Positions 1 through 64,000 of a DNA stretch of 64,000 nucleotides are shown here, one piece after another. The DNA is from Demequina silvatica (GTDB taxonomy: Bacteria > Actinomycetota > Actinomycetes > Actinomycetales > Demequinaceae): assembly GCF_000971215.1 (NCBI RefSeq), contig NZ_BBMA01000007.1, forward strand, positions 62,001 through 126,000, in the 5' to 3' direction. Made by a program: the position numbers and the translations under genes. Every line of letters begins with the position of its first letter. Position 1 is the stretch's first letter. The notes beneath the pieces are model-generated. The model did no database searches and was not told the DNA's origin. It was given only the letters and a program-made list of their open reading frames with translations.

Positions 1-110
1 GCCGCCGACGGCGCCTCGGGCAGGCGGTCCACCGTGCGGTAGCGGAACAGCAGCGGGCACTGCTGGAAGTCGCCTGCGCGGGAGGGCGAGAGTGCGGGCG
101 GTCGAGGCAT
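1..110 (-). CDS. RecB-family (PD-(D/E)XK) exonuclease-like protein, N-terminal fragment
   Basis: Only the first 36 codons lie in the window; the gene runs off the left edge. The visible N-terminus reads MPRPPALSPSRAGDFQQCP and continues LLFRYRTVDRLPE. The pattern L-S-P-S-R-x-x-D-F-x-x-C-P-x-x-F-R-Y-R is how actinobacterial RecB-family exonuclease-like proteins begin. In many actinobacteria such a gene sits near the trmI/proteasome region, which fits the neighbours here. The ATG lies 6 nt after a TAGGGT box on the minus strand, so the mRNA is probably leaderless. The catalytic domain is outside the window, so activity cannot be judged. Confidence 0.7.
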   Translation of the reverse strand, partial: MPRPPALSPSRAGDFQQCPLLFRYRTVDRLPEAPSA

Positions 111-116
111 GCGACC

Positions 117-122
117 ACCCTA
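117..122 (-). promoter_or_regulatory. -10 box for the RecB-like gene
   Basis: TAGGGT on the minus strand, 6 nt before the ATG at 110. The spacing implies that transcription starts at or next to the start codon. Confidence 0.5.
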
Positions 123-211
123 GAGCCAGCCTCCGACAGCCTCCCCGTGATCCCCAGGCGCGCACGGTCGCGGACGGCGCGCGTCGCGCAGGGGCCGTCG
201 GCGGCGCCCAC

Positions 212-217
212 TAGCGT
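212..217 (+). promoter_or_regulatory. -10 box for the site-2 protease gene
   Basis: TAGCGT, 7 nt before the ATG at 225. It supports that ATG over an in-frame upstream start at 147. Confidence 0.5.
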
Positions 218-224
218 GGTCCCC

Positions 225-1340
225 ATGAGCCAGCCCCCGACCCGCGCCCGCAAGCCTCGCGGCATCACGCTCGGGCGCGTCCTGGGCGCGCGCATCGTCC
301 TCATGCCGTCGACCATCGTGATGGCGCTCATCCTCGCGGTGTTCTACGCGGCGGACGAGGACGGCTTCAGCCGCCAGGGGTTCTCTATCGGTCTCGCTGT
401 CGCGCTGCTGCTGTTCGTGTCGGTGTTCCTCCACGAGCTCGCCCACACCGCCGCCGCGCGGGGCTTCAAGCGCGAGGTCGACGAGATCGTGCTGACGTTC
501 TTCGGCGGGCACACGCAGTTCCGCAGCGCGGACCCGCGCCCGCTCGAGATCGGCGTGATCGCCGCCGCGGGCCCGCTCACCAACGCCGTGATCGGCGCCC
601 TCGCGCTGGCCGCGTCCGGCGCGCTCGACGGCATGGCCGGCCGGATCGTGCTGTACGCGGGCGCGCTCAACCTCATCCTTGCGGGCTTCAACGCGCTGCC
701 CGGCTCGCCGCTCGACGGCGGGCGCGTGGTCAACGCGATCGTGTGGGCGGTCTCGGGCGACCGGTGGAAGGGCCACCGGTGGGCGGCACAGGGCGGGCGC
801 ATCGTCGCGATCGGCGTGATCGTGGTCGCGGTGGGGCTGCCGATCCTGCGCGGCGGCCAGGTCGACTTCGTCGCCGCGATCTGGGCGATGTTCCTCTTCT
901 CCGTCATCTGGCCCGCTGCGAGCGCCGAGCTGCGCGCGGCGACCGTGCTGGGCAGGCGCGAGAACGTCACCGCGCTGTCGCTCGCCGCCCCCGCGGTGGG
1001 CATCCCCTACGACGCCACGGTCGCGCAGGCGCGCGAGATCGCCGCCCGCGCGCAGGCCCGCGAGGTGGTGGTGCTCGCCGCGGACGGCCAGGCGGCCGGC
1101 CACTTCCCGGTCGCGCTCACCGAGGCCGTGCCCGAGGAGGCGCGCGCCCAGACGCGGCTCATGTCCGTCACCATGCCGCTGGTGCGCGGCGCCCAGATCC
1201 CCGCGACGGCCACGGGGGAGCGCCTGGTCGAGGCGGTGGTGCCGTGGTTCGGCCGCACCGACGTCCTCGTGGTGGTCGACGAGCACGGCATCCCCGTCGG
1301 GATCGCGAAGCTCGACGAGATCAGGGACGCGCTGAGCTGA
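225..1340 (+). CDS. Site-2 protease family intramembrane zinc metalloprotease (M50)
   Basis: A 371-residue polytopic membrane protein. The zinc motif HELAH lies at residues 70-74 inside a hydrophobic helix. The second active-site segment NALPGSPLDGG (about 156-166) supplies the metal-binding Asp164. The C-terminal ~110 residues look like a degenerate CBS-pair domain (ends VLVVVDEHGIPVGIAKLDEI), as in the Rip3/SpoIVFB-like branch. Such enzymes cut membrane-spanning substrates, for example anti-sigma factors; the substrate here is unknown. The start was chosen from the -10 box spacing. It diverges from the RecB-like gene and precedes trmI with its own promoter. Confidence 0.85.
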   Translation: MSQPPTRARKPRGITLGRVLGARIVLMPSTIVMALILAVFYAADEDGFSRQGFSIGLAVALLLFVSVFLHELAHTAAARGFKREVDEIVLTFFGGHTQFRSADPRPLEIGVIAAAGPLTNAVIGALALAASGALDGMAGRIVLYAGALNLILAGFNALPGSPLDGGRVVNAIVWAVSGDRWKGHRWAAQGGRIVAIGVIVVAVGLPILRGGQVDFVAAIWAMFLFSVIWPAASAELRAATVLGRRENVTALSLAAPAVGIPYDATVAQAREIAARAQAREVVVLAADGQAAGHFPVALTEAVPEEARAQTRLMSVTMPLVRGAQIPATATGERLVEAVVPWFGRTDVLVVVDEHGIPVGIAKLDEIRDALS

Positions 1341-1343
1341 CGC

Positions 1344-1354
1344 GGGACGATGCG
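1344..1354 (+). repeat. Dispersed motif GGGACGATGCG, copy 1
   Basis: Exact 11-bp copy, 3 nt after the site-2 protease stop and immediately before a weak hairpin (1358-1379). Confidence 0.6.
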
Positions 1355-1357
1355 CGG

Positions 1358-1379
1358 CGGACCGGGCACGACGGGTCCG
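1358..1379 (+). terminator. Weak hairpin after the site-2 protease gene
   Basis: Arms CGGACC (1358-1363) and GGTCCG (1374-1379), no T-tract. A short stem, so only a possible terminator. Confidence 0.3.
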
Positions 1380-1411
1380 GCCGGGCCGTCGGTGGCCCCC
1401 GACCCGCGCCC

Positions 1412-1417
1412 TAGACT
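1412..1417 (+). promoter_or_regulatory. -10 box for trmI and probably the Pup operon
   Basis: TAGACT, 6 nt before the trmI ATG (1424); leaderless arrangement. The next two genes are coupled by overlap or a 1-nt gap, so this promoter probably drives trmI, the ATPase gene and dop. Confidence 0.6.
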
Positions 1418-1423
1418 GGCCGC

Positions 1424-2431
1424 ATGACCCAGACCTCCGAGCCCGTCGGCGCGTCCGAGCGCAGGGGCCCGCTCCGCGCCGGCGACCGCGTCCAGCTGAC
1501 CGACGCCAAGGGCCGCCACCACACGATCATCCTCACGCCGGGCAAGCAGTTCCACACGCACCGCGGCCTGTTCCACCACGACGACGTCATCGGGCAGCCC
1601 GAGGGCACCGTCGTGACCAACACCGCGGGCTTCGACTACCTGGTGCTGCGCCCGCTGCTGAGCGACTTCGTGCTGTCCATGCCGCGCGGAGCCGCCGTGG
1701 TCTATCCCAAGGACGCCGGGCAGATCGTCCAGATGGCGGACATCTACCCGGGCGCCCGCGTGGTCGAGGCGGGAGTCGGCTCCGGCGCTCTCACGATGTC
1801 GCTGCTGCGCGCGGTCGGAGACGCCGGGCGGCTGGTGAGCATCGAGCGTCGCGAGGACTTCGCGGACATCGCGCGCGCCAACGTCGAGTCCCACTTCGGC
1901 GGCCCGCACCCGGCGTGGCGCCTCGAGATCGGCGATTTCGCGGACCGCGTGGGCGACGCGTTCGAGGCCGGCACCGTCGACCGCATCATCCTCGACATGC
2001 TCGCCCCGTGGGAGAACATCGACGCGGCGGCCGATGCGCTCGCCCCGGGCGGCGTGTTCCTCGCCTACGTCGCGACCACCACGCAGCTGTCCCGCCTCGC
2101 GGAGGACCTGCGCGAGCACGGCGGATACACGGAGCCCCGCGCGTGGGAGTCGATGGTGCGCACGTGGCACCTCGAGGGCCTCGCGGTGCGCCCCGACCAC
2201 CGCATGATCGGCCACACCGGCTTCCTGCTCACCGCACGCCGCATGGCGCCCGGCGTCGAGCCGCCGCGACGCACCCGCCGTCCGGCGAAGGGCTCGTACC
2301 CGACGACCGACGGCGAGTGGAGCCCCGAGGACCTGGGCGAGCGTCCCGTGAGCGAGAAGAAGATCCGCAAGGTGCGCCGCGACGCGACAGCGGCCGCGCC
2401 CTCGGCTGACACCGCCGCAGGGGAGGAGTGA
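1424..2431 (+). CDS. trmI: tRNA (adenine-58-N1)-methyltransferase TrmI
   Basis: A 335-residue class I SAM-dependent methyltransferase. The N-terminal beta domain (about 1-90) is followed by the Rossmann fold with SAM loop VVEAGVGSGALT (about 113-124). It methylates N1 of A58 in the T-loop of tRNA. The sequence closely follows the actinobacterial TrmI pattern, including KQFHTHRGLFHHDDVIG and PRGAAVVYPKDAGQI. About 60 extra residues at the C-terminus are charged and low in complexity. Its TGA overlaps the ATG of the next gene (TGATG), and trmI directly upstream of the proteasomal ATPase is a conserved actinobacterial order. Confidence 0.93.
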   Translation: MTQTSEPVGASERRGPLRAGDRVQLTDAKGRHHTIILTPGKQFHTHRGLFHHDDVIGQPEGTVVTNTAGFDYLVLRPLLSDFVLSMPRGAAVVYPKDAGQIVQMADIYPGARVVEAGVGSGALTMSLLRAVGDAGRLVSIERREDFADIARANVESHFGGPHPAWRLEIGDFADRVGDAFEAGTVDRIILDMLAPWENIDAAADALAPGGVFLAYVATTTQLSRLAEDLREHGGYTEPRAWESMVRTWHLEGLAVRPDHRMIGHTGFLLTARRMAPGVEPPRRTRRPAKGSYPTTDGEWSPEDLGERPVSEKKIRKVRRDATAAAPSADTAAGEE

Positions 2432-3840
2432 TGGTGGCCGAGGCTCAGGACCTGATCGCGCGCCTCGAGCGCCAGAACAACGAGCTCCAGCGGCTCCTCA
2501 CGCTCGCGCGCGACCAGATCGGCGAGATGCGCGAGAAGCTCGCCGAGGCGTCGCAGCCGCCGCAGACGTTCGCGACGTTCGTCGAGTGGTCGGGACGCAA
2601 CGCGGACGTGGTCTCCAGCGGCCGCCGCCTGCGCGTCGCCGTGCTGCCCACGCTCGAGGCGGACCTGAGCCCCGGCGACGAGGTGCTGCTCAACGCCATG
2701 TCCGTGGTGGTCGACGTCGCCAGGCCGGACCGCACCGGCCAGGCCGCGATCGTCCGCGAGGTCGTCGACGAGGACCGCCTGCTGGTGGTCTCGCGCGGCG
2801 AGGACGAGCGCGTGGTGACCCTCGTCGGTGGCGACGCCGCACGCCGCGTCCACGAGGGCGACACCGTGATCATCGACCCGCGCACCGGCTTCGCCACGGA
2901 GAAGGTCGAGCGCACCGGCGTCGAGGCGCTGCTCCTCGAGGAGGTGCCCGACATCGACTACTCGTCGATCGGCGGCCTCACCCCGCAGATCGAGCGCATC
3001 CGCGACGCGATCGAACTGCCCCTGGTCCACCCCGAGCTCTACCGTGAACACGCGCTGCGTCCCCCGCGCGGCCTGCTGCTCTACGGTCCGCCCGGCTGCG
3101 GCAAGACCCTCATCGCGAAGGCCGTCGCGCACTCGCTCGCGGAGGCGGTGGGCGCGGACCGCTCCTACTTCCTCTCCGTCAAAGGCCCCGAGCTGCTCAA
3201 CAAGTACGTGGGCGAGACCGAGCGCTACATCCGCACCATCTTCGAGCGCGCCCGCGCCAAGGCGCACTCCGGCGCCCCCGTGGTGGTGTTCTTCGACGAG
3301 ATGGACGCGCTGTTCCGCGCCCGCGGCTCCGGCGTGAGCTCCGACATGGAGACCACGATCGTCCCGCAGCTGCTTACGGAGCTCGACGGCGTCGAGGCGC
3401 TGGGCAACGTCATCGTGATCGGTGCGTCGAACCGCGAGGACATGATCGACCCCGCGATCCTGCGCCCCGGCCGCCTCGACGTGAAGATCGAGATCTCGCG
3501 CCCCAGCCCCGAGGCCACGGCGGACATCTTCGGCAAGTACCTCACGGCGGACCTGCCGCTCGCGCAGGCGGAGCTCGACGCGCACGGCGGCGACCGCGCC
3601 GCCACCGCGCGGGCGCTCATCGACGCGGGCGTGGGCCGCATCTTCGCCCACGCGGACGCGTCGCGCCACGTGTCGGGCGCCGTGGTCCGCAACGTGGTCG
3701 ACCGCGCCAAGACCTCCGCCATCAAGGGCGTGGTCGCCGGGCACGCGAAGGGCCTCACGCGCGCCCACCTCGAGCACGCAGCCGACCAGGAGCTCGCCGA
3801 GGCGCGCGCCGTCGCCGCGGGCACGCTCGCGGGGGAGTGA
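2431..3840 (+). CDS. arc: Pup-dependent AAA+ ATPase (Mpa/ARC), C-terminally short
   Basis: A hexameric AAA+ unfoldase that recognises Pup-tagged proteins. An N-terminal coiled coil (about residues 4-45, rich in L/E/R heptads) is the Pup-docking segment; an OB-fold region follows to about 165. The AAA module shows Walker A YGPPGCGKT, the pore-loop segment LLNKYVGE, Walker B VVVFFDEMD and the GASNREDMIDPAILRPGRLD block. At 469 residues it is much shorter than mycobacterial Mpa (609). It ends LAEARAVAAGTLAGE, without the late beta-strand segment and without the terminal GQYL that docks Mpa onto the 20S proteasome. GTG 2434 is an alternative start. A GGGGAGGAG ribosome site lies just upstream. 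Confidence 0.92.
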   Translation: MVAEAQDLIARLERQNNELQRLLTLARDQIGEMREKLAEASQPPQTFATFVEWSGRNADVVSSGRRLRVAVLPTLEADLSPGDEVLLNAMSVVVDVARPDRTGQAAIVREVVDEDRLLVVSRGEDERVVTLVGGDAARRVHEGDTVIIDPRTGFATEKVERTGVEALLLEEVPDIDYSSIGGLTPQIERIRDAIELPLVHPELYREHALRPPRGLLLYGPPGCGKTLIAKAVAHSLAEAVGADRSYFLSVKGPELLNKYVGETERYIRTIFERARAKAHSGAPVVVFFDEMDALFRARGSGVSSDMETTIVPQLLTELDGVEALGNVIVIGASNREDMIDPAILRPGRLDVKIEISRPSPEATADIFGKYLTADLPLAQAELDAHGGDRAATARALIDAGVGRIFAHADASRHVSGAVVRNVVDRAKTSAIKGVVAGHAKGLTRAHLEHAADQELAEARAVAAGTLAGE

Positions 3841-3841
3841 C

Positions 3842-5356
3842 GTGCGGGTCGTCGGCATCGAGACCGAGTACGGCATCGTCGATCCCGCCGAGCCGCGCGC
3901 CAACCCCATCCTGCTGTCCTCGCGCCTGGTGACGGCGTGCCGGGCGTGGGCGGGGGAGCGCACCAGCCGGTGGGACTACGGCGGCGAGGACCCGCTGCAG
4001 GACCAGCGCGGCTTCCGCCGCTCGCGCCTGGGCGCCTCCGCGGACCTCCTGACGGATTCCGCCGAGTACGATGCGGCGGCCGGGCGGGTGACCCTGCGTC
4101 GCCGCCGCGGGTCGTGGGAGGACCCTGCCCACCTCAACGCGGTGCTCGCCAACGGCGCCCGCTTCTACGTGGACCACGCCCACCCCGAGTACAGCGGTCC
4201 CGAGGTCACGGGCGCCCGCGACGCGGTGATCTGGGACCGGGCGGGCGACGCGATCGCGCTCGCCGCAGCCACGCGGTACGCGGAGGACGAGGACGGCGAG
4301 GTCCACCTCTACAAGAACAACGTCGACGGCAAGGGCGCCTCGTACGGCACCCACGAGAACTTCCTGGTCGCCCGCGCGGTGGCGTTCGACGACCTCGCGC
4401 GCCGCCTCACGCCCCATCTGGTGACCCGGCAGGTCTTCACGGGCGCCGGGCGCGTGGGGCTCGGCCAGTTCGGCGAGGAGCCGGGCTTCCAGCTGTCGCA
4501 GCGCGCGGACTACATGGAGGCCGAGGTGGGCCTCGAGACCACCCTGCGCCGGCCCATCGTCAACACCCGCGACGAGCCGCACGCCACCCGCGACAAGTAC
4601 CGCCGCCTGCACGTCATCATCGGCGACGCCAACCTCTTCGACGTCGCGACCTACCTCAAGATCGGGACCACCTCGCTGGTGCTCGCCGCCATCGAGGCGC
4701 AGGACGAGCGCCTCGACGAGCTCGAGCTCGCGCATCCCGTGGAGGCCGTGCAGGAGGTATCGCGCGATGTCTCGCTCCGCCGCCGCATCGTCCTGGCCTC
4801 CGGCGAGGCCGCCACGGCCCTCGAGCTCCAGCGCGCCCTCCTCGAGATCTGCCGCACCTACGCCGCCGACGCCGGCGACGCCGCCGTGCTCGCCCGCTGG
4901 GAGGGCGTGCTCGAGCGGCTCGGCGCGGACCTCTTCAGCGCCGCGCGCGAGGTCGAGTGGGTCGCCAAGCTCCAGCTGCTGGGCAGGTTGCGGTCGCGGC
5001 ACGTCTCGGAGGATCACCCCGACGGCCTGCCGTGGGACGATGCGCGGCTCGCCGCTGCCGACCTCCAATGGAGCCGTCTGGGGGACGGGTGGGCGACGCG
5101 GCTCGCGCAGGCGGGCCAGGTGGAGCGGCTCGCGACCGAGGACGAGGTCGCGGCGGCCGCCATCACGGCGCCCCAGGACACCCGTGCGCGCCTGCGGGGA
5201 GGCATCGTCTCCGCGCGGCCCGACCTGGTCGACGCGGCCGGCTGGTCCACCGTGGTGCTCGACCGCGAGACCGACCACGGGCACCTCGAGGTGGTGCATC
5301 TCGACGAGCCCGGCGCGGCGCGTCACCCCCTCCTCGACGCCCTGATCGACGGATAG
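3842..5356 (+). CDS. dop: Pup deamidase/depupylase Dop
   Basis: A 504-residue member of the carboxylate-amine/glutamine-synthetase-like fold. It converts the C-terminal Gln of Pup to Glu and removes Pup from substrates. The N-terminal VVGIETEYGI is the Mg-ATP binding strand. The segment YVDHAHPEYS contains the nucleophilic Asp (residue 111 here, Asp95 in mycobacteria). An insertion at about 45-95, after WDYGGEDPL, corresponds to the Dop-specific loop absent from PafA. GTG start 1 nt after the ATPase stop. Its TAG stop is also the first half of the pup -10 box. Pup in this window ends in Gln, so Dop is needed to activate it. Confidence 0.95.
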   Translation: MRVVGIETEYGIVDPAEPRANPILLSSRLVTACRAWAGERTSRWDYGGEDPLQDQRGFRRSRLGASADLLTDSAEYDAAAGRVTLRRRRGSWEDPAHLNAVLANGARFYVDHAHPEYSGPEVTGARDAVIWDRAGDAIALAAATRYAEDEDGEVHLYKNNVDGKGASYGTHENFLVARAVAFDDLARRLTPHLVTRQVFTGAGRVGLGQFGEEPGFQLSQRADYMEAEVGLETTLRRPIVNTRDEPHATRDKYRRLHVIIGDANLFDVATYLKIGTTSLVLAAIEAQDERLDELELAHPVEAVQEVSRDVSLRRRIVLASGEAATALELQRALLEICRTYAADAGDAAVLARWEGVLERLGADLFSAAREVEWVAKLQLLGRLRSRHVSEDHPDGLPWDDARLAAADLQWSRLGDGWATRLAQAGQVERLATEDEVAAAAITAPQDTRARLRGGIVSARPDLVDAAGWSTVVLDRETDHGHLEVVHLDEPGAARHPLLDALIDG

Positions 5357-5359
5357 ACT
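5354..5359 (+). promoter_or_regulatory. -10 box for pup, overlapping the dop stop codon
   Basis: TAGACT, 7 nt before the pup ATG (5367). The first three bases are the dop stop codon TAG. This gives pup (and pafA) a promoter independent of dop. Confidence 0.6.
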
Positions 5360-5366
5360 CGCGAGC

Positions 5367-5555
5367 ATGGCCCAGCTCAACGCGCAAGGACAGCCCTACG
5401 AGGACGACGCCCCGGAGCCGGAGGCGCCCGCGCCCGCCGCGGCGGCGACCGCCTCGAGCGACGCGCTCGACGACCTTCTCGCGGAGATCGACGGCTCGCT
5501 CCAGGTCAACGCCGAGCAGTTCGTGCGGTCCTTCGTCCAGAAGGGCGGCCAGTAG
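5367..5555 (+). CDS. pup: Prokaryotic ubiquitin-like protein Pup
   Basis: A 62-residue, largely disordered protein. The N-terminal half is Ala/Pro/Glu-rich and the C-terminal half carries the conserved helix DALDDLLAEIDGSLQVNAEQF followed by VRSFVQKGGQ. The terminal Gly-Gly-Gln is the immature form: Dop deamidates Gln to Glu, then PafA joins it to substrate lysines. It lies 10 nt after dop and only 20 nt before pafA, a space that holds prcB and prcA in proteasome-bearing actinobacteria. Confidence 0.97.
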   Translation: MAQLNAQGQPYEDDAPEPEAPAPAAAATASSDALDDLLAEIDGSLQVNAEQFVRSFVQKGGQ

Positions 5556-5575
5556 CCTCCCGCGGGCCACGCACC

Positions 5576-6985
5576 ATGCTCTCCACCGACATCCCGCCGC
5601 CGCTCGACGTCGACCCCGCCCGCCGCATCTTCGGGCTCGAGACCGAGTTCGGCCTGCACCTCGACACCGGCGCCGCGCGTCCCGTCACGCCCGAGGAGGT
5701 CGCCGGCCACCTGTTCCACTCCGTGGTGCAGTGGGGCCGATCCTCCAACGTGTTCCTGCCCAACGCGTCCCGCCTGTACATCGACGTGGGCGCGCACCCC
5801 GAGTACGCGACCGCCGAGTGCGACACCCTCACGGACCTCATCGCGCTCGACAAGGCCGGCGAGCGGATCGTCCACGACCTCGTGGCCGGGGGAGAGCAGC
5901 GCCTGCGCGACGCCGGCGTGGACGGCACCATCCACCTCTACAAGAACAACACCGACTCCGCGGGCAACAGCTACGGCTGCCACGAGAACTACCTGGTGCG
6001 CCGCCGTGCGGACTTCAAGGCGTTCGCATCCGCGCTGCTGCCGTTCCTGGTGACCAGGCAGATCGTCACGGGCGCGGGCACCATCACACGCACCCCGTCG
6101 GGCGCCCACTACAGCTTCTCGCCGCGCGCGGACCACATGTGGGAGGGGCTGAGCTCCGCCACCACCCGGTCGCGGCCCATGATCAACACGCGCGACGAGC
6201 CCCACGCGAACGCGGAGCTCTACCGCCGCATGCACGTGATCGTGGGCGACTCGACCATGGCGGAGCCCACCACGCTGCTCAAGATGGGCGCCACCGACCT
6301 GGTGCTGCGCCTCATGGAGGCGCGCGTGGTGCTGCCCGAGCTCACGCTCGCGCGGGAGATGCAGGCCATCCGCGACGTCGCGCACGACCTCACGGGCGCC
6401 GCGACCGTCGAGCTCACCGACGGCCGCAGGCTCACCGCGGTCGAGGTGCAGCAGACGTACATCGACCTGGTGCGCTCGCACCTGGGCGGCGTGATCGCCC
6501 CCACGGCGGAGGTCGACCGGATCCTCGACCTGTGGCAGCGCGGCGTCGACGCGGTGCGCACGCAGGACTTCTCCGGCGTCGAGACGGAGCTCGACTGGGC
6601 GATCAAGCACCGCCTGGTGATGCGCTACCGCGAGCGGCTGGGCTGCGACCTCGACGACGCGCGGCTGGCGCGGCTCGAGCTCGCGTTCCACGACGTCTCT
6701 CCCGAGCGCGGCGTGTTCGCCAAGCTGCAGGAGCAGGGGCTGGCCCGGCGCATCGTCTCCGACGCGGACATCGAGCGCGCCATGACCACCGCGCCGCAGA
6801 CCACGCGGGCCCGCCTGCGAGGCGAGTTCGTCACCAAGGCGCTCGCCTCGGGGCGTGACTTCACGGTGGACTGGGTGCACCTGAAGATCGCAGGCTCCTC
6901 CGGCACGACGGTCCTGCTCAAGGACCCGTTCCGCACCGAGGACGCGCGTGTCGACGCGCTCATCGAGGCCCTCGACCCGGCCTGA
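5576..6985 (+). CDS. pafA: Pup--protein ligase PafA
   Basis: A 469-residue Dop paralogue that forms the isopeptide bond between Pup-Glu and substrate lysines using ATP. It shows IFGLETEFGL (ATP site strand), QWGRSSNVFLPN, and LYIDVGAHPEYATAE with Asp70 as the catalytic Asp. It lacks the Dop loop. The N-terminal extension of about 17 residues (MLSTDIPPPLDVDPARR) is longer than in mycobacteria (452 aa). No good ribosome site precedes the ATG, so translation may depend on the short upstream pup mRNA. It completes the tagging system; no 20S core subunit genes are nearby. Confidence 0.95.
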   Translation: MLSTDIPPPLDVDPARRIFGLETEFGLHLDTGAARPVTPEEVAGHLFHSVVQWGRSSNVFLPNASRLYIDVGAHPEYATAECDTLTDLIALDKAGERIVHDLVAGGEQRLRDAGVDGTIHLYKNNTDSAGNSYGCHENYLVRRRADFKAFASALLPFLVTRQIVTGAGTITRTPSGAHYSFSPRADHMWEGLSSATTRSRPMINTRDEPHANAELYRRMHVIVGDSTMAEPTTLLKMGATDLVLRLMEARVVLPELTLAREMQAIRDVAHDLTGAATVELTDGRRLTAVEVQQTYIDLVRSHLGGVIAPTAEVDRILDLWQRGVDAVRTQDFSGVETELDWAIKHRLVMRYRERLGCDLDDARLARLELAFHDVSPERGVFAKLQEQGLARRIVSDADIERAMTTAPQTTRARLRGEFVTKALASGRDFTVDWVHLKIAGSSGTTVLLKDPFRTEDARVDALIEALDPA

Positions 6986-6992
6986 CCGGCCG

Positions 6993-6998
6993 TAGACT
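6993..6998 (+). promoter_or_regulatory. -10 box for the FKBP lipoprotein gene
   Basis: TAGACT 27 nt before the ATG at 7026. The mRNA would carry a short leader with the ribosome site GAAAGGAA (about 7010-7017). Confidence 0.5.
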
Positions 6999-7025
6999 CT
7001 TACGGTCCCGAAAGGAATCCCTCAC

Positions 7026-7949
7026 ATGCGTCGTCTCGTCGTGCTCGCGCTCGCCCTGGTGCCCCTGGCACTCGGGGCGTGCACAGCCGCGCCGTCCGAG
7101 ACCGACCCGAGCGTGTCCCCGTCCGGCGACATCTCCGACATCGTGATCGGCGGCTCCGACACGCTCGCACCGTCGCTCGAGTTCACGCCCGGCCTGGACT
7201 ACGCGGAGGAGCAGTCGACCGTGGTGTGGGACGGCGACGGCGAGTACCTTCAGGACGGCGAGCCGCTGCTGCTCGACATCTACGGCGCCTCGCTCGACGA
7301 CGGCACCACGCTGATCAACACCTACGACGGGCTGCCGCGGTCCTTCCTGCTCGCCCCCGAGGTGGTGGGCGAGGAGCTGTACGACCGCCTGCTCGACGTG
7401 CGGGTGGGCGCGCGCCTGCTGGTGGTGGCGCCGCCTGGCTTCGAGTCCGAGGCCGAGGCGCCCATCGCGATGGTGATCGACGTCCTGCCCGACCACGCCG
7501 TGGGCACCGAGGTCGAGGCGAGCCCCGACCTGCCCGAGGTGACCCGCCACAAGACCACGGGCGAGCCGTCCGTGACCATCCCGAAGCAGTCGCCCCCCAC
7601 CGACCTCCAGGTCGCGACCCTCATCCAGGGCTCCGGCCCGCAGGTGAAGGAGGGGTCCTTCCTCACCGTCAACTACACCGCCTGGTACTGGTCGGACGGC
7701 AAGGGCGCGGACGGCAAGTGGCGCAAGGGCGACGTGCTCGACTCGTCGTGGCCCGTCGAGGCGGCCCCCTTCGAGCTGCAGATCGGGTCCGGCCAGGTGA
7801 TCAGGGGCCTCGACGAGGGCCTGCTCGACCAGACGGCCGGATCGCAGGTCGAGCTCGTGGTGCCCGCGAGCTACGGCTACGCCGACAAGGGCACGCTCGT
7901 GTTCGTCGTCGACATCCTCGACGTGTTCAACCCGGAAGGAGACGCCTGA
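7026..7949 (+). CDS. FKBP-type peptidyl-prolyl isomerase, lipoprotein
   Basis: A 307-residue protein with a signal peptide ending in lipobox LALGAC; Cys19 would be lipidated, so it acts outside the membrane. The C-terminal ~110 residues form an FKBP domain: [35 protein letters not shown], and [15 protein letters not shown] are the strand and active-site segments. The central ~150 residues have no family I can name with confidence, but resemble a second, degenerate FKBP repeat ([14 protein letters not shown]...). It is a likely folding factor for exported proteins. Its TGA overlaps the hisF ATG. Confidence 0.88.
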
Positions 7950-8719
7950 TGGGTGTCGCCGTGCGTGTGATCCCCTGCCTCGACGTCGACGCGGGCCGCG
8001 TGGTCAAGGGCGTCAACTTCGAGAACCTCCGCGACGCGGGCGACCCCGTCGAGCTCGCCGCCGCATACGGCGCCGCGGGCGCGGACGAGGTCACGTTCCT
8101 CGACGTCACCGCGTCCTCCGGCAACCGCGAGACCACCTACGACGTGGTGCGCCGCACCGCGGAGCAGGTGTTCGTGCCCCTCACCGTGGGCGGAGGCGTG
8201 CGTGCGCCCGAGGACGTGGACCGGCTGCTGCGCGCGGGCGCGGACAAGGTGGGCGTCAACACGGCCGCGATCGCGCGCCCCGAGCTCATCTCCGAGATCG
8301 CCCGCCGCTTCGGCAACCAGGTGCTGGTCCTGTCCGTCGACGCGCGCCGCGTGCGCGACGGCGTGGAGACGCCCTCGGGCTTCGAGGTGACCACGCACGG
8401 CGGCCGCCAGGGCACCGGCATCGACGCCGTCGAGTGGGCGCGCCGCGGCGCGGAGCTCGGCGCGGGCGAGATCCTGCTCAACTCGATGGACGCCGACGGC
8501 ACCACCGACGGCTTCGACCTCGAGATGCTTGCGCGCGTGCGCGACGTGGTGGACGTGCCGCTGATCGCCTCCGGAGGCGCCGGCACCGTCGACCACTTCG
8601 TCGCCGCCGCGCAGGCCGGCGCGGACGCGGTGCTCGCCGCGTCCGTCTTCCACTTCGGCACGCTCACGATTCAGGAGGTCAAGGACGCGATGCGGGCGGC
8701 GGGGGTCGAGGTTCGATGA
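7949..8719 (+). CDS. hisF: Imidazole glycerol phosphate synthase, cyclase subunit HisF
   Basis: A 256-residue (beta-alpha)8 barrel that uses ammonia from HisH to convert PRFAR to IGP and AICAR. The catalytic aspartates are visible: Asp12 in [14 protein letters not shown] and Asp131 in VLSVDARRV. Phosphate-binding loops VGGGVR and ASGGAG are present. ATG chosen with ribosome site GGAAGGAG at 7933-7940; it overlaps the FKBP stop. hisH is not in the window. Its stop overlaps the ABC exporter start (ATGA), so the exporter is co-transcribed with it. Confidence 0.96.
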
Positions 8720-10584
8720 CGTCACGCGATCAGGCGCGCCGGTACGAGGTCTCCGGCCGCTTCACCAGGAAGGCTGCCCAGCTGCTGATCCACGCGGTCC
8801 GCGAGCAGCCGTGGCAGTTCGGCATCGCGGTCGCCGCCGCGGCGGCGTTCAGCCTGCTCACCGTGCTGTTCGGCACCCTGCTGGGCGACGTCACCGACCA
8901 GGTGGTCATCCCCGCCGCCGCAGGCGAGCCCATCCAGGGCTACTGGGGCGAGCGCACGCAGGACCCGAAGGCCGCGATCTGGCTGGTGGGCGGCGCGTTC
9001 GTGCTCATCGGCCTCGCCAACGCCGTGCTGGTCGGCATGCGCCGCACCGTGCAGGGCTTCGGCGTCGCGGGCGTGGGCGCGAGCCACCGCCGGGTGGTGG
9101 CCGATGCGCTGGCATCGCTGCCGCTCGGATGGCACCGGTCCAACCCGTCGGGCCGCATGCTGTCCGCGATGTCCTCCGACTCGGAGACCGCGACCTCCCC
9201 GCTGCACCCCTTCGCGTTCACCGTCGGATCGTTCGTCATGATGATCGCCGCGGGCTGGTCCATGTGGCGCATGGATCCGTGGCTGGCGGTCACGGGCCTC
9301 GCCGTGGTGCCCATCATCTTCGCGATCAACGTGGCGTACGAGAAGGTCATCACGCCACGCTGGGACCTGGGCCAGAGCCTGCGCGCCGACGTCGCGACCA
9401 TCGCACACGAGAGCTTCGAGGGCGGCACCGTGGTCAAGGCGCTCGGCGCCGAGGACCGCGAGACCGCGCGCTTCGCACGCGCCGCCAACGACCTGCGCGA
9501 CGCCGACACGCGCGTGGGCCACACCTCCGCGTGGTTCGAGCCGCTCATGGACGTGATCGTGCCGCTCGGCGCGGTGGCCCTCATGGTCGTCGGCGCGATG
9601 CGCGCCTCCGTGGGCGCCGTCTCCGTCGGAGACGTCGTGTCCGCGATCTACCTGGTCACGCTCATGGCCGTGCCGATCCGCGGCCTCGGATGGGTGCTCG
9701 GGCAGATGCCGCAGGCGCTCGTCGCGTTCACGCGCATCGGCGACATCGCACGCGCCGCCACCGAGGTCGACGAGCCCGGCCACACCGAGATCGCGACCGC
9801 CGGCGCCGGCGGCGTCCGCTTCGACAACGCCTCGATCGCGGCCGACGACGGCGACGGCGAGCTGTCCGTCATCCTGCAGGACGTCTCGCTCGAGCTGCGC
9901 CCCGGCACCGTCACCGCCCTGGTGGGGTCGACGGGCTCCGGCAAGTCCACCGTCGCGCTGGCGGCCGCCCGTCTCGCGCGCCCCTCGACGGGCTCCGTCA
10001 CCCTCGACGGGACGGAGCTCGAGGCGATCGCGCGGCTGGGCGACCACGTCGCGCTCGTGCCCCAGACGGCCTTCGTGTTCGCCGGCACCGTGCGCGACAA
10101 CGTCACGCTCGGCGCCGACTTCACGGACGACGAGGTGTGGGACGCCCTGCGCCGCGCCAACGTGGTCGACGTGGTCGAGCGCCTCGCGCGCGACGGCAGC
10201 ACCGGCCTCGACGCCGTGCTCGCCGAGCGCGGCATGAACCTCTCGGGCGGCCAACGCCAACGCCTCGCGCTCGCCCGCGCGCTCGTGCGGCGCCCGCGCG
10301 TGCTCGTGCTCGACGACGCGACCAGCGCCGTCGACCCGCGCGTCGAGCGGGAGATCCTCACCGGATTGGCGGGGGAGGACGGCCCCACCGTGCTCGTCAT
10401 CGCCTACCGGCTGGCGTCGATCCTGCTGGCCGACCACATCGTCCACGTCGACCGCGGCCGCGTGGTCGACGCCGGCGCCCACACGGAGCTGATCACGCGC
10501 GACGCCGGCTACCGCGAGCTGGTGCTCGCCTACGAGGAGGACTCCCGCCGTCAGGCCGAGGAGCAGGCGGGATACGTCGGATGA
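8716..10584 (+). CDS. ABC exporter half-transporter with degenerate ATP-site residues
   Basis: A 622-residue fused membrane/ATPase protein: six-helix exporter domain (about 30-345), then an ABC domain. Walker [10 protein letters not shown] (Lys410) and signature LSGGQ (509-513) are canonical. Walker B is VLVLDDATS with Asp534 where the catalytic Glu normally sits, and the switch His is Tyr564 (IAYRLAS). This is the pattern of the non-catalytic partner in heterodimeric exporters such as TM287/288. The substrate is unknown. It overlaps hisF at the start and the second half-transporter at the end. Confidence 0.9.
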
Positions 10585-12356
10585 ACGAGCAGATGACCAT
10601 GCGCCGGCTGTTCCGGCGCGGCCTCCAGCTGAGCCCCGAGTTCCGCAAGGGCCTCGGCGTGACCCTCACGCTCGCGGCCATCGCCGCCTCGGGACGCGCC
10701 GCGACGCCGTTCCTCACCCAGCGCGTCACCGACCTGGGGTTGCTCGCGCCAGGCGGGGTCGACATCGGCCTCGTGGCGGCCTACGCGGCCGGCGGAGCCG
10801 TGGTGCTCATCATCGCCGCGTCCCTGTCGTACGTGGTCCGCCGCCGCATGGTGACGGCCGCGGAGGCGGGTCTCGCGACGCTGCGCATCCGCGCGTTCGG
10901 CAAGGTCCACGAGCTGTCGGTGCTCACCCAGAACGAGGAGCAGCGGGGCCGCTACGTCTCGCGCGTCACGGGCGACGTCGAGACCATGCGCGACCTCATG
11001 CAGTGGACGGGCGCCGCCATGATCATCTCGGCGATGGAGGCCGCCGTGGTCTTCGCCGTGATGCTCGCCTACTCGTGGCAGCTCGCGCTGATCGTCCTGG
11101 TCGCGTTCGTCCCCATGTCGCTCACGCTCGCGTGGATCCAGCCGCGCATCAGCGAGGCCTTCTCGCGCGTCCGCGGCCGCATGGCCGACCTCATGGGGCG
11201 CACGTCCGAGCAGCTCGTCGGCGTCTCGACCATCCGCGCCTACGGCGTCCAGCAGCGCATGCGCGACCAGCTGGGCGGCGACATCGACGCGATCCTCGCC
11301 GCGGAGAAGCGCGCCTCGATGCTCGCCTCGGTGACGTTCTCCTCGACCGCGTTCGGCCAGTCGCTCGCGACCGGCATCGCGCTCGTCGGCGGCACGCACC
11401 TCGCCCTGGCCGGCGAGATCAGCGTCGGCACCGTCGTCGCGTTCGCGTTCCTCGTCTACATGTTCGCGGGCCCGCTCATGTGGATCATCGAGATGCTCGC
11501 GGAGATGCAGCGCGCGCTCGTCGGCTGGCGCCGCGTGGTCGAGCTGGTCGACGAGGACATCACCATCCCCGACCCCGGCGCGGACGGCACCGCCATCCCG
11601 CACGGCCGCGGAGACCTCGCCATGGACGGCATCCGCCTTACGTACCCGGGCGGGCCGGAGGTGCTCAAGGGCATCGACCTGCACCTGCCCGCGGGCAAGC
11701 GCCTCGCGCTCGTCGGCACCACGGGCTCGGGCAAGACCTCGCTCGCGCGCCTGATGTCCCGCTTCTTCGACCCCACCGAGGGCACCGTCCGGGTCGGCGG
11801 CGTCGACCTGCGCGAGGTGCCCATGGGCTCGCTGCGCCGCTCGGTCGCGGTGGTGCCCCAGGAGGGGTTCCTGTTCGACGGCTCCGTGCTGTCGAACCTG
11901 CACTACGCGGTCCCCGACGCCGACTCGGAGGAGCTGCGCAGCCGCGCCATGGCCGCGTTCGAGTCGCTGGGTCTCGAGGGCTGGATCAAGGTCCTCCCGC
12001 ACGGGCTCGACACCCACGTGGGTCCGCGCGGCGAGCTGCTCTCGGCGGGCGAGCGCCAGCTAGTGTCGATCGCGCGCGCCTACCTGCGCGACCCCGACCT
12101 GCTCATCCTCGACGAGGCCACCTCCGCGGTCGACCCCGCCACCGAGGTGCGCATCTCGCGCGCGCTCGAGTCGCTCATGCAGGGCCGCACCGCCGTGGTG
12201 ATCGCGCACCGCCTGTCGACCGCCGAGCGCGCCGACGTCGTGGGCGTGATGGAGCACGGCGAGCTCATCGAGCTCGGCCACCACGACGAGCTGGTCGCGG
12301 CCGGCGGCACGTACGCCGGCCTCCACGAGGCCTGGGTGGCCCAGACGCGGGACTGA
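10581..12356 (+). CDS. ABC exporter half-transporter with canonical ATPase residues
   Basis: A 591-residue exporter partner: six-helix domain (about 20-320), then an ABC domain with Walker A GTTGSGKTS (Lys385), Walker B LLILDEATS (Asp511, catalytic Glu512) and switch His543 in IAHRLST. Its signature is LSAGE (487-491) rather than LSGGQ. In a heterodimer the consensus site would combine this subunit's Walker/His residues with the partner's LSGGQ, leaving the other site degenerate. The 4-nt overlap with the upstream gene suggests tightly matched expression. The family exports drugs, lipids or peptides; I cannot choose among them. Confidence 0.9.
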   Translation: MNEQMTMRRLFRRGLQLSPEFRKGLGVTLTLAAIAASGRAATPFLTQRVTDLGLLAPGGVDIGLVAAYAAGGAVVLIIAASLSYVVRRRMVTAAEAGLATLRIRAFGKVHELSVLTQNEEQRGRYVSRVTGDVETMRDLMQWTGAAMIISAMEAAVVFAVMLAYSWQLALIVLVAFVPMSLTLAWIQPRISEAFSRVRGRMADLMGRTSEQLVGVSTIRAYGVQQRMRDQLGGDIDAILAAEKRASMLASVTFSSTAFGQSLATGIALVGGTHLALAGEISVGTVVAFAFLVYMFAGPLMWIIEMLAEMQRALVGWRRVVELVDEDITIPDPGADGTAIPHGRGDLAMDGIRLTYPGGPEVLKGIDLHLPAGKRLALVGTTGSGKTSLARLMSRFFDPTEGTVRVGGVDLREVPMGSLRRSVAVVPQEGFLFDGSVLSNLHYAVPDADSEELRSRAMAAFESLGLEGWIKVLPHGLDTHVGPRGELLSAGERQLVSIARAYLRDPDLLILDEATSAVDPATEVRISRALESLMQGRTAVVIAHRLSTAERADVVGVMEHGELIELGHHDELVAAGGTYAGLHEAWVAQTRD

Positions 12357-12361
12357 ACCGG

Positions 12362-12426
12362 CGCATCGTCCCTTCGGGGTGTGGGGCAACTCACGCCGTG
12401 TCGCACTGGCGCGGGGGGACGATGCG
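12362..12426. repeat. Dispersed motif, facing pair (copies 2 and 3)
   Basis: CGCATCGTCCC at 12362-12372 and its reverse complement GGGACGATGCG at 12416-12426, 43 bp apart, right after the exporter operon. The pair could fold as a long-loop hairpin. Confidence 0.6.
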
Positions 12427-12481
12427 GTGGTGAGATCGGAACGGGCGCCCGGCCGGGCGGCCGGCTGGGGGAGGAGCAGCG

Positions 12482-12865
12482 GTGGAGTCGTTGGCAGCGA
12501 GCGTGCGCGGGCTGCGTCGCGAGGCGTACGAGGCGCACCTGGTGCGGCTGTCGACGCTCACGGTGCGCGAGGTGGTGGCGCTGTCGAAGGCGCGCCGCCT
12601 GGGGCTGACCGAGGTGTTCGACGTGCTCGCCGACACCGACTTCCTGGTGAGCGACTGGCATCCCGCGTGGCGCGAGGCGCACGAGGCCGTGCGGCGCGTG
12701 TCCGCGGAGCTCGGGCTCGACGGCCTGCCGATCGTGTGCGACGCCGCCGCGGACGCTGCGGCATGCCAGGCGCTGGCGCGGCTGTTCGGCTCCGACGTGG
12801 GCATCGACATCCACGTGAAGCTGTCCGAGCCGTGGCGGTTCGTGATGGAGCGCGGCGCGCGCTGA
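12482..12865 (+). CDS. Unrecognised 127-residue protein
   Basis: GTG start with a strong ribosome site GGGGAGGAG ending about 5 nt upstream. The protein is soluble, with alternating helical and hydrophobic segments (VRLSTLTVREVVALSKARRLGLTEV), a DTDFLVSDWHPAWREAH stretch and a Cys-containing LPIVCDAAADAAACQAL. I do not recognise the family. Third-position GC and amino-acid use match the neighbours, so it looks like a real gene and not a shadow. It lies between the exporter and hisI, separated from both by short gaps. Confidence 0.6.
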   Translation: MESLAASVRGLRREAYEAHLVRLSTLTVREVVALSKARRLGLTEVFDVLADTDFLVSDWHPAWREAHEAVRRVSAELGLDGLPIVCDAAADAAACQALARLFGSDVGIDIHVKLSEPWRFVMERGAR

Positions 12866-12895
12866 GCCCCGCCCGCACGGTGCGCACCGTCCGGG
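12864..12895. terminator. Palindrome-centred hairpin before hisI
   Basis: A 14-bp perfect palindrome ACGGTGCGCACCGT (12875-12888) flanked by GCCCC (12864-12868) and GGGGC (12891-12895). It could be a terminator of the unknown gene or an operator for hisI; no T-tract follows. Confidence 0.35.
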
Positions 12896-12919
12896 GCGCG
12901 CCGTGGAAGGATGGTCCGC

Positions 12920-13288
12920 ATGCCGCTCGACGCTGACATCGCTGCGCGCCTCAAGCGCGACCCCGCCGGACTCGTCTGCGCCGTGGTGCAGCAGCACGAC
13001 ACCCGCGAGGTCCTCATGGTCGCGTGGATGAACGACGAGGCGCTCCACGAGACCCTCACCACCGGCCGCGCCGTGTACTGGAGCCGCTCGCGCCAGGAGC
13101 TGTGGCGCAAGGGCGACACCTCGGGCAACGTGCAGCGCGTGGTGCGCGTCAGCCTCGACTGCGACGGCGACGCGCTCCTGCTCGAGGTCGACCAGCAGGG
13201 CCCCGCCTGCCACACCGGCACCCGCACCTGCTTCGAGGCCGGGGGAGACCTGGGCGCCGTGGACGGGCTCGCCGGGGCGACGCCGTGA
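12920..13288 (+). CDS. hisI: Phosphoribosyl-AMP cyclohydrolase HisI
   Basis: A 122-residue enzyme that opens the adenine ring of PR-AMP in histidine synthesis. It shows [31 protein letters not shown] and the metal-binding cysteines in [31 protein letters not shown] 12920 is preferred over ATG 12911 because the ribosome site GGAAGG (12905-12910) then has normal spacing. It is a stand-alone cyclohydrolase without a fused HisE. GTGA overlap with trpE. Confidence 0.95.
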
Positions 13289-14832
13289 CCGCCGTGCGCG
13301 TGGAGTGGGGCCAGACGTGGCCGTCGCTCGACGGGTTCGTGGAGCTGGGCCGCTCGCACCGGGTGGTCCCCGTGGTGCGCCGCCTGCTGGCGGACTCGCT
13401 CACGCCCGTGGCGGTCTACCGCGCCCTCGCGCAGGAGCGGCCCGGCACGTTCATCCTCGAGTCCGCGGAGCCCGACGGCTCGCGTGCGCGGTTCTCCTTC
13501 GTGGGCGTGCGCAGCCGCGCGATGCTCACGGTGGACGGGGACGATGCGCGGTGGAGCGGCGACGTGCCCGTGGGCCTCGCCGACGGGGCACCCCTCCCGG
13601 CAATCGCGCAGGTGCTCAGGGAGATGCGCTCCGAGGCCATCGACGGGCTCCCGCCCCTCACGGGCGGCATGGTGGGCGTGCTCGGGTGGGACATCATCCG
13701 GCAGTGGGAGCCCACGCTGCCCATGAAGGCGCCCCGCGAGATCGACGTGCCCGATGTGCTGCTGCTGCTCGCGACGGACATCGCGGCGATCGACCACCGC
13801 GACGGCTCGGTGTGGCTCATCGCCAACGCGGTCAACGCGGACGCGCAGGAGTCGGGCATCGAGAACGCGTACGCGGACGCCGTCGCGCGGCTCGACCGCA
13901 TGCAGCGCGACCTCGCCTCCGCCGCACCCGGCCCGGTGTCCGTCCTCGACGACGGGGGCGAGCCGGAGGTAACCCAGCGCAGCGCGCCGGGGGAGTACGA
14001 GGCCGCGGTCGCGTTCGCGAAGGAGGCGATCCGCGACGGCGAGGTGTTCCAGATGGTGCCCTCGCAGCGCTTCGACCTGCCCTGCGAGGCGAGCCCGCTC
14101 GAGGTGTACCGCGTGCTGCGCACGCTCAACCCGAGCCCGTACATGTACTACTTCCAGCTCGAGGACGACCGCGGCCGCGAGTTCGCGGTGGTGGGGGCGA
14201 GCCCCGAGTCGCTGTGCACGGTGAAGGACGGCCGCGTGTCGACCTTCCCGATCGCGGGCTCGCGCCCGCGCGGCGCCACCCCGGCCGAGGACCGTGCCCT
14301 CCAGGAGGAGCTGCTCGCGGACCCCAAGGAGGTGGCCGAGCACGTGATGCTCGTCGACCTCGCGCGCAACGACCTGGTCAAGGTGTGCGAGCCCACCTCC
14401 GTGGAGGTGGTCGAGTTCATGACCGTCAACCGCTACTCGCACATCATGCACATCTGCTCGACGGTGGTGGGCACGCTCGAGGCCCCGCACGGCGCGCTCG
14501 ACGCGTTCACGGCGGTGTTCCCGGCCGGCACCCTCTCGGGCGCCCCGAAGCCGCGGGCGATCGCGCTGATCGACGAGATCGAGCCCACGCGCCGCGCCTT
14601 CTACGGCGGCGCCGTGGGGTATCTCGACTTCGCGGGCAACATGGACATGGCGATCGCCATCCGCACCGCGCTGATCGAGGACGGCACCGCCCACGTGCAG
14701 GCCGGCGCCGGGATCGTCGCGGACTCCGTGCCCGCCACCGAGGACGCCGAGACCAAGCACAAGGCGGCCGCGATGATCCGCGCGATCGCCACCGCATCGC
14801 GCCTGGTCGAGTCCCGCGCTTCGCTAGACTGA
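13285..14832 (+). CDS. trpE: Anthranilate synthase component I TrpE
   Basis: A 515-residue enzyme converting chorismate and ammonia to anthranilate. The N-terminal regulatory segment [19 protein letters not shown] matches the tryptophan-binding LLES-type motif. Chorismate-fold landmarks are [38 protein letters not shown] and [18 protein letters not shown] start overlaps the hisI stop. trpG and trpD are not nearby, as is common in actinobacteria, so the glutaminase subunit is supplied from elsewhere. Confidence 0.96.
14825..14830 (+). promoter_or_regulatory. -10 box inside the 3' end of trpE
   Basis: TAGACT within the last codons of trpE, 34 nt before the next ATG. It would give the small membrane protein gene its own start, with ribosome site GAGGAGAA. 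Confidence 0.45.
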
Positions 14833-14864
14833 CGCCCAGCCCCCGAGTCCCCGAGGAGAACCCC

Positions 14865-15101
14865 ATGTCGAGCGTGCACCTGGAGCCGCAGGACCTTCCC
14901 GAGATCGCCCCGCACAACCACGGCCGCACCGTCGCCGCGTGGGTGACCAACTGGGGCCTGGTGATCGCCGCGCTGCTCGCGTCGGTCGGCATCGCGATCC
15001 CCGTGCACGCGCTCACGTTCGCCGGCATCGGCGTCGCGGTCGTGTCGCTCGCCGCGGGAGCCGTGCTGCGCGCCCTCGGCCACGGCCAGCCGCTGTCCTA
15101 G
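14865..15101 (+). CDS. Small membrane protein between trpE and trpC (HGxxEE-like/DUF6704)
   Basis: 78 residues with a soluble N-terminus and the conserved HNHGRTVAAWV motif, then two hydrophobic helices (about 27-45 and 50-68). A homologue of this type lies between trpE and trpC in Mycobacterium (Rv1610) and many other actinobacteria. Its role is not established; the position suggests a link with tryptophan metabolism. Confidence 0.85.
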   Translation: MSSVHLEPQDLPEIAPHNHGRTVAAWVTNWGLVIAALLASVGIAIPVHALTFAGIGVAVVSLAAGAVLRALGHGQPLS

Positions 15102-15150
15102 GCACCTTGTGCCGTAACTTGAGCCGTCCTTGAGGCGTCCTTTGCGGCGG

Positions 15151-15156
15151 TAGAGT
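15151..15156 (+). promoter_or_regulatory. -10 box for trpCBA
   Basis: TAGAGT, 7 nt before ATG 15164; leaderless. It sets the trpC start and separates trpCBA-lgt from trpE. A TTGAGG at 15130-15135 is a possible, poorly spaced -35. Confidence 0.55.
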
Positions 15157-15163
15157 GGTCGCC

Positions 15164-15988
15164 ATGGGAGAGGGTTCAATCAGCGTTCTCGACAGCATCG
15201 TGGCTGGTGTGCTGGAGGACCTCTCGGTCCGCCAGGAGCTCACCACGATGGACGCGCTCAAGGAGCGCGCCTCACGCCTGCCGAGCGCGCTCGACGCGCG
15301 GCAGATCCTCGCGCGCGACGAGGTCGGCATCATCGCCGAGGTCAAGCGCTCGAGCCCGTCCAAGGGGTCCCTCGCGGAGATCACGGACCCGGCGCTGCTC
15401 GCGACCGAGTACGCGGCCGGCGGCGCCTCGGTCATCTCGGTGCTCACCGAGCAGCGGCGCTTCAACGGCTCGCTCACGGACCTCGACGCGGTACGCGCGA
15501 AGGTCGACACCCCGATCCTGCGCAAGGACTTCATCGTCACGCCGTACCAGGTGTGGGAGGCGCGCGCGCACGGCGCGGACGTGGTCCTCCTCATCGTGGC
15601 CGCGCTCGAGCAGCTCGCGCTCGAGAGCCTCATCGAGAGGGTCCACTCGCTGGGCATGCTCGCCCTGGTCGAGGTGCATGACGAGGTCGAGGTGAAGCGC
15701 GCGGTCGACGCCGGCGCCACCGTGGTGGGCGTCAACGCCCGCAACCTGCGCACGCTCGAGGTGGACCGCACCACGTTCGCCCGCGTGGCCCCGCACATCC
15801 CCGACGGCGTGCTCCGCATCGCCGAGTCCGGGATCCGCGACAGCCACGACGTGGTCGAGTACGCCCGCCTCGGCGCGGACGCGGTGCTCGTGGGCGAGGC
15901 GCTGGTCAAGGACCGCGACCCCCGCGCCACCGTCGCGGAGATGGTCGCCGCGGGCGCGCACCCGGCCCTGCGGTCGGTCCGCCCGTGA
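15164..15988 (+). CDS. trpC: Indole-3-glycerol phosphate synthase TrpC
   Basis: A 274-residue (beta-alpha)8 enzyme that closes the indole ring of CdRP. The catalytic lysine segment [13 protein letters not shown] and the second lysine in [12 protein letters not shown] are present, as are [14 protein letters not shown] and IAESGI near the phosphate site. Start placed from the leaderless -10. Its TGA overlaps the trpB GTG (GTGA), indicating translational coupling. Confidence 0.96.
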
Positions 15989-17193
15989 CGGAATCGCTCC
16001 AGGAGGCCCCCGGGCCGTACTTCGGCGAGTTCGGCGGACGGTTCGTCCCCGAGGCGCTCATGGCGGCGCTCGACGAGCTCACGGACGCCTACGACAAGGC
16101 CCGCATCGACCCCGAGTTCACCGGCGAGCTCGAGCGGCTCGCCCGCGACTACACGGGTCGCCCGTCGATCGTCACCGAGGTGCCCCGGTTCGCCGCCCAC
16201 TGCGGTGGAGCGCGCGTGCTCCTCAAGCGCGAGGACCTCAACCACACGGGCTCGCACAAGATCAACAACGTGCTGGGCCAGGCGCTGCTGACCAAGCGGC
16301 TCGGCAAGTCCCGCGTGATCGCGGAGACGGGCGCGGGCCAGCACGGCGTCGCGACCGCCACCGCCGCCGCGCTGATGGGCCTCGACTGCGTCATCTACAT
16401 GGGCGAGGAGGACACGGAGCGCCAGTCGCTCAACGTCGCGCGCATGCGCCTCCTCGGCGCCGAGGTGATCCCGGTCGCCACCGGCACCCGCACCCTCCGC
16501 GACGCCATCAACGAGGCCTTCCGCGACTGGGTCGCCAACGTCGAGACCACCAACTACGTGTTCGGGACGGCGGCAGGTCCGCACCCGTTCCCCGCGATGG
16601 TGCGCGACTTCCAGCGCGTGATCTCCGTCGAGGCGCGCGCGCAGATGCTCGAGCTCGGCGGCCTTCCGGACGCGGTGCTCGCGTGCGTCGGCGGCGGCTC
16701 GAACGCGATCGGATCCTTCGACGCGTTCCTCGACGACCGCGACGTGCGGCTCATCGGCTGCGAGGCCGCGGGCGACGGGGTGGAGACGGGTCGCCACGCC
16801 GCGACCCTCACCGGCGGCCGCCCGGGCATCCTGCACGGCTCGATGTCCTACATCCTCCAGGACGAGGACGGGCAGACCCAGCCGTCGCACTCGATCTCCG
16901 CGGGTCTCGACTATCCCGGCGTGGGCCCCGAGCACACGTGGCTGTCGAGCATCGGCCGCGCCGAGTACTGGCCCGTGACGGACGCCGAGGCCATGGAGGC
17001 GTTCCGCCTCCTCACGCGGACCGAGGGCATCCTGCCCGCGATCGAGTCCGCGCACGCCCTCGCGGGCGCGATCCGCCTGGGCCGCGAGCTCGGCCCGGAG
17101 GCCACCCTGCTGGTGACGCTCTCGGGTCGCGGCGACAAGGACGTGGAGCAGGCCGCCCGCTGGTTCGAGATGCTCCCGGAGGGGGACGAGTGA
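15985..17193 (+). CDS. trpB: Tryptophan synthase beta chain TrpB
   Basis: A 402-residue PLP enzyme joining indole and serine. The PLP lysine lies in HTGSHKINN, the substrate loop is [10 protein letters not shown], and the phosphate cup is [11 protein letters not shown](G)EFGGRF near the N-terminus is the typical TrpB opening. It is a TrpB1-type chain, consistent with the adjacent trpA. Overlaps trpC and trpA by 4 nt each. Confidence 0.97.
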
Positions 17194-17978
17194 GCGCACT
17201 GACCGATCGGCTCGACGCATGCCGGGCCGAGGGCCGTGCCGCGCTCGTGGGCTACCTGCCCGTCGGCTACCCCGACGTGGAGACCTCGATCGCCGCGATG
17301 CGCGTGCTGGTCGAGGCCGGCTGCGACGTGGTCGAGGTGGGCCCGCCCTACTCGGACCCCGTCCTCGACGGCCCGGTCATCCAGCACGCCGCCGCGCGCG
17401 CGCTCGAGGGCGGGGTGACGGTGGACGATGCGTTCGTCGCCGTGCGCGCCGTCGCTGAGGCGGGCGCGGTGCCCGTGGTGATGAGCTACGCGAACCTCAT
17501 GCTGCAGCGCGGATGGTCGCGCTTCGCCCACGACCTTCGTGACGCCGGCGGCGCCGGCGTCATCACGCCCGACCTCACGCCCGACGCGGCGCCCGAGTGG
17601 GTCTCCGCCGCGCGCGAGGCCGAGGTCGACACGATCTTCCTGGTCGCCCCGTCGACCACGCGCGAGCGCATGCAGCTCACGTGCGACGCGTCCACCGGCT
17701 TCGTCTACGCGACGCCCCTCATGGGCGTGACGGGCGAGCGCACCTCGGTCGGCGACGCCGCGCAGCGGGTGGTCCGCGGAGCGCGCGAGGCCGGCGCCGA
17801 GCGCGTCTGCATCGGCGTGGGCGTGTCCACAGGCGAGCAGGCCGCGGAGATCGCGGGCTTCGCCGACGGCGTCATCGTCGGCACGGCGTTCGTGCGCGCG
17901 CTCGGCGACGAGGGCGACCTCGAGCGCCTGCGCGCCAAGGTCGCCGAGCTCGCCGACGGCGTGAGGAGCGCACGATGA
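17190..17978 (+). CDS. trpA: Tryptophan synthase alpha chain TrpA
   Basis: A 262-residue TIM barrel that releases indole from IGP. The catalytic Glu in [20 protein letters not shown] and Asp in [12 protein letters not shown] correspond to Glu49 and Asp60-type positions. The phosphate-binding segment [26 protein letters not shown] is clear. GTG start overlaps the trpB stop, and its TGA overlaps the lgt ATG. Confidence 0.96.
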
Positions 17979-18904
17979 CCACGTCGATCCCCAGCCCGCC
18001 CATCGAGTGGAGCTCGTTCTCGATCGGGCCGCTCACCATCCACGCGTACGCGCTGTGGATCCTGCTCGGCATCCTGGTCGCCCTGTGGCTCACCACCCGG
18101 CGCTGGGTCGAGCGCGGGGGAGACCCCGAGGTGGTCGGCGACATCGCGTTCTGGGCGATCCCGTTCGGCATCGTCGGCGGACGCCTCTACCACGTCATCA
18201 CCACGCCCGGCCCATACTTCGGCGAGGGCGGCAACCCCGTCGACGCGCTGAAGATCTGGAACGGCGGCCTCGGCATCTGGGGCGCGGTCGCGCTGGGCGC
18301 GCTCGGCGCCTGGATCGGCGCGCGTCGCGCCGGCGTGAGCTTCACGGCGTTCGCGGACTCCGCCGCGCCCGCGGTGCTGATCGCGCAGGCGATCGGCCGC
18401 ATGGGCAACTACTTCAACCAGGAGCTGTTCGGCGGCCCCACCACGCTGCCGTGGGCGCTCGAGATCGACCCCGCCTTCCGTCCCGAGGGCTACGAGCAGT
18501 TCGCCACGTTCCACCCGACGTTCCTGTACGAGATGCTTTGGAACCTCGCGGGCGCCGCGCTGATCATCTACCTGGACCGCCGCCTCAAGCTGTACGGCGG
18601 CCGCGTGTTCTGGCTGTACGTCATGGTCTACGTGTCCGGCCGCCTGTGGATCGAGGGCGTCAGGATCGACGATGCGGTCACCATCGCGGGCCTGCGCATC
18701 AACGAGTGGGTGTCCATCGTGGTGCTCATCGGCGCGACCGCCGCGTTCGCGGCCCTAGGATGGGCGCAACGCAGATCCGGCGAGCGCCCCGAGCGCTCGC
18801 TGCTCGCGGCCCGCGCCTCCCACCCCGAGGATGCGGCCGCGCAGGACGTCACCGAGACGCCCGACGTCGCCGACACCCCCGGCGACGGCCCCGCCGGGGC
18901 CTGA
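17975..18904 (+). CDS. lgt: Prolipoprotein diacylglyceryl transferase Lgt
   Basis: A 309-residue polytopic membrane enzyme that transfers diacylglycerol to the lipobox Cys of prolipoproteins. The Lgt signature reads QAIGRMGNYFNQELFG, followed by HPTFLYEMLWN. Seven membrane helices are apparent. The last ~45 residues are a Glu/Asp/Pro-rich cytoplasmic tail typical of actinobacterial Lgt. Two likely substrates in the window are the FKBP lipoprotein and the substrate-binding protein at 29566. It follows trpA with a 4-nt overlap. Confidence 0.95.
   Translation: MTTSIPSPPIEWSSFSIGPLTIHAYALWILLGILVALWLTTRRWVERGGDPEVVGDIAFWAIPFGIVGGRLYHVITTPGPYFGEGGNPVDALKIWNGGLGIWGAVALGALGAWIGARRAGVSFTAFADSAAPAVLIAQAIGRMGNYFNQELFGGPTTLPWALEIDPAFRPEGYEQFATFHPTFLYEMLWNLAGAALIIYLDRRLKLYGGRVFWLYVMVYVSGRLWIEGVRIDDAVTIAGLRINEWVSIVVLIGATAAFAALGWAQRRSGERPERSLLAARASHPEDAAAQDVTETPDVADTPGDGPAGA
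18877..18899 (+). terminator. Hairpin at the 3' end of lgt
   Basis: Arms CCCCGGCG (18877-18884) and CGCCGGGG (18892-18899), 7-nt loop, ending just before the lgt stop. A candidate end of the trpCBA-lgt transcript. Confidence 0.4.
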
Positions 18905-18937
18905 GAAGCGGGATTCCGTGCCTGCCGCCGTTCGCGG

Positions 18938-18943
18938 TAGGCT
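18938..18943 (+). promoter_or_regulatory. -10 box for the gltBD transcript
   Basis: TAGGCT, 8 nt before a GTG that opens a 21-codon frame and about 85 nt before gltB. Confidence 0.55.
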
Positions 18944-18951
18944 GAACGCCC

Positions 18952-19017
18952 GTGTCAACACCGGGTCGACGGCGCCCCGATATCTACGAATGTCCCCGCG
19001 TGCCCGGGGACGCTTAA
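18952..19017 (+). CDS. Candidate 21-residue leader peptide upstream of gltB
   Basis: GTG 8 nt after the -10 box opens a 21-codon frame ([10 protein letters not shown]...[10 protein letters not shown]) ending in TAA at 19015-19017. The stop overlaps the gltB ribosome site AAGGA. A 20-nt hairpin (18992-19011, 7-bp stem) covers its last third. The arrangement resembles leaderless regulatory uORFs known in actinobacteria. There is no homology evidence, so this is a candidate only. Confidence 0.35.
18992..19011 (+). other. Hairpin in the gltB leader
   Basis: GTCCCCG and CGGGGAC arms with a 6-nt loop, 16 nt before the gltB ATG. Too close to the ribosome site to be a simple terminator; it could influence gltB translation. 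Confidence 0.45.
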
Positions 19018-19027
19018 GGACGGTGTG

Positions 19028-22000
19028 ATGGTCGCGCATCTTGGCGCTCCCCAGCCCGCAGCGGGGCTCTACGACCCCGCTTACGAGCACGACGCGTGCG
19101 GCGTCGCCTTCGTCGCCACCCTGCGTGGCACGGCGGGCAGGGACATCGTCGATGCGGGCCTGACCGCCCTCAAGAACCTCGAGCACCGCGGCGCCGTGGG
19201 CGCCGAGACCGAGACCGGCGACGGTGCGGGCCTGCTCACCCAGGTCCCCGACGCCTTCCTGCGCGAGGTCGCCACCTTCGAGCTGCCCGCCGCGGGCGAG
19301 TACGCCGTAGGCATCGCGTTCCTCACGCCGGGCGCCGAGGCCGCCGAGGTGGCGGCGTTCGAGTCCGCCGCGACCGACGAGGGCGTGCGCGTCATCGGCT
19401 GGCGCGACGTCCCGACCAACCCGGAGCCGCTGGGCCCGAGCGCGCGCGCCGCGATGCCCACCTTCCGTCAGGTGTTCGTCTCCCACGACGGCCTCGCCGG
19501 CATCGAGCTCGACCGCAAGGCCTACCGCGTGCGCAAGCGCGCCGAGGGCGCCGGCGGGCCGTTCTTCGCCTCGCTGTCCTCGCGCACGCTCACCTACAAG
19601 GGCATGCTCACCACGTACCAGCTCGAGCAGGTGTTCCCGGACGTCACGCACCCGCTGTTCGCGTCCGAGCTCGCGCTGGTCCACTCGCGCTTCTCCACCA
19701 ACACGTTCCCGTCGTGGCCGCTCGCGCAGCCCCTGCGCGGCATCGCCCACAACGGCGAGATCAACACCGTGCGCGGCAACCGCAACTGGATGGCGGCGCG
19801 CGAGGGCACCCTGCGCTCGGACCTGCTGGGCGACCTCGGGCCGCTCATGCCCGTGTGCACGCCGAGCGCCTCGGACACCGCGTCCTTCGACGAGGTGCTC
19901 GAGCTGCTGCACCTGGGCGGGCGCCCCATCCACCACGCGCTGCTCATGATGATCCCCGAGGCGTGGCAGAACAACGAGTCGATGGACCCGGCCCGCCGCG
20001 CCTTCTACGAGTACCACTCGGCGCTCATGGAGCCGTGGGACGGCCCCGCCGCGCTGCACTTCACCGACGGCACCGTGATCGGCGCGACGCTCGACCGCAA
20101 CGGGCTCCGTCCCGGCCGCTTCTGGGTGACCGACGACGGCCTGGTGGTGTGCGGCTCCGAGGCGGGCCTGCTCGACCTCGACCCCGCGAAGGTGGTCCGC
20201 AAGGGCCGCCTCCAGCCCGGCCGCATGTTCCTGGTGGACACCCGCGAGGGGCGGATCGTCGAGGACGAGGAGATCAAGTCGGCGCTCGCCTCCGAGCACC
20301 CGTACGAGCAGTGGGTCGCCGACAACGCGATCCGCCTGTCCGAGGTGCCCGACCGCGAGCACATCTCGCACTCGGCGCGCTCCGTCCAGCGCCGCCAGCG
20401 CGCGTTCGGGTACACCGAGGAGGAGCTCAAGGTCCTGCTCGCCCCGATGGGCAGGACCGGCGTCGAGCCCATCGGCGCGATGGGCTCCGACACCCCGATC
20501 GCGGTGCTCTCGAAGCGTCCGCGCCTGCTCTTCGACTACTTCGTGCAGATGTTCGCGCAGGTGACCAACCCGCCGCTCGACTCGATCCGCGAGGAGATCG
20601 TCACCGCGACCGGCGGCGCGCTCGGCCCCGAGCCGAACCTGCTCGACGCGACCCCCGAGCACGCCCGCAAGATCATCATCGACTTCCCGGTGATCGACAA
20701 CGACGAGCTCGCGAAGATCCTCCACATCGACCGCGACCCCAAGCGCCGCGGCGTGTTCTCCGCGCGCAAGATCCGCGGCCTGTACCGGGTCAAGGGCGGC
20801 GCCGACGCGCTCGACGCACGCCTGGCCGAGATCTTCCGCGAGGTCGACGAGGCCATCGAGGACGGCGTGTCCTTCCTGGTGCTGTCCGACCGCGACTCGA
20901 ACCCCGACCTCGCGCCCATCCCGTCGCTGCTGCTGACGTCCGCCGTTCACCACTACCTGGTGCGCACGCACCGCCGCACGCAGCTGTCCATGGTGGTCGA
21001 GGCCGGCGACGTGCGCGAGGTGCACCACGTCGCGCTGCTCATCGGCTACGGCGCCGGCTGCGTCAACCCGTACCTCGCGATGGAGACCGTCGAGGACCTC
21101 GCCAAGCGCGGGTACCTGGGCGACGTCGCTCCCGAGCAGGCCACGCACAACCTCATCAAGGCGCTCGGCAAGGGCGTCCTCAAGATCATGTCCAAGATGG
21201 GCATCTCGACCATGGCGTCCTACCGCGGCGCCCAGGTGTTCGAGGCGATCGGCCTGTCCAAGGAGCTGGTGGACCTCCACTTCAACGGCACGCCCAGCCA
21301 GATCGACGGCGTGGGTCTCGACGTGGTCGCCGCCGAGGTCGAGGCGCGTCACGCCGACGCGTACCCCGCCTCGGGCGAGCTGCCGCCCCACCAGGCGCTC
21401 AAGACCGGCGGCGAGTACCAGTGGCGTCGCGACGGCGAGGAGCACCTGTTCGACCCCGAGACGGTCTTCAAGCTCCAGCACGCGACCCGCACGCGCCGCT
21501 ACGACGTGTTCCGCGAGTACACGGACCGCGTCGACGACCAGGCCAAGCGCCTCATGACCCTGCGCGGCCTGCTCGAGTTCAGCGCCGACCGCCGGCCGGT
21601 GCCGATCGACGAGGTCGAGTCCGTCGCCGAGATCGTCAAGCGCTTCAACACGGGCGCGATGTCCTACGGGTCCATCTCGCAGGAGGCGCACGAGACGCTC
21701 GCGATCGCGATGAACCGCCTGGGCGGCCGCTCGAACACCGGCGAGGGCGGCGAGCCCGTCGAGCGCCTGTACGACCCGGAGCGCCGCTCCGCGATCAAGC
21801 AGATCGCGTCGGGCCGCTTCGGCGTCACCTCCGAGTACCTGGTCAACGCGGACGACATCCAGATCAAGCTCGCGCAGGGCGCCAAGCCCGGCGAGGGCGG
21901 CCAGCTGCCCGGCAACAAGGTCTACCCGTGGGTCGCCGAGACGCGTCACGCGACGCCCGGCGTGGGCCTCATCTCGCCGCCGCCGCACCACGACATCTAC

Positions 22001-23563
22001 TCGATCGAGGACCTCAAGCAGCTGATCCACGACGCGAAGAACGCCAACCCCAAGGCGCGCGTCCACGTCAAGCTCGTGGCCGAGGTCGGCGTCGGCACCA
22101 TCGCCGCAGGCGTCGCCAAGTGCAAGTCCGACGTGGTCCTCATCTCCGGCCATGACGGCGGGACCGGCGCGAGCCCGCTCAACTCGCTCAAGCACGCCGG
22201 CGCGCCGTGGGAGATCGGGCTCGCCGACACGCAGCAGACGCTGGTGCTCAACGACCTGCGCGACCGCATCGTGGTCCAGGTCGACGGCCAGATGAAGACC
22301 GGCCGCGACGTCATCGTCGCCGCGCTGCTGGGCGCGGAGGAGTTCGGCTTCGCGACCGCCCCGCTGGTGGTCGAGGGCTGCATCATGATGCGCGTGTGCC
22401 ACCTGGACACCTGCCCGGTGGGCGTCGCCACGCAGAACCCCGAGCTCCGCGGCCGCTTCTCCGGCAAGCCCGAGTTCGTCGAGACGTTCTTCGAGTTCAT
22501 CGCGGAGCAGGTGCGCGAGCACCTCGCGGCGCTGGGCTTCCGCTCCATCGCGGAGGCCGTGGGGCACGTCGAGGTGCTCGAGACCCGCGCGGCGATCGAC
22601 CACTGGAAGGCGCAGGGCCTCGACCTGGCGCCCATCCTCGCCCGTCCCCGCGAGGGCGCGGCCCTGATGAACTCCACCACGCAGGATCACGGCCTCGAGG
22701 CGGCGCTCGACAACGAGCTCATCGCCGCGGCCGAGCCCGCGCTCGAGCGCGGCGAGCCCGTCCGCATCGAGACCGAGGTGCGCAACATCAACCGCACGGT
22801 CGGCACGATGCTCGGCTACGAGGTCACGCGCCGCTACCGCGGCGCGGGCCTGCCCGACGACACGATCGACGTGACGTTCCGCGGCAGCGCGGGCCAGTCC
22901 TTCGGCGCGTTCGTGCCGCGCGGCATCACGCTGCGCCTCGAGGGCGACGTCAACGACTACGTCGCCAAGGGCCTGTCGGGCGGACGCGTCATCGTGCGCC
23001 CCGCACGGGAGTCCATGCTCGACGAGACCTCCGACGTCATCGCGGGCAACGTGGTGGGCTACGGCGCGACCGGCGGCGAGATCCTCCTGCGCGGCCAGGT
23101 GGGCGAGCGCTTCCTGGTGCGCAACTCGGGCGTCACCGCGGTGGTGTCCGGCGTGGGCGACCACGGCCTCGAGTACATGACCGGCGGCACCGCCGTCATC
23201 CTGGGCCGCACCGGCCGCAACCTGGGCGCCGGCATGTCCGGCGGCACGGCGTACGTGCTGGACCTGCGGACCGAGCGCGTCAACGCGCAGGCCCTCGCGT
23301 CCGGCGAGCTCACGCTCAGCCCGCTGGACGAGGAGGACGCCGTGATCGTCCGCACGCTCGTCGAGAGGTTCGCGGAGGAGACCCGGTCGCCGGTGGCGCG
23401 CGAGCTGCTCGCCGACTGGACCATGACGGTGGCGCGCTTCACCCGCGTGCTGCCTGCACAGTACGCGCGCGTCCGCGACGCGCTCAACGAGCTCGAGGCG
23501 AAGGGCGGCGACCTGTCCGCCCCCGGCGCCTGGGCCGAGTTCCTGGAGGTGACCGGTGGCTGA
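19028..23563 (+). CDS. gltB: Glutamate synthase (NADPH) large subunit GltB
   Basis: A 1511-residue enzyme. The N-terminal Ntn glutaminase domain has its nucleophile at Cys24 (EHDACGVAF), reached after removal of a 23-residue propeptide. The FMN/synthase domain has [14 protein letters not shown] and [11 protein letters not shown]. The [3Fe-4S] cysteines lie in [15 protein letters not shown]. The C-terminal GXGXG beta-helix starts near 1250. It makes two glutamates from 2-oxoglutarate and glutamine. ATG 19028 (ribosome site AAGGA) is preferred to GTG 19025. Overlaps gltD by 8 nt. Confidence 0.97.
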
Positions 23564-25022
23564 CCCGCGTGGATTCCTGAAGGTTCGCGAGCGGGAGGTC
23601 CCCGCCTACCGCCCCGTGTCGGTGCGTCTGCGCGACTGGTCCGAGGTCAAGGACGAGCTGGGGCGCGACGAGGTGGTGCTCAAGCGCCAGGCCGGACGCT
23701 GCATGGATTGCGGCATCCCGTTCTGCCACCAGGGCTGCCCGCTGGGCAACCTCATCCCCGAGTGGAACGACCTGGTGTGGCGCGACCAGTACGCGGACGC
23801 CATCGAGCGCCTGCACGCGACCAACAACTTCCCTGAGTTCACCGGCCGGATCTGCCCCGCGCCGTGCGAGACCTCCTGCGTGCTGGGCATCAACCAGCCC
23901 GCCGTCACCATCAAGAACGTCGAGGTCGAGATCATCGAGCACGCGTTCGAGGACGGCAACGTGACGCCGCACATCGCGCAGCGGCACACCGGCAAGACGG
24001 TCGCCGTGGTGGGCTCCGGCCCGGCCGGCCTCGCCGCCGCGCAGCAGCTCACGCGCGCCGGCCACACCGTCGCGGTCTACGAGAAGGACGACCGCGTGGG
24101 CGGCCTGCTCCGCTACGGCGTGCCCGACTTCAAGATGGAGAAGCACGTCATCGACCGCCGTGTGGTGCAGATGGAGCGCGAGGGCACCCGCTTCCGCACC
24201 GGCATCGCGATCGGCACCGACATCACGTGGGACGACCTCCGCGCGCGCTACGACGCGGTGCTCATCGCGACCGGCGCCCCGGTGGAGCGCGACCTGCCGA
24301 TCCCCGGGCGCGAGCTCGACGGCATCCACTACGCGATGCCGTACCTCAAGCAGGGCAACCAGGCCGCCGCGGGCGACGAGGTCCCCGGCCAGCTCACGGC
24401 GGACGGCAAGCACGTCATCGTGATCGGCGGCGGCGACACCGGATCGGACTGCATCGGCACCGCGCTGCGCCAGGGCGCCACGACGGTGACGACCCTCGCG
24501 ATCGGCAAGAAGCCGCCGGTCGACCGCCCCGACAGCCAGCCGTGGCCCACCGACCCGCGCGTGTTCGAGGTCTCCTCGAGCCACGAGGAGGGCGGCACCC
24601 GCGAGTACCTCGCCTCGACCGTCGAGTTCGTGGGCGACGAGAACGGGCACGTGCGATCGCTCAAGGTGGCGGTCACGCAGTACAACGCCGACGGCTCCCG
24701 CACCCCGACCCCCGGGACGGAGCGCGAGATCCCGGCGGACCTGGTGCTCATCGCGATGGGATTCACTGGGCCTGAGGTCACGAACCTCCAGGCACAATCC
24801 CAGGTAGCGTTGACATCGCGCGCTCAGATCGAGCGTGCGGACAACTTCGCGACCACCCAGGACGGCGTGTTCGTGGCCGGTGATGCCGGCCGTGGCGCGT
24901 CGCTCGTGGTCTGGGCGATCGCGGAGGGACGCGCGGCCGCGGCCGCGATCGATGAATACTTGACAGGGAGCACCGAGCTCCCGGCGCCGGTCACGGCGCA
25001 CACATCGGCGCTACGCGCCTGA
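23556..25022 (+). CDS. gltD: Glutamate synthase (NADPH) small subunit GltD
   Basis: A 488-residue FAD/NADPH protein that passes electrons to GltB. N-terminal [4Fe-4S] clusters are ligated by [17 protein letters not shown] and CPAPCETSC. The FAD site is [14 protein letters not shown] and the NADPH site [13 protein letters not shown]. The [18 protein letters not shown] segment is the conserved C-terminal FAD contact. GTG start with ribosome site GGAGGTGA inside gltB. Confidence 0.96.
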
Positions 25023-25039
25023 TACCGAGGTTGGAGAAC

Positions 25040-26458
25040 ATGCGAAACGCGAAGATTGTCTGCACGATCGGCCCGGCAACCGCACCGATCGAGCAGATGC
25101 GCAAGCTCGTGGGCGCGGGCATGGATGTCGCCCGCATCAACCGCAGCCACGGCTCCGCCGAGGAGCACGAGCAGGTGTACCGCAACATCCGCCAGGCCGC
25201 GGAGGAGTCCGGCCGCAACGTCGCGGTCCTGGTCGACCTGCAGGGCCCCAAGATCCGTCTCGAGAAGTTCGCCGACGGGCCGCACGACCTCGCCGTCGAC
25301 GACGTCTTCACCATCACCACGCGCGACGTGGTGGGCACCAAGGACATCTGCGGCACCACGTTCAAGGGCCTCCCGGGCGACTGCAACCCCGGCGACACGC
25401 TCCTCATCGACGACGGCAAGGTGCGCCTCGAGGTGACCGAGGTCACCGAGACCGACGTCATCACCAAGGTCGTCGTGCCCGGCCCCGTCTCCAACAACAA
25501 GGGCATCAACCTGCCCGGCGTCGCCGTCTCCGTGCCCGCCATGTCGGACAAGGACGAGGCCGACCTGCGCTGGGGCCTCAAGCTCGGCGCCGACTTCATC
25601 GCCTTGTCGTTCGTGCGCAACGCCGCGGACTACGAGGACGTCGCGCGCATCATGACCGAGGAGGGCCGCACCGTCCCCGTGATCGCCAAGGTCGAGAAGC
25701 CGCAGGCGGTCGAGAACCTCGCCGAGATCGTCGACGCGTTCGACGGCGTCATGGTCGCCCGTGGCGACCTGGGCGTCGAGCTGCCCCTCGAGGAGGTGCC
25801 GCTCGTCCAGAAGCGCGCGATCGAGCTGTGCCGCTCGCAGGCCAAGCCCGTGATCGTCGCCACCCAGGTGCTCGAGTCGATGACGCACTCGCCGGTGCCG
25901 ACCCGCGCCGAGACCTCGGACTGCGCCAACGCCATCCTCGACGGCACCGACGCGGTCATGCTCTCGGGCGAGACCTCGGTGGGCGACTACCCGATCATCA
26001 CGGTCGAGACCATGGCCCGGATCGTCAAGAACACCGAGGAGAAGGGCTACTCGCGCATCGCGCCGTACCTGTCGACGCCGCACACCCGCGGTGGCGCCAT
26101 CACGCACGCGGCCGCCGAGATCGCCGAGAACCTCAACATCAAGTACATCGTGACGTTCACCCAGTCGGGCGACTCGGCGCTGCGCATGTCGCGCCTGCGT
26201 CCCTCAACCCCGATGCTCGCGTTCACGCCCCGCCCCGACACCCAGAAGCGCCTCGCGCTGTCCTGGGGCATCCAGGCGGAGCTCGTGGAGAAGGTCGACT
26301 CGACCGACGACATGGTCGCGTTGGTCGACGGTTACCTCAAGTCCTCGGGCCGCGCGGTCGACGGCGACTACGTCGTGGTCGTGTCCGGCACCCCCGTGGG
26401 CGTGCCCGGCACCACGAACTCGATCTTCGTGCACAAGGTGGGCCAGGTCCGCGGCTAG
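25040..26458 (+). CDS. pyk: Pyruvate kinase
   Basis: A 472-residue enzyme making pyruvate and ATP from phosphoenolpyruvate. Landmarks are AKIVCTIGPA, ARINRSHGS, VPVIAKVEKPQAVENL (catalytic lysine), MVARGDLGVE and ATQVLESM. ATG 25040 follows ribosome site GGAG; an in-frame TTG at 25031 is less likely. It starts 17 nt after gltD and is followed by a strong hairpin. An internal promoter cannot be excluded. Confidence 0.96.
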   Translation: MRNAKIVCTIGPATAPIEQMRKLVGAGMDVARINRSHGSAEEHEQVYRNIRQAAEESGRNVAVLVDLQGPKIRLEKFADGPHDLAVDDVFTITTRDVVGTKDICGTTFKGLPGDCNPGDTLLIDDGKVRLEVTEVTETDVITKVVVPGPVSNNKGINLPGVAVSVPAMSDKDEADLRWGLKLGADFIALSFVRNAADYEDVARIMTEEGRTVPVIAKVEKPQAVENLAEIVDAFDGVMVARGDLGVELPLEEVPLVQKRAIELCRSQAKPVIVATQVLESMTHSPVPTRAETSDCANAILDGTDAVMLSGETSVGDYPIITVETMARIVKNTEEKGYSRIAPYLSTPHTRGGAITHAAAEIAENLNIKYIVTFTQSGDSALRMSRLRPSTPMLAFTPRPDTQKRLALSWGIQAELVEKVDSTDDMVALVDGYLKSSGRAVDGDYVVVVSGTPVGVPGTTNSIFVHKVGQVRG

Positions 26459-26475
26459 CGGTCACCCGCCTCAGC

Positions 26476-26507
26476 AGGGCCCCGTCGGCGCACGCCGGCG
26501 GGGCCCT
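26476..26507 (+). terminator. Terminator after pyk
   Basis: Stem AGGGCCCCG...CGGGGCCCT with an inner CGGC/GCCG extension around a CAC loop. No T-run follows, as is usual in high-GC actinobacteria. Confidence 0.75.
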
Positions 26508-26526
26508 CGCCGTTCCCCGGGACCAC

Positions 26527-26537
26527 CGCATCGTCCC
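26527..26537 (-). repeat. Dispersed motif, copy 4
   Basis: CGCATCGTCCC, 20 nt after the pyk hairpin and just before the TAAGGT box of the next gene. Confidence 0.6.
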
Positions 26538-26541
26538 GTCC

Positions 26542-26547
26542 TAAGGT
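26542..26547 (+). promoter_or_regulatory. -10 box for the sucrose phosphorylase gene
   Basis: TAAGGT. A start near 26554 would remove the ribosome site of the upstream ATG (26561) and leave that of ATG 26588. Confidence 0.4.
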
Positions 26548-26587
26548 GGGAGGAGGCGCGATGGGGCGCCGGTCGAGGGGGTGCGCC

Positions 26588-28081
26588 ATGGCGCGCAACG
26601 CGGTTCAGCTCATCACGTACGCGGACCGTCTCGCGGGGGACCTGCCCGGCCTCGCGCGGCTGCTGGGGACGCCGCCGTGGTCCGAGGCGTTCGGGGGCGT
26701 GCACATCCTGCCGTTCTTCACGCCGTTCGACGGCGCCGACGCGGGCTTCGACCCGGTCGACCACACGGCCGTCGACCCGCGGCTCGGCGGCTGGGAGGAC
26801 GTGCGCGCGGTCGCGCAGGGCCGCGACCTCATGGTGGACGTGATCGTCAACCACGTGTCCGCGGACTCCGCCGCGTTCCGCGACTGGAGGGAGCACGGCG
26901 ACGCCTCGGAGCACGCCGGCATGTTCCTCACCATGGCGGCGGTGTACCCGTACGGCGCGACGGAGGGCGAGCTCGCGCGCATCTACCGACCGCGCCCGGG
27001 CCTGCCGTTCACGCCGTACACGGTGGCGGGGGAGAAGCGCCTGGTGTGGACCACCTTCACGCCCCAGCAGGTGGATCTCGACATCGCCCATCCGGGCGCG
27101 CGCGCGTACCTCGACTCGATCCTCGACGCGATCGCGGGCGCCGGCGCGACCTCGGTACGGCTCGACGCGGTCGGCTACGCCGTGAAGACGCCGGGGGAGA
27201 CGTGCTTCATGACGCTCGACACGTTCGCGTTCATCGGCGAGTTCACGGAGCGGTGCCGCGCGCGCGGCCTCGAGGTGCTGGTCGAGGTCCACTCGTACTA
27301 CCGCCGCCAGATCGAGATCGGCGCCGCGGTGGACCGCGTCTACGACTTCGCGCTGCCGCCGCTGGTGCTCCACGCGCTCGGCACGGGCGACGGCGAGCCG
27401 CTCGCGCGCTGGCTGGAGGTGCGTCCCCCGAACGCGGTCACGGTGCTCGACACTCACGACGGTATCGGCGTGATCGACGTGGGAGCGGACCAGACCGCAC
27501 CCGACGCTCCCGGGCTGCTACCGCCCGCGGAGCTCGACGCGCTGGTGGAGCGCATCCATGAGGCCTCCGGCGGCACGTCGCGCCTCGCGACCGGCGCCGC
27601 CGCCTCGAACCTGGACCTCTACCAGGTCAACTGCACGTTCTACGACGCGCTGGGCGCGGACGACCACGCCTACCTTGCGGCCCGTGCCCTCCAGTTCTTC
27701 ACGCCCGGGATCCCGCAGGTCTACTACGTGGGGGCGTTGGCCGGCCGCAACGACGTCGCCCTGCTGCGCGCCTCGGGCGTGGGCAGGGACATCAACAGGC
27801 ACCGGTACTCGGCGGGGGAGGCTTCGCACGAGCTCCAGCGCCCCGTGGTGCGCGCCCTCATGGCGCTGTGCGCGTTCCGCACGGCGCTGCCGGTGTTCGA
27901 CGGGGACTTCGCCTTCCGCCTCGAGGACGGCGTGCTCACCATGGGCTGGCGGGCGGGGGACAGCGAGACCCAGCTGACCGTGGACCTGCTGTCGCACCGC
28001 GCCGGGCTGTGGTGGCGGCACGCCGGCGTCGAGGGGTCCACCGACGACCTGCTCGCGGACCCGCCGCGCCTGGCCTCCTGA
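26588..28081 (+). CDS. Sucrose phosphorylase (GH13 subfamily 18)
   Basis: A 497-residue enzyme closely following Bifidobacterium sucrose phosphorylase (504 aa): VQLITYADRL near the N-terminus, VHILPFFTPFDGADAGFDP, IYRPRPGLPFTPY and TGAAASNLDLYQVN. The nucleophile is Asp193 (RLDAVGY), acid/base Glu233 (VEVHSYY) and transition-state stabiliser Asp291 (LDTHDGIG). It splits sucrose or a related glucoside with phosphate to give glucose 1-phosphate and a free sugar; related GH13_18 enzymes act on sucrose 6-phosphate or glucosylglycerate, so the acceptor is uncertain. ATG 26561 is an alternative start. No sugar transporter is adjacent. Confidence 0.87.
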   Translation: MARNAVQLITYADRLAGDLPGLARLLGTPPWSEAFGGVHILPFFTPFDGADAGFDPVDHTAVDPRLGGWEDVRAVAQGRDLMVDVIVNHVSADSAAFRDWREHGDASEHAGMFLTMAAVYPYGATEGELARIYRPRPGLPFTPYTVAGEKRLVWTTFTPQQVDLDIAHPGARAYLDSILDAIAGAGATSVRLDAVGYAVKTPGETCFMTLDTFAFIGEFTERCRARGLEVLVEVHSYYRRQIEIGAAVDRVYDFALPPLVLHALGTGDGEPLARWLEVRPPNAVTVLDTHDGIGVIDVGADQTAPDAPGLLPPAELDALVERIHEASGGTSRLATGAAASNLDLYQVNCTFYDALGADDHAYLAARALQFFTPGIPQVYYVGALAGRNDVALLRASGVGRDINRHRYSAGEASHELQRPVVRALMALCAFRTALPVFDGDFAFRLEDGVLTMGWRAGDSETQLTVDLLSHRAGLWWRHAGVEGSTDDLLADPPRLAS

Positions 28082-28088
28082 CGGGCGG

Positions 28089-28547
28089 CTACGCCTGGTC
28101 CTCCGGACGCATCGCCTCCCAGTCGCGCGGCCCCAGGTCGGGGATCTTGCGCTCGTAACCGTCGCGGAACAGCGGCGAGGAGATGAGGAAGTCCGCGGTC
28201 GCCACGTTGGACGCGATCGGGATGTTCCACAGCGCGCCCAGGCGCAGCAGCGCCTTGACGTCCGGGTCGTGCGGCTGCGGCTCCAGCGGGTCCCAGAAGA
28301 AGATGAGCATGTCGAGCGTGCCCTCGGCGATGCGCGCGCCGATCTGCTGGTCGCCGCCCACCGGGCCCGACAGGAACCGGTGCACCCGGAAGCCGAGCTC
28401 GTACTCGAGCATCGTGCCGGTGGTGCCGGTCGCGTACAGCTGGTGATGCGAGAGCGAGCCCTTGTTGAAGGAGGCCCACTCGAGCAGTTCGGCCTTCTTG
28501 TTGTCGTGCGCGACGAGCGCGATGTGCATGGTGGTCGCGTGGGTCAT
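28089..28547 (-). CDS. mgsA: Methylglyoxal synthase
   Basis: A 152-residue enzyme converting dihydroxyacetone phosphate to methylglyoxal and phosphate. The family blocks are all visible: [41 protein letters not shown] (catalytic Asp), [21 protein letters not shown] (catalytic His) and [17 protein letters not shown] 28547 has ribosome site GAGGAG 6 nt upstream. It is convergent with the sucrose phosphorylase gene, 7 nt apart. It gives a phosphate-releasing bypass of lower glycolysis. Confidence 0.95.
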
Positions 28548-28611
28548 GGCAGGCTCCTCAGGTTCTCACCCGAGCATCCCACGAACCGCCGCCCGCAAGA
28601 TCGGGCCGCGC

Positions 28612-28641
28612 CGCATCGTCCCGTCGCGAGGGGACGATGCG
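28612..28641. repeat. Dispersed motif, tight inverted pair (copies 5 and 6)
   Basis: CGCATCGTCCC (28612-28622) and GGGACGATGCG (28631-28641) around an 8-nt loop: a perfect 11-bp hairpin between mgsA and the tRNA terminator. Confidence 0.7.
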
Positions 28642-28648
28642 GGGGTCG

Positions 28649-28668
28649 CCCGGGACGGTCGTCCCGGG
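28649..28668 (-). terminator. Terminator after the tRNA gene
   Basis: CCCGGGAC-GGTC-GTCCCGGG, 8-bp stem, 10 nt past the 3' end of the minus-strand tRNA. Confidence 0.6.
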
Positions 28669-28678
28669 TCGGAGGGGT

Positions 28679-28751
28679 GCCCCGGGTGGGATTCGAACCC
28701 ACAACACCGCGGGTTTGAGCCGCGTGCCTCTGCCAGTTGGGCTACCGGGGC
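28679..28751 (-). tRNA. tRNA with anticodon CAA (Leu by anticodon), short variable loop
   Basis: A complete cloverleaf on the minus strand: acceptor GCCCCGG/CCGGGGC, D-arm GCC...GGC with TGG in the loop, anticodon stem CGCGG/CCGCG with loop CTCAAAC, variable loop GTGTT (5 nt), T-arm GTGGG-TTCGAAT-CCCAC. The discriminator base is A; CCA is not encoded. Anticodon CAA reads UUG (leucine). Bacterial tRNA-Leu normally has a long variable arm, whereas this one is 73 nt with a 5-nt variable loop. The gene is convergent in layout with mgsA and 21 nt from the divergent response regulator start. Confidence 0.88.
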
Positions 28752-28759
28752 GGGGGCAC

Positions 28760-28765
28760 TAGGCT
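28760..28765 (+). promoter_or_regulatory. -10 box for the ANTAR response regulator
   Basis: TAGGCT, 7 nt before GTG 28773; leaderless. It fixes that start over an in-frame codon inside the tRNA. Confidence 0.55.
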
Positions 28766-28772
28766 ATCGCCT

Positions 28773-29402
28773 GTGACTGATGCGAACGACGCTCCCCAGG
28801 CGGAGAACCAGACCCAGGCCCCGAAGCGCGCGCGCCGCGCCGTCGTCGCGGAGGACGAGGCGCTCATCCGCATGGACATCGTCGAGACCCTCCGCGAGGG
28901 CGGCTACGACGTGGTCGGCGAGGGTGCGAACGGCGAGGAGGGCGTGGCGCTCGCCCGCGAGCACAAGCCCGACGTGGTGGTCATGGACGTCAAGATGCCC
29001 GTGATGGACGGCATCACCGCCGCCGAGCAGATCGCGAAGGAGCGCATCGCGCCCGTGGTGCTGCTCACCGCGTTCTCGCAGACCGAGCTGGTCGAGCGCG
29101 CCCGCGACGCCGGCGCCATGGCCTACGTGGTCAAGCCCTTCACGCCAGGCGACCTGCTGCCGGCCGTCGAGATCGCCGCCTCGCGCTACGTCGAGATCCG
29201 CGCGCTCGAGTCGGAGATCGCCGACATCACCGAGCGCATGGAGACCCGCAAGAAGGTCGAGCGCGCCAAGGGCCTCCTCATGGAGAAGATGAAGCTCAAC
29301 GAGCCCGAGTCCTTCCGCTGGATCCAGAAGACCTCGATGGACCGCCGTCTCACCATGCGAGAGGTGGCCGAGGCCGTAATCGAGCAGATGGGCGGAAAGT
29401 AG
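28773..29402 (+). CDS. ANTAR-domain response regulator (PdtaR-like)
   Basis: A 209-residue regulator. A receiver domain (about 21-145) has acidic residues AEDE and phospho-acceptor Asp72 in VVVMDVKMPVMDG, and the Lys in YVVKPF. A coiled linker leads to the RNA-binding ANTAR helices RKKVERAKGLLMEKMKLNEPESFRWIQKTSMDRRLTMREVAEAVI. Proteins of this type bind tandem hexanucleotide-loop hairpins and prevent termination when phosphorylated; mycobacterial PdtaR (Rv1626) is the close model. The partner kinase (PdtaS) is not in the window. Confidence 0.93.
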   Translation: MTDANDAPQAENQTQAPKRARRAVVAEDEALIRMDIVETLREGGYDVVGEGANGEEGVALAREHKPDVVVMDVKMPVMDGITAAEQIAKERIAPVVLLTAFSQTELVERARDAGAMAYVVKPFTPGDLLPAVEIAASRYVEIRALESEIADITERMETRKKVERAKGLLMEKMKLNEPESFRWIQKTSMDRRLTMREVAEAVIEQMGGK

Positions 29403-29432
29403 CGCATTCTGGGCGCTGCACGCCGGGTTCGG

Positions 29433-29446
29433 TCACGAAATTGTGA
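29433..29446. promoter_or_regulatory. Imperfect palindrome upstream of the binding-protein gene
   Basis: TCACGAAATTGTGA, with TCAC/GTGA arms, about 50 nt upstream of the predicted transcription start. It resembles half of a CRP/GlxR-type site; which regulator binds is unknown. It lies in a locally AT-richer patch. Confidence 0.35.
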
Positions 29447-29479
29447 TGGACACGACGCAAATGTGTAACAGGCTCCCGC

Positions 29480-29485
29480 TAGGTT
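29480..29485 (+). promoter_or_regulatory. -10 box for the substrate-binding protein gene
   Basis: TAGGTT, giving a leader of about 74 nt. GGTTGACG at 29482-29489 is repeated inverted as CGTCAACC at 29521-29528. Confidence 0.45.
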
Positions 29486-29530
29486 GACGGGTACCGCGAC
29501 GGGGAACTCCCCTCGACGCGCGTCAACCAA

Positions 29531-29548
29531 GGCGAGATTCGTCTCGCC
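29531..29548 (+). other. UUCG-tetraloop hairpin in the binding-protein mRNA leader
   Basis: GGCGAGA-TTCG-TCTCGCC, a 7-bp stem with a UUCG loop, ending 5 nt before ribosome site GGGAGGAAG. Likely stable; could protect the 5' end or modulate translation. Confidence 0.5.
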
Positions 29549-29565
29549 GACTGGGAGGAAGAAAC

Positions 29566-30840
29566 ATGGCTCGATGGAAGCCCATCGCCAGCGGCGCGGC
29601 ATTCGCCGCGGTCGCCACCCTGTCCCTCGCCGCGTGCTCCGTCGAGGGCAGCGAGACCGGTTCGAGCTCGAGCGCCGAGGGCGCCTCGGGTGAGGGCCTG
29701 AAGGTCGGCTCGCTGCTCCCGATCACGGGTTCGCTCGCCTTCCTCGGCCCGCCGGAGATCGCGGGCGTGGACCTCGCGGTCCAGGAGATCAACGAGGCGG
29801 GCGGCGTGCTCGGGTCGGACGTGACCGTGCAGCACGAGGACTCCTCGGACACCGACAACCCGAACATCACGTCGGACTCGGTGACCAAGCTCCTCAGCGG
29901 CGGCGTGTCCGTGGTCATCGGTGCGGCCTCGTCCTCCGTGACCCTGAACGCGGTGGACGACATCACCAACGCCGGCGTGGTCCAGATCTCGCCCGCGAAC
30001 ACCGCGACGAGCCTCTCGGGCTACTCGCCGCTGTACTTCCGCACCGCTCCGCCGGACACCGTCCAGGGCAACGCGCTCGGCAACCTGATCCTTGCCGACG
30101 GCTACAAGAACATCGGCGTCCTGGTCTTCAACGACGACTACGGCACCTCGCTGCGCGACGTGGTCCAGGAGACGGTCGAGGCCGAGGGCGGCTCGCTCAC
30201 CTACGGCACCTCGGGCCAGGAGTTCGACCCGTCGGCCTCGAGCTTCGCGTCCGACGTCCAGGCGATCCTCGCGACCAACCCCGAGGCGATCGCGCTCATC
30301 GCGTTCGACCAGACCTCGCTCATCATCCCCGAGCTCGTGGCCGCCGGCTTCGACACCTCGAAGCTCTACCTGGTGGACGGCAACCTCGCCGACTACTCGG
30401 AGGAGCTCGAGGCGGGCGCGCTCACCGGCGCCAAGGGCACGCTGCCCGGCGCGAGCCCGGAGAGCGACTTCCGTTCGCGCCTCGACTCGGTCGCCGACGG
30501 CGGCAAGCTCGACGAGTACGCGTACGGCGCCGAGTCCTACGACGCGGTCATCCTCTCCGCCCTCGCGGCGATCAAGGGTGGCGCGACGGACGGCCAGACC
30601 ATCGCGGACAACCTGCCCGCCGTGTCCGGCTCGACCAGCGGCACGGAGTGCACCACGTTCGCGGAGTGCGTCGAGCTGCTCGACGCCGGCGAGGAGATCG
30701 CCTACGTGACCGTCTCCGGTGCCGGCCCGTTCAACGCGGACAACGACCCGTCGAGCGCGTACATCGGCGTGTACGAGTACGCGGACGACAACACCTACTC
30801 GCTGCTCGACTCGGTCTTCGGCGAGGTCCCCTCGGAGTGA
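29566..30840 (+). CDS. Branched-chain amino-acid-type ABC transporter substrate-binding lipoprotein
   Basis: A 424-residue lipoprotein with signal peptide and lipobox LSLAAC (Cys24), then a Ser/Glu-rich linker and a type I periplasmic-binding fold. The opening LKVGSLLPITGSLAFLGPPEIAGVDLAVQEINEAGGVLG is typical of LivJ/LivK and Leu/Ile/Val/urea/amide binding proteins. It should feed LivH-LivM-LivG-LivF encoded on the opposite strand at 31197-34850, which lie tail-to-tail with it instead of in the same operon. The ligand cannot be fixed from sequence. Confidence 0.9.
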   Translation: MARWKPIASGAAFAAVATLSLAACSVEGSETGSSSSAEGASGEGLKVGSLLPITGSLAFLGPPEIAGVDLAVQEINEAGGVLGSDVTVQHEDSSDTDNPNITSDSVTKLLSGGVSVVIGAASSSVTLNAVDDITNAGVVQISPANTATSLSGYSPLYFRTAPPDTVQGNALGNLILADGYKNIGVLVFNDDYGTSLRDVVQETVEAEGGSLTYGTSGQEFDPSASSFASDVQAILATNPEAIALIAFDQTSLIIPELVAAGFDTSKLYLVDGNLADYSEELEAGALTGAKGTLPGASPESDFRSRLDSVADGGKLDEYAYGAESYDAVILSALAAIKGGATDGQTIADNLPAVSGSTSGTECTTFAECVELLDAGEEIAYVTVSGAGPFNADNDPSSAYIGVYEYADDNTYSLLDSVFGEVPSE

Positions 30841-30866
30841 TCCCGCTCCGCTGAGACACACTCTCG

Positions 30867-30899
30867 GAAGAGCCCCGGCCCTCGTGGTCGGGGCTCTTC
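30867..30899 (+). terminator. Terminator after the substrate-binding protein gene
   Basis: GAAGAGCCCCGGCC / GGTCGGGGCTCTTC, 14-bp stem with one wobble pair and loop CTCGT, followed by T. Confidence 0.85.
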
Positions 30900-30943
30900 T
30901 GTGCTGTGGGGTGCCGGGATTGCCGGCCTGCTCCGGCGGGCGA

Positions 30944-31033
30944 TCCTGCATGCAGGCTACTTACGGCTACCGTCCTGCATGCATGCGGCCGCTCTCCTGG
31001 ATGCAGGACCGGCGAGCGAGTCCTCCTGCATCG
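30944..31033. repeat. Array of four CCTGCATGCAGG-like sites
   Basis: Site 1 CCTGCATGCAGG (30945-30956, perfect 12-bp palindrome); site 2 TCCTGCATGCATGC (30973-30986); site 3 TCCTGGATGCAGGA (30995-31008); site 4 TCCTGCATCG (31024-31033, half-site). Starts are 29, 22 and 29 bp apart. The array is 3' to both flanking genes. Confidence 0.6.
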
Positions 31034-31115
31034 CCGACCGCGTGCGGCGCCCTCCCGCGACCGGCCGGCCTGAGGCGCGCGACGCCTCGGCGCGTGTCCG
31101 CACCCACCCGGCCGC

Positions 31116-31126
31116 CGCATCGTCCC
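31116..31126 (-). repeat. Dispersed motif, copy 7
   Basis: CGCATCGTCCC in the convergent gap, 24 nt past the livF terminator hairpin in the direction of livF transcription. Confidence 0.6.
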
Positions 31127-31149
31127 CCATCCACCCCAAGGGACGCCGA

Positions 31150-31183
31150 AGGCCCCGACCCCCACGAAGGGGAGCCGGGGCCT
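31150..31183 (-). terminator. Terminator after livF
   Basis: AGGCCCCG (31150-31157) and CGGGGCCT (31176-31183) with an inner CCCC/GGGG stem, 13 nt beyond the livF stop. Confidence 0.75.
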
Positions 31184-31196
31184 CGGGAGAAGCGGG

Positions 31197-31921
<725 letters not shown>

Positions 31922-31925
<4 letters not shown>

Positions 31926-32773
31926 TCGTCGTCCTCCAGCGTGAGCTCGGACAGGTCGGTGTCGTGGTGGGCGCCCAGGTAGGCGTCCTGCACCGCGGGG
32001 TTGGCCATGACGGTGCCGGCGGGGCCCTCGGCGATGATCCTGCCCTCGGCCATCACCACCACCCAGTCGGAGATGCGGCGCACCATGTGCATGTCGTGCT
32101 CGACGAAGAGCACGGTCATGCCGTCCTCCTTGAGCTCGACGATGTGGTCGAGGAGCGACTCGGTCAGCGCGGGGTTCACTCCGGCCATCGGCTCGTCGAG
32201 CATCACCATGGTGGGCTTGGACATGAGGGCGCGCGCCATCTCGAGGAGCTTGCGCTGGCCGCCGGACAGCGAGCCGGCGTAGTCGTCGCGCTTCTCGTAG
32301 AGCTTGAAGCGGTGCAGAAGGTCGTGCGCCTGCTCCGTGATCTCCCGCTCGCGGGCCTTCCACAGCGGCGGCGCGAACGCGCGCAGCAGGTTCTCGCCCG
32401 GCTGCTCCTGCGCGCCCAGGCGCATGTTCTCGATGACCGTCATGCGGCTGAGCGCCTTGGTCAGCTGGAACGTGCGGACCATGCCCGCGCGCGCCACCTT
32501 CGCCGGCGCCATGCCGCGCAGCGGCTTGCCGTTGAACTGGCCCTCGCCCTCCTGCGCGTGGTCGAAGCCGGTGAGCAGGTTGAAGAACGTGGACTTGCCG
32601 GCGCCGTTGGGGCCGATCAGCGCGGTGATGGTGTTGCGCTGGACCTCGAAGTGGTCCACCTTCACCGCGGTGAGGCCGCCGAAGCGGCGGGTGACGCCTT
32701 CGGCGATGAGGATCGGGTCGGGCTTGGCGGCGCCCGGCTCGTGGGGGACGGAGACGAATGCGGTGTCAGCCAT
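31922..32773 (-). CDS. livG: ABC transporter ATPase, LivG type
   Basis: A 283-residue ATPase. Walker A GPNGAGKST, RTFQLTKALSRMTVIENMRLGAQ, signature LSGGQRK, Walker B MVMLDEPMAGVNP and switch His in FVEHDMHMV. The longer helical insert between Walker A and the signature is the LivG mark that distinguishes it from LivF. About 20 residues precede the core fold. Its ATG overlaps the livM stop by one base. Confidence 0.93.
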
Positions 32774-33741
32774 CAGAACGCCAGCTCCTTCTTGTTGCCG
32801 AGCACACCCTGCGGGCGGAACACCACCAGCAGCATGAGCGTCACGCCGACGAGCACGAGCGAGAAGGGCTCGAGCTCCGTGGGGGCGAGCACGTCGGACG
32901 GGATGAACGCGGAGGCGAGGCTCTTCACCAGCGTCAGCGAGGACCAGAAGAGGATCGAGCCGAGCACGGGACCGAACACGGTCGCCGCGCCGCCGAGCAG
33001 CAGCAGGGTCCACAGCCAGAAGGTGGTGGGACGTCCCATCGAGTCCGGCTGGACCGAGTTGCCCAGCGCCCACGTGATGCCGCCCAGCGCGCCGATGACG
33101 CCACCGATGATGAGCGCCTGCATCTTGTACGAGTAGACGTTCTTGCCGAGCGACCGCACGGCGTCCTCGTCCTCGCGGATGCCCTTGAGCACGCGGCCCC
33201 AGGGAGAGTTCGCCAGGCGCCAGAACAGGCCGGCGCACAGCAGCACGATGCCCCAGGTCACGGCGGTCAGCCACCACGACGACGAGCGCGAGCCGTGCAT
33301 CGAGAACGGGCCGATGTTGACGATCGCGTCGGGGAACGGCGAGAGCTCCTCGAACGGCGCCTTGTAGTCCGAGCCGCGGATGCCGCTGGAGGCGCCGGTG
33401 AGCCCCTGGAGGCTCTGCGAGCGTCCCAGGAAGCGCACCATCTCCGCGGCGGCGATGGTGACGATCGCGAGATAGTCGCCGCGCAGCTTCAGGGTGGGCC
33501 AGCCGAGCAGCACCGCGAACACCGCCGCGGCCGCGAGGCCCACGAGGATCGCGATCCAGATGGGCCAGCCCTGCTGGATGGAGATGGCGAAGCCGTACAT
33601 GCCCAGGAGCATGAAGCCCGCCTGGCCCATGTTGAGGAGGCCGGTGAGGCCGAAGTGGAAGTTGAGACCGATCGCGGCGAGCGCGAAGGCGGCCGTCGAC
33701 GGCGCGATGGCCGTCCGGAGCACGTCGAAGAGGATGTCCAT
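32773..33741 (-). CDS. livM: ABC transporter permease, LivM type
   Basis: A 322-residue permease with about nine membrane helices. GLNFHFGLTGLLNMGQAGFMLLGMY is the conserved N-terminal signature and GRVLKGIREDEDAVRSLGKNVYSYKMQAL is the cytoplasmic coupling loop that contacts the ATPases. The ATG falls inside the left copy of a 37-bp tandem duplication, so the ribosome site and start codon upstream of it exist twice. Confidence 0.92.
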   Translation of the reverse strand: MDILFDVLRTAIAPSTAAFALAAIGLNFHFGLTGLLNMGQAGFMLLGMYGFAISIQQGWPIWIAILVGLAAAAVFAVLLGWPTLKLRGDYLAIVTIAAAEMVRFLGRSQSLQGLTGASSGIRGSDYKAPFEELSPFPDAIVNIGPFSMHGSRSSSWWLTAVTWGIVLLCAGLFWRLANSPWGRVLKGIREDEDAVRSLGKNVYSYKMQALIIGGVIGALGGITWALGNSVQPDSMGRPTTFWLWTLLLLGGAATVFGPVLGSILFWSSLTLVKSLASAFIPSDVLAPTELEPFSLVLVGVTLMLLVVFRPQGVLGNKKELAF

Positions 33742-33810
33742 GTCAGCCGACCCTTTCCGCCTTGCCGAGGATGTCCATGTCAGCCGACCCTTTCCGCCTT
33801 GCCGAGGATG
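33730..33810 (-). repeat. 37-bp tandem duplication at the livH/livM junction
   Basis: Two identical 37-bp units (33730-33766, 33767-33803) followed by 7 matching bases (33804-33810). Each unit carries, on the minus strand, the last codons of livH (..LGKAERVG stop), the ribosome site GGAAAGGG and the first livM codons (ATG GAC ATC CTC). The duplication creates an 11-codon frame, MDILGKAERVG, at 33743-33778 between the two genes. Confidence 0.9.
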
Positions 33811-34850
33811 CCCTGCGGGCGGACCAGCAGCACGATGATGAGGATGCCCAGCGCGGTCGCGAACTTGAGGTCCGGCGGGAGCCACACGGTCGACACCTCC
33901 GCGACGACGCCGATGATGAGCGACCCGACGAGCGCGCCGTACGGGTGGCCGAGGCCGCCCAGCGTGACCGCAGCGAACATCATCATGAGCAGCTTGGTGC
34001 CGTCGTCGAAGCCGATGCCCTGCTGGTACAGCGCGAGCAGGATGCCGCCGAGGGCGGCGAGGCCGGCGGCCATCATCCAGACGATGCGGATGATCGAGTC
34101 GACCTTGATGCCGGAGGCCGATGCGAGGGCCGGGTTGTCGGACACGGCACGGGTGGCGCGGCCCAGGCGGGTGCGCTGGAGGAAGAACGCGACACCCAGC
34201 AGGGCCACGATCGCGATGGCCATCGAGATCAGCGTGACGTTGCCCACCGAGATGGGGCCGTACTGGACGCGCGGGTCGATCGAGGTCACCAGGCGCACCG
34301 GGCGGCCACCCATCCACCATTGGATGAAGTTGACCAGGGCGAGCGAGAGGCCGATCGAGACGATCATCTGCTGGATCATCGCGACCCGGCGGCGACGCAG
34401 CTGGCTCCAGATGATCTTGTCCTGCACCCATCCGAAGAACGTCGCGATCGCGATGCCCACAGGCGCGGCGATCCAGAACGGCCACGCGATGGTGAACTCG
34501 AACGGCAGCAGCGGGAAGGACACCGCCTGCGGGGTGGCGAGGAAGTAGGTGATCATCGCGCCGAACGTCACCATCTCGCCGTGAGCGAAGTTGCTCAGGC
34601 CGGTGGTGCCGTAGATAAGCGAAAGGCCCACTGACGCGAGTGCGAGCAGCAGGCCGAAGACGATCCCGTTGAACAGGTTCTGGATGAGGAGGTTGGTCCC
34701 ACCGGTGGTGGCCACGGTGGTCACGGCCTCCGTCTCGGTGGCGGCTTCCGCCGTCCCTCCCATGGATAGGATCGCGGTGATTCCCACCGCCGCGACCACG
34801 AAGACGAGCGCTGCACGCAGCATCGCTCGTCGGTCAAGAGTTGCCAACAC
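33780..34850 (-). CDS. livH: ABC transporter permease, LivH type
   Basis: A 356-residue permease with an extra N-terminal hydrophobic segment (about 8-30) and an Ala/Thr-rich linker before the standard LivH core. Core marks: NGIVFGLLLALASVGLSLIYGTTGLSNFAHGEMVTFGA, GRATRAVSDNPALASASGI (coupling loop) and AAVTLGGLGHPYGALVGSLIIGV. GTG 34850 is chosen for its ribosome site GGAGGGGG 4-8 nt upstream; an in-frame TTG at 34883 lies too close to the -10 box. First gene of the operon. Confidence 0.9.
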   Translation of the reverse strand: MLATLDRRAMLRAALVFVVAAVGITAILSMGGTAEAATETEAVTTVATTGGTNLLIQNLFNGIVFGLLLALASVGLSLIYGTTGLSNFAHGEMVTFGAMITYFLATPQAVSFPLLPFEFTIAWPFWIAAPVGIAIATFFGWVQDKIIWSQLRRRRVAMIQQMIVSIGLSLALVNFIQWWMGGRPVRLVTSIDPRVQYGPISVGNVTLISMAIAIVALLGVAFFLQRTRLGRATRAVSDNPALASASGIKVDSIIRIVWMMAAGLAALGGILLALYQQGIGFDDGTKLLMMMFAAVTLGGLGHPYGALVGSLIIGVVAEVSTVWLPPDLKFATALGILIIVLLVRPQGILGKAERVG

Positions 34851-34881
34851 GGGGCCCCCTCCAAGGTCAAGGTTGCGGGTC

Positions 34882-34887
34882 AACCTA
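34882..34887 (-). promoter_or_regulatory. -10 box for livHMGF
   Basis: TAGGTT on the minus strand, 31 nt before the GTG at 34850. Confidence 0.5.
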
Positions 34888-34904
34888 CCCGAGCGATGTT
34901 TCGG

Positions 34905-35315
34905 TTATGTGGCACGGCGCGGTCGAATCGCGCACGTCAGGCGCGCCACGGCGACCGTGGCGTCCGATTCGTCCGTGATTGTCACGGCGTACGACGCGAT
35001 CGTGCGTCCGCGGTGGATCGCGGTCGCCGTGCCGATGACGGTGCCCTCGCGCATGCCGCGCACGTGCGTGATGTTGAGGTCCACGCCCACGGCGATGCCG
35101 TCCGGGCCGGCATGCGCCGCGGCCGCGAGGGAGCCCAGCGTCTCCGCGAGCACGGCGGACGCGCCGCCGTGGAGGAGGCCGTAGGGTTGCGTGTTGCCCT
35201 CGACGGGCATGGACCCGACCGCGCTGTCGGGGGTGACCGTCATGATGGAGATGCCCATCCGGCTGATGAGGCCGCCCTCGGGCAGCGGCGGCAGGGCGAC
35301 GTCGGCGTCAGACAT
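34905..35315 (-). CDS. PaaI-family hotdog thioesterase
   Basis: A 136-residue single hotdog domain. The active-site helix reads QPYGLLHGGASAVLAETLGSLAA, with HGG and the catalytic Glu, and VGVDLNITHVRGMREGTVIGTA is the following strand pair. The family hydrolyses acyl-CoA thioesters, commonly aryl-acyl-CoA; the substrate is unknown. Divergent from polA with only 19 bp between the start codons, a conserved actinobacterial pairing. Confidence 0.88.
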   Translation of the reverse strand: MSDADVALPPLPEGGLISRMGISIMTVTPDSAVGSMPVEGNTQPYGLLHGGASAVLAETLGSLAAAAHAGPDGIAVGVDLNITHVRGMREGTVIGTATAIHRGRTIASYAVTITDESDATVAVARLTCAIRPRRAT

Positions 35316-35321
35316 GGAAGA

Positions 35322-35327
35322 TAGGTT
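35322..35327 (+). promoter_or_regulatory. -10 box for polA
   Basis: TAGGTT, 7 nt before GTG 35335; leaderless. Confidence 0.55.
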
Positions 35328-35334
35328 GGCACCT

Positions 35335-37995
35335 GTGAGCGAATCCACCAAGGGAACACTCCTGCTGGTCGACGGATTGTCGATGGCGTTCCGCGCCTTC
35401 TTCGGGCTTCCGGTCGAGAACTTCGCGACGTCCACGGGCGTCCCCACCAACGCGGTGTACGGCTTCACGTCCATGCTGGCGACGCTGATGAAGGACAACC
35501 AGCCCACCCACCTCGCGGTGGCGTTCGACCTGCCCGGCGGCACGTTCCGCACCGAGCGCCTGCCTTCCTACAAGGGCACGCGCGACGAGACCCCGCCGGA
35601 GTTCGAGCCGCAGGTGCCGCTGATCCGCGAGGTGCTGGGCGCGCTCGGCGTCGCCGCGGTCGACAAGCCGCGCTTCGAGGCCGACGACCTCCTCGCGACG
35701 TACGCGCGGATGGGGCGCGAAGCGGGGCTGCGGGTGCTGGTGGTCTCCGGCGACCGCGACACCATCCAGCTGGTCAACGAGGACGTGACGCTGCTGTACC
35801 CGCGCAAGGGCGTCTCCGACCTGGTGCGCTTCACGCCGGAGGCGGTCCAGGAGAAGTACGGCGTGGCGCCGCACCAGTACCCGGACATGGCCGCGCTCGT
35901 CGGCGAGACCAGCGACAACCTTCCCGGCGTCCCCGGCGTGGGACCCAAGACCGCCGCGAAGTGGATCGGCACCTACGGCGGGCTCGCCGGCATCCTCGAG
36001 CGCGCCGACGACGTGCCCGGCAAGGCGGGCGAGAGCCTGCGCGCCCACGCGGACCAGGTCCGCCTCAACCGCGAGCTCAACCACCTGCTCACCGACCTCG
36101 AGGTCGCGGTCCCTCTCGAGGACCTCGAGTACCGGGGAGGGGACTCCGCCGCGATCCACCAGGTCTGCGATGCGCTGCAGTTCCGCACGCTGCGCGACCG
36201 CCTGCTGCCGTGGGCCGTCGCGGGGGAGACCGCGGAGGCACCCACCGAGACGGCCGCCGTCGTGGTCCGCACCGAGGGCGCCGTCGAGGCCATCACGGCG
36301 ATGGCGGGCCCCGTCGCCGTCCACGTCGAGGGCCGCGGCGGAGCGGAGGCCGATGCCTGGGCCCTGGGCGTCGCGGACGCCGCCGACGCCGCGTGGGGGG
36401 TGGACCTCGCCGGGCTCGGCCCGCAGCAGGAGGCCGCGCTGACGGCCTGGCTCGCCGACCCGTCCGTGCCCAAGGTGCTGCACGCGGCCAAGGACGGCTG
36501 GCACGCCCTCCAGGCCCGCGGCTGGGACCTGAACGGCATCGAGGGCGACACCCAGATCGCCGCCTTCCTGGTCAACCCCGACCAGCGCGGCTTCGACCTC
36601 GAGCAGATCCTGCAGCGCCACATGGGGCTCACGCTCGCCTCGGCGGCCGCCGCGGGGGAGCTGGACCTGGGTCTCGGCGGCTCGGCGGCGGAGGAGGCCG
36701 GCGAGCGTGCCGCCCACGTGCGCGCCCTCGCGGCGGTGCTCGACCCGATGGTGGCGGAGCGCGGCATGGCCGACCTCTACCGCGACCTTGAGATCCCGCT
36801 CGTCACGGTGCTCGCGGGCATGGAGCACGCCGGCATGGCCGTCGACCGCGCGCACCTCGCGGGCCTCGCGGACGAGGCGCGGGCGCGCGCGGAGCGCGCC
36901 GCCGAGGAGGCGTACGCGGCCATCGGCGGGGAGCAGGTCAACCTGGGCTCCCCCAAGCAGCTCCAGGAGGTGCTGTTCGACCGCCTGGGCATGCCCAAGA
37001 CCAAGAAGATCAAGACGGGCTACACCACGGACGCCGCGTCCCTCCACGACCTCAACGAGAAGTCGCCCCACCCGTTCCTCACCGCGCTGCTCGCGCATCG
37101 CGACGCGACCAAGCTGTCGCAGATCATCGAGACCCTCGCGCAGGCGGTGCAGCCCGACGGGCGCATCCACACCACGTTCTCTCAGGTGGTCGCGTCCACC
37201 GGGCGCCTCAGCTCGAAGGACCCCAACCTGCAGAACATCCCGATCCGCACCCCGGAGGGGCACCGCATCCGCGAGTCCTTCGTGGTGGGCGAGGGGTTCG
37301 AGACGCTGGTGACGGCGGACTACTCGCAGATCGAGATGCGCATCATGGCGCACCTGTCGGGCGACGCGGGCCTCATCGAGGCGTTCGCGGCGGGGGAGGA
37401 CCTGCACCGGTTCGTGGGCTCCCGGGTCTACGGCGTCGCGCCCGAGGACGTCACGCCGGAGATGCGTTCGCACGTCAAGGCGATGTCCTACGGGCTCGCG
37501 TACGGGCTGTCGACCTTCGGGCTGTCGCGGCAGCTCGGCATCCCCGTCAACGCCGCGCAGGCGCTCGTCGACGACTACTACGCGCGCTTCCGCGGCGTGC
37601 GCGAGTACCTCGACGCGGTGGTGGAGAAGGCGCGTGTCGACGGTTACACCGAGACCATCTTCGGCCGCCGCCGCTACATGCCCGACCTCACCTCGTCCAA
37701 CCGCCAGCGCCGCGAGATCGCGGAGCGCGTCGCGCTCAACGCGCCCATCCAGGGCTCCGCGGCTGACCTCATCAAGCGCGCGATGCTCGGCGTCGAGGCC
37801 CGTCTCAGGGACGAAGGTCTGGCATCCCGCCAGGTACTTCAGGTGCATGATGAACTCGTGGTCGAGACAGCCCCCGGTGAACGCGAGGCGGTCGAGTCCA
37901 TCCTCCGAGAGGAGATGCGCGCCGCCGGCGACCTCAGCGTCCCTCTCGATGTCAACGTCGGAACGGGCGGTGACTGGCGCACCGCCGGACACTAG
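35335..37995 (+). CDS. polA: DNA polymerase I
   Basis: An 886-residue polymerase for Okazaki-fragment maturation and excision repair. The 5'-3' exonuclease domain (1-~290) has LLLVDGLSMAFRAFFGL, SYKGTRDETPPEF and SGDRDTIQLV. The middle domain keeps the fold but not the proofreading carboxylates: VAVHVEGRGG stands where active enzymes have D-x-E. The polymerase domain has motif A VTADYSQIEMRIMAHLSGD, motif B SHVKAMSYGLAYGLSTFGL and motif C VHDELVVE. GTG start set by the -10 box. Confidence 0.96.
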   Translation: MSESTKGTLLLVDGLSMAFRAFFGLPVENFATSTGVPTNAVYGFTSMLATLMKDNQPTHLAVAFDLPGGTFRTERLPSYKGTRDETPPEFEPQVPLIREVLGALGVAAVDKPRFEADDLLATYARMGREAGLRVLVVSGDRDTIQLVNEDVTLLYPRKGVSDLVRFTPEAVQEKYGVAPHQYPDMAALVGETSDNLPGVPGVGPKTAAKWIGTYGGLAGILERADDVPGKAGESLRAHADQVRLNRELNHLLTDLEVAVPLEDLEYRGGDSAAIHQVCDALQFRTLRDRLLPWAVAGETAEAPTETAAVVVRTEGAVEAITAMAGPVAVHVEGRGGAEADAWALGVADAADAAWGVDLAGLGPQQEAALTAWLADPSVPKVLHAAKDGWHALQARGWDLNGIEGDTQIAAFLVNPDQRGFDLEQILQRHMGLTLASAAAAGELDLGLGGSAAEEAGERAAHVRALAAVLDPMVAERGMADLYRDLEIPLVTVLAGMEHAGMAVDRAHLAGLADEARARAERAAEEAYAAIGGEQVNLGSPKQLQEVLFDRLGMPKTKKIKTGYTTDAASLHDLNEKSPHPFLTALLAHRDATKLSQIIETLAQAVQPDGRIHTTFSQVVASTGRLSSKDPNLQNIPIRTPEGHRIRESFVVGEGFETLVTADYSQIEMRIMAHLSGDAGLIEAFAAGEDLHRFVGSRVYGVAPEDVTPEMRSHVKAMSYGLAYGLSTFGLSRQLGIPVNAAQALVDDYYARFRGVREYLDAVVEKARVDGYTETIFGRRRYMPDLTSSNRQRREIAERVALNAPIQGSAADLIKRAMLGVEARLRDEGLASRQVLQVHDELVVETAPGEREAVESILREEMRAAGDLSVPLDVNVGTGGDWRTAGH

Positions 37996-37998
37996 GGT
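37993..37998 (+). promoter_or_regulatory. -10 box for pfkA, overlapping the polA stop codon
   Basis: TAGGGT, 7 nt before ATG 38006. Its first three bases are the polA stop codon TAG. Confidence 0.55.
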
Positions 37999-38005
37999 TG
38001 GTGCC

Positions 38006-39028
38006 ATGCGAATCGGTCTACTCACGGGCGGCGGGGACTGCCCCGGTCTGAATGCTGCGATCAGGGCGGTGGTGAAGAGGGGCACCTCGGAGCTCGGCTG
38101 CTCGATCGTCGGGTTCAACAACGGCTGGCAAGGGGTGATCGACGGCGACGCGCGACCGCTCACCCGCGACGACGTCTCGGGCATCCTCGTCCACGGCGGC
38201 ACCATGCTCGGCACGGCCCGCTGCCACCCTCACAAGGTCGAGGGCGGCATGGAGGCGGTGCAGGAGACCTTCGAGAACGAGAAGCTCGACGGCTTCATCT
38301 GCATCGGCGGCGACGGCACGCTCAAGGCCGCGGGCAAGGTCTCGAAGGCGCTCGGCGTCCCCGTGATCGGCATCCCGAAGACCATCGACAACGACGTGGT
38401 CGGGACGGACGCCGCGATCGGCTTCGACACCGCAGTCTCGATCGCCACCGAGGCCATCGACCGCCTCCACTCCACCGCCGAGTCGCACAACCGCGTCATG
38501 GTGGTCGAGCTCATGGGCCGCCACTCCGGCTGGATCGCGGTCACCGCGGGCATCGCGGGCGGCGCGGACATCATCCTCGCGCCCGAGGAGCCGTTCGACA
38601 TCGACGTGATCGCCAAGCGCATCAAGCACCGTCACCGCTACAAGAACTTCTCGATCGTCGCCGTCGCGGAGGGCGCGATCCCCGCCGAGGGCTCCAACTG
38701 GACCGGCAAGGACACGCTGGACGCCAAGGGCAACCCCATCGCCGGGTCGATCGGCCACGAGGTCACCAAGGCGATCGAGGCGGCCACCGGCTTCACCTCG
38801 CGCCTCACCACGCTCGGCTACGTCCAGCGCGGCGGCGTGCCGACCGCGGCGGACCGCCTGCTCGGCACCCGGATGGGTGTCGCGGCGATCGACGGGATCG
38901 TCGCAGGCGAGACCGACAAGTTCACCGCGCTCCAGGGCGAGCGGATCGTGCTCGAGCCGTTCGAGACCATGATGGGCAAGACCAAGTGGGTGCCCGACGA
39001 GCTGCTGATGGCGGCGCGGGGCCTCTAG
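38006..39028 (+). CDS. pfkA: 6-phosphofructokinase, actinobacterial (group III-like) type
   Basis: A 340-residue PfkA-fold enzyme phosphorylating fructose 6-phosphate. N-terminal LLTGGGDCPGLNAAIR. The phosphoryl-donor motif is GGDG (Gly104), the ATP-type residue, while PKTIDND carries Lys125, the residue typical of PPi-dependent enzymes. VVELMGRHSGWIA and GYVQRGGVPTAADR are substrate segments. The Gly/Lys mix is known from ATP-dependent actinobacterial enzymes, so ATP is the more likely donor. Leaderless start. Confidence 0.93.
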   Translation: MRIGLLTGGGDCPGLNAAIRAVVKRGTSELGCSIVGFNNGWQGVIDGDARPLTRDDVSGILVHGGTMLGTARCHPHKVEGGMEAVQETFENEKLDGFICIGGDGTLKAAGKVSKALGVPVIGIPKTIDNDVVGTDAAIGFDTAVSIATEAIDRLHSTAESHNRVMVVELMGRHSGWIAVTAGIAGGADIILAPEEPFDIDVIAKRIKHRHRYKNFSIVAVAEGAIPAEGSNWTGKDTLDAKGNPIAGSIGHEVTKAIEAATGFTSRLTTLGYVQRGGVPTAADRLLGTRMGVAAIDGIVAGETDKFTALQGERIVLEPFETMMGKTKWVPDELLMAARGL

Positions 39029-39044
39029 GCACGGGCCCCTCCGG

Positions 39045-39055
39045 GGGACGATGCG
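39045..39055 (+). repeat. Dispersed motif, copy 8
   Basis: GGGACGATGCG, 16 nt after the pfkA stop; its last three bases form the start of the terminator stem. Confidence 0.6.
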
Positions 39056-39086
39056 CCGGCGACCAGGCACGTCCGGTCGCCGGCGC
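39053..39086 (+). terminator. Terminator after pfkA
   Basis: GCGCCGGCGACC / GGTCGCCGGCGC, perfect 12-bp stem with a 10-nt loop. Confidence 0.7.
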
Positions 39087-39121
39087 GCGTGTCCGCATTG
39101 CCCCGGGGCAGGGGAACGCGG

Positions 39122-39127
39122 TAGGAT
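39122..39127 (+). promoter_or_regulatory. -10 box for rpsA
   Basis: TAGGAT, about 77 nt before the rpsA ATG. An in-frame ATG at 39133 lies 5 nt downstream of the box. Confidence 0.5.
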
Positions 39128-39204
39128 ATCCGATGGTCTGGCGCGTCCGCGTGCCGTGGCCATCCCTATCCATACGATTCCCTGTCCACCGGAGCAACTC
39201 CTTA

Positions 39205-40704
39205 ATGTCCGTTTCCACCCCCGAGTCCGCAATCGCCGTCAACGACATCGGCACCGCTGAGGATTTCCTCGCTGCCGTCGACGCGACCATCAAGAACTTC
39301 GACGACGGTGACCTCGTCGAGGGCACCATCGTCAAGGTCGACCGTGACGAGGTCCTCCTCGACATCGGCTACAAGACCGAGGGTGTCATCCCCTCGCGCG
39401 AGCTTTCGATCCGCCACGACGCCAACCCGGATGAGGTCGTCAACGTCGGCGACACCGTCGAGGCGCTCGTCCTCACCAAGGAGGACAAGGAGGGTCGCCT
39501 GATCCTCTCGAAGAAGCGTGCGCAGTACGAGCGCGCGTGGGGCTCGATCGAGAAGATCAAGGAGGAGGACGGCGTCGTCTCCGGCACCGTCATCGAGGTC
39601 GTCAAGGGCGGCCTGATCGTGGACATCGGTCTCCGCGGCTTCCTCCCGGCCTCGCTCGTCGAGATGCGCCGCGTGCGCGACCTCGCGCCCTACATCGGCC
39701 AGTCCATCGAGGCGAAGATCATCGAGCTCGACAAGAACCGCAACAACGTGGTCCTGTCGCGCCGTGCCTTCCTCGAGCAGACGCAGTCCGAGGTGCGCTC
39801 GTCGTTCCTCACCGCGCTCGCGCCGGGCCAGGTCCGCAAGGGTGTCGTCTCCTCGATCGTCAACTTCGGCGCGTTCGTCGACCTCGGCGGCGTGGACGGC
39901 CTCGTGCACGTCTCCGAGCTGTCGTGGAAGCACATCGACCACCCGTCCGAGGTCGTCTCGGTCGGCCAGGAGGTCGAGGTCGAGGTCCTCACCGTCGAGA
40001 TGGACCGCGAGCGTGTCTCGCTGTCCCTCAAGGCGACGCAGGAGGACCCGTGGGCGGTCTACGCCCGCACCCACGCGATCGGTCAGATCGTCCCGGGCAA
40101 GGTCACCAAGCTCGTCCCGTTCGGCGCGTTCGTCCGCGTCTACGAGGGCATCGAGGGCCTGGTGCACATCTCCGAGCTGGCGACCCGCCACGTCGAGCTG
40201 CCCGAGCAGGTCGTCTCGGCCGACGAGGACGTCTTCGTCAAGATCATCGACATCGACCTCGAGCGTCGTCGCATCTCGCTCTCCATCAAGCAGGCGAACG
40301 AGGGCGTGGACCCGCAGGGCGAGGACTTCGACCCCGCGCTCTACGGCATGACCGCCGAGTACGACGCTCAGGGCAACTACAAGTACCCCGAGGGCTTCGA
40401 CCCGGAGACCCAGGAGTGGCGCGAGGGCTTCGAGTCCGAGCGCGAGGCCTGGGAGGCCGAGTACGCCAAGGCGCACGAGCGCTGGGAGGCGCACAAGGCG
40501 TTCGTCGCGAAGCAGGACGCGCAGGCCGCCGAGGCCGAGGCGACCGCTCCCGCGGCGTCCTCCTCGTCCGCTCCCCGCAAGGGCGGCCGCAAGGCCGACG
40601 GCCCGACCTCGTACTCGTCGCACGACGAGACGTCGGCGGACCAGGGCACCCTCGCCTCGGACGAGCGCCTCGCCGCTCTCCGCGAGAAGCTCACGGGCAA
40701 CTAA
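39205..40704 (+). CDS. rpsA: 30S ribosomal protein S1
   Basis: A 499-residue RNA-binding protein with four S1 domains: about 35-105 (DLVEGTIVKVDRDEVLLDIGYKTEG), 120-190, 205-275 (VRKGVVSSIVNFGAFVDLGGVDGLVH) and 292-365 (IVPGKVTKLVPFGAFVRVYEGIEGLVH). The C-terminal ~120 residues are Glu/Ala/Ser-rich and disordered, as in other actinobacterial S1. The codon choice is more biased than that of neighbours, as expected for high expression. ATG 39205 has a GGAG ribosome site 10 nt upstream and matches the family N-terminus. Confidence 0.97.
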   Translation: MSVSTPESAIAVNDIGTAEDFLAAVDATIKNFDDGDLVEGTIVKVDRDEVLLDIGYKTEGVIPSRELSIRHDANPDEVVNVGDTVEALVLTKEDKEGRLILSKKRAQYERAWGSIEKIKEEDGVVSGTVIEVVKGGLIVDIGLRGFLPASLVEMRRVRDLAPYIGQSIEAKIIELDKNRNNVVLSRRAFLEQTQSEVRSSFLTALAPGQVRKGVVSSIVNFGAFVDLGGVDGLVHVSELSWKHIDHPSEVVSVGQEVEVEVLTVEMDRERVSLSLKATQEDPWAVYARTHAIGQIVPGKVTKLVPFGAFVRVYEGIEGLVHISELATRHVELPEQVVSADEDVFVKIIDIDLERRRISLSIKQANEGVDPQGEDFDPALYGMTAEYDAQGNYKYPEGFDPETQEWREGFESEREAWEAEYAKAHERWEAHKAFVAKQDAQAAEAEATAPAASSSSAPRKGGRKADGPTSYSSHDETSADQGTLASDERLAALREKLTGN

Positions 40705-40717
40705 GCACCGCACGCTC

Positions 40718-40755
40718 ACGAAGGCCGTCACCCCTCCGGGGGTGGCGGCCTTCGT
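40718..40755 (+). terminator. Terminator after rpsA
   Basis: 17-bp stem (40718-40734 with 40739-40755, one wobble) around loop TCCG. The strongest hairpin in the window. Confidence 0.85.
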
Positions 40756-40804
40756 CGCGTCAGGGCCGGGTGGCGGCCGTCGGAGCGGCATGCTTGACTG
40801 CGGT

Positions 40805-41398
40805 GTGCTTCGCATCGGCCTCACCGGGGGGATCGCCTCGGGCAAATCCACCGCCTCCGCGCGCTTCCGCGAGCTGGGCGCGCGCGTGGTCGACCACGAC
40901 GAGCTCGCGCGCCGCGCCGTCGAGCCCGGCTCCGCGGCGCTGGTGGACATCGCGTCGGAGTTCGGCGACCGCGTGATCGCGGACGGCGCGCTCGATCGCC
41001 GCGCCCTCGCCGGGATCGTGTTCCGTGACGAGGGGGCCCGCCGGCGCCTCAACGCGATCGTGCACCCGTACGTCTTCGCGATGGGCGCGGCCGCGGACCG
41101 CCAGGCGCGGCGCGACGGCGTCGACGTGATCGTGCACGACATCCCGCTGCTGGTCGAGAGCGGGCAGGGTCCCGACTTCGACCTGGTGGTGACGGTCGCC
41201 GCGCCCGAGGATGCGCGCGTCGCGCGCATGGTGGCCACGCGGGGGATGACGGAGGACGATGCGCGGGCCAGGATCCGCGCGCAGGCGACGGACCCCGAGC
41301 GGGCCGCCTTGGCGGACGCCGTGCTGGACGGCTCCGGCACGGTCGAGCACCTGGCCTCCCAGGTGGACGGGTTCTGGCGGCTGAACGTCCCCAGGTGA
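40805..41398 (+). CDS. coaE: Dephospho-CoA kinase
   Basis: A 197-residue P-loop kinase for the last step of coenzyme A synthesis. Walker A LRIGLTGGIASGKST opens the protein, DHDELARRAVEPGSAAL is the substrate/lid region and HDIPLLVESG follows. GTG 40805 aligns with the usual VLRIGLTGG start; ATG 40790 is an alternative. It lacks the extra C-terminal UPF0157 domain found in mycobacterial CoaE. It sits between rpsA and uvrB in the usual actinobacterial order. Confidence 0.94.
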   Translation: MLRIGLTGGIASGKSTASARFRELGARVVDHDELARRAVEPGSAALVDIASEFGDRVIADGALDRRALAGIVFRDEGARRRLNAIVHPYVFAMGAAADRQARRDGVDVIVHDIPLLVESGQGPDFDLVVTVAAPEDARVARMVATRGMTEDDARARIRAQATDPERAALADAVLDGSGTVEHLASQVDGFWRLNVPR

Positions 41399-41402
41399 CC
41401 GC

Positions 41403-41412
41403 CGCATCGTCC
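41403..41412 (-). repeat. Dispersed motif, copy 9 (10 of 11 bp)
   Basis: CGCATCGTCC, 4 nt after the coaE stop and 16 nt before the uvrB -10 box. Confidence 0.5.
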
Positions 41413-41428
41413 TGTCGGACCCCCGGCG

Positions 41429-41434
41429 TACCGT
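41429..41434 (+). promoter_or_regulatory. -10 box for uvrB
   Basis: TACCGT, 6 nt before ATG 41441; leaderless. No LexA box is visible here, unlike at uvrA. Confidence 0.5.
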
Positions 41435-41440
41435 AGTCGC

Positions 41441-43507
<2,067 letters not shown>

Positions 43508-43553
43508 GCCCTCCCAGACGGGGGAGACGCCGGGGGCGCGCGGGGCGCGCCAC

Positions 43554-43559
43554 TACGAT
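43554..43559 (+). promoter_or_regulatory. -10 box for the TerC-family gene
   Basis: TACGAT, 6 nt before GTG 43566. A leaderless mRNA leaves no room for the manganese riboswitch found before some terC/alx genes. Confidence 0.5.
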
Positions 43560-43565
43560 GGGCGA

Positions 43566-44600
43566 GTGGAATCCGGCTTCGTCTGGGCGATCACCATCGC
43601 CGCCATCATCGCGCTGTTCGTCTTCGACTTCGTCGTGGTCGTGTCGAAGCCGCACGTCCCCACGTTCCGCGAGTCGGTGCGCTGGTCGCTGTTCTACATC
43701 GGGCTGGCGCTGGCGTTCGGCGCGTCGATGTACTGGTGGAACCTGCCGCACAAGGGCACCGAGTTCCTCGCGGGCTACATCACGGAGAAGTCGCTCTCGG
43801 TCGACAACCTGTTCGTCTTCCTCGTGATCCTCACCAGGTTCGCGGTGCCGCCCAAGCAGCGCCAGCGCGTACTGCTCATCGGCATCGCGATCGCGCTGGT
43901 CCTGCGCGGCATCTTCATCGCCGCGGGCGCCGCCGCGCTGTCCACGTTCTCGTGGGTGTTCTACATCTTCGGCGCGTTCCTGCTCTACACCGCGTGGCAC
44001 CTCGCGCGCGAGGGCGAGAGCAACGACGAGGAGCCCGAGTACAAGGACAACCTGCTGGTTCGCACGGTGCGGCGCATCTGGCCGGTCACCGACGGCTACC
44101 GCGACGGCCACTTCACGGTCCGCGAGGCCGGCGTCCGGATGCTGACCCCGCTCGCGCTGGTGATCCTCGCGATCGGCGGCACGGACGTGCTCTTCGCGCT
44201 CGACTCGATCCCCGCGATCTTCGGCATCACGCAGGACCCGTACATCGTGTTCACGGCCAACGCGTTCGCGCTGCTGGGCCTGCGGCAGCTGTTCTTCCTG
44301 GTGGACGGGCTGCTGTCGCGCCTCATCTACCTGTCCTACGGACTCGCGCTGGTGCTCGGCTTCATCGGCGTCAAGCTGGTGCTCGAGGCGCTCCACCAGA
44401 ACACCATCCCGTTCATCAACGGCGGCGAGCCCGTCGAGGTGTGGACCCCGTCCTCGGCCGTGTCGCTGCTGGTGATCCTGGTGATCCTCGGCGTCGCGGC
44501 CACCGCCAGCCTGCTGGTGACGCGCAAGCGCCACCGCGAGCACCTGCTGGCGCTGCAGAACGGCGAGGCGGCGGAGTCCGCAGAGGACGAGAAGGCCTAG
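43566..44600 (+). CDS. TerC-family integral membrane protein
   Basis: A 344-residue membrane protein with about nine helices. The TerC/Alx signatures are EKSLSVDNLFVFLVIL and IGGTDVLFALDSIPAIFGIT, whose membrane-embedded acidic residues are thought to coordinate metal. Members export Mn2+ or support metalation of exported enzymes; tellurium resistance is the historical name. The C-terminus is a charged cytoplasmic tail. Stands alone between uvrB and an exported nuclease. Confidence 0.92.
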   Translation: MESGFVWAITIAAIIALFVFDFVVVVSKPHVPTFRESVRWSLFYIGLALAFGASMYWWNLPHKGTEFLAGYITEKSLSVDNLFVFLVILTRFAVPPKQRQRVLLIGIAIALVLRGIFIAAGAAALSTFSWVFYIFGAFLLYTAWHLAREGESNDEEPEYKDNLLVRTVRRIWPVTDGYRDGHFTVREAGVRMLTPLALVILAIGGTDVLFALDSIPAIFGITQDPYIVFTANAFALLGLRQLFFLVDGLLSRLIYLSYGLALVLGFIGVKLVLEALHQNTIPFINGGEPVEVWTPSSAVSLLVILVILGVAATASLLVTRKRHREHLLALQNGEAAESAEDEKA

Positions 44601-44678
44601 CTGCCGCCCTGGTCACCACCCGCCGGTGTGTGCGGAACATCACGCCGCCGGTGGTCATCGGCGCGCACCTCCGCCGCC

Positions 44679-44684
44679 TACCCT
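44679..44684 (+). promoter_or_regulatory. -10 box for the exported nuclease gene
   Basis: TACCCT, 33 nt before GTG 44718; leaves a short leader with ribosome site GAGGGAAGCAGG. Confidence 0.4.
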
Positions 44685-44717
44685 GGTCCCGCATCAGCCG
44701 AGGGAAGCAGGTTCACC

Positions 44718-45377
44718 GTGCGTCGCACGCTCATCACCGCCATCATGATCGCCACCCTGGCGGTAGGGGCGTCCGCCGCGTCGGCCGCGCCCGCGGACGC
44801 GTCGCTGCATGCCGCGACCACCGTCACCACGGTGAAGCGGGTCGCGGAGGTCATCGACGGCGACACCGTGCGCCTCGCCAACGGCGCGCGCGTGCGCCTG
44901 ATCGGCTTCGACACCCCCGAGCGAGGCCAGTGCGGCTACACGTCCGCCACCGCCAAGCTCACCCGCATGGTCGAGGGCAAGAAGGTCACGGTCATCAACC
45001 CCGCCAGCGTCAAGGACAGGGACGCGTACGGCCGCGCGCTGCGCACCATCAAGGTCGGCACCACCGACGTCGGCGCCGCCCAGATCCGCTCCGGCTACGC
45101 CAACGCGCGCTACGACTCCGTCGACGGCTACCAGTGGCACCCCCGGCAGAAGACATACCGCGCCCTCGACCGGCAGACGGCGCACAAGTGCGGCACCGCT
45201 GTCGACAGGAAGGGCGAGCCTGCCAAGACGAGCGGCTCGGGCACGAGCACCGACTCCATCAGCATCCCGTCCGGCTGGTACACCGACGCCACCTACCCGG
45301 GCTACACCGGCTGCCGGCAGGGCTACCCGGGCGGCAAGATCAACGGCGTCTACGTCTGGAAGCCGATCTCCTGCTGA
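44718..45377 (+). CDS. Secreted thermonuclease-like (SNase fold) protein
   Basis: A 219-residue protein with a Sec signal peptide (cleavage near ASAASAA, residues 20-24). The SNase domain spans about 40-150. The catalytic set of staphylococcal nuclease aligns: Arg60 and Glu68 in VRLIGFDTPER, Arg106 in DAYGRAL, and the calcium-site Asp in DGDTV. A Ser/Thr linker (about 165-178) leads to a ~45-residue Tyr/Gly/Cys-rich tail (GWYTDATYPGYTGC...WKPISC) that I do not recognise. Likely an extracellular DNA/RNA nuclease. Convergent with the YciI gene, 12 nt apart. Confidence 0.88.
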   Translation: MRRTLITAIMIATLAVGASAASAAPADASLHAATTVTTVKRVAEVIDGDTVRLANGARVRLIGFDTPERGQCGYTSATAKLTRMVEGKKVTVINPASVKDRDAYGRALRTIKVGTTDVGAAQIRSGYANARYDSVDGYQWHPRQKTYRALDRQTAHKCGTAVDRKGEPAKTSGSGTSTDSISIPSGWYTDATYPGYTGCRQGYPGGKINGVYVWKPISC

Positions 45378-45389
45378 CGCGGTGACGCG

Positions 45390-45674
45390 TCAGGCCACCC
45401 AGGGCCCGCCAGCGGGCCACGCGCGCACCGAGTGCGACACCACCAGCCCGGCCTGCTGGTACGGGTCCGCGGTGAGCATCTGCTCGATCGCGTCCGCGCT
45501 CTCGGCCTCGAAGATCAGCAGCGCGCCGGGGTCGCCCGCGTCCTCGTAGCGGCTGAAGGCCTTCGCGACGCCGGCCTCGACCAGCGACATGATCCACGCG
45601 CGGTGGACCGGGCGCATCTGCTCGCGCTCGGCGGCGCGGTGGTCGTAGACGTAGTGGATCGCGAAGAGGCTCAT
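45390..45674 (-). CDS. YciI-family protein
   Basis: A 94-residue ferredoxin-like alpha/beta protein. FAIHYVYDHRAAEREQMRPVHRAWI carries the conserved His and Arg pattern, and GALLIFEAESADAIEQMLTADPYQQAGLV is the second half of the YCII fold. ATG 45674 is preferred because a CAGGAT box lies 6 nt upstream and the N-terminus then matches the family. Function is unknown for most members; some are enzymes. Confidence 0.87.
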   Translation of the reverse strand: MSLFAIHYVYDHRAAEREQMRPVHRAWIMSLVEAGVAKAFSRYEDAGDPGALLIFEAESADAIEQMLTADPYQQAGLVVSHSVRAWPAGGPWVA

Positions 45675-45680
45675 GCGCCC

Positions 45681-45686
45681 ATCCTG
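45681..45686 (-). promoter_or_regulatory. Possible -10 box for the YciI gene
   Basis: CAGGAT, a one-base variant of TAGGAT, 6 nt before ATG 45674. Confidence 0.3.
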
Positions 45687-45700
45687 GCGGCTGGTGCGGG

Positions 45701-45711
45701 GAGACGATGCG
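45701..45711 (+). repeat. Dispersed motif, copy 10 (10 of 11 bp)
   Basis: GAGACGATGCG between the YciI start and the end of the membrane winged-helix gene. Confidence 0.5.
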
Positions 45712-45750
45712 CGGCGCGCCGGGCCCACGACCGTCGCCGGGCGCGGGGGT

Positions 45751-46500
45751 TCAGGCCGCGCCGGACTCGCTCGCCAGCTCGCGCAGCGCGGTGATGTGGC
45801 CGTAGTACGCCGAGCGGCCGCGCGACGTCGCGCGGATCCACACGCGGCGGCGCGGTCCGCGGAGCCATGGCTGCGGGAACGTCAGGTAGCCCGCCTCGCC
45901 GAGCGAGAGCAGCGCGCCGCGCATCTCGGGCGTGGGGGCGGGGTCGACCCTGCCCAGGAACTCCGCGTCGACCCTGCCGTCGACCGCGCACACCGCCGCC
46001 ATGGTGGGGAGGCGTCCGGGCGCGCCGAGCACGGGGTCGAGCAGCACGAACCCGCCCCGCGGGACGTCGGGCGGGACGGCGCGGCGCCCGCCGACCGCCG
46101 TCAGCGCGAACAGCGTCACGCCACCGGTGATCGCGCACGCGATCGAGGCCCACCGGGGCGCCTCCGTCGCATCGAGCCAGATGGCGCTCGCCATGAAGGC
46201 GATCAGGGTCACCATGCTGAGCCACAGGTAGCGGCCGCGCACCGGCGCGGCGCCCGTCGAGACGCCGGTGAGCTGTCCGCGCGAGAGATCGAGCAGGATC
46301 AGGCAGAGGACCCACGCGGCGAACAGGTGGATCCCCCAGCCGTCGGGAACGTCCACGGTGCGTCCCAGGAGGAACCACCCGGCGAGGAGGAGCGCGAACG
46401 CCGCGGAGTGCCACAGCGGCGGCAGCGCCAGCCCCGCGGCCCGCTGCCTGACCTGCGCGTTCTCGGCGAGGGTCTCGGCGGGGTGGTCGTCGTGCTCCAT
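45751..46500 (-). CDS. Membrane protein with C-terminal winged-helix (HTH_34-like) domain, paralogue B
   Basis: A 249-residue protein. Four hydrophobic helices (about 25-47, 55-72, 90-110, 116-136) precede a soluble C-terminal domain (about 150-245). That domain reads LLDPVLGAPGRLPTMAAVCA, then GALLSLGEAGYLTFPQPW and RRRVWIRATSRGRSAYYGHITAL, the layout of stand-alone winged-helix regulators (LLD...P.RL; LeeaGY; W..lT..GR.A...H..AL). It aligns along this whole region with the next gene. Membrane-anchored DNA binding is an inference. It starts 9 nt after its paralogue's stop, so the two are one operon. Confidence 0.7.
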   Translation of the reverse strand: MEHDDHPAETLAENAQVRQRAAGLALPPLWHSAAFALLLAGWFLLGRTVDVPDGWGIHLFAAWVLCLILLDLSRGQLTGVSTGAAPVRGRYLWLSMVTLIAFMASAIWLDATEAPRWASIACAITGGVTLFALTAVGGRRAVPPDVPRGGFVLLDPVLGAPGRLPTMAAVCAVDGRVDAEFLGRVDPAPTPEMRGALLSLGEAGYLTFPQPWLRGPRRRVWIRATSRGRSAYYGHITALRELASESGAA

Positions 46501-46509
46501 GGCCGCAGG

Positions 46510-47244
46510 CTAGGGCACCGGCGTCGCGGAGGCTCGCAGCGCCGCGAGGTGGGAGTCGAAGGCCGCGATGCCCGCGGGCGTCGCGCGCAGCCAGATGCGC
46601 CCGCGGCCGAACGGCTGGTCCGGGTCGGTGAACTCGGCGTAGCCCGCGGCGACCAGGGGAGTGCACGCGGCTCCGGCCGCGGTGTCGGGGGCCTCGAGGG
46701 CATGCTCGACCGTGGGCGCCTCGAGGTGGCCACGGTACGAGGCGAGGACGCCGAGCAGCCGCAGCGCGAGCGGCTCCTCAAGCACGGCGTCGAGCAGGGG
46801 AGCAGCCGACGCGTCGGGGATCACCGGTCGCGCCGCCAGCCGAGCCCACCACAGGTGCAGCGCCAGGAGGACGATCGCGATGAAGGCGCCGAGCGCGATG
46901 CCGAGGCCGGGTTCGCGCTCGTTCCAGCCGAGCCAGAGGGCGGCGGCGAACGCGGGGAGGAGGAGCACCACGATCACGGCCGCGGGCCACGCCCAGGTGA
47001 GCAGCCCGCGCTGGCGCGGCCTGCTCGCGTCGCGGAGCTGGGCGAAGCTCGGCACGAACATCGCGGCGAGCGCGAGGAAGGCCCAGGCGGGAAACGTGCC
47101 GGACGCGTATGTGGCGAGGAACGCCCCGGTGCCGGCCGCGTTCGAGACCGCGCGCCACACGGGCGTCCGCACGCTCCCGGCGAGGCGCCCGCGCGCCCGC
47201 TCGATCCCGGCCAGCGCCGCCGCGGGCGTCTCCGCACTCTCCAC
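46510..47244 (-). CDS. Membrane protein with C-terminal winged-helix (HTH_34-like) domain, paralogue A
   Basis: A 244-residue protein. About four hydrophobic helices lie between residues 30 and 145 (including WAFLALAAMFVPSF and WPAAVIVVLLLPAFAAALWL). The C-terminal domain starts LLDAVLEEPLALRLLGVLAS and ends RGRIWLRATPAGIAAFDSHLAAL, matching paralogue B position by position. GTG 47244 lies 6 nt after a TAGGTT box. No enzyme motif is visible. The pair could sense a membrane or envelope signal and act on DNA; they could equally use the winged helix for protein contacts. Confidence 0.7.
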   Translation of the reverse strand: MESAETPAAALAGIERARGRLAGSVRTPVWRAVSNAAGTGAFLATYASGTFPAWAFLALAAMFVPSFAQLRDASRPRQRGLLTWAWPAAVIVVLLLPAFAAALWLGWNEREPGLGIALGAFIAIVLLALHLWWARLAARPVIPDASAAPLLDAVLEEPLALRLLGVLASYRGHLEAPTVEHALEAPDTAAGAACTPLVAAGYAEFTDPDQPFGRGRIWLRATPAGIAAFDSHLAALRASATPVP

Positions 47245-47250
47245 GCTCGC

Positions 47251-47256
47251 AACCTA
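47251..47256 (-). promoter_or_regulatory. -10 box for the winged-helix membrane gene pair
   Basis: TAGGTT on the minus strand, 6 nt before GTG 47244; leaderless. Confidence 0.5.
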
Positions 47257-47279
47257 GCGTCACCGGGGCGCGCAACCCG

Positions 47280-47290
47280 CGCATCGTCGC
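47280..47290 (-). repeat. Dispersed motif, copy 11 (10 of 11 bp)
   Basis: CGCATCGTCGC between the divergent winged-helix operon and uvrA, 15 nt before the LexA box. Confidence 0.45.
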
Positions 47291-47304
47291 CCCGACACGC
47301 GCGC

Positions 47305-47322
47305 TTCGAACGTGTGTTCGAA
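47305..47322. promoter_or_regulatory. LexA (SOS) box upstream of uvrA
   Basis: TTCGAACGTGTGTTCGAA: TCGAAC-N4-GTTCGA is the actinobacterial LexA operator, here a perfect palindrome. It ends 12 nt before the uvrA -10 box, covering the -35 region, so LexA should repress uvrA. Confidence 0.85.
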
Positions 47323-47334
47323 GCGATTTCCGCG

Positions 47335-47340
47335 TAGCAT
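47335..47340 (+). promoter_or_regulatory. -10 box for uvrA
   Basis: TAGCAT, 6 nt before GTG 47347; leaderless. Confidence 0.55.
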
Positions 47341-47346
47341 GGCCGG

Positions 47347-50187
<2,841 letters not shown>

Positions 50188-50191
50188 TCCG

Positions 50192-50197
50192 TAGGCT
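50192..50197 (+). promoter_or_regulatory. -10 box for uvrC-rapZ-cuvA
   Basis: TAGGCT, 6 nt before GTG 50204; leaderless. Confidence 0.55.
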
Positions 50198-50203
50198 GGC
50201 GAC

Positions 50204-52087
50204 GTGACCGATCCCGCCTCGTACCGTCCCGCGACCGGCACCATCCCGACCAAGCCGGGCGTGTACCGGTTCCGGGACCCGCACGGCCGGGTGGTGTACG
50301 TGGGCAAGGCGAAGAGCCTGCGCGCGCGCCTGGCCAACTACTTCCAGGACCCGGCCCAGCTCCACCCGCGCACGCGCGCGATGGTGACCACCGCATCGTC
50401 CGTCGAATGGACGGTGGTGCGCAACGAGGTCGAGGCGCTCATCCTCGAGCACACGTGGATCAAGCAGTACGACCCGCGCTTCAACGTGGTGTTCCGCGAC
50501 GACAAGTCGTATCCGTACCTCGCCGTCACCATGAACGAGAGGTACCCGCGGATCCAGGTGATGCGGGGCGAGCGCAAGAAGGGCGTGCGGTACTTCGGGC
50601 CGTACGCGAAGGCGTGGGCCATCCGCGAGACCGTCGACACGCTGCTCACCGCGCTGCCGGTGCGCACGTGCGCGCCCGGGGTGCTGCGCAAGGCGGAACG
50701 GCAGGGGCGTCCGTGCCTCCTGGGCTACATCGACAAGTGCGCCGCGCCGTGCGTGGGCCGCATCTCCGAGGAGGACCACCGGGAGCTCGCCGAGCGCGTG
50801 TGCCAGGTGCTCGCGGGCGACGCGAAGTCGCTGGTGAGGGATCTCACCTCCACGATGCACGCGGCCGCCGAGCGCGAGGACTTCGAGTCCGCGGCGCGGG
50901 CCAGGGACCGGCTGCGCGCGCTGGACGCGGTGATGGCGCGCAACGCGATCGTGCTGGACGCGGGCGTGGACGCGGACATCTTCTCGCTGGAGGACGACGA
51001 GCTCGAGGCCGCGGCCCACGTGTTCCACGTCCGGGACGGCCGCATCGCGGGCGAGCGCGGCTGGGTGGTCGACAAGCCCGAGCCGCTCGGGCCCGCCGGG
51101 ATGGTGGTGCGCCTGCTCGAGGAGGCCTACGGGGCCGCCGACGCAGAGGAGATCCCGCCCGAGGTGCTGGTCCCGCACCTGCCCGAGGACCACGCGGTCC
51201 TCACCGAGTGGCTGTCCGGTCTACGGGGCGCCAAGGTGACGATGCGCGTGCCGGCCCGGGGGAAGAAGGCCGAGCTGGCCTCGACGGGGCACGGCAACGC
51301 GGTGCAGGTGCTCGAGCAGCACCGGCTGAGGCGCGCCTCGGACCTCACCACGAGGTCCGCGGCGCTGCAGGAGCTCCAGGAGGCGTTGGGGCTCGCCGAG
51401 GCGCCGCTGCGGATCGAGTGCTACGACATCTCCCACACCCAGGGCACCAACCAGGTGGGCTCGATGGTGGTGTTCGAGGACGCGATCGCGCGCAAGCCCG
51501 AGTACCGCCAGTTCTCCATCGCGGACGCGGTCGACGACACGGCGGCGATGCACGAGGTGCTGTCGCGGCGGTTCAAGCGCTACCTCGAGGAGTCGCAGCT
51601 GCCGCCCGAGGAGCGCGAGACCGCGCGGTTCGCGTACCCGCCGCAGCTGGTGGTGGTCGACGGAGGCCTGCCGCAGGTGAACGCCGCGCGGCGGACGCTC
51701 GACGAGGTGGGGGTGCCGGACATCGCGGTGGTGGGGCTCGCGAAGCGCCTCGAGGAGGTGTGGGTGCCCGGCGACGACTTCCCGGTGATCCTGCCCCGCG
51801 GCTCCGAGGCGCTGTACCTGCTCCAACGCGTCCGCGACGAGGCGCACAGGTTCGCGATCAAGCACCACCGTGCCAAGCGCACCAAGGCCATGAAGGTGTC
51901 GCAGCTGGACCAGGTGCCGGGCGTCGGGCCCGGCCGCGCGAAGGCGCTGCTCACGCACTTCGGGTCGCTCGCGCGGCTCAAGGAGGCCTCGATCGAGCAG
52001 ATCGCGCTGGTGCCCGGCGTGGGATCGGGCACCGCCCGGACGGTCTACCAGGCTCTGCGGGGCGAGGCTGGCATGCTGGACGCATGA
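50204..52087 (+). CDS. uvrC: Excinuclease ABC subunit C
   Basis: A 627-residue dual-incision nuclease. The N-terminal GIY-YIG domain reads [27 protein letters not shown] (Tyr/Arg catalytic), followed by the [10 protein letters not shown] cysteine region, the UvrB-contact helix ([24 protein letters not shown]), the RNase H-like 5' nuclease domain ([37 protein letters not shown]) and C-terminal helix-hairpin-helix repeats ([19 protein letters not shown]). Its TGA overlaps the rapZ start. Confidence 0.97.
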
Positions 52088-53004
52088 TGGACGAGGTCCC
52101 CCCGGTCACCTTCCCCTCCGGCATCCCGCGCCCCTCGCTCGACATGTCGGGCGTCGACGCGGAGGTCATGGTCCTCACCGGCATGTCCGGCGCCGGCCGC
52201 ACCAAGGCCGCCGCGGCGCTGGCGGATCTGGGCTGGTACGTGGTCGACAACCTGCCCCCGCAGCTGCTCGCCGGGCTGGTCGAGATGGTGGGACGCGGTC
52301 GCCACCACCGGCTCGCCGCCGTGGTGGACGTGCGCGGCGGCGACTTCTTCCAGGACGTCATCGCGGTGCTCGACGACCTCGAGGAGCGCGGCATCACCGT
52401 CCGCCTGGTGTTCCTCGACGCGTCCGACGCGACGCTGGTCCACCGCTTCGAGGAGGCACGCCGGCCGCACCCGCTGCAGGGCGACGGCACCATCCTCGAG
52501 GGGATCGCGCGCGAGCGGTCCGCGCTGGCCGAGGTGCGCGAGCGGTCCACCGAGGTGGTCGACACGTCCGACCTCAACGTCCACCAGCTGCGCGACGTCA
52601 TGACGGAGACGTCGGGGGAGACCGAGAGGCCGCTGCAGGTCAACGTGCAGTCGTTCGGGTTCAAGAACGGCTCGCCCCGCGACGCCGACTTCGTCGCCGA
52701 CGTGCGCTTCCTGCAGAACCCCCACTGGGAGCCCGAGCTGCGTCCCCTCACCGGGCTCGATGCGCCGGTGCGGGACTACGTGCTCGCCTCGGACGGCGCG
52801 CGCGACTTCGTGTCCGGTTACGCCGAGGTGATCTCCGGCGTGCTCGACCGCTACCGCGCGCACGACAAGCACTCGGTGACCATCGGCGTGGGCTGCACGG
52901 GCGGCAAGCACCGCTCGGTCGCGATCGCGGAGGAGCTGGGCCGCGTGCTGGGGGAGCGCGGCTACCAGGTCCGCGTCACCCACCGGGACAGGGAGCCGCG
53001 TTGA
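52084..53004 (+). CDS. rapZ: RNase adapter protein RapZ (nucleotide-binding)
   Basis: A 306-residue P-loop protein. The loop is [29 protein letters not shown] (GxxGxGR-type), the middle has [20 protein letters not shown], and the C-terminal domain ends [23 protein letters not shown]. In E. coli RapZ controls GlmZ decay; in actinobacteria the conserved uvrC-rapZ-cuvA-whiA order links it to envelope precursor supply, with the mechanism less clear. ATG 52087 is an alternative start. Confidence 0.93.
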
Positions 53005-53948
53005 CCGGGCCCCACGTGGTCGCGCTGGGAGGCGGCCACGGCCTCTACGCGACCCTCACGGCGCTGCGCGGCGCGTGCGACTCCATCACCGCGGTGGTGA
53101 CCGTCGCGGACGACGGCGGGTCCTCCGGTCGCATCCGCGCGGAGATGCCGGTGCCGCCGCCCGGCGACCTGCGCATGGCGCTCTCCGCGCTGTGCGAGGA
53201 CACCGACTGGGGCCGCACCTGGCGCGACGTGCTGCAGTGGCGCTTCGCGACCGGCGGCCCGCTCGACGGCCACGCGGTGGGCAACCTCCTCATCGCGGGA
53301 CTGTGGGACCGCACGGGCGGGATAGTCGAGGGCCTGGACTGGGTGGGGCGCCTGCTGCGCGCGGAGGGCCGCGTGCTGCCGGTGTCCACCGAGCCGATCA
53401 CCGTGAGCGCGGAGGTCGACTGCCCCGACGGGCCGCTGCGCGTGACGGGGCAGGTCGCGGTCGCGACCGCACCGGGGCGCGTGCGCTCGCTCGCGATCGA
53501 GCCGGCGGACCCCGCGGTGCCGGCCGCGACGCTCGAGGCGCTGGCTTCCGCCGATGCCGTGATCCTGGGCCCGGGCAGCTGGTACACGTCCGTGCTCACG
53601 CACTTCCTGGTGCCGCGAGTGGCCGCCGCGCTGGTCGAGGCGGGCCCGCGCACCATCCTCACGCTCAACATCGCGGACGAGGACGAGGAGACCGCCGGCA
53701 CCTCGCGCATCGACGACGTCGCGGCGTTGCGGGCCGCCGCACCCGCCTTCGTGCCCGCGGTGGTCCTGGTCGACGCGTCGGAGGACGATGCTGCGCTGAG
53801 GGCCGCGGTCGAGTCCTGGGGGGCGCGGTACGTCGCCGCGCCGCTGCGGGAGGAGGGGACGCTCGACCGCCACGACGTCACGCTCCTGCGGGAGCGGTAC
53901 CAGTCGCTGGTCGCCTCGGTGCGCGGTCACGGCGCTGTCACCGGCTGA
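53001..53948 (+). CDS. cuvA: YvcK/CuvA-family UDP-sugar-binding regulator
   Basis: A 315-residue Rossmann-like protein opening with [17 protein letters not shown] and [14 protein letters not shown], the UDP-GlcNAc-binding segments, then [13 protein letters not shown] and [32 protein letters not shown] is the conserved central block. Members adjust carbon flux into cell-wall precursors. TTG start overlaps the rapZ stop (TTGA), with a GGGAG ribosome site just upstream. Confidence 0.93.
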
Positions 53949-53955
53949 CAGATGG

Positions 53956-53961
53956 CAGGAT
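53956..53961 (+). promoter_or_regulatory. Possible -10 box for whiA
   Basis: CAGGAT, 7 nt before ATG 53969; same position as the leaderless boxes elsewhere but with C in place of the first T. Confidence 0.3.
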
Positions 53962-53968
53962 TGGCGCC

Positions 53969-54952
53969 ATGGCTTTGACGGCACAGGTGAAGGACGAGCT
54001 CGCGCGCGTCCCGGTCGAGAAGGTGTCCGCACGGAAGGCGGAGATCGCCGCCACCCTCCGGTTCGCGGGCGGCCTCCACATCGTCTCCGGGCGGATCGTG
54101 ATCGAGGCGGAGCTCGACACCGCGGCCGCCGCGAGGCGCCTCCGCGGCTACATCGGCGAGACGTACGGCCTGGGCTCCGAGATCATCGTGGTCTCCGGCG
54201 GCGCGCTCAAGAAGGGCAACCGCTACGTGGTGCGCGTGGTCAAGGAGGGCGAGTCGCTCGCCCGCCAGACCGGCCTTCTGGACCACCGCGGCCGTCCCGT
54301 GCGCGGGCTGCCCCCGCACGTGGTCGGCGGCGGCATCGAGGACACGGTGGCCGCGTGGCGCGGCGCGTTCCTCGCGCACGGCTCGCTCACCGAGCCCGGC
54401 CGCTCCTCCGCGCTCGAGGTCACGTCGCCCGGCCCGGAGGCCGCGCTCGCGCTGGTGGGGGCGGCCCGCCGCCTCGGCATCGGCGCAAAGTCGCGCGAGG
54501 TGCGCGGCGTCGACCGCGTGGTGATCCGCGACGGCGACGCGATCGCGAACCTGCTGGCCCGCCTCGGGGCGCACGACTCGGTGCTCCAGTGGGAGGAGAA
54601 GCGGACCCGCCGCGAGGTGCGCGGCACCGCCAACCGCCTCGCCAACTTCGACGACGCGAACCTGCGCCGCTCCGCCCGGGCGGCCGTCGCCGCCGGCGCG
54701 CGCGTCGCGCGCGCCTTCGAGATCCTCGGCGAGGACCTCCCCGAGCACCTGCGCGAGGCGGGCGAGCTGCGCCTGGCCAACCGCGAGGCCTCGCTCGAGG
54801 AGCTCGGCAAGCTCGCCGACCCGCCGCTCACCAAGGACGCCGTCGCCGGCCGCATCCGCCGCCTGCTCGCCACCGCCGACAAGCGTGCGGAGGAGCTGGG
54901 CATCCCGGACACCGAGGCGGGCATCTCGCAGGAGCTCCTCGAGGACGATTAG
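53969..54952 (+). CDS. whiA: Sporulation/cell-division transcription regulator WhiA
   Basis: A 327-residue DNA-binding protein: an N-terminal LAGLIDADG-homing-endonuclease-like fold (KDELARVPV...[25 protein letters not shown]) and a C-terminal helix-turn-helix ([40 protein letters not shown]). It regulates division and, in streptomycetes, sporulation genes together with WhiB. The ATG lies 21 nt after cuvA. Confidence 0.95.
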
Positions 54953-55012
54953 CGGCCCGTGAGCGGTCACACCTGGGACTTCTGTCCGCTGGGAGGCCCT
55001 CGCGAAACGTTG

Positions 55013-56131
<1,119 letters not shown>

Positions 56132-56154
56132 GCACTCTCTCGAGAGACTCGTAT

Positions 56155-56190
56155 CGACGGCCGCGCACGCTCTGACGTGTGCGGCCGTCG
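56155..56190 (+). terminator. Hairpin between gap and pgk
   Basis: CGACGGCCGCGCACG / CGTGTGCGGCCGTCG, 15-bp stem with one wobble and loop CTCTGA. Since no promoter is clear before pgk, it may be a partial terminator that lowers pgk relative to gap, or an mRNA stabiliser. Confidence 0.65.
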
Positions 56191-56239
56191 TCGCGTCACC
56201 CCGCATCACCCCTTCCCATCTCGCAGGAACGGAACCTCA

Positions 56240-57430
56240 ATGAAGACCATCGACTCGCTCGGCGACCTCGCCGGCAAGAAGGTGCTGGTCCGCTCGGACC
56301 TCAACGTCCCGCTCGACGGCACCACCATCACGGACGACGGCCGCGTGCGCGCCTCGGTCCCCACCATCCAGAAGCTGCTCGACGCCGGCGCCGCCGTCAT
56401 CGTCACCGCGCACCTGGGCCGCCCCAAGGGCGCGCCCGAGGACAAATACTCGCTCGCGCCCGCCGCCGCGCGCCTCGCGGAGCTGCTCGGCCGCCCCGTC
56501 ACCCTCGCGGAGGACCTGGTCGGCGAGTCCGCCAAGGCCACCGTCGCCGCGCTCGAGCCCGGCCAGGTCGCGATGCTCGAGAACGTGCGGTTCGACGCCC
56601 GCGAGACCTCGAAGGTCGACGAGGAGCGCGAGTCGCTCGCCGCCGAGCTCGCCGCGTTCGCCGACGCGTTCGTCTCGGACGGTTTCGGCGTGGTTCACCG
56701 CAAGCAGGCGTCGGTCTACGACGTCGCGAAGGTGCTGCCCGCGGCCGCCGGCACGCTCGTCGAGAAGGAGGTCGTGTCGCTCGGCAAGGCCGTCACCGAC
56801 CCGGCCCGCCCGTACGCGGTGGTCCTCGGCGGCTCGAAGGTCTCCGACAAGCTCGGCGTCATCGCCAACCTGCTCACCAAGGCGGACCGCCTGCTCATCG
56901 GCGGCGGCATGGTCTTCACGTTCCTCGCGGCCAAGGGCTACGAGGTCGGCACCTCGCTGCTCGAGGGCGACCAGATCGACACCGTCAAGGGCTACCTCGC
57001 GACCGCCGAGGAGAACGGCGTCGAGATCGTGCTCCCGACCGACATCGTCGCCGCCGACAGGTTCGCCGCCGACGCGGACGCCGTGGTGGTCGCCGCCGAC
57101 GCGATCCCCGCGGACCGCATGGGCCTCGACATCGGCCCCGACTCGGCCGCGCTGTTCGCGTCCAAGCTCGCCGACGCCAAGACCATCGTCTGGAACGGCC
57201 CCATGGGCGTGTTCGAGATGGACGCCTTCGCGGCCGGCACCAAGGCCGTCGCGCAGGCGATGATCGACTCCGACGGCTTCTCCGTCGTGGGCGGCGGCGA
57301 CTCCGCCGCGGCCGTGCGCCTGCTCGGCTTCGACGAGGCCGGCTTCGGCCACATTTCCACGGGCGGCGGCGCGTCGCTCGAGCTGCTCGAGGGCAAGGTC
57401 CTTCCGGGCCTCGCCGTTCTGGAGGACTGA
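56240..57430 (+). CDS. pgk: Phosphoglycerate kinase
   Basis: A 396-residue two-domain kinase. N-terminal [13 protein letters not shown] and TAHLGRPKG (3-phosphoglycerate basic patch), [16 protein letters not shown], hinge region [12 protein letters not shown], and nucleotide loop [16 protein letters not shown] with [13 protein letters not shown] 56240 with AGGAACGGAAC upstream. tpiA follows after 3 nt. Confidence 0.97.
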
Positions 57431-57433
57431 CCC

Positions 57434-58225
57434 ATGGCACGTACCCCGCTGATCGCCGGCAACTGGAAGCTCAACCTCGACCACCTCGAGGCGACGCACA
57501 CCGTCCAGAAGCTCGCCTGGCTGCTCCGTGACGCCAAGCACGACTTCTCCGAGGTCGAGGTCGCGGTCCTGCCGTCGTTCACCTCGCTCCGCTCGGTCCA
57601 GACGCTCGTCGACGCCGACCAGCTCGAGCTCAAGTACGGCGCGCAGGACATCTCCGAGCACGTCTCGGGCGCCTACACGGGCGAGGTCTCCGGCACCCAG
57701 CTGTCGAAGCTGGGCGTCTCCTACGTGGCCGTGGGCCACTCGGAGCGTCGCCAGTACCACGGCGAGACCGACGCGATCGTGGCGGCCAAGACCAAGACCG
57801 CGTTCGAGCACGGCATCGTGCCGATCGTCTGCGTGGGCGAGGGCCTCGACATCCGCAAGGAGGGCACGCACGTCGAGTACACGCTGGCCCAGGTCGACGG
57901 CGCGCTCGAGGGACTCCCGGCCGAGCAGGCCAAGGACGTCGTCATCGCCTACGAGCCCGTGTGGGCCATCGGCACCGGCGAGGTCGCGACCCCGGCCGAC
58001 GCGCAGGAGGTCTGCGCGGCCATCCGTGGCCGCCTCGCGGAGCTCTACGACGCCGAGCTCGCTGACGGCGTCCGCGTCCTCTACGGCGGCTCGGTGAAGT
58101 CCTCGTCGATCGCCCAGCTCATGGCCGAGCCCGACGTCGACGGCGGGCTCGTCGGCGGCGCCTCGCTCGACCCGGAGGAGTTCTCCAAGATCGCGCGCTT
58201 CAAGGCGCACAACGTCGCGCTGTAA
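57434..58225 (+). CDS. tpiA: Triosephosphate isomerase
   Basis: A 263-residue TIM barrel interconverting dihydroxyacetone phosphate and glyceraldehyde 3-phosphate. Catalytic Lys12 in GNWKLN, His in VAVGHSERR, Glu in [11 protein letters not shown] with the mobile loop, and the phosphate site YGGSVKSSS. It supplies the substrate of MgsA encoded at 28 kb. Followed by a clear hairpin. Confidence 0.97.
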
Positions 58226-58246
58226 GTCGCGCTGCAAGCAGGCGTC

Positions 58247-58272
58247 GGACCGGCCCCATCGTGGGCCGGTCC
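58247..58272 (+). terminator. Terminator after tpiA
   Basis: GGACCGGCCC-CATCGT-GGGCCGGTCC, perfect 10-bp stem. Confidence 0.8.
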
Positions 58273-58288
58273 GGCCCTTCGCGTCGCG

Positions 58289-58294
58289 TATCCT
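58289..58294 (+). promoter_or_regulatory. -10 box for secG
   Basis: TATCCT, 30 nt before GTG 58325; ribosome site GGGAG at 58316-58320 would be in the leader. Confidence 0.45.
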
Positions 58295-58324
58295 TGTGAG
58301 CGCAATCCATCATCTGGGAGAACA

Positions 58325-58570
58325 GTGGACATCCTCGAGACCATCCTCTGGGTCATGCTCGTCGTGACCTCGCTGCTCATCATCGCGCTGGTGCTCATCC
58401 ACCGCGGTCGTGGCGGCGGCATCACCGACATGTTCGGCGGCGGCCTCGCGTCGGGCGTGCAGTCGTCCGCCGTGGGCGAGCGCAACCTCACCCGCATCAC
58501 CTGGACGGTCGCGATCGTCTGGTTCGCGGTGGTCGTGCTGCTCGGCCTCACGTCCAAGTTCTCCATCTAG
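58325..58570 (+). CDS. secG: Preprotein translocase subunit SecG
   Basis: 81 residues with two membrane helices (about 3-24 and 56-76) and the connecting loop HRGRGGGITDMFGGGLASG that is diagnostic for SecG. It assists SecYE during export. It lies between glycolytic genes and rbpA, the usual actinobacterial context. GTG start. Confidence 0.94.
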   Translation: MDILETILWVMLVVTSLLIIALVLIHRGRGGGITDMFGGGLASGVQSSAVGERNLTRITWTVAIVWFAVVVLLGLTSKFSI

Positions 58571-58592
58571 CTAGTCGACGGAGGTCGTACCC

Positions 58593-58955
58593 ATGGCAGG
58601 GGGCAACGCCATCCGAGGTTCGCGCGTAGGCGCCGGACCCATGGGAGAGGACGAGCGGGGCGAATCCGCGCCGCGTCAGGTCGTCTCCTATTACTGTGCA
58701 CGGGGTCACGTGACCTCGCCGAGCTTCGCAATCGGTGACGACCAGGAGATCCCGGTCGAGTGGGACTGCCCGCGCTGCGGCCTTCCCGGTGGACTCGACC
58801 CGGACAACCCTCCGGAGCCGATCCGCAACGAGCCTTACAAGACGCACCTCGCGTACGTGAAGGAGCGTCGCAGCGACGAGGAGGGCGCCGCCCTCCTGGA
58901 CGAGGCGCTGTCCGCGCTTCGCGTGCGTCGCGGCGACCTCGCGGTCGCGGAGTAG
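58593..58955 (+). CDS. rbpA: RNA polymerase-binding protein RbpA
   Basis: A 120-residue actinobacterial transcription factor that stabilises open complexes with group 1 and 2 sigma factors. The N-terminal tail and basic region (AIRGSRVGAG) precede a zinc-binding-like core (VVSYYCARGH...VEWDCPRCGLPGG). The C-terminal sigma-interacting helix is PYKTHLAYVKERRSDEEGAALLDEALSAL. ATG with GGAGG 8 nt upstream, 22 nt after secG. Confidence 0.95.
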   Translation: MAGGNAIRGSRVGAGPMGEDERGESAPRQVVSYYCARGHVTSPSFAIGDDQEIPVEWDCPRCGLPGGLDPDNPPEPIRNEPYKTHLAYVKERRSDEEGAALLDEALSALRVRRGDLAVAE

Positions 58956-58972
58956 CGCAAGCTCGCTGATCA

Positions 58973-59004
58973 CAGGGCCGTTCCCCACCCGGGGAGCGGC
59001 CCTG
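58973..59004 (+). terminator. Terminator after rbpA
   Basis: CAGGGCCGTTCCCC / GGGGAGCGGCCCTG, 14-bp stem with one wobble and loop ACCC. Confidence 0.8.
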
Positions 59005-59031
59005 TCGCGCGTTCCAGGGGCCCCCGGCCGC

Positions 59032-59062
59032 CGCATCGTCCCGGGGGAGAAGGGACGATGCG
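59032..59062. repeat. Dispersed motif, tight inverted pair (copies 12 and 13)
   Basis: CGCATCGTCCC (59032-59042) and GGGACGATGCG (59052-59062) around a 9-nt loop; perfect 11-bp arms, 27 nt past the rbpA terminator. Confidence 0.7.
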
Positions 59063-59090
59063 CGGGTCGGGGGAATCCCGCGGGCCCCGC

Positions 59091-59096
59091 TACGGT
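59091..59096 (+). promoter_or_regulatory. -10 box for the SelT/Rdx-like gene
   Basis: TACGGT, 29 nt before GTG 59126; ribosome site AAAGGAA lies in the leader. Confidence 0.45.
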
Positions 59097-59125
59097 TGGC
59101 ACCAGCACGAACGAAAGGAACCACC

Positions 59126-59407
59126 GTGCAGATCGAGATCGAGTACTGCGTGCCCTGCGGCTACCTGCCGCGCGCGACCGAGGCGCAGACGCGCCTGCTG
59201 GAGGAGTTCGGCAACGCGATCGCGGGCGTGACCCTCAAGACCGGGCGCAAGGGCGTGTTCACGTTCCGCGCCGACGGCGAGGAGATCTACGCGAAGCCCG
59301 CAGAGTTCGACATCGAGGGAATCGTGTCGACGGTGCGCGACCGGCTGCCGGCGCGCGAGGGCGTCGACGCCGAGGGCCGCGACCTGCTCATGGGCAAGCG
59401 CCACTAG
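59126..59407 (+). CDS. SelT/SelW/SelH (Rdx) family thioredoxin-fold protein
   Basis: A 93-residue protein beginning VQIEIEYCVPCGYLPRA, with the redox CxxC at Cys8-Cys11 following the first beta strand. GVFTFRADGEEIYAKPAEFDIEGIVSTVRDRL is the conserved second half. Here both active-site positions are Cys, so no selenocysteine is needed. The redox partner is unknown. GTG start. It ends 111 nt from the convergent pgl stop; the gap is filled by a 97-bp inverted-repeat element. Confidence 0.88.
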   Translation: MQIEIEYCVPCGYLPRATEAQTRLLEEFGNAIAGVTLKTGRKGVFTFRADGEEIYAKPAEFDIEGIVSTVRDRLPAREGVDAEGRDLLMGKRH

Positions 59408-59414
59408 CCCCTCA

Positions 59415-59511
59415 GTTCGCTGCGCACGGTCCGGCCGGCGCCACGCCGCGCGCCCGCCTGGGAACCGCCCGGTCGACCGGGGTGTCGGATCTGAGACCGT
59501 GCGCAGCGAAC
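59415..59511. repeat. 97-bp element with terminal inverted repeats, copy 1
   Basis: Ends are GTTCGCTGCGCACGGTC (59415-59431) and its exact reverse complement (59495-59511). It fills the gap between two convergent genes. The right arm, read inward for 35 nt, matches the right arm of the element at 62786 at 28 of 35 positions without gaps. Confidence 0.75.
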
Positions 59512-59518
59512 CCGGGAG

Positions 59519-60247
59519 TCAGACCTTCGCGACCGCCTCGGCGTCCACGAGCCACAGGGTCTCGACCGTGCCGCGCACCGCGGCGGCGGGAAGCTTGAGG
59601 TCGCCGTGGAGCGAGCGCGCGACGACGTCGGCCTTCGCGGCTCCTGCGGCCACGATCCACACGCGCTTGGCGCGACGGATGGACTCGAGCGTGAGCGAGA
59701 CGCGCGTGGGCGGGGGCTTGGGGGAGTCGTGGACGGCGATCGCCTCGGCGCCGCGCTCCGCGTAGCCGGGGTGGCCGGGGAACAGCGAGGCGACGTGGCC
59801 GTCGGGGCCCATGCCGAGCATGAGCACGTCCCAGTCGGGCGCGCCCTGGACGGCGATGTCCTCGGCGTAGGAGAAGGCGGCCTCCTCGGCGGAGGGGAAC
59901 TCGGTGGAGGCGCCCATGCGGTGGATGTTCTCCTCCGGCATCGGGAGCGCGCCGAGCAGCGCGGCCTGCGCCTGACCCTCGTTGCGGTCGGGGTCGCCCG
60001 CGGGCACGAACCTCTCGTCGCCCCACCACGCGTGGACGCTGGTCCAGTCGATGGCCGCGGCCAGGGGGGAGCGCGACACCGCGGCGAGCGTCTCGATGCC
60101 CACGGTGCCGCCCGTGAGCACCACATCGACGCGATCCTGCACGGACAGCGTGTCGACGATCGTGAGGAGCAGCCGCGCGGCGGTCGCCTCCGCCACTGCG
60201 GTGGCGGACGGGTGCACCACCACGCGGGTCGCGTGGTCGCCGGTCAC
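59519..60247 (-). CDS. pgl: 6-phosphogluconolactonase
   Basis: A 242-residue DevB/NagB-fold hydrolase of 6-phosphogluconolactone. VVLTGGTVGIETLAAV, VHAWWGDERFVP, DVLMLGMGPDGHVASLFPGHPG and KRVWIVAAGAAKADVV are the family blocks. GTG 60247 overlaps the opcA stop (GTGA), so it is the last gene of a zwf-opcA-pgl operon. Confidence 0.94.
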   Translation of the reverse strand: MTGDHATRVVVHPSATAVAEATAARLLLTIVDTLSVQDRVDVVLTGGTVGIETLAAVSRSPLAAAIDWTSVHAWWGDERFVPAGDPDRNEGQAQAALLGALPMPEENIHRMGASTEFPSAEEAAFSYAEDIAVQGAPDWDVLMLGMGPDGHVASLFPGHPGYAERGAEAIAVHDSPKPPPTRVSLTLESIRRAKRVWIVAAGAAKADVVARSLHGDLKLPAAAVRGTVETLWLVDAEAVAKV

Positions 60248-61160
60248 AGCGGGACCACCGTCTCCGCGGTGAAGGACGCGAGGGCCTCGCCGTAGATCTC
60301 GTCGGAGTCGAGGCGGCGCAGCTCCTCCGCCAGCGCCTCCTCGAGCGAGCGCGCGGGCAGCGCGATGACGTGGTCGGGCTGCCCGGGCTGCGTGATGCGG
60401 GCGTTGTGGCCGTCGGGTCGGCTGATCGAGATCGGGCCGGACGGCGTCTCGAGCGTGATGCTCTGGAGCGCGGCCACGGAGTCGTCGTACTCCGCCTCGA
60501 CCTCGCAATCGAGCGCGCGCTTCAGCCACGCGCCCAGGAGCAGGATCGACGGGCTGTTGGTGTCGCCGTGGATGCGCGCCCGGGTCACCTGCGGGTCGGG
60601 GATCTGCTCGAGCGCGACCGCGAGCAGCGCGCGCCAGCGGGTGAGGCGGGTCCACGCGAGGTCGGTGTCGCCGGGACGGTACGTGGTGCCGAGCGACAGC
60701 AGCGTGCCGATCGGGTCCGGCTCGCCCTTGGTGTCCGTGATGCGGCGCTGCGCCATCTGGCCCAGCGAGCAGGAGCCGATGTTGTCGGGCACCGCGGCCG
60801 GCCACCACACCACGATGGGCGCGTCGGGCAGCAGCAGCGGGGTGACCAGGGTGTCGTCGTGGCCGATCTGCGCGCCGGAGGGACGCAGCACGATCACCTC
60901 GGACGCGCCCGCGTCGCCGCCCACGCGGAGCTCCGCGTCGAGGCGGGCCTCCTCGGAGGCGCCGGGCGCGATCACGATGATGCGGCACGGGTGCTCCCGC
61001 GACGCGACGTTCGCGGTGGCGATCGCCTGCTCGGCGTCCGCACCGGTGGCGTCGATCACCAGCGTCATCACGCGGGCGAGCGTGATGACGCCGCCCTCCT
61101 TGCGCGAGTCGATGAGGCGCTTGTTGATCTCGCCGGTGGTGGTGTTCGGGATCTCGATGA

Positions 61161-61164
<4 letters not shown>
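60244..61164 (-). CDS. opcA: Glucose-6-phosphate dehydrogenase assembly protein OpcA
   Basis: A 306-residue actinobacterial/cyanobacterial-type factor that promotes the active oligomer of glucose-6-phosphate dehydrogenase. Marks are ARVMTLVI, REHPCRIIVIAPG and LPDAPIVVWWPAAVPDN. Start ATG 61164 overlaps the zwf stop by 4 nt, matching its role with Zwf. Confidence 0.94.
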
Positions 61165-62678
<1,514 letters not shown>

Positions 62679-62729
62679 GCTGGGAAACCTTCCAGGGGGG
62701 ACATCGAGCCAGGCGGCTGTGCTCTCGCC

Positions 62730-62735
62730 ATCCTA
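62730..62735 (-). promoter_or_regulatory. -10 box for zwf-opcA-pgl
   Basis: TAGGAT on the minus strand, 51 nt before GTG 62678. Confidence 0.5.
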
Positions 62736-62742
62736 TTGCGGG

Positions 62743-62753
62743 CGGACGATGCG
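62743..62753 (+). repeat. Dispersed motif, copy 14 (10 of 11 bp)
   Basis: CGGACGATGCG, 7 bp upstream of the zwf -10 box and followed by GGTGGCGCCACC, a 12-bp palindrome. Confidence 0.5.
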
Positions 62754-62785
62754 GTGGCGCCACCTGGTGAGACCTGCGGCGCCTT

Positions 62786-62882
62786 GTTCGCTCGGCACGG
62801 TTTCAGATGGCGGAACGCGGCGTGTCGCCGTGATCGGCACGTGATCGCCGGGGTGTCGCCGGCGAGACCGTGCTGAGCGAAC
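62786..62882. repeat. 97-bp element with terminal inverted repeats, copy 2
   Basis: Ends GTTCGCTCGGCACGGT (62786-62801) and ACCGTGCTGAGCGAAC (62867-62882), one wobble. Exactly the same length as the element at 59415. Shares the inner block CCGGGGTGTCG followed 5 nt later by GAGACCGTGC. Confidence 0.75.
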
Positions 62883-62924
62883 TGCGGCGCAAGCAAACAG
62901 GGTGGCGGCGCGCGGCGGGGACGC

Positions 62925-62956
62925 GGAAGGGGGCCCCGCGAGCGGGACCCCCTTCC
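62925..62956 (-). terminator. Terminator after tkt
   Basis: GGAAGGGGGCCCCGC / GCGGGACCCCCTTCC, 15-bp arms with one mismatch, about 15 nt past the tkt stop. Confidence 0.75.
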
Positions 62957-62960
62957 ATGT

Positions 62961-62970
62961 GGACGATGCG
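62961..62970 (+). repeat. Dispersed motif, copy 15 (10 bp)
   Basis: GGACGATGCG directly adjoining the tkt stop codon, between it and the terminator hairpin. Confidence 0.5.
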
Positions 62971-64000
62971 TCAGCCGGCGGCGGCGATCGACTCGCGGGC
63001 GACCGCGGCGACGTTCTCCGCGTTGAACCCGTACTTCTTCAGCAGCAGCGCGCCGTCCGCGGACTCGCCGAAGTGGTCGACCGACACGGTGCGGCCCGCG
63101 TCGCCGACGACCTCGCGCCAGCCGAGGGCCGAGCCGGCCTCGACGGACACGCGCGCCTTGAGAGCGGCGGGGAGCACCGACTCGCGGTAGTCCGCGTCCT
63201 GGCGGGCGAAGCGCTCGCGCGACGGCATCGACACTACGCGGGCCTTGACGCCCTCGCCGGCGAGGATGTCGCGGGCGCCCAGGGCGACCTCGACCTCGGA
63301 GCCGGTGGCGATGAGCAGCACGTCGGCGTCCTCGTCGGCGCCCGCGAGCACGTAGGCGCCCTTGAGGACGCCCTCGGTCGAGGTGCCCTCGAGGACCGGG
63401 AGGTTCTGACGCGACAGGATGATCGCCGAGGGGCGGTCGGTGGTCTCGAGGATCGCCTTCCACGCGGCCGCGGTCTCGTTGGCGTCCGCGGGGCGGATGA
63501 CGTCGAGGCCCGGGATGGCGCGCAGCGTCGCGACGTGCTCGATCGGCTGGTGCGTCGGGCCGTCCTCGCCCAGGCCCACCGAGTCGTGGGTCCACACGAA
63601 GGTGGTGGGGATCTGCATGAGGGCCGCGAGGCGGACCGAGGCGCGCATGTAGTCGGAGAACACCAGGAAGGTGCCGCCGTACACGCGGGTGAGGCCGTGC
63701 AGCGTGATGCCGTTCATGATGGCGCCCATGCCGAACTCGCGGATGCCGAAGTGCAGCGTGCGGCCGTACCAGTCGGCGTTCGGCCACGAGTGGGTGGCGC
63801 GGCGCGGGGGCAGGAACGACGGCTCGCCGTCCATGGTGGTGTTGTTCGAGCCGGCGAGGTCGGCCGAGCCGCCCCACAGCTCGGGCAGCACCGGGGCGAG
63901 GGCCGTGAGGACCTTGCCCGACGCGGCGCGCGTCGCGACCTTGCTGCCGACCTCGAAGGTGGGCAGCGCATCGTCCCAACCCTCGGGGAGGGCGCGGGTC
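62971..64000 (-). CDS. tkt: Transketolase, C-terminal part (5' end outside the window)
   Basis: The last ~343 residues of a transketolase; the N-terminal thiamine-diphosphate domain is beyond the right edge. Visible blocks: LWGGSADLAGSNNT, HFGIREFGMGAIMNGITLHG (catalytic Glu), TFVWTHDSVGLGEDGPTHQPIEHVATLRAIPG and VLLIATGSEVEVAL. It transfers two-carbon units between sugar phosphates. Followed by a hairpin and a 292-bp gap before zwf. Confidence 0.95.
   Translation of the reverse strand, partial: TRALPEGWDDALPTFEVGSKVATRAASGKVLTALAPVLPELWGGSADLAGSNNTTMDGEPSFLPPRRATHSWPNADWYGRTLHFGIREFGMGAIMNGITLHGLTRVYGGTFLVFSDYMRASVRLAALMQIPTTFVWTHDSVGLGEDGPTHQPIEHVATLRAIPGLDVIRPADANETAAAWKAILETTDRPSAIILSRQNLPVLEGTSTEGVLKGAYVLAGADEDADVLLIATGSEVEVALGARDILAGEGVKARVVSMPSRERFARQDADYRESVLPAALKARVSVEAGSALGWREVVGDAGRTVSVDHFGESADGALLLKKYGFNAENVAAVARESIAAAG

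Follow-up and report, generated by a model that had tools for sequence, protein, structure and literature searches.

Pup systems that persist without a proteasome are already known from corynebacteria, and Demequina adds another example. The locus described here shares with Corynebacterium glutamicum a pup gene lying right before pafA, the lack of 20S genes and an ATPase without a C-terminal motif, as far as the available portions of PMC3511204, PMC8223512 and PMC12288473 describe that organism. According to the accessible part of PMC3511204, the ATPases of species without a proteasome have no C-terminal motif. They differ with regard to ferritin: the published target in C. glutamicum is the ferritin Ftn (PMC8223512, PMC12288473 and PMC7064749, in the excerpts available), whereas Demequina silvatica has only a Dps. 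A literature search on Demequina and the proteasome returned nothing related, judged by titles, and one on Pup, proteasome genes and Microbacteriaceae found nothing.

Our window is a stretch of 64,000 nucleotides from D. silvatica (genome G000; 2.92 Mb in 17 contigs, 99.97% complete). It carries four intact genes of the Pup system on the + strand, and open reading frames and family profiles together confirm the order, ATPase, dop, pup, pafA, given in a preliminary description of this DNA. The first gene encodes an ARC/Mpa AAA ATPase of 470 aa (2428..3840; TIGR03689, 613 bits against a cut-off of 505), its reading frame opening with GTG at 2428 and having its first ATG at 2431. It is followed by dop, for a Pup deamidase/depupylase of 504 aa (3842..5356; TIGR03688, 557 bits, cut-off 492), then by pup, 62 aa (5367..5555; PF05639, 57 bits, with TIGR03687 also over its cut-off), and by pafA, for a Pup ligase of 469 aa (5576..6985; TIGR03686, 662 bits, cut-off 551). 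The 20 nt between pup and pafA (5556..5575, + strand) are the site of prcB and prcA in proteasome-bearing relatives. The neighbours, a trmI-like tRNA methyltransferase upstream (1424..2431, +; Pfam TrmI-like_N and GCD14) and an FKBP-type prolyl isomerase downstream (7026..7949, +; Pfam FKBP_C), lie outside the Pup system.

The Pup conjugation set is complete by sequence. Aligned to solved Pup chains, the Pup C-terminus FVQKGGQ presents a GGQ end, and because the last residue is Gln a Dop deamidase is required. PafA D70, within LYIDVGAHPEYATAEC, aligns with the Asp of LYLDVGSHPEYATAE in the solved ligase 4b0t, and Dop D111, within YVDHAHPEY, aligns with the Asp of LYVDHAHPEYSAPE in a solved Dop chain; we take both to be the catalytic Asp. 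Pup tagging looks functional even though the 20S core is missing, much as in corynebacteria, and the terminal Gln and the two Asp residues on which the preliminary description had based this claim were all recovered.

Its observation that 20S genes are missing held when extended to the genome, where a profile search for the 20S subunit (PF00227) gave no match. Nor did PF00227 match in any of 47 genomes sampled across the family, four of them single contigs, while Pup was found in all 47; a whole family thus keeps a ubiquitin-like tag without a proteasome. The identical search matched 73 of the 119 genomes of an order-wide sample, in which the genus is represented by nine, D. silvatica included. 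In an assembly of 17 contigs there is a slight risk that a gene was overlooked, which the count of zero in 47 makes very unlikely. Bpa (PF10759) was unmatched in D. silvatica and in its eight congeners within the order sample; a Bpa match is also missing from 15 of the 73 proteasome-bearing genomes, so its companionship with the proteasome is not strict. Measured from the stop codon of pup to a PafA codon that is conserved, the distance is about 1.5 kb in the proteasome-bearing G062, G072 and G086; of 36 loci without a proteasome, 34 have 2-121 nt. Pup-pafA gaps of 137 nt (L124) and 167 nt (L121) reflect start-codon choice, and the conserved-codon measure was preferred; G094, whose fetched stretch lacks a full pafA, was left out of this comparison.

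The ATPase has retained its motor core and lost its known docking parts. Its layout is a long N-terminal helix, OB domains and an AAA domain, and phmmer aligns it with residues 63-558 of Mpa (chain 7px9, 609 residues). The N-terminal coil, the OB domains and an AAA domain with Walker A, Walker B and pore loop were all found. Across 33 aligned ARC, the Walker A motif GPPGCGKT (residues 220-227; 3085..3108, + strand) is invariant apart from C224, and so are Walker B D290-E291, the pore-loop residues K259, V261 and G262, and R346-P-G-R349. A structure model of the protein (mean pLDDT 75, pTM 0.47) has no strand of at least three residues beyond residue 353. The GQYL docking tail was not found in the window's ARC, which ends in AAGTLAGE; among the sequences read, a GxYL tail occurs in 0 of 37 proteasome-less ARC versus 24 of 39 proteasome-bearing ones. 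The beta-grasp region, comprising a hairpin segment and C-terminal strands, is missing from all 12 aligned Demequina ARC and from that of G071, a member of another family. In M. tuberculosis this hairpin touches the 20S core and mutations of the contact residues lower degradation, according to the available portion of PMC9599533. Since the 11 remaining proteasome-less ARC that were aligned all retain this segment, the proteasome-less state does not depend on losing the hairpin. With no 20S core and an ARC devoid of both GQYL tail and beta-grasp region, tagging in Demequina cannot feed a proteasome. The motor itself is persistent: ARC exceeds the family cut-off in 110 of the 119 order genomes, exactly those with Pup, so that no Pup-bearing genome sampled has dropped it. 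A seeming absence of ARC from loci L148, L150, L151 and L154 was rejected, as the gene there sits outside the fetched stretch.

We consider it likely that this is a proteasome-less Pup system in which ARC unfolds or disassembles the tagged protein and Dop recycles the tag. By analogy with characterised homologues, Dop would deamidate Pup-Gln to Pup-Glu, which PafA would attach to lysines of substrates. The coiled coil of the ARC hexamer would then bind Pup, and the tagged protein would be threaded at the expense of ATP. Because a 20S core and both known contacts (GQYL tail and beta-grasp hairpin) are missing, we infer that the threaded polypeptide is let go unfolded, or its complex dismantled, rather than degraded. 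Pup would finally be cleaved off by Dop and reused. Chains set free in this way might still be broken down by ClpP1P2, which is present in the genome. The preliminary description had left the choice between remodelling and another protease; remodelling by ARC is the likeliest outcome, and nothing was found for a hand-over to a protease.

The most durable of the competing explanations, though in our judgement an unlikely one, is that the system serves iron release, with ARC dismantling iron-storage shells that carry Pup, in this case Dps, along the lines proposed for C. glutamicum ferritin. Motif and PDB matches both identify the single PF00210 match of D. silvatica as a Dps (L159, G000:C15:310193-310600; best match 8ff9, a 'probable DNA-binding stress protein'). 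All nine genomes of the genus in the order sample encode a Dps, in which one lysine, K43, is invariant throughout, and the available part of PMC7064749 reports both Ftn and Dps as pupylated in C. glutamicum. Dps is one candidate Pup target, and to that extent the ferritin link of the preliminary description stands. It does not stand for ferritin proper, as PF00210 search and motif classing found no 24-mer ferritin in D. silvatica, nor for the family, in which the near-complete, Pup-bearing genomes G284 and G384 have no PF00210 match. Among the 37 Pup-bearing proteasome-less order genomes, 10 have ferritin or bacterioferritin, 22 have Dps only and 5 lack PF00210, the classes being assigned by motif (a wider motif made four of L210, L215, L216, L219 and L233 Dps) and in the case of L233, a bacterioferritin, by eye. 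The family loci L268-L275 were likewise classed by eye from the matched stretches, L268 and L269 as ferritin and the other six as Dps. Pupylomes are, moreover, broad in characterised species, which counts against a role in iron release only. Dps cannot be the sole Pup target across the family, and the C. glutamicum ferritin account cannot be the general reason for Pup retention.

It is more doubtful still that ARC passes tagged proteins to another compartmental peptidase, whether ClpP1P2 or some other. Two adjoining ClpP genes (G000:C15:329878-331106) and the still working-looking unfoldase core of ARC would suit such a partnership, but the C-terminal end of ARC is a helix that no extra domain follows, and its last residues differ within the genus (AAGTLAGE, ASSSLREG, AARELGDR, AARSLGG), unlike what is expected of a docking motif. 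HslV is not a partner on offer in D. silvatica, given the lack of a PF00227 match. The genome also holds three matches to PF05362 (Lon_C), at 35-45 bits versus a cut-off of 21.1.

Lower profile scores are what a decaying, functionless remnant might display: ARC scores 600-623 bits in the nine genus members versus 708-858 in proteasome-bearing genomes (a range that excludes G008, where the match is split in two and the larger piece scores 549), and for Pup the family range is 53-64 bits, compared with 57-94 in proteasome-bearing genomes. However, the four reading frames are open in 12/12 loci read, Pup is retained across the family, and dN/dS against D. rhizosphaerae, the closest pair and the nearest named species (its PafA is 94% identical), is 0.07 for ARC, 0.19 for Dop, 0.04 for Pup and 0.12 for PafA, beside 0.13 for the neighbouring trmI, although in two pairs of greater divergence Pup rises to 0.34 and 0.42. 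Judged by these ratios, all four genes are under purifying selection, and decay is a very improbable account. That a 20S proteasome is present but overlooked, in an assembly gap between the 17 contigs or as strongly diverged subunits, we reject as next to incredible in view of the PF00227 result in D. silvatica and its family, single-contig genomes included, the unmatched Bpa and the vanished docking tail.

Proteasome loss recurs in the order. Counting state changes by family labels of the genomes and not from a phylogenetic tree, both states occur within three families, or four with the inclusion of one draft genome. In one family prcBA are present, ARC lacks the penultimate-Tyr tail and Bpa carries a GNYL tail (8/8 genomes sampled), so that the 20S looks Bpa-served and Pup-ARC looks uncoupled from it. 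In another, all six proteasome-bearing genomes sampled have prcBA, with an intact PrcB active-site motif, and an ARC without that tail, and none of the six has a Bpa match. We tentatively hypothesize that Pup and ARC repeatedly became a stand-alone remodelling machine, that the docking interface broke before the 20S genes went, and that Demequina may stand at the end of this path, having lost all of the known interface and using the system for more than iron storage.

Among known systems, the archaeal PAN ATPase has the OB and AAA architecture without a beta-grasp. ARC resembles it in these domains and matches PRK03992 at 234 bits, but this is below the 500-bit PAN cut-off, and unlike PAN it lies inside a Pup locus and has no HbYX tail. 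With the Pup-proteasome system of Mycobacterium and Streptomyces, Demequina has in common Dop, Pup, PafA, the helix-OB-AAA part of the ATPase and the gene order; it differs in having no prcB, prcA, bpa match, GQYL tail or beta-grasp region. What defines the Corynebacterium type is all found here: Pup, PafA, Dop and ARC are kept, prcBA are gone from between pup and pafA, and ARC has no docking motif. The 24-mer ferritin, absent from D. silvatica, is a target and not a defining part of that type. The likeness to the C. glutamicum ARC lies in the missing C-terminal motif; the Demequina ARC also lacks the beta-grasp region. It is thus a natural motor minus the known 20S contacts, usable for studying Pup-directed unfolding without degradation.

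The pupylation locus of Demequina silvatica lies on the forward strand behind genes for an M50-type peptidase (147-1340) and a TrmI-like tRNA methyltransferase (1424-2431), and comprises the AAA ATPase ARC/Mpa (2428-3840), dop (3842-5356), pup (5367-5555) and pafA (5576-6985), followed by a gene for an FKBP-type isomerase (7026-7949). Open reading frames and NCBIfam matches, above the curated cut-off for each of the four genes, confirm the order reported in the preliminary description, together with its gap of 20 nt between the pup stop and the pafA start. Its residue-level claims also hold: Pup ends in GGQ, and hence in Gln, and the motif Asp of solved chains aligns with PafA D70 and Dop D111, which we take to be the catalytic residues. 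Solved Pup chains align to the last 30 to 40 residues of this Pup. The best named relatives of PafA, in a list that possibly omits the window's own record, come from Demequina rhizosphaerae (94% identity) and D. subtropica (89%), with three further Demequina-named records at 72-80% and those outside the genus at 59% or less.

The absence of a 20S core, claimed initially for the locus, extends to the genome, where a PF00227 profile search found no prcA or prcB, and to the family, with matches in 0/47 genomes. The 20S activator Bpa (PF10759) has no match in this genome either. Across the order, PF00227 matches 73/119 genomes (204/396 in a larger sample) and Bpa 58/119, all within those 73. Pup is found in 110/119 order genomes and 47/47 family genomes, and ARC is above cut-off in the same 110. 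Pup without a 20S match occurs in 37/119: 9/9 genomes of the window's family (f1), 8/8 of f3, 7/8 of f11, 6/8 of f4 (the other two have neither), 4/7 of f17, 2/8 of f6 and 1/7 of f20, this last being G098, a 210-contig assembly that is 90% complete. Both states are present within three families, or four including G098, which implies at least three or four losses of the 20S if it is ancestral, counted on the tool's family labels rather than on a tree.

Two families also stand out in these searches. In the seven sampled f19 genomes (G021, G038, G054, G069, G083, G097, G111) neither Pup nor the 20S gave a match, and hits to the ARC profile fall far under the cut-off. In f11, the best PF00227 E-values of G062, G174 and G385 (1.8e-27, 1.7e-25 and 1.9e-27) are weaker than those of most other proteasome-bearing order genomes, which suggests faster-evolving 20S subunits.

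Taken as the distance between the stop codon of pup and a conserved codon of pafA, the slot separating the two genes spans 2-121 nt in 34/36 proteasome-less loci, the window not counted (121 nt in G098), and about 1.5 kb in proteasome-bearing G062, G072 and G086. In G034 and G080, proteasome-less members of f17, it is occupied by a gene with DACNG, DACNH and DAC domains; such proteins, with a DisA-type nucleotide-binding domain, are encoded at 3023-4780 (-) of locus L148 and 6120-8201 (+) of locus L151.

None of the 37 proteasome-less ARC carries the C-terminal docking tail GxYL, which is present in 24 of the 39 proteasome-bearing ARC read, a non-random subset of 73 chosen to cover the 15 that have no Bpa match as well as the eight of f7. 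The Demequina motor is further reduced. In an alignment of 33 ARC, 12/12 Demequina sequences are missing the hairpin segment (Mpa: LEVTYANGDKEVMYFKDFN) and have nothing beyond the last AAA helix, i.e., the beta-grasp region is gone; 11 other proteasome-less ARC keep the hairpin segment and vary in their C-terminal strands. ARC of G071 (L153, f6) is without hairpin and C-terminal strands, representing a second such proteasome-less lineage. The phmmer alignment of the window's ARC to Mpa (7px9) ends at Mpa residue 558/609, and its structural model, of moderate quality at a mean pLDDT of 75 and a pTM of 0.47, begins with a long helix, continues through OB strands and the AAA fold, and closes with another helix; beyond residue 353 it contains no strand as long as three residues. 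In Mycobacterium tuberculosis the beta-grasp hairpin contacts the 20S, and mutation of contact residues is stated to lower degradation (PMC9599533). To judge by its sequence, Demequina ARC is without a docking interface to the 20S.

The unfoldase core is conserved: the 33 ARC show no variation in Walker A except at C224, in Walker B D290-E291, in pore-loop residues K259, V261 and G262, or in R346-P-G-R349. In the comparison with D. rhizosphaerae, ARC has a dN/dS of 0.07, Dop 0.19, Pup 0.04, PafA 0.12 and the neighbouring trmI 0.13; relative to two more distant genus members it is 0.12 and 0.24 (ARC), 0.25 and 0.26 (Dop), 0.34 and 0.42 (Pup, noisy because Pup is short), 0.19 and 0.28 (PafA), and 0.23 and 0.29 (trmI). 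These ratios indicate that the Pup-locus genes remain under selection.

Several proteasome-bearing lineages have altered tails. The f7 genomes (G006, G025, G042, G058, G072, G086, G100, G114) keep prcBA and Bpa; their ARC tails (L157, L158, L174-L179) end in SDLV, SDLL, PDLL or SSLI, with no Tyr in 8/8 sampled, and their Bpa tails (L247-L254) end in GNYL in 8/8. The Q of GQYL is stated to be changeable without effect (PMC6017811), so GNYL should still dock, and f7 may be a case in which Pup-ARC has become uncoupled naturally from the 20S. Six f20 genomes carry prcBA (L238-L243) with the TTI active-site motif in PrcB, ARC tails without Tyr or GxYL (L162, L164, L165, L166, L168, L171), and no Bpa match. 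G062 (L155, f11) is similar, with prcBA including the PrcB active-site motif, ARC without GxYL, and no Bpa match. Hairpin and strands of the beta-grasp are present in ARC of L155 and of f7 (L157, L158), and a C-terminal beta-grasp strand is visible in the f20 tails; docking in f7, f20 and G062 may proceed through these elements. Together these cases suggest that Pup and the 20S can become less tightly coupled ahead of 20S loss.

What tagging serves in Demequina had been proposed to be remodelling or another protease, with corynebacterial ferritin as precedent. The only PF00210 match in the genome is a Dps, by motif and PDB matches, and not a 24-mer ferritin; K43 is invariant in 9/9 Demequina Dps, and C. 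glutamicum Dps is stated, secondarily, to be pupylated (PMC7064749). By classes assigned by motif or eye, the 37 proteasome-less order genomes comprise ten with ferritin or bacterioferritin, 22 with only Dps and five with no PF00210 match. Among family genomes, 40/47 have a match, and the 16 of these read include ferritin in two (G264, G331) and Dps in 15, G331 having both. The ferritin link is too narrow. Seven family genomes have no match, and two of these are good assemblies that retain Pup: G284 is a single contig at 99% completeness, and G384 consists of two contigs at 99%. Iron-store disassembly, as described for C. glutamicum, is therefore not the general reason for retaining Pup, although it may be one use of it. 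In that species, single or double deletion of dps and ftn is stated to leave growth unchanged in tests whereas pup deletion impairs it (PMC7064749), which points to a role beyond the two storage proteins. As for other proteases, the genome has two adjacent clpP genes and three PF05362 (Lon_C) matches at 35-45 bits; the last ARC residues vary among Demequina species, making a new docking motif less likely.

Published accounts describe an actinobacterial subset that keeps pupylation without prcBA, naming corynebacteria and, in a figure legend, M. luteus; they also state that ATPases of such species are without the C-terminal motif and that Bpa accompanies the 20S, one paper making an exception of P. 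acnes (PMC8223512, PMC3511204, PMC4254994, PMC12288473). Contrary to the statement that every actinobacterium with a 20S has Bpa, 15/73 proteasome-bearing genomes gave no Bpa match, some being incomplete or strongly diverged. The Demequina system thus belongs to an already known kind, sharing with the corynebacterial type both pupylation without prcBA and an ATPase without the C-terminal motif. Loss of the beta-grasp goes unmentioned in the portions of PMC8142254 and PMC9599533 consulted, and the unusual trait of the Demequina system, as read from its ARC sequences, is a motor without the beta-grasp region.
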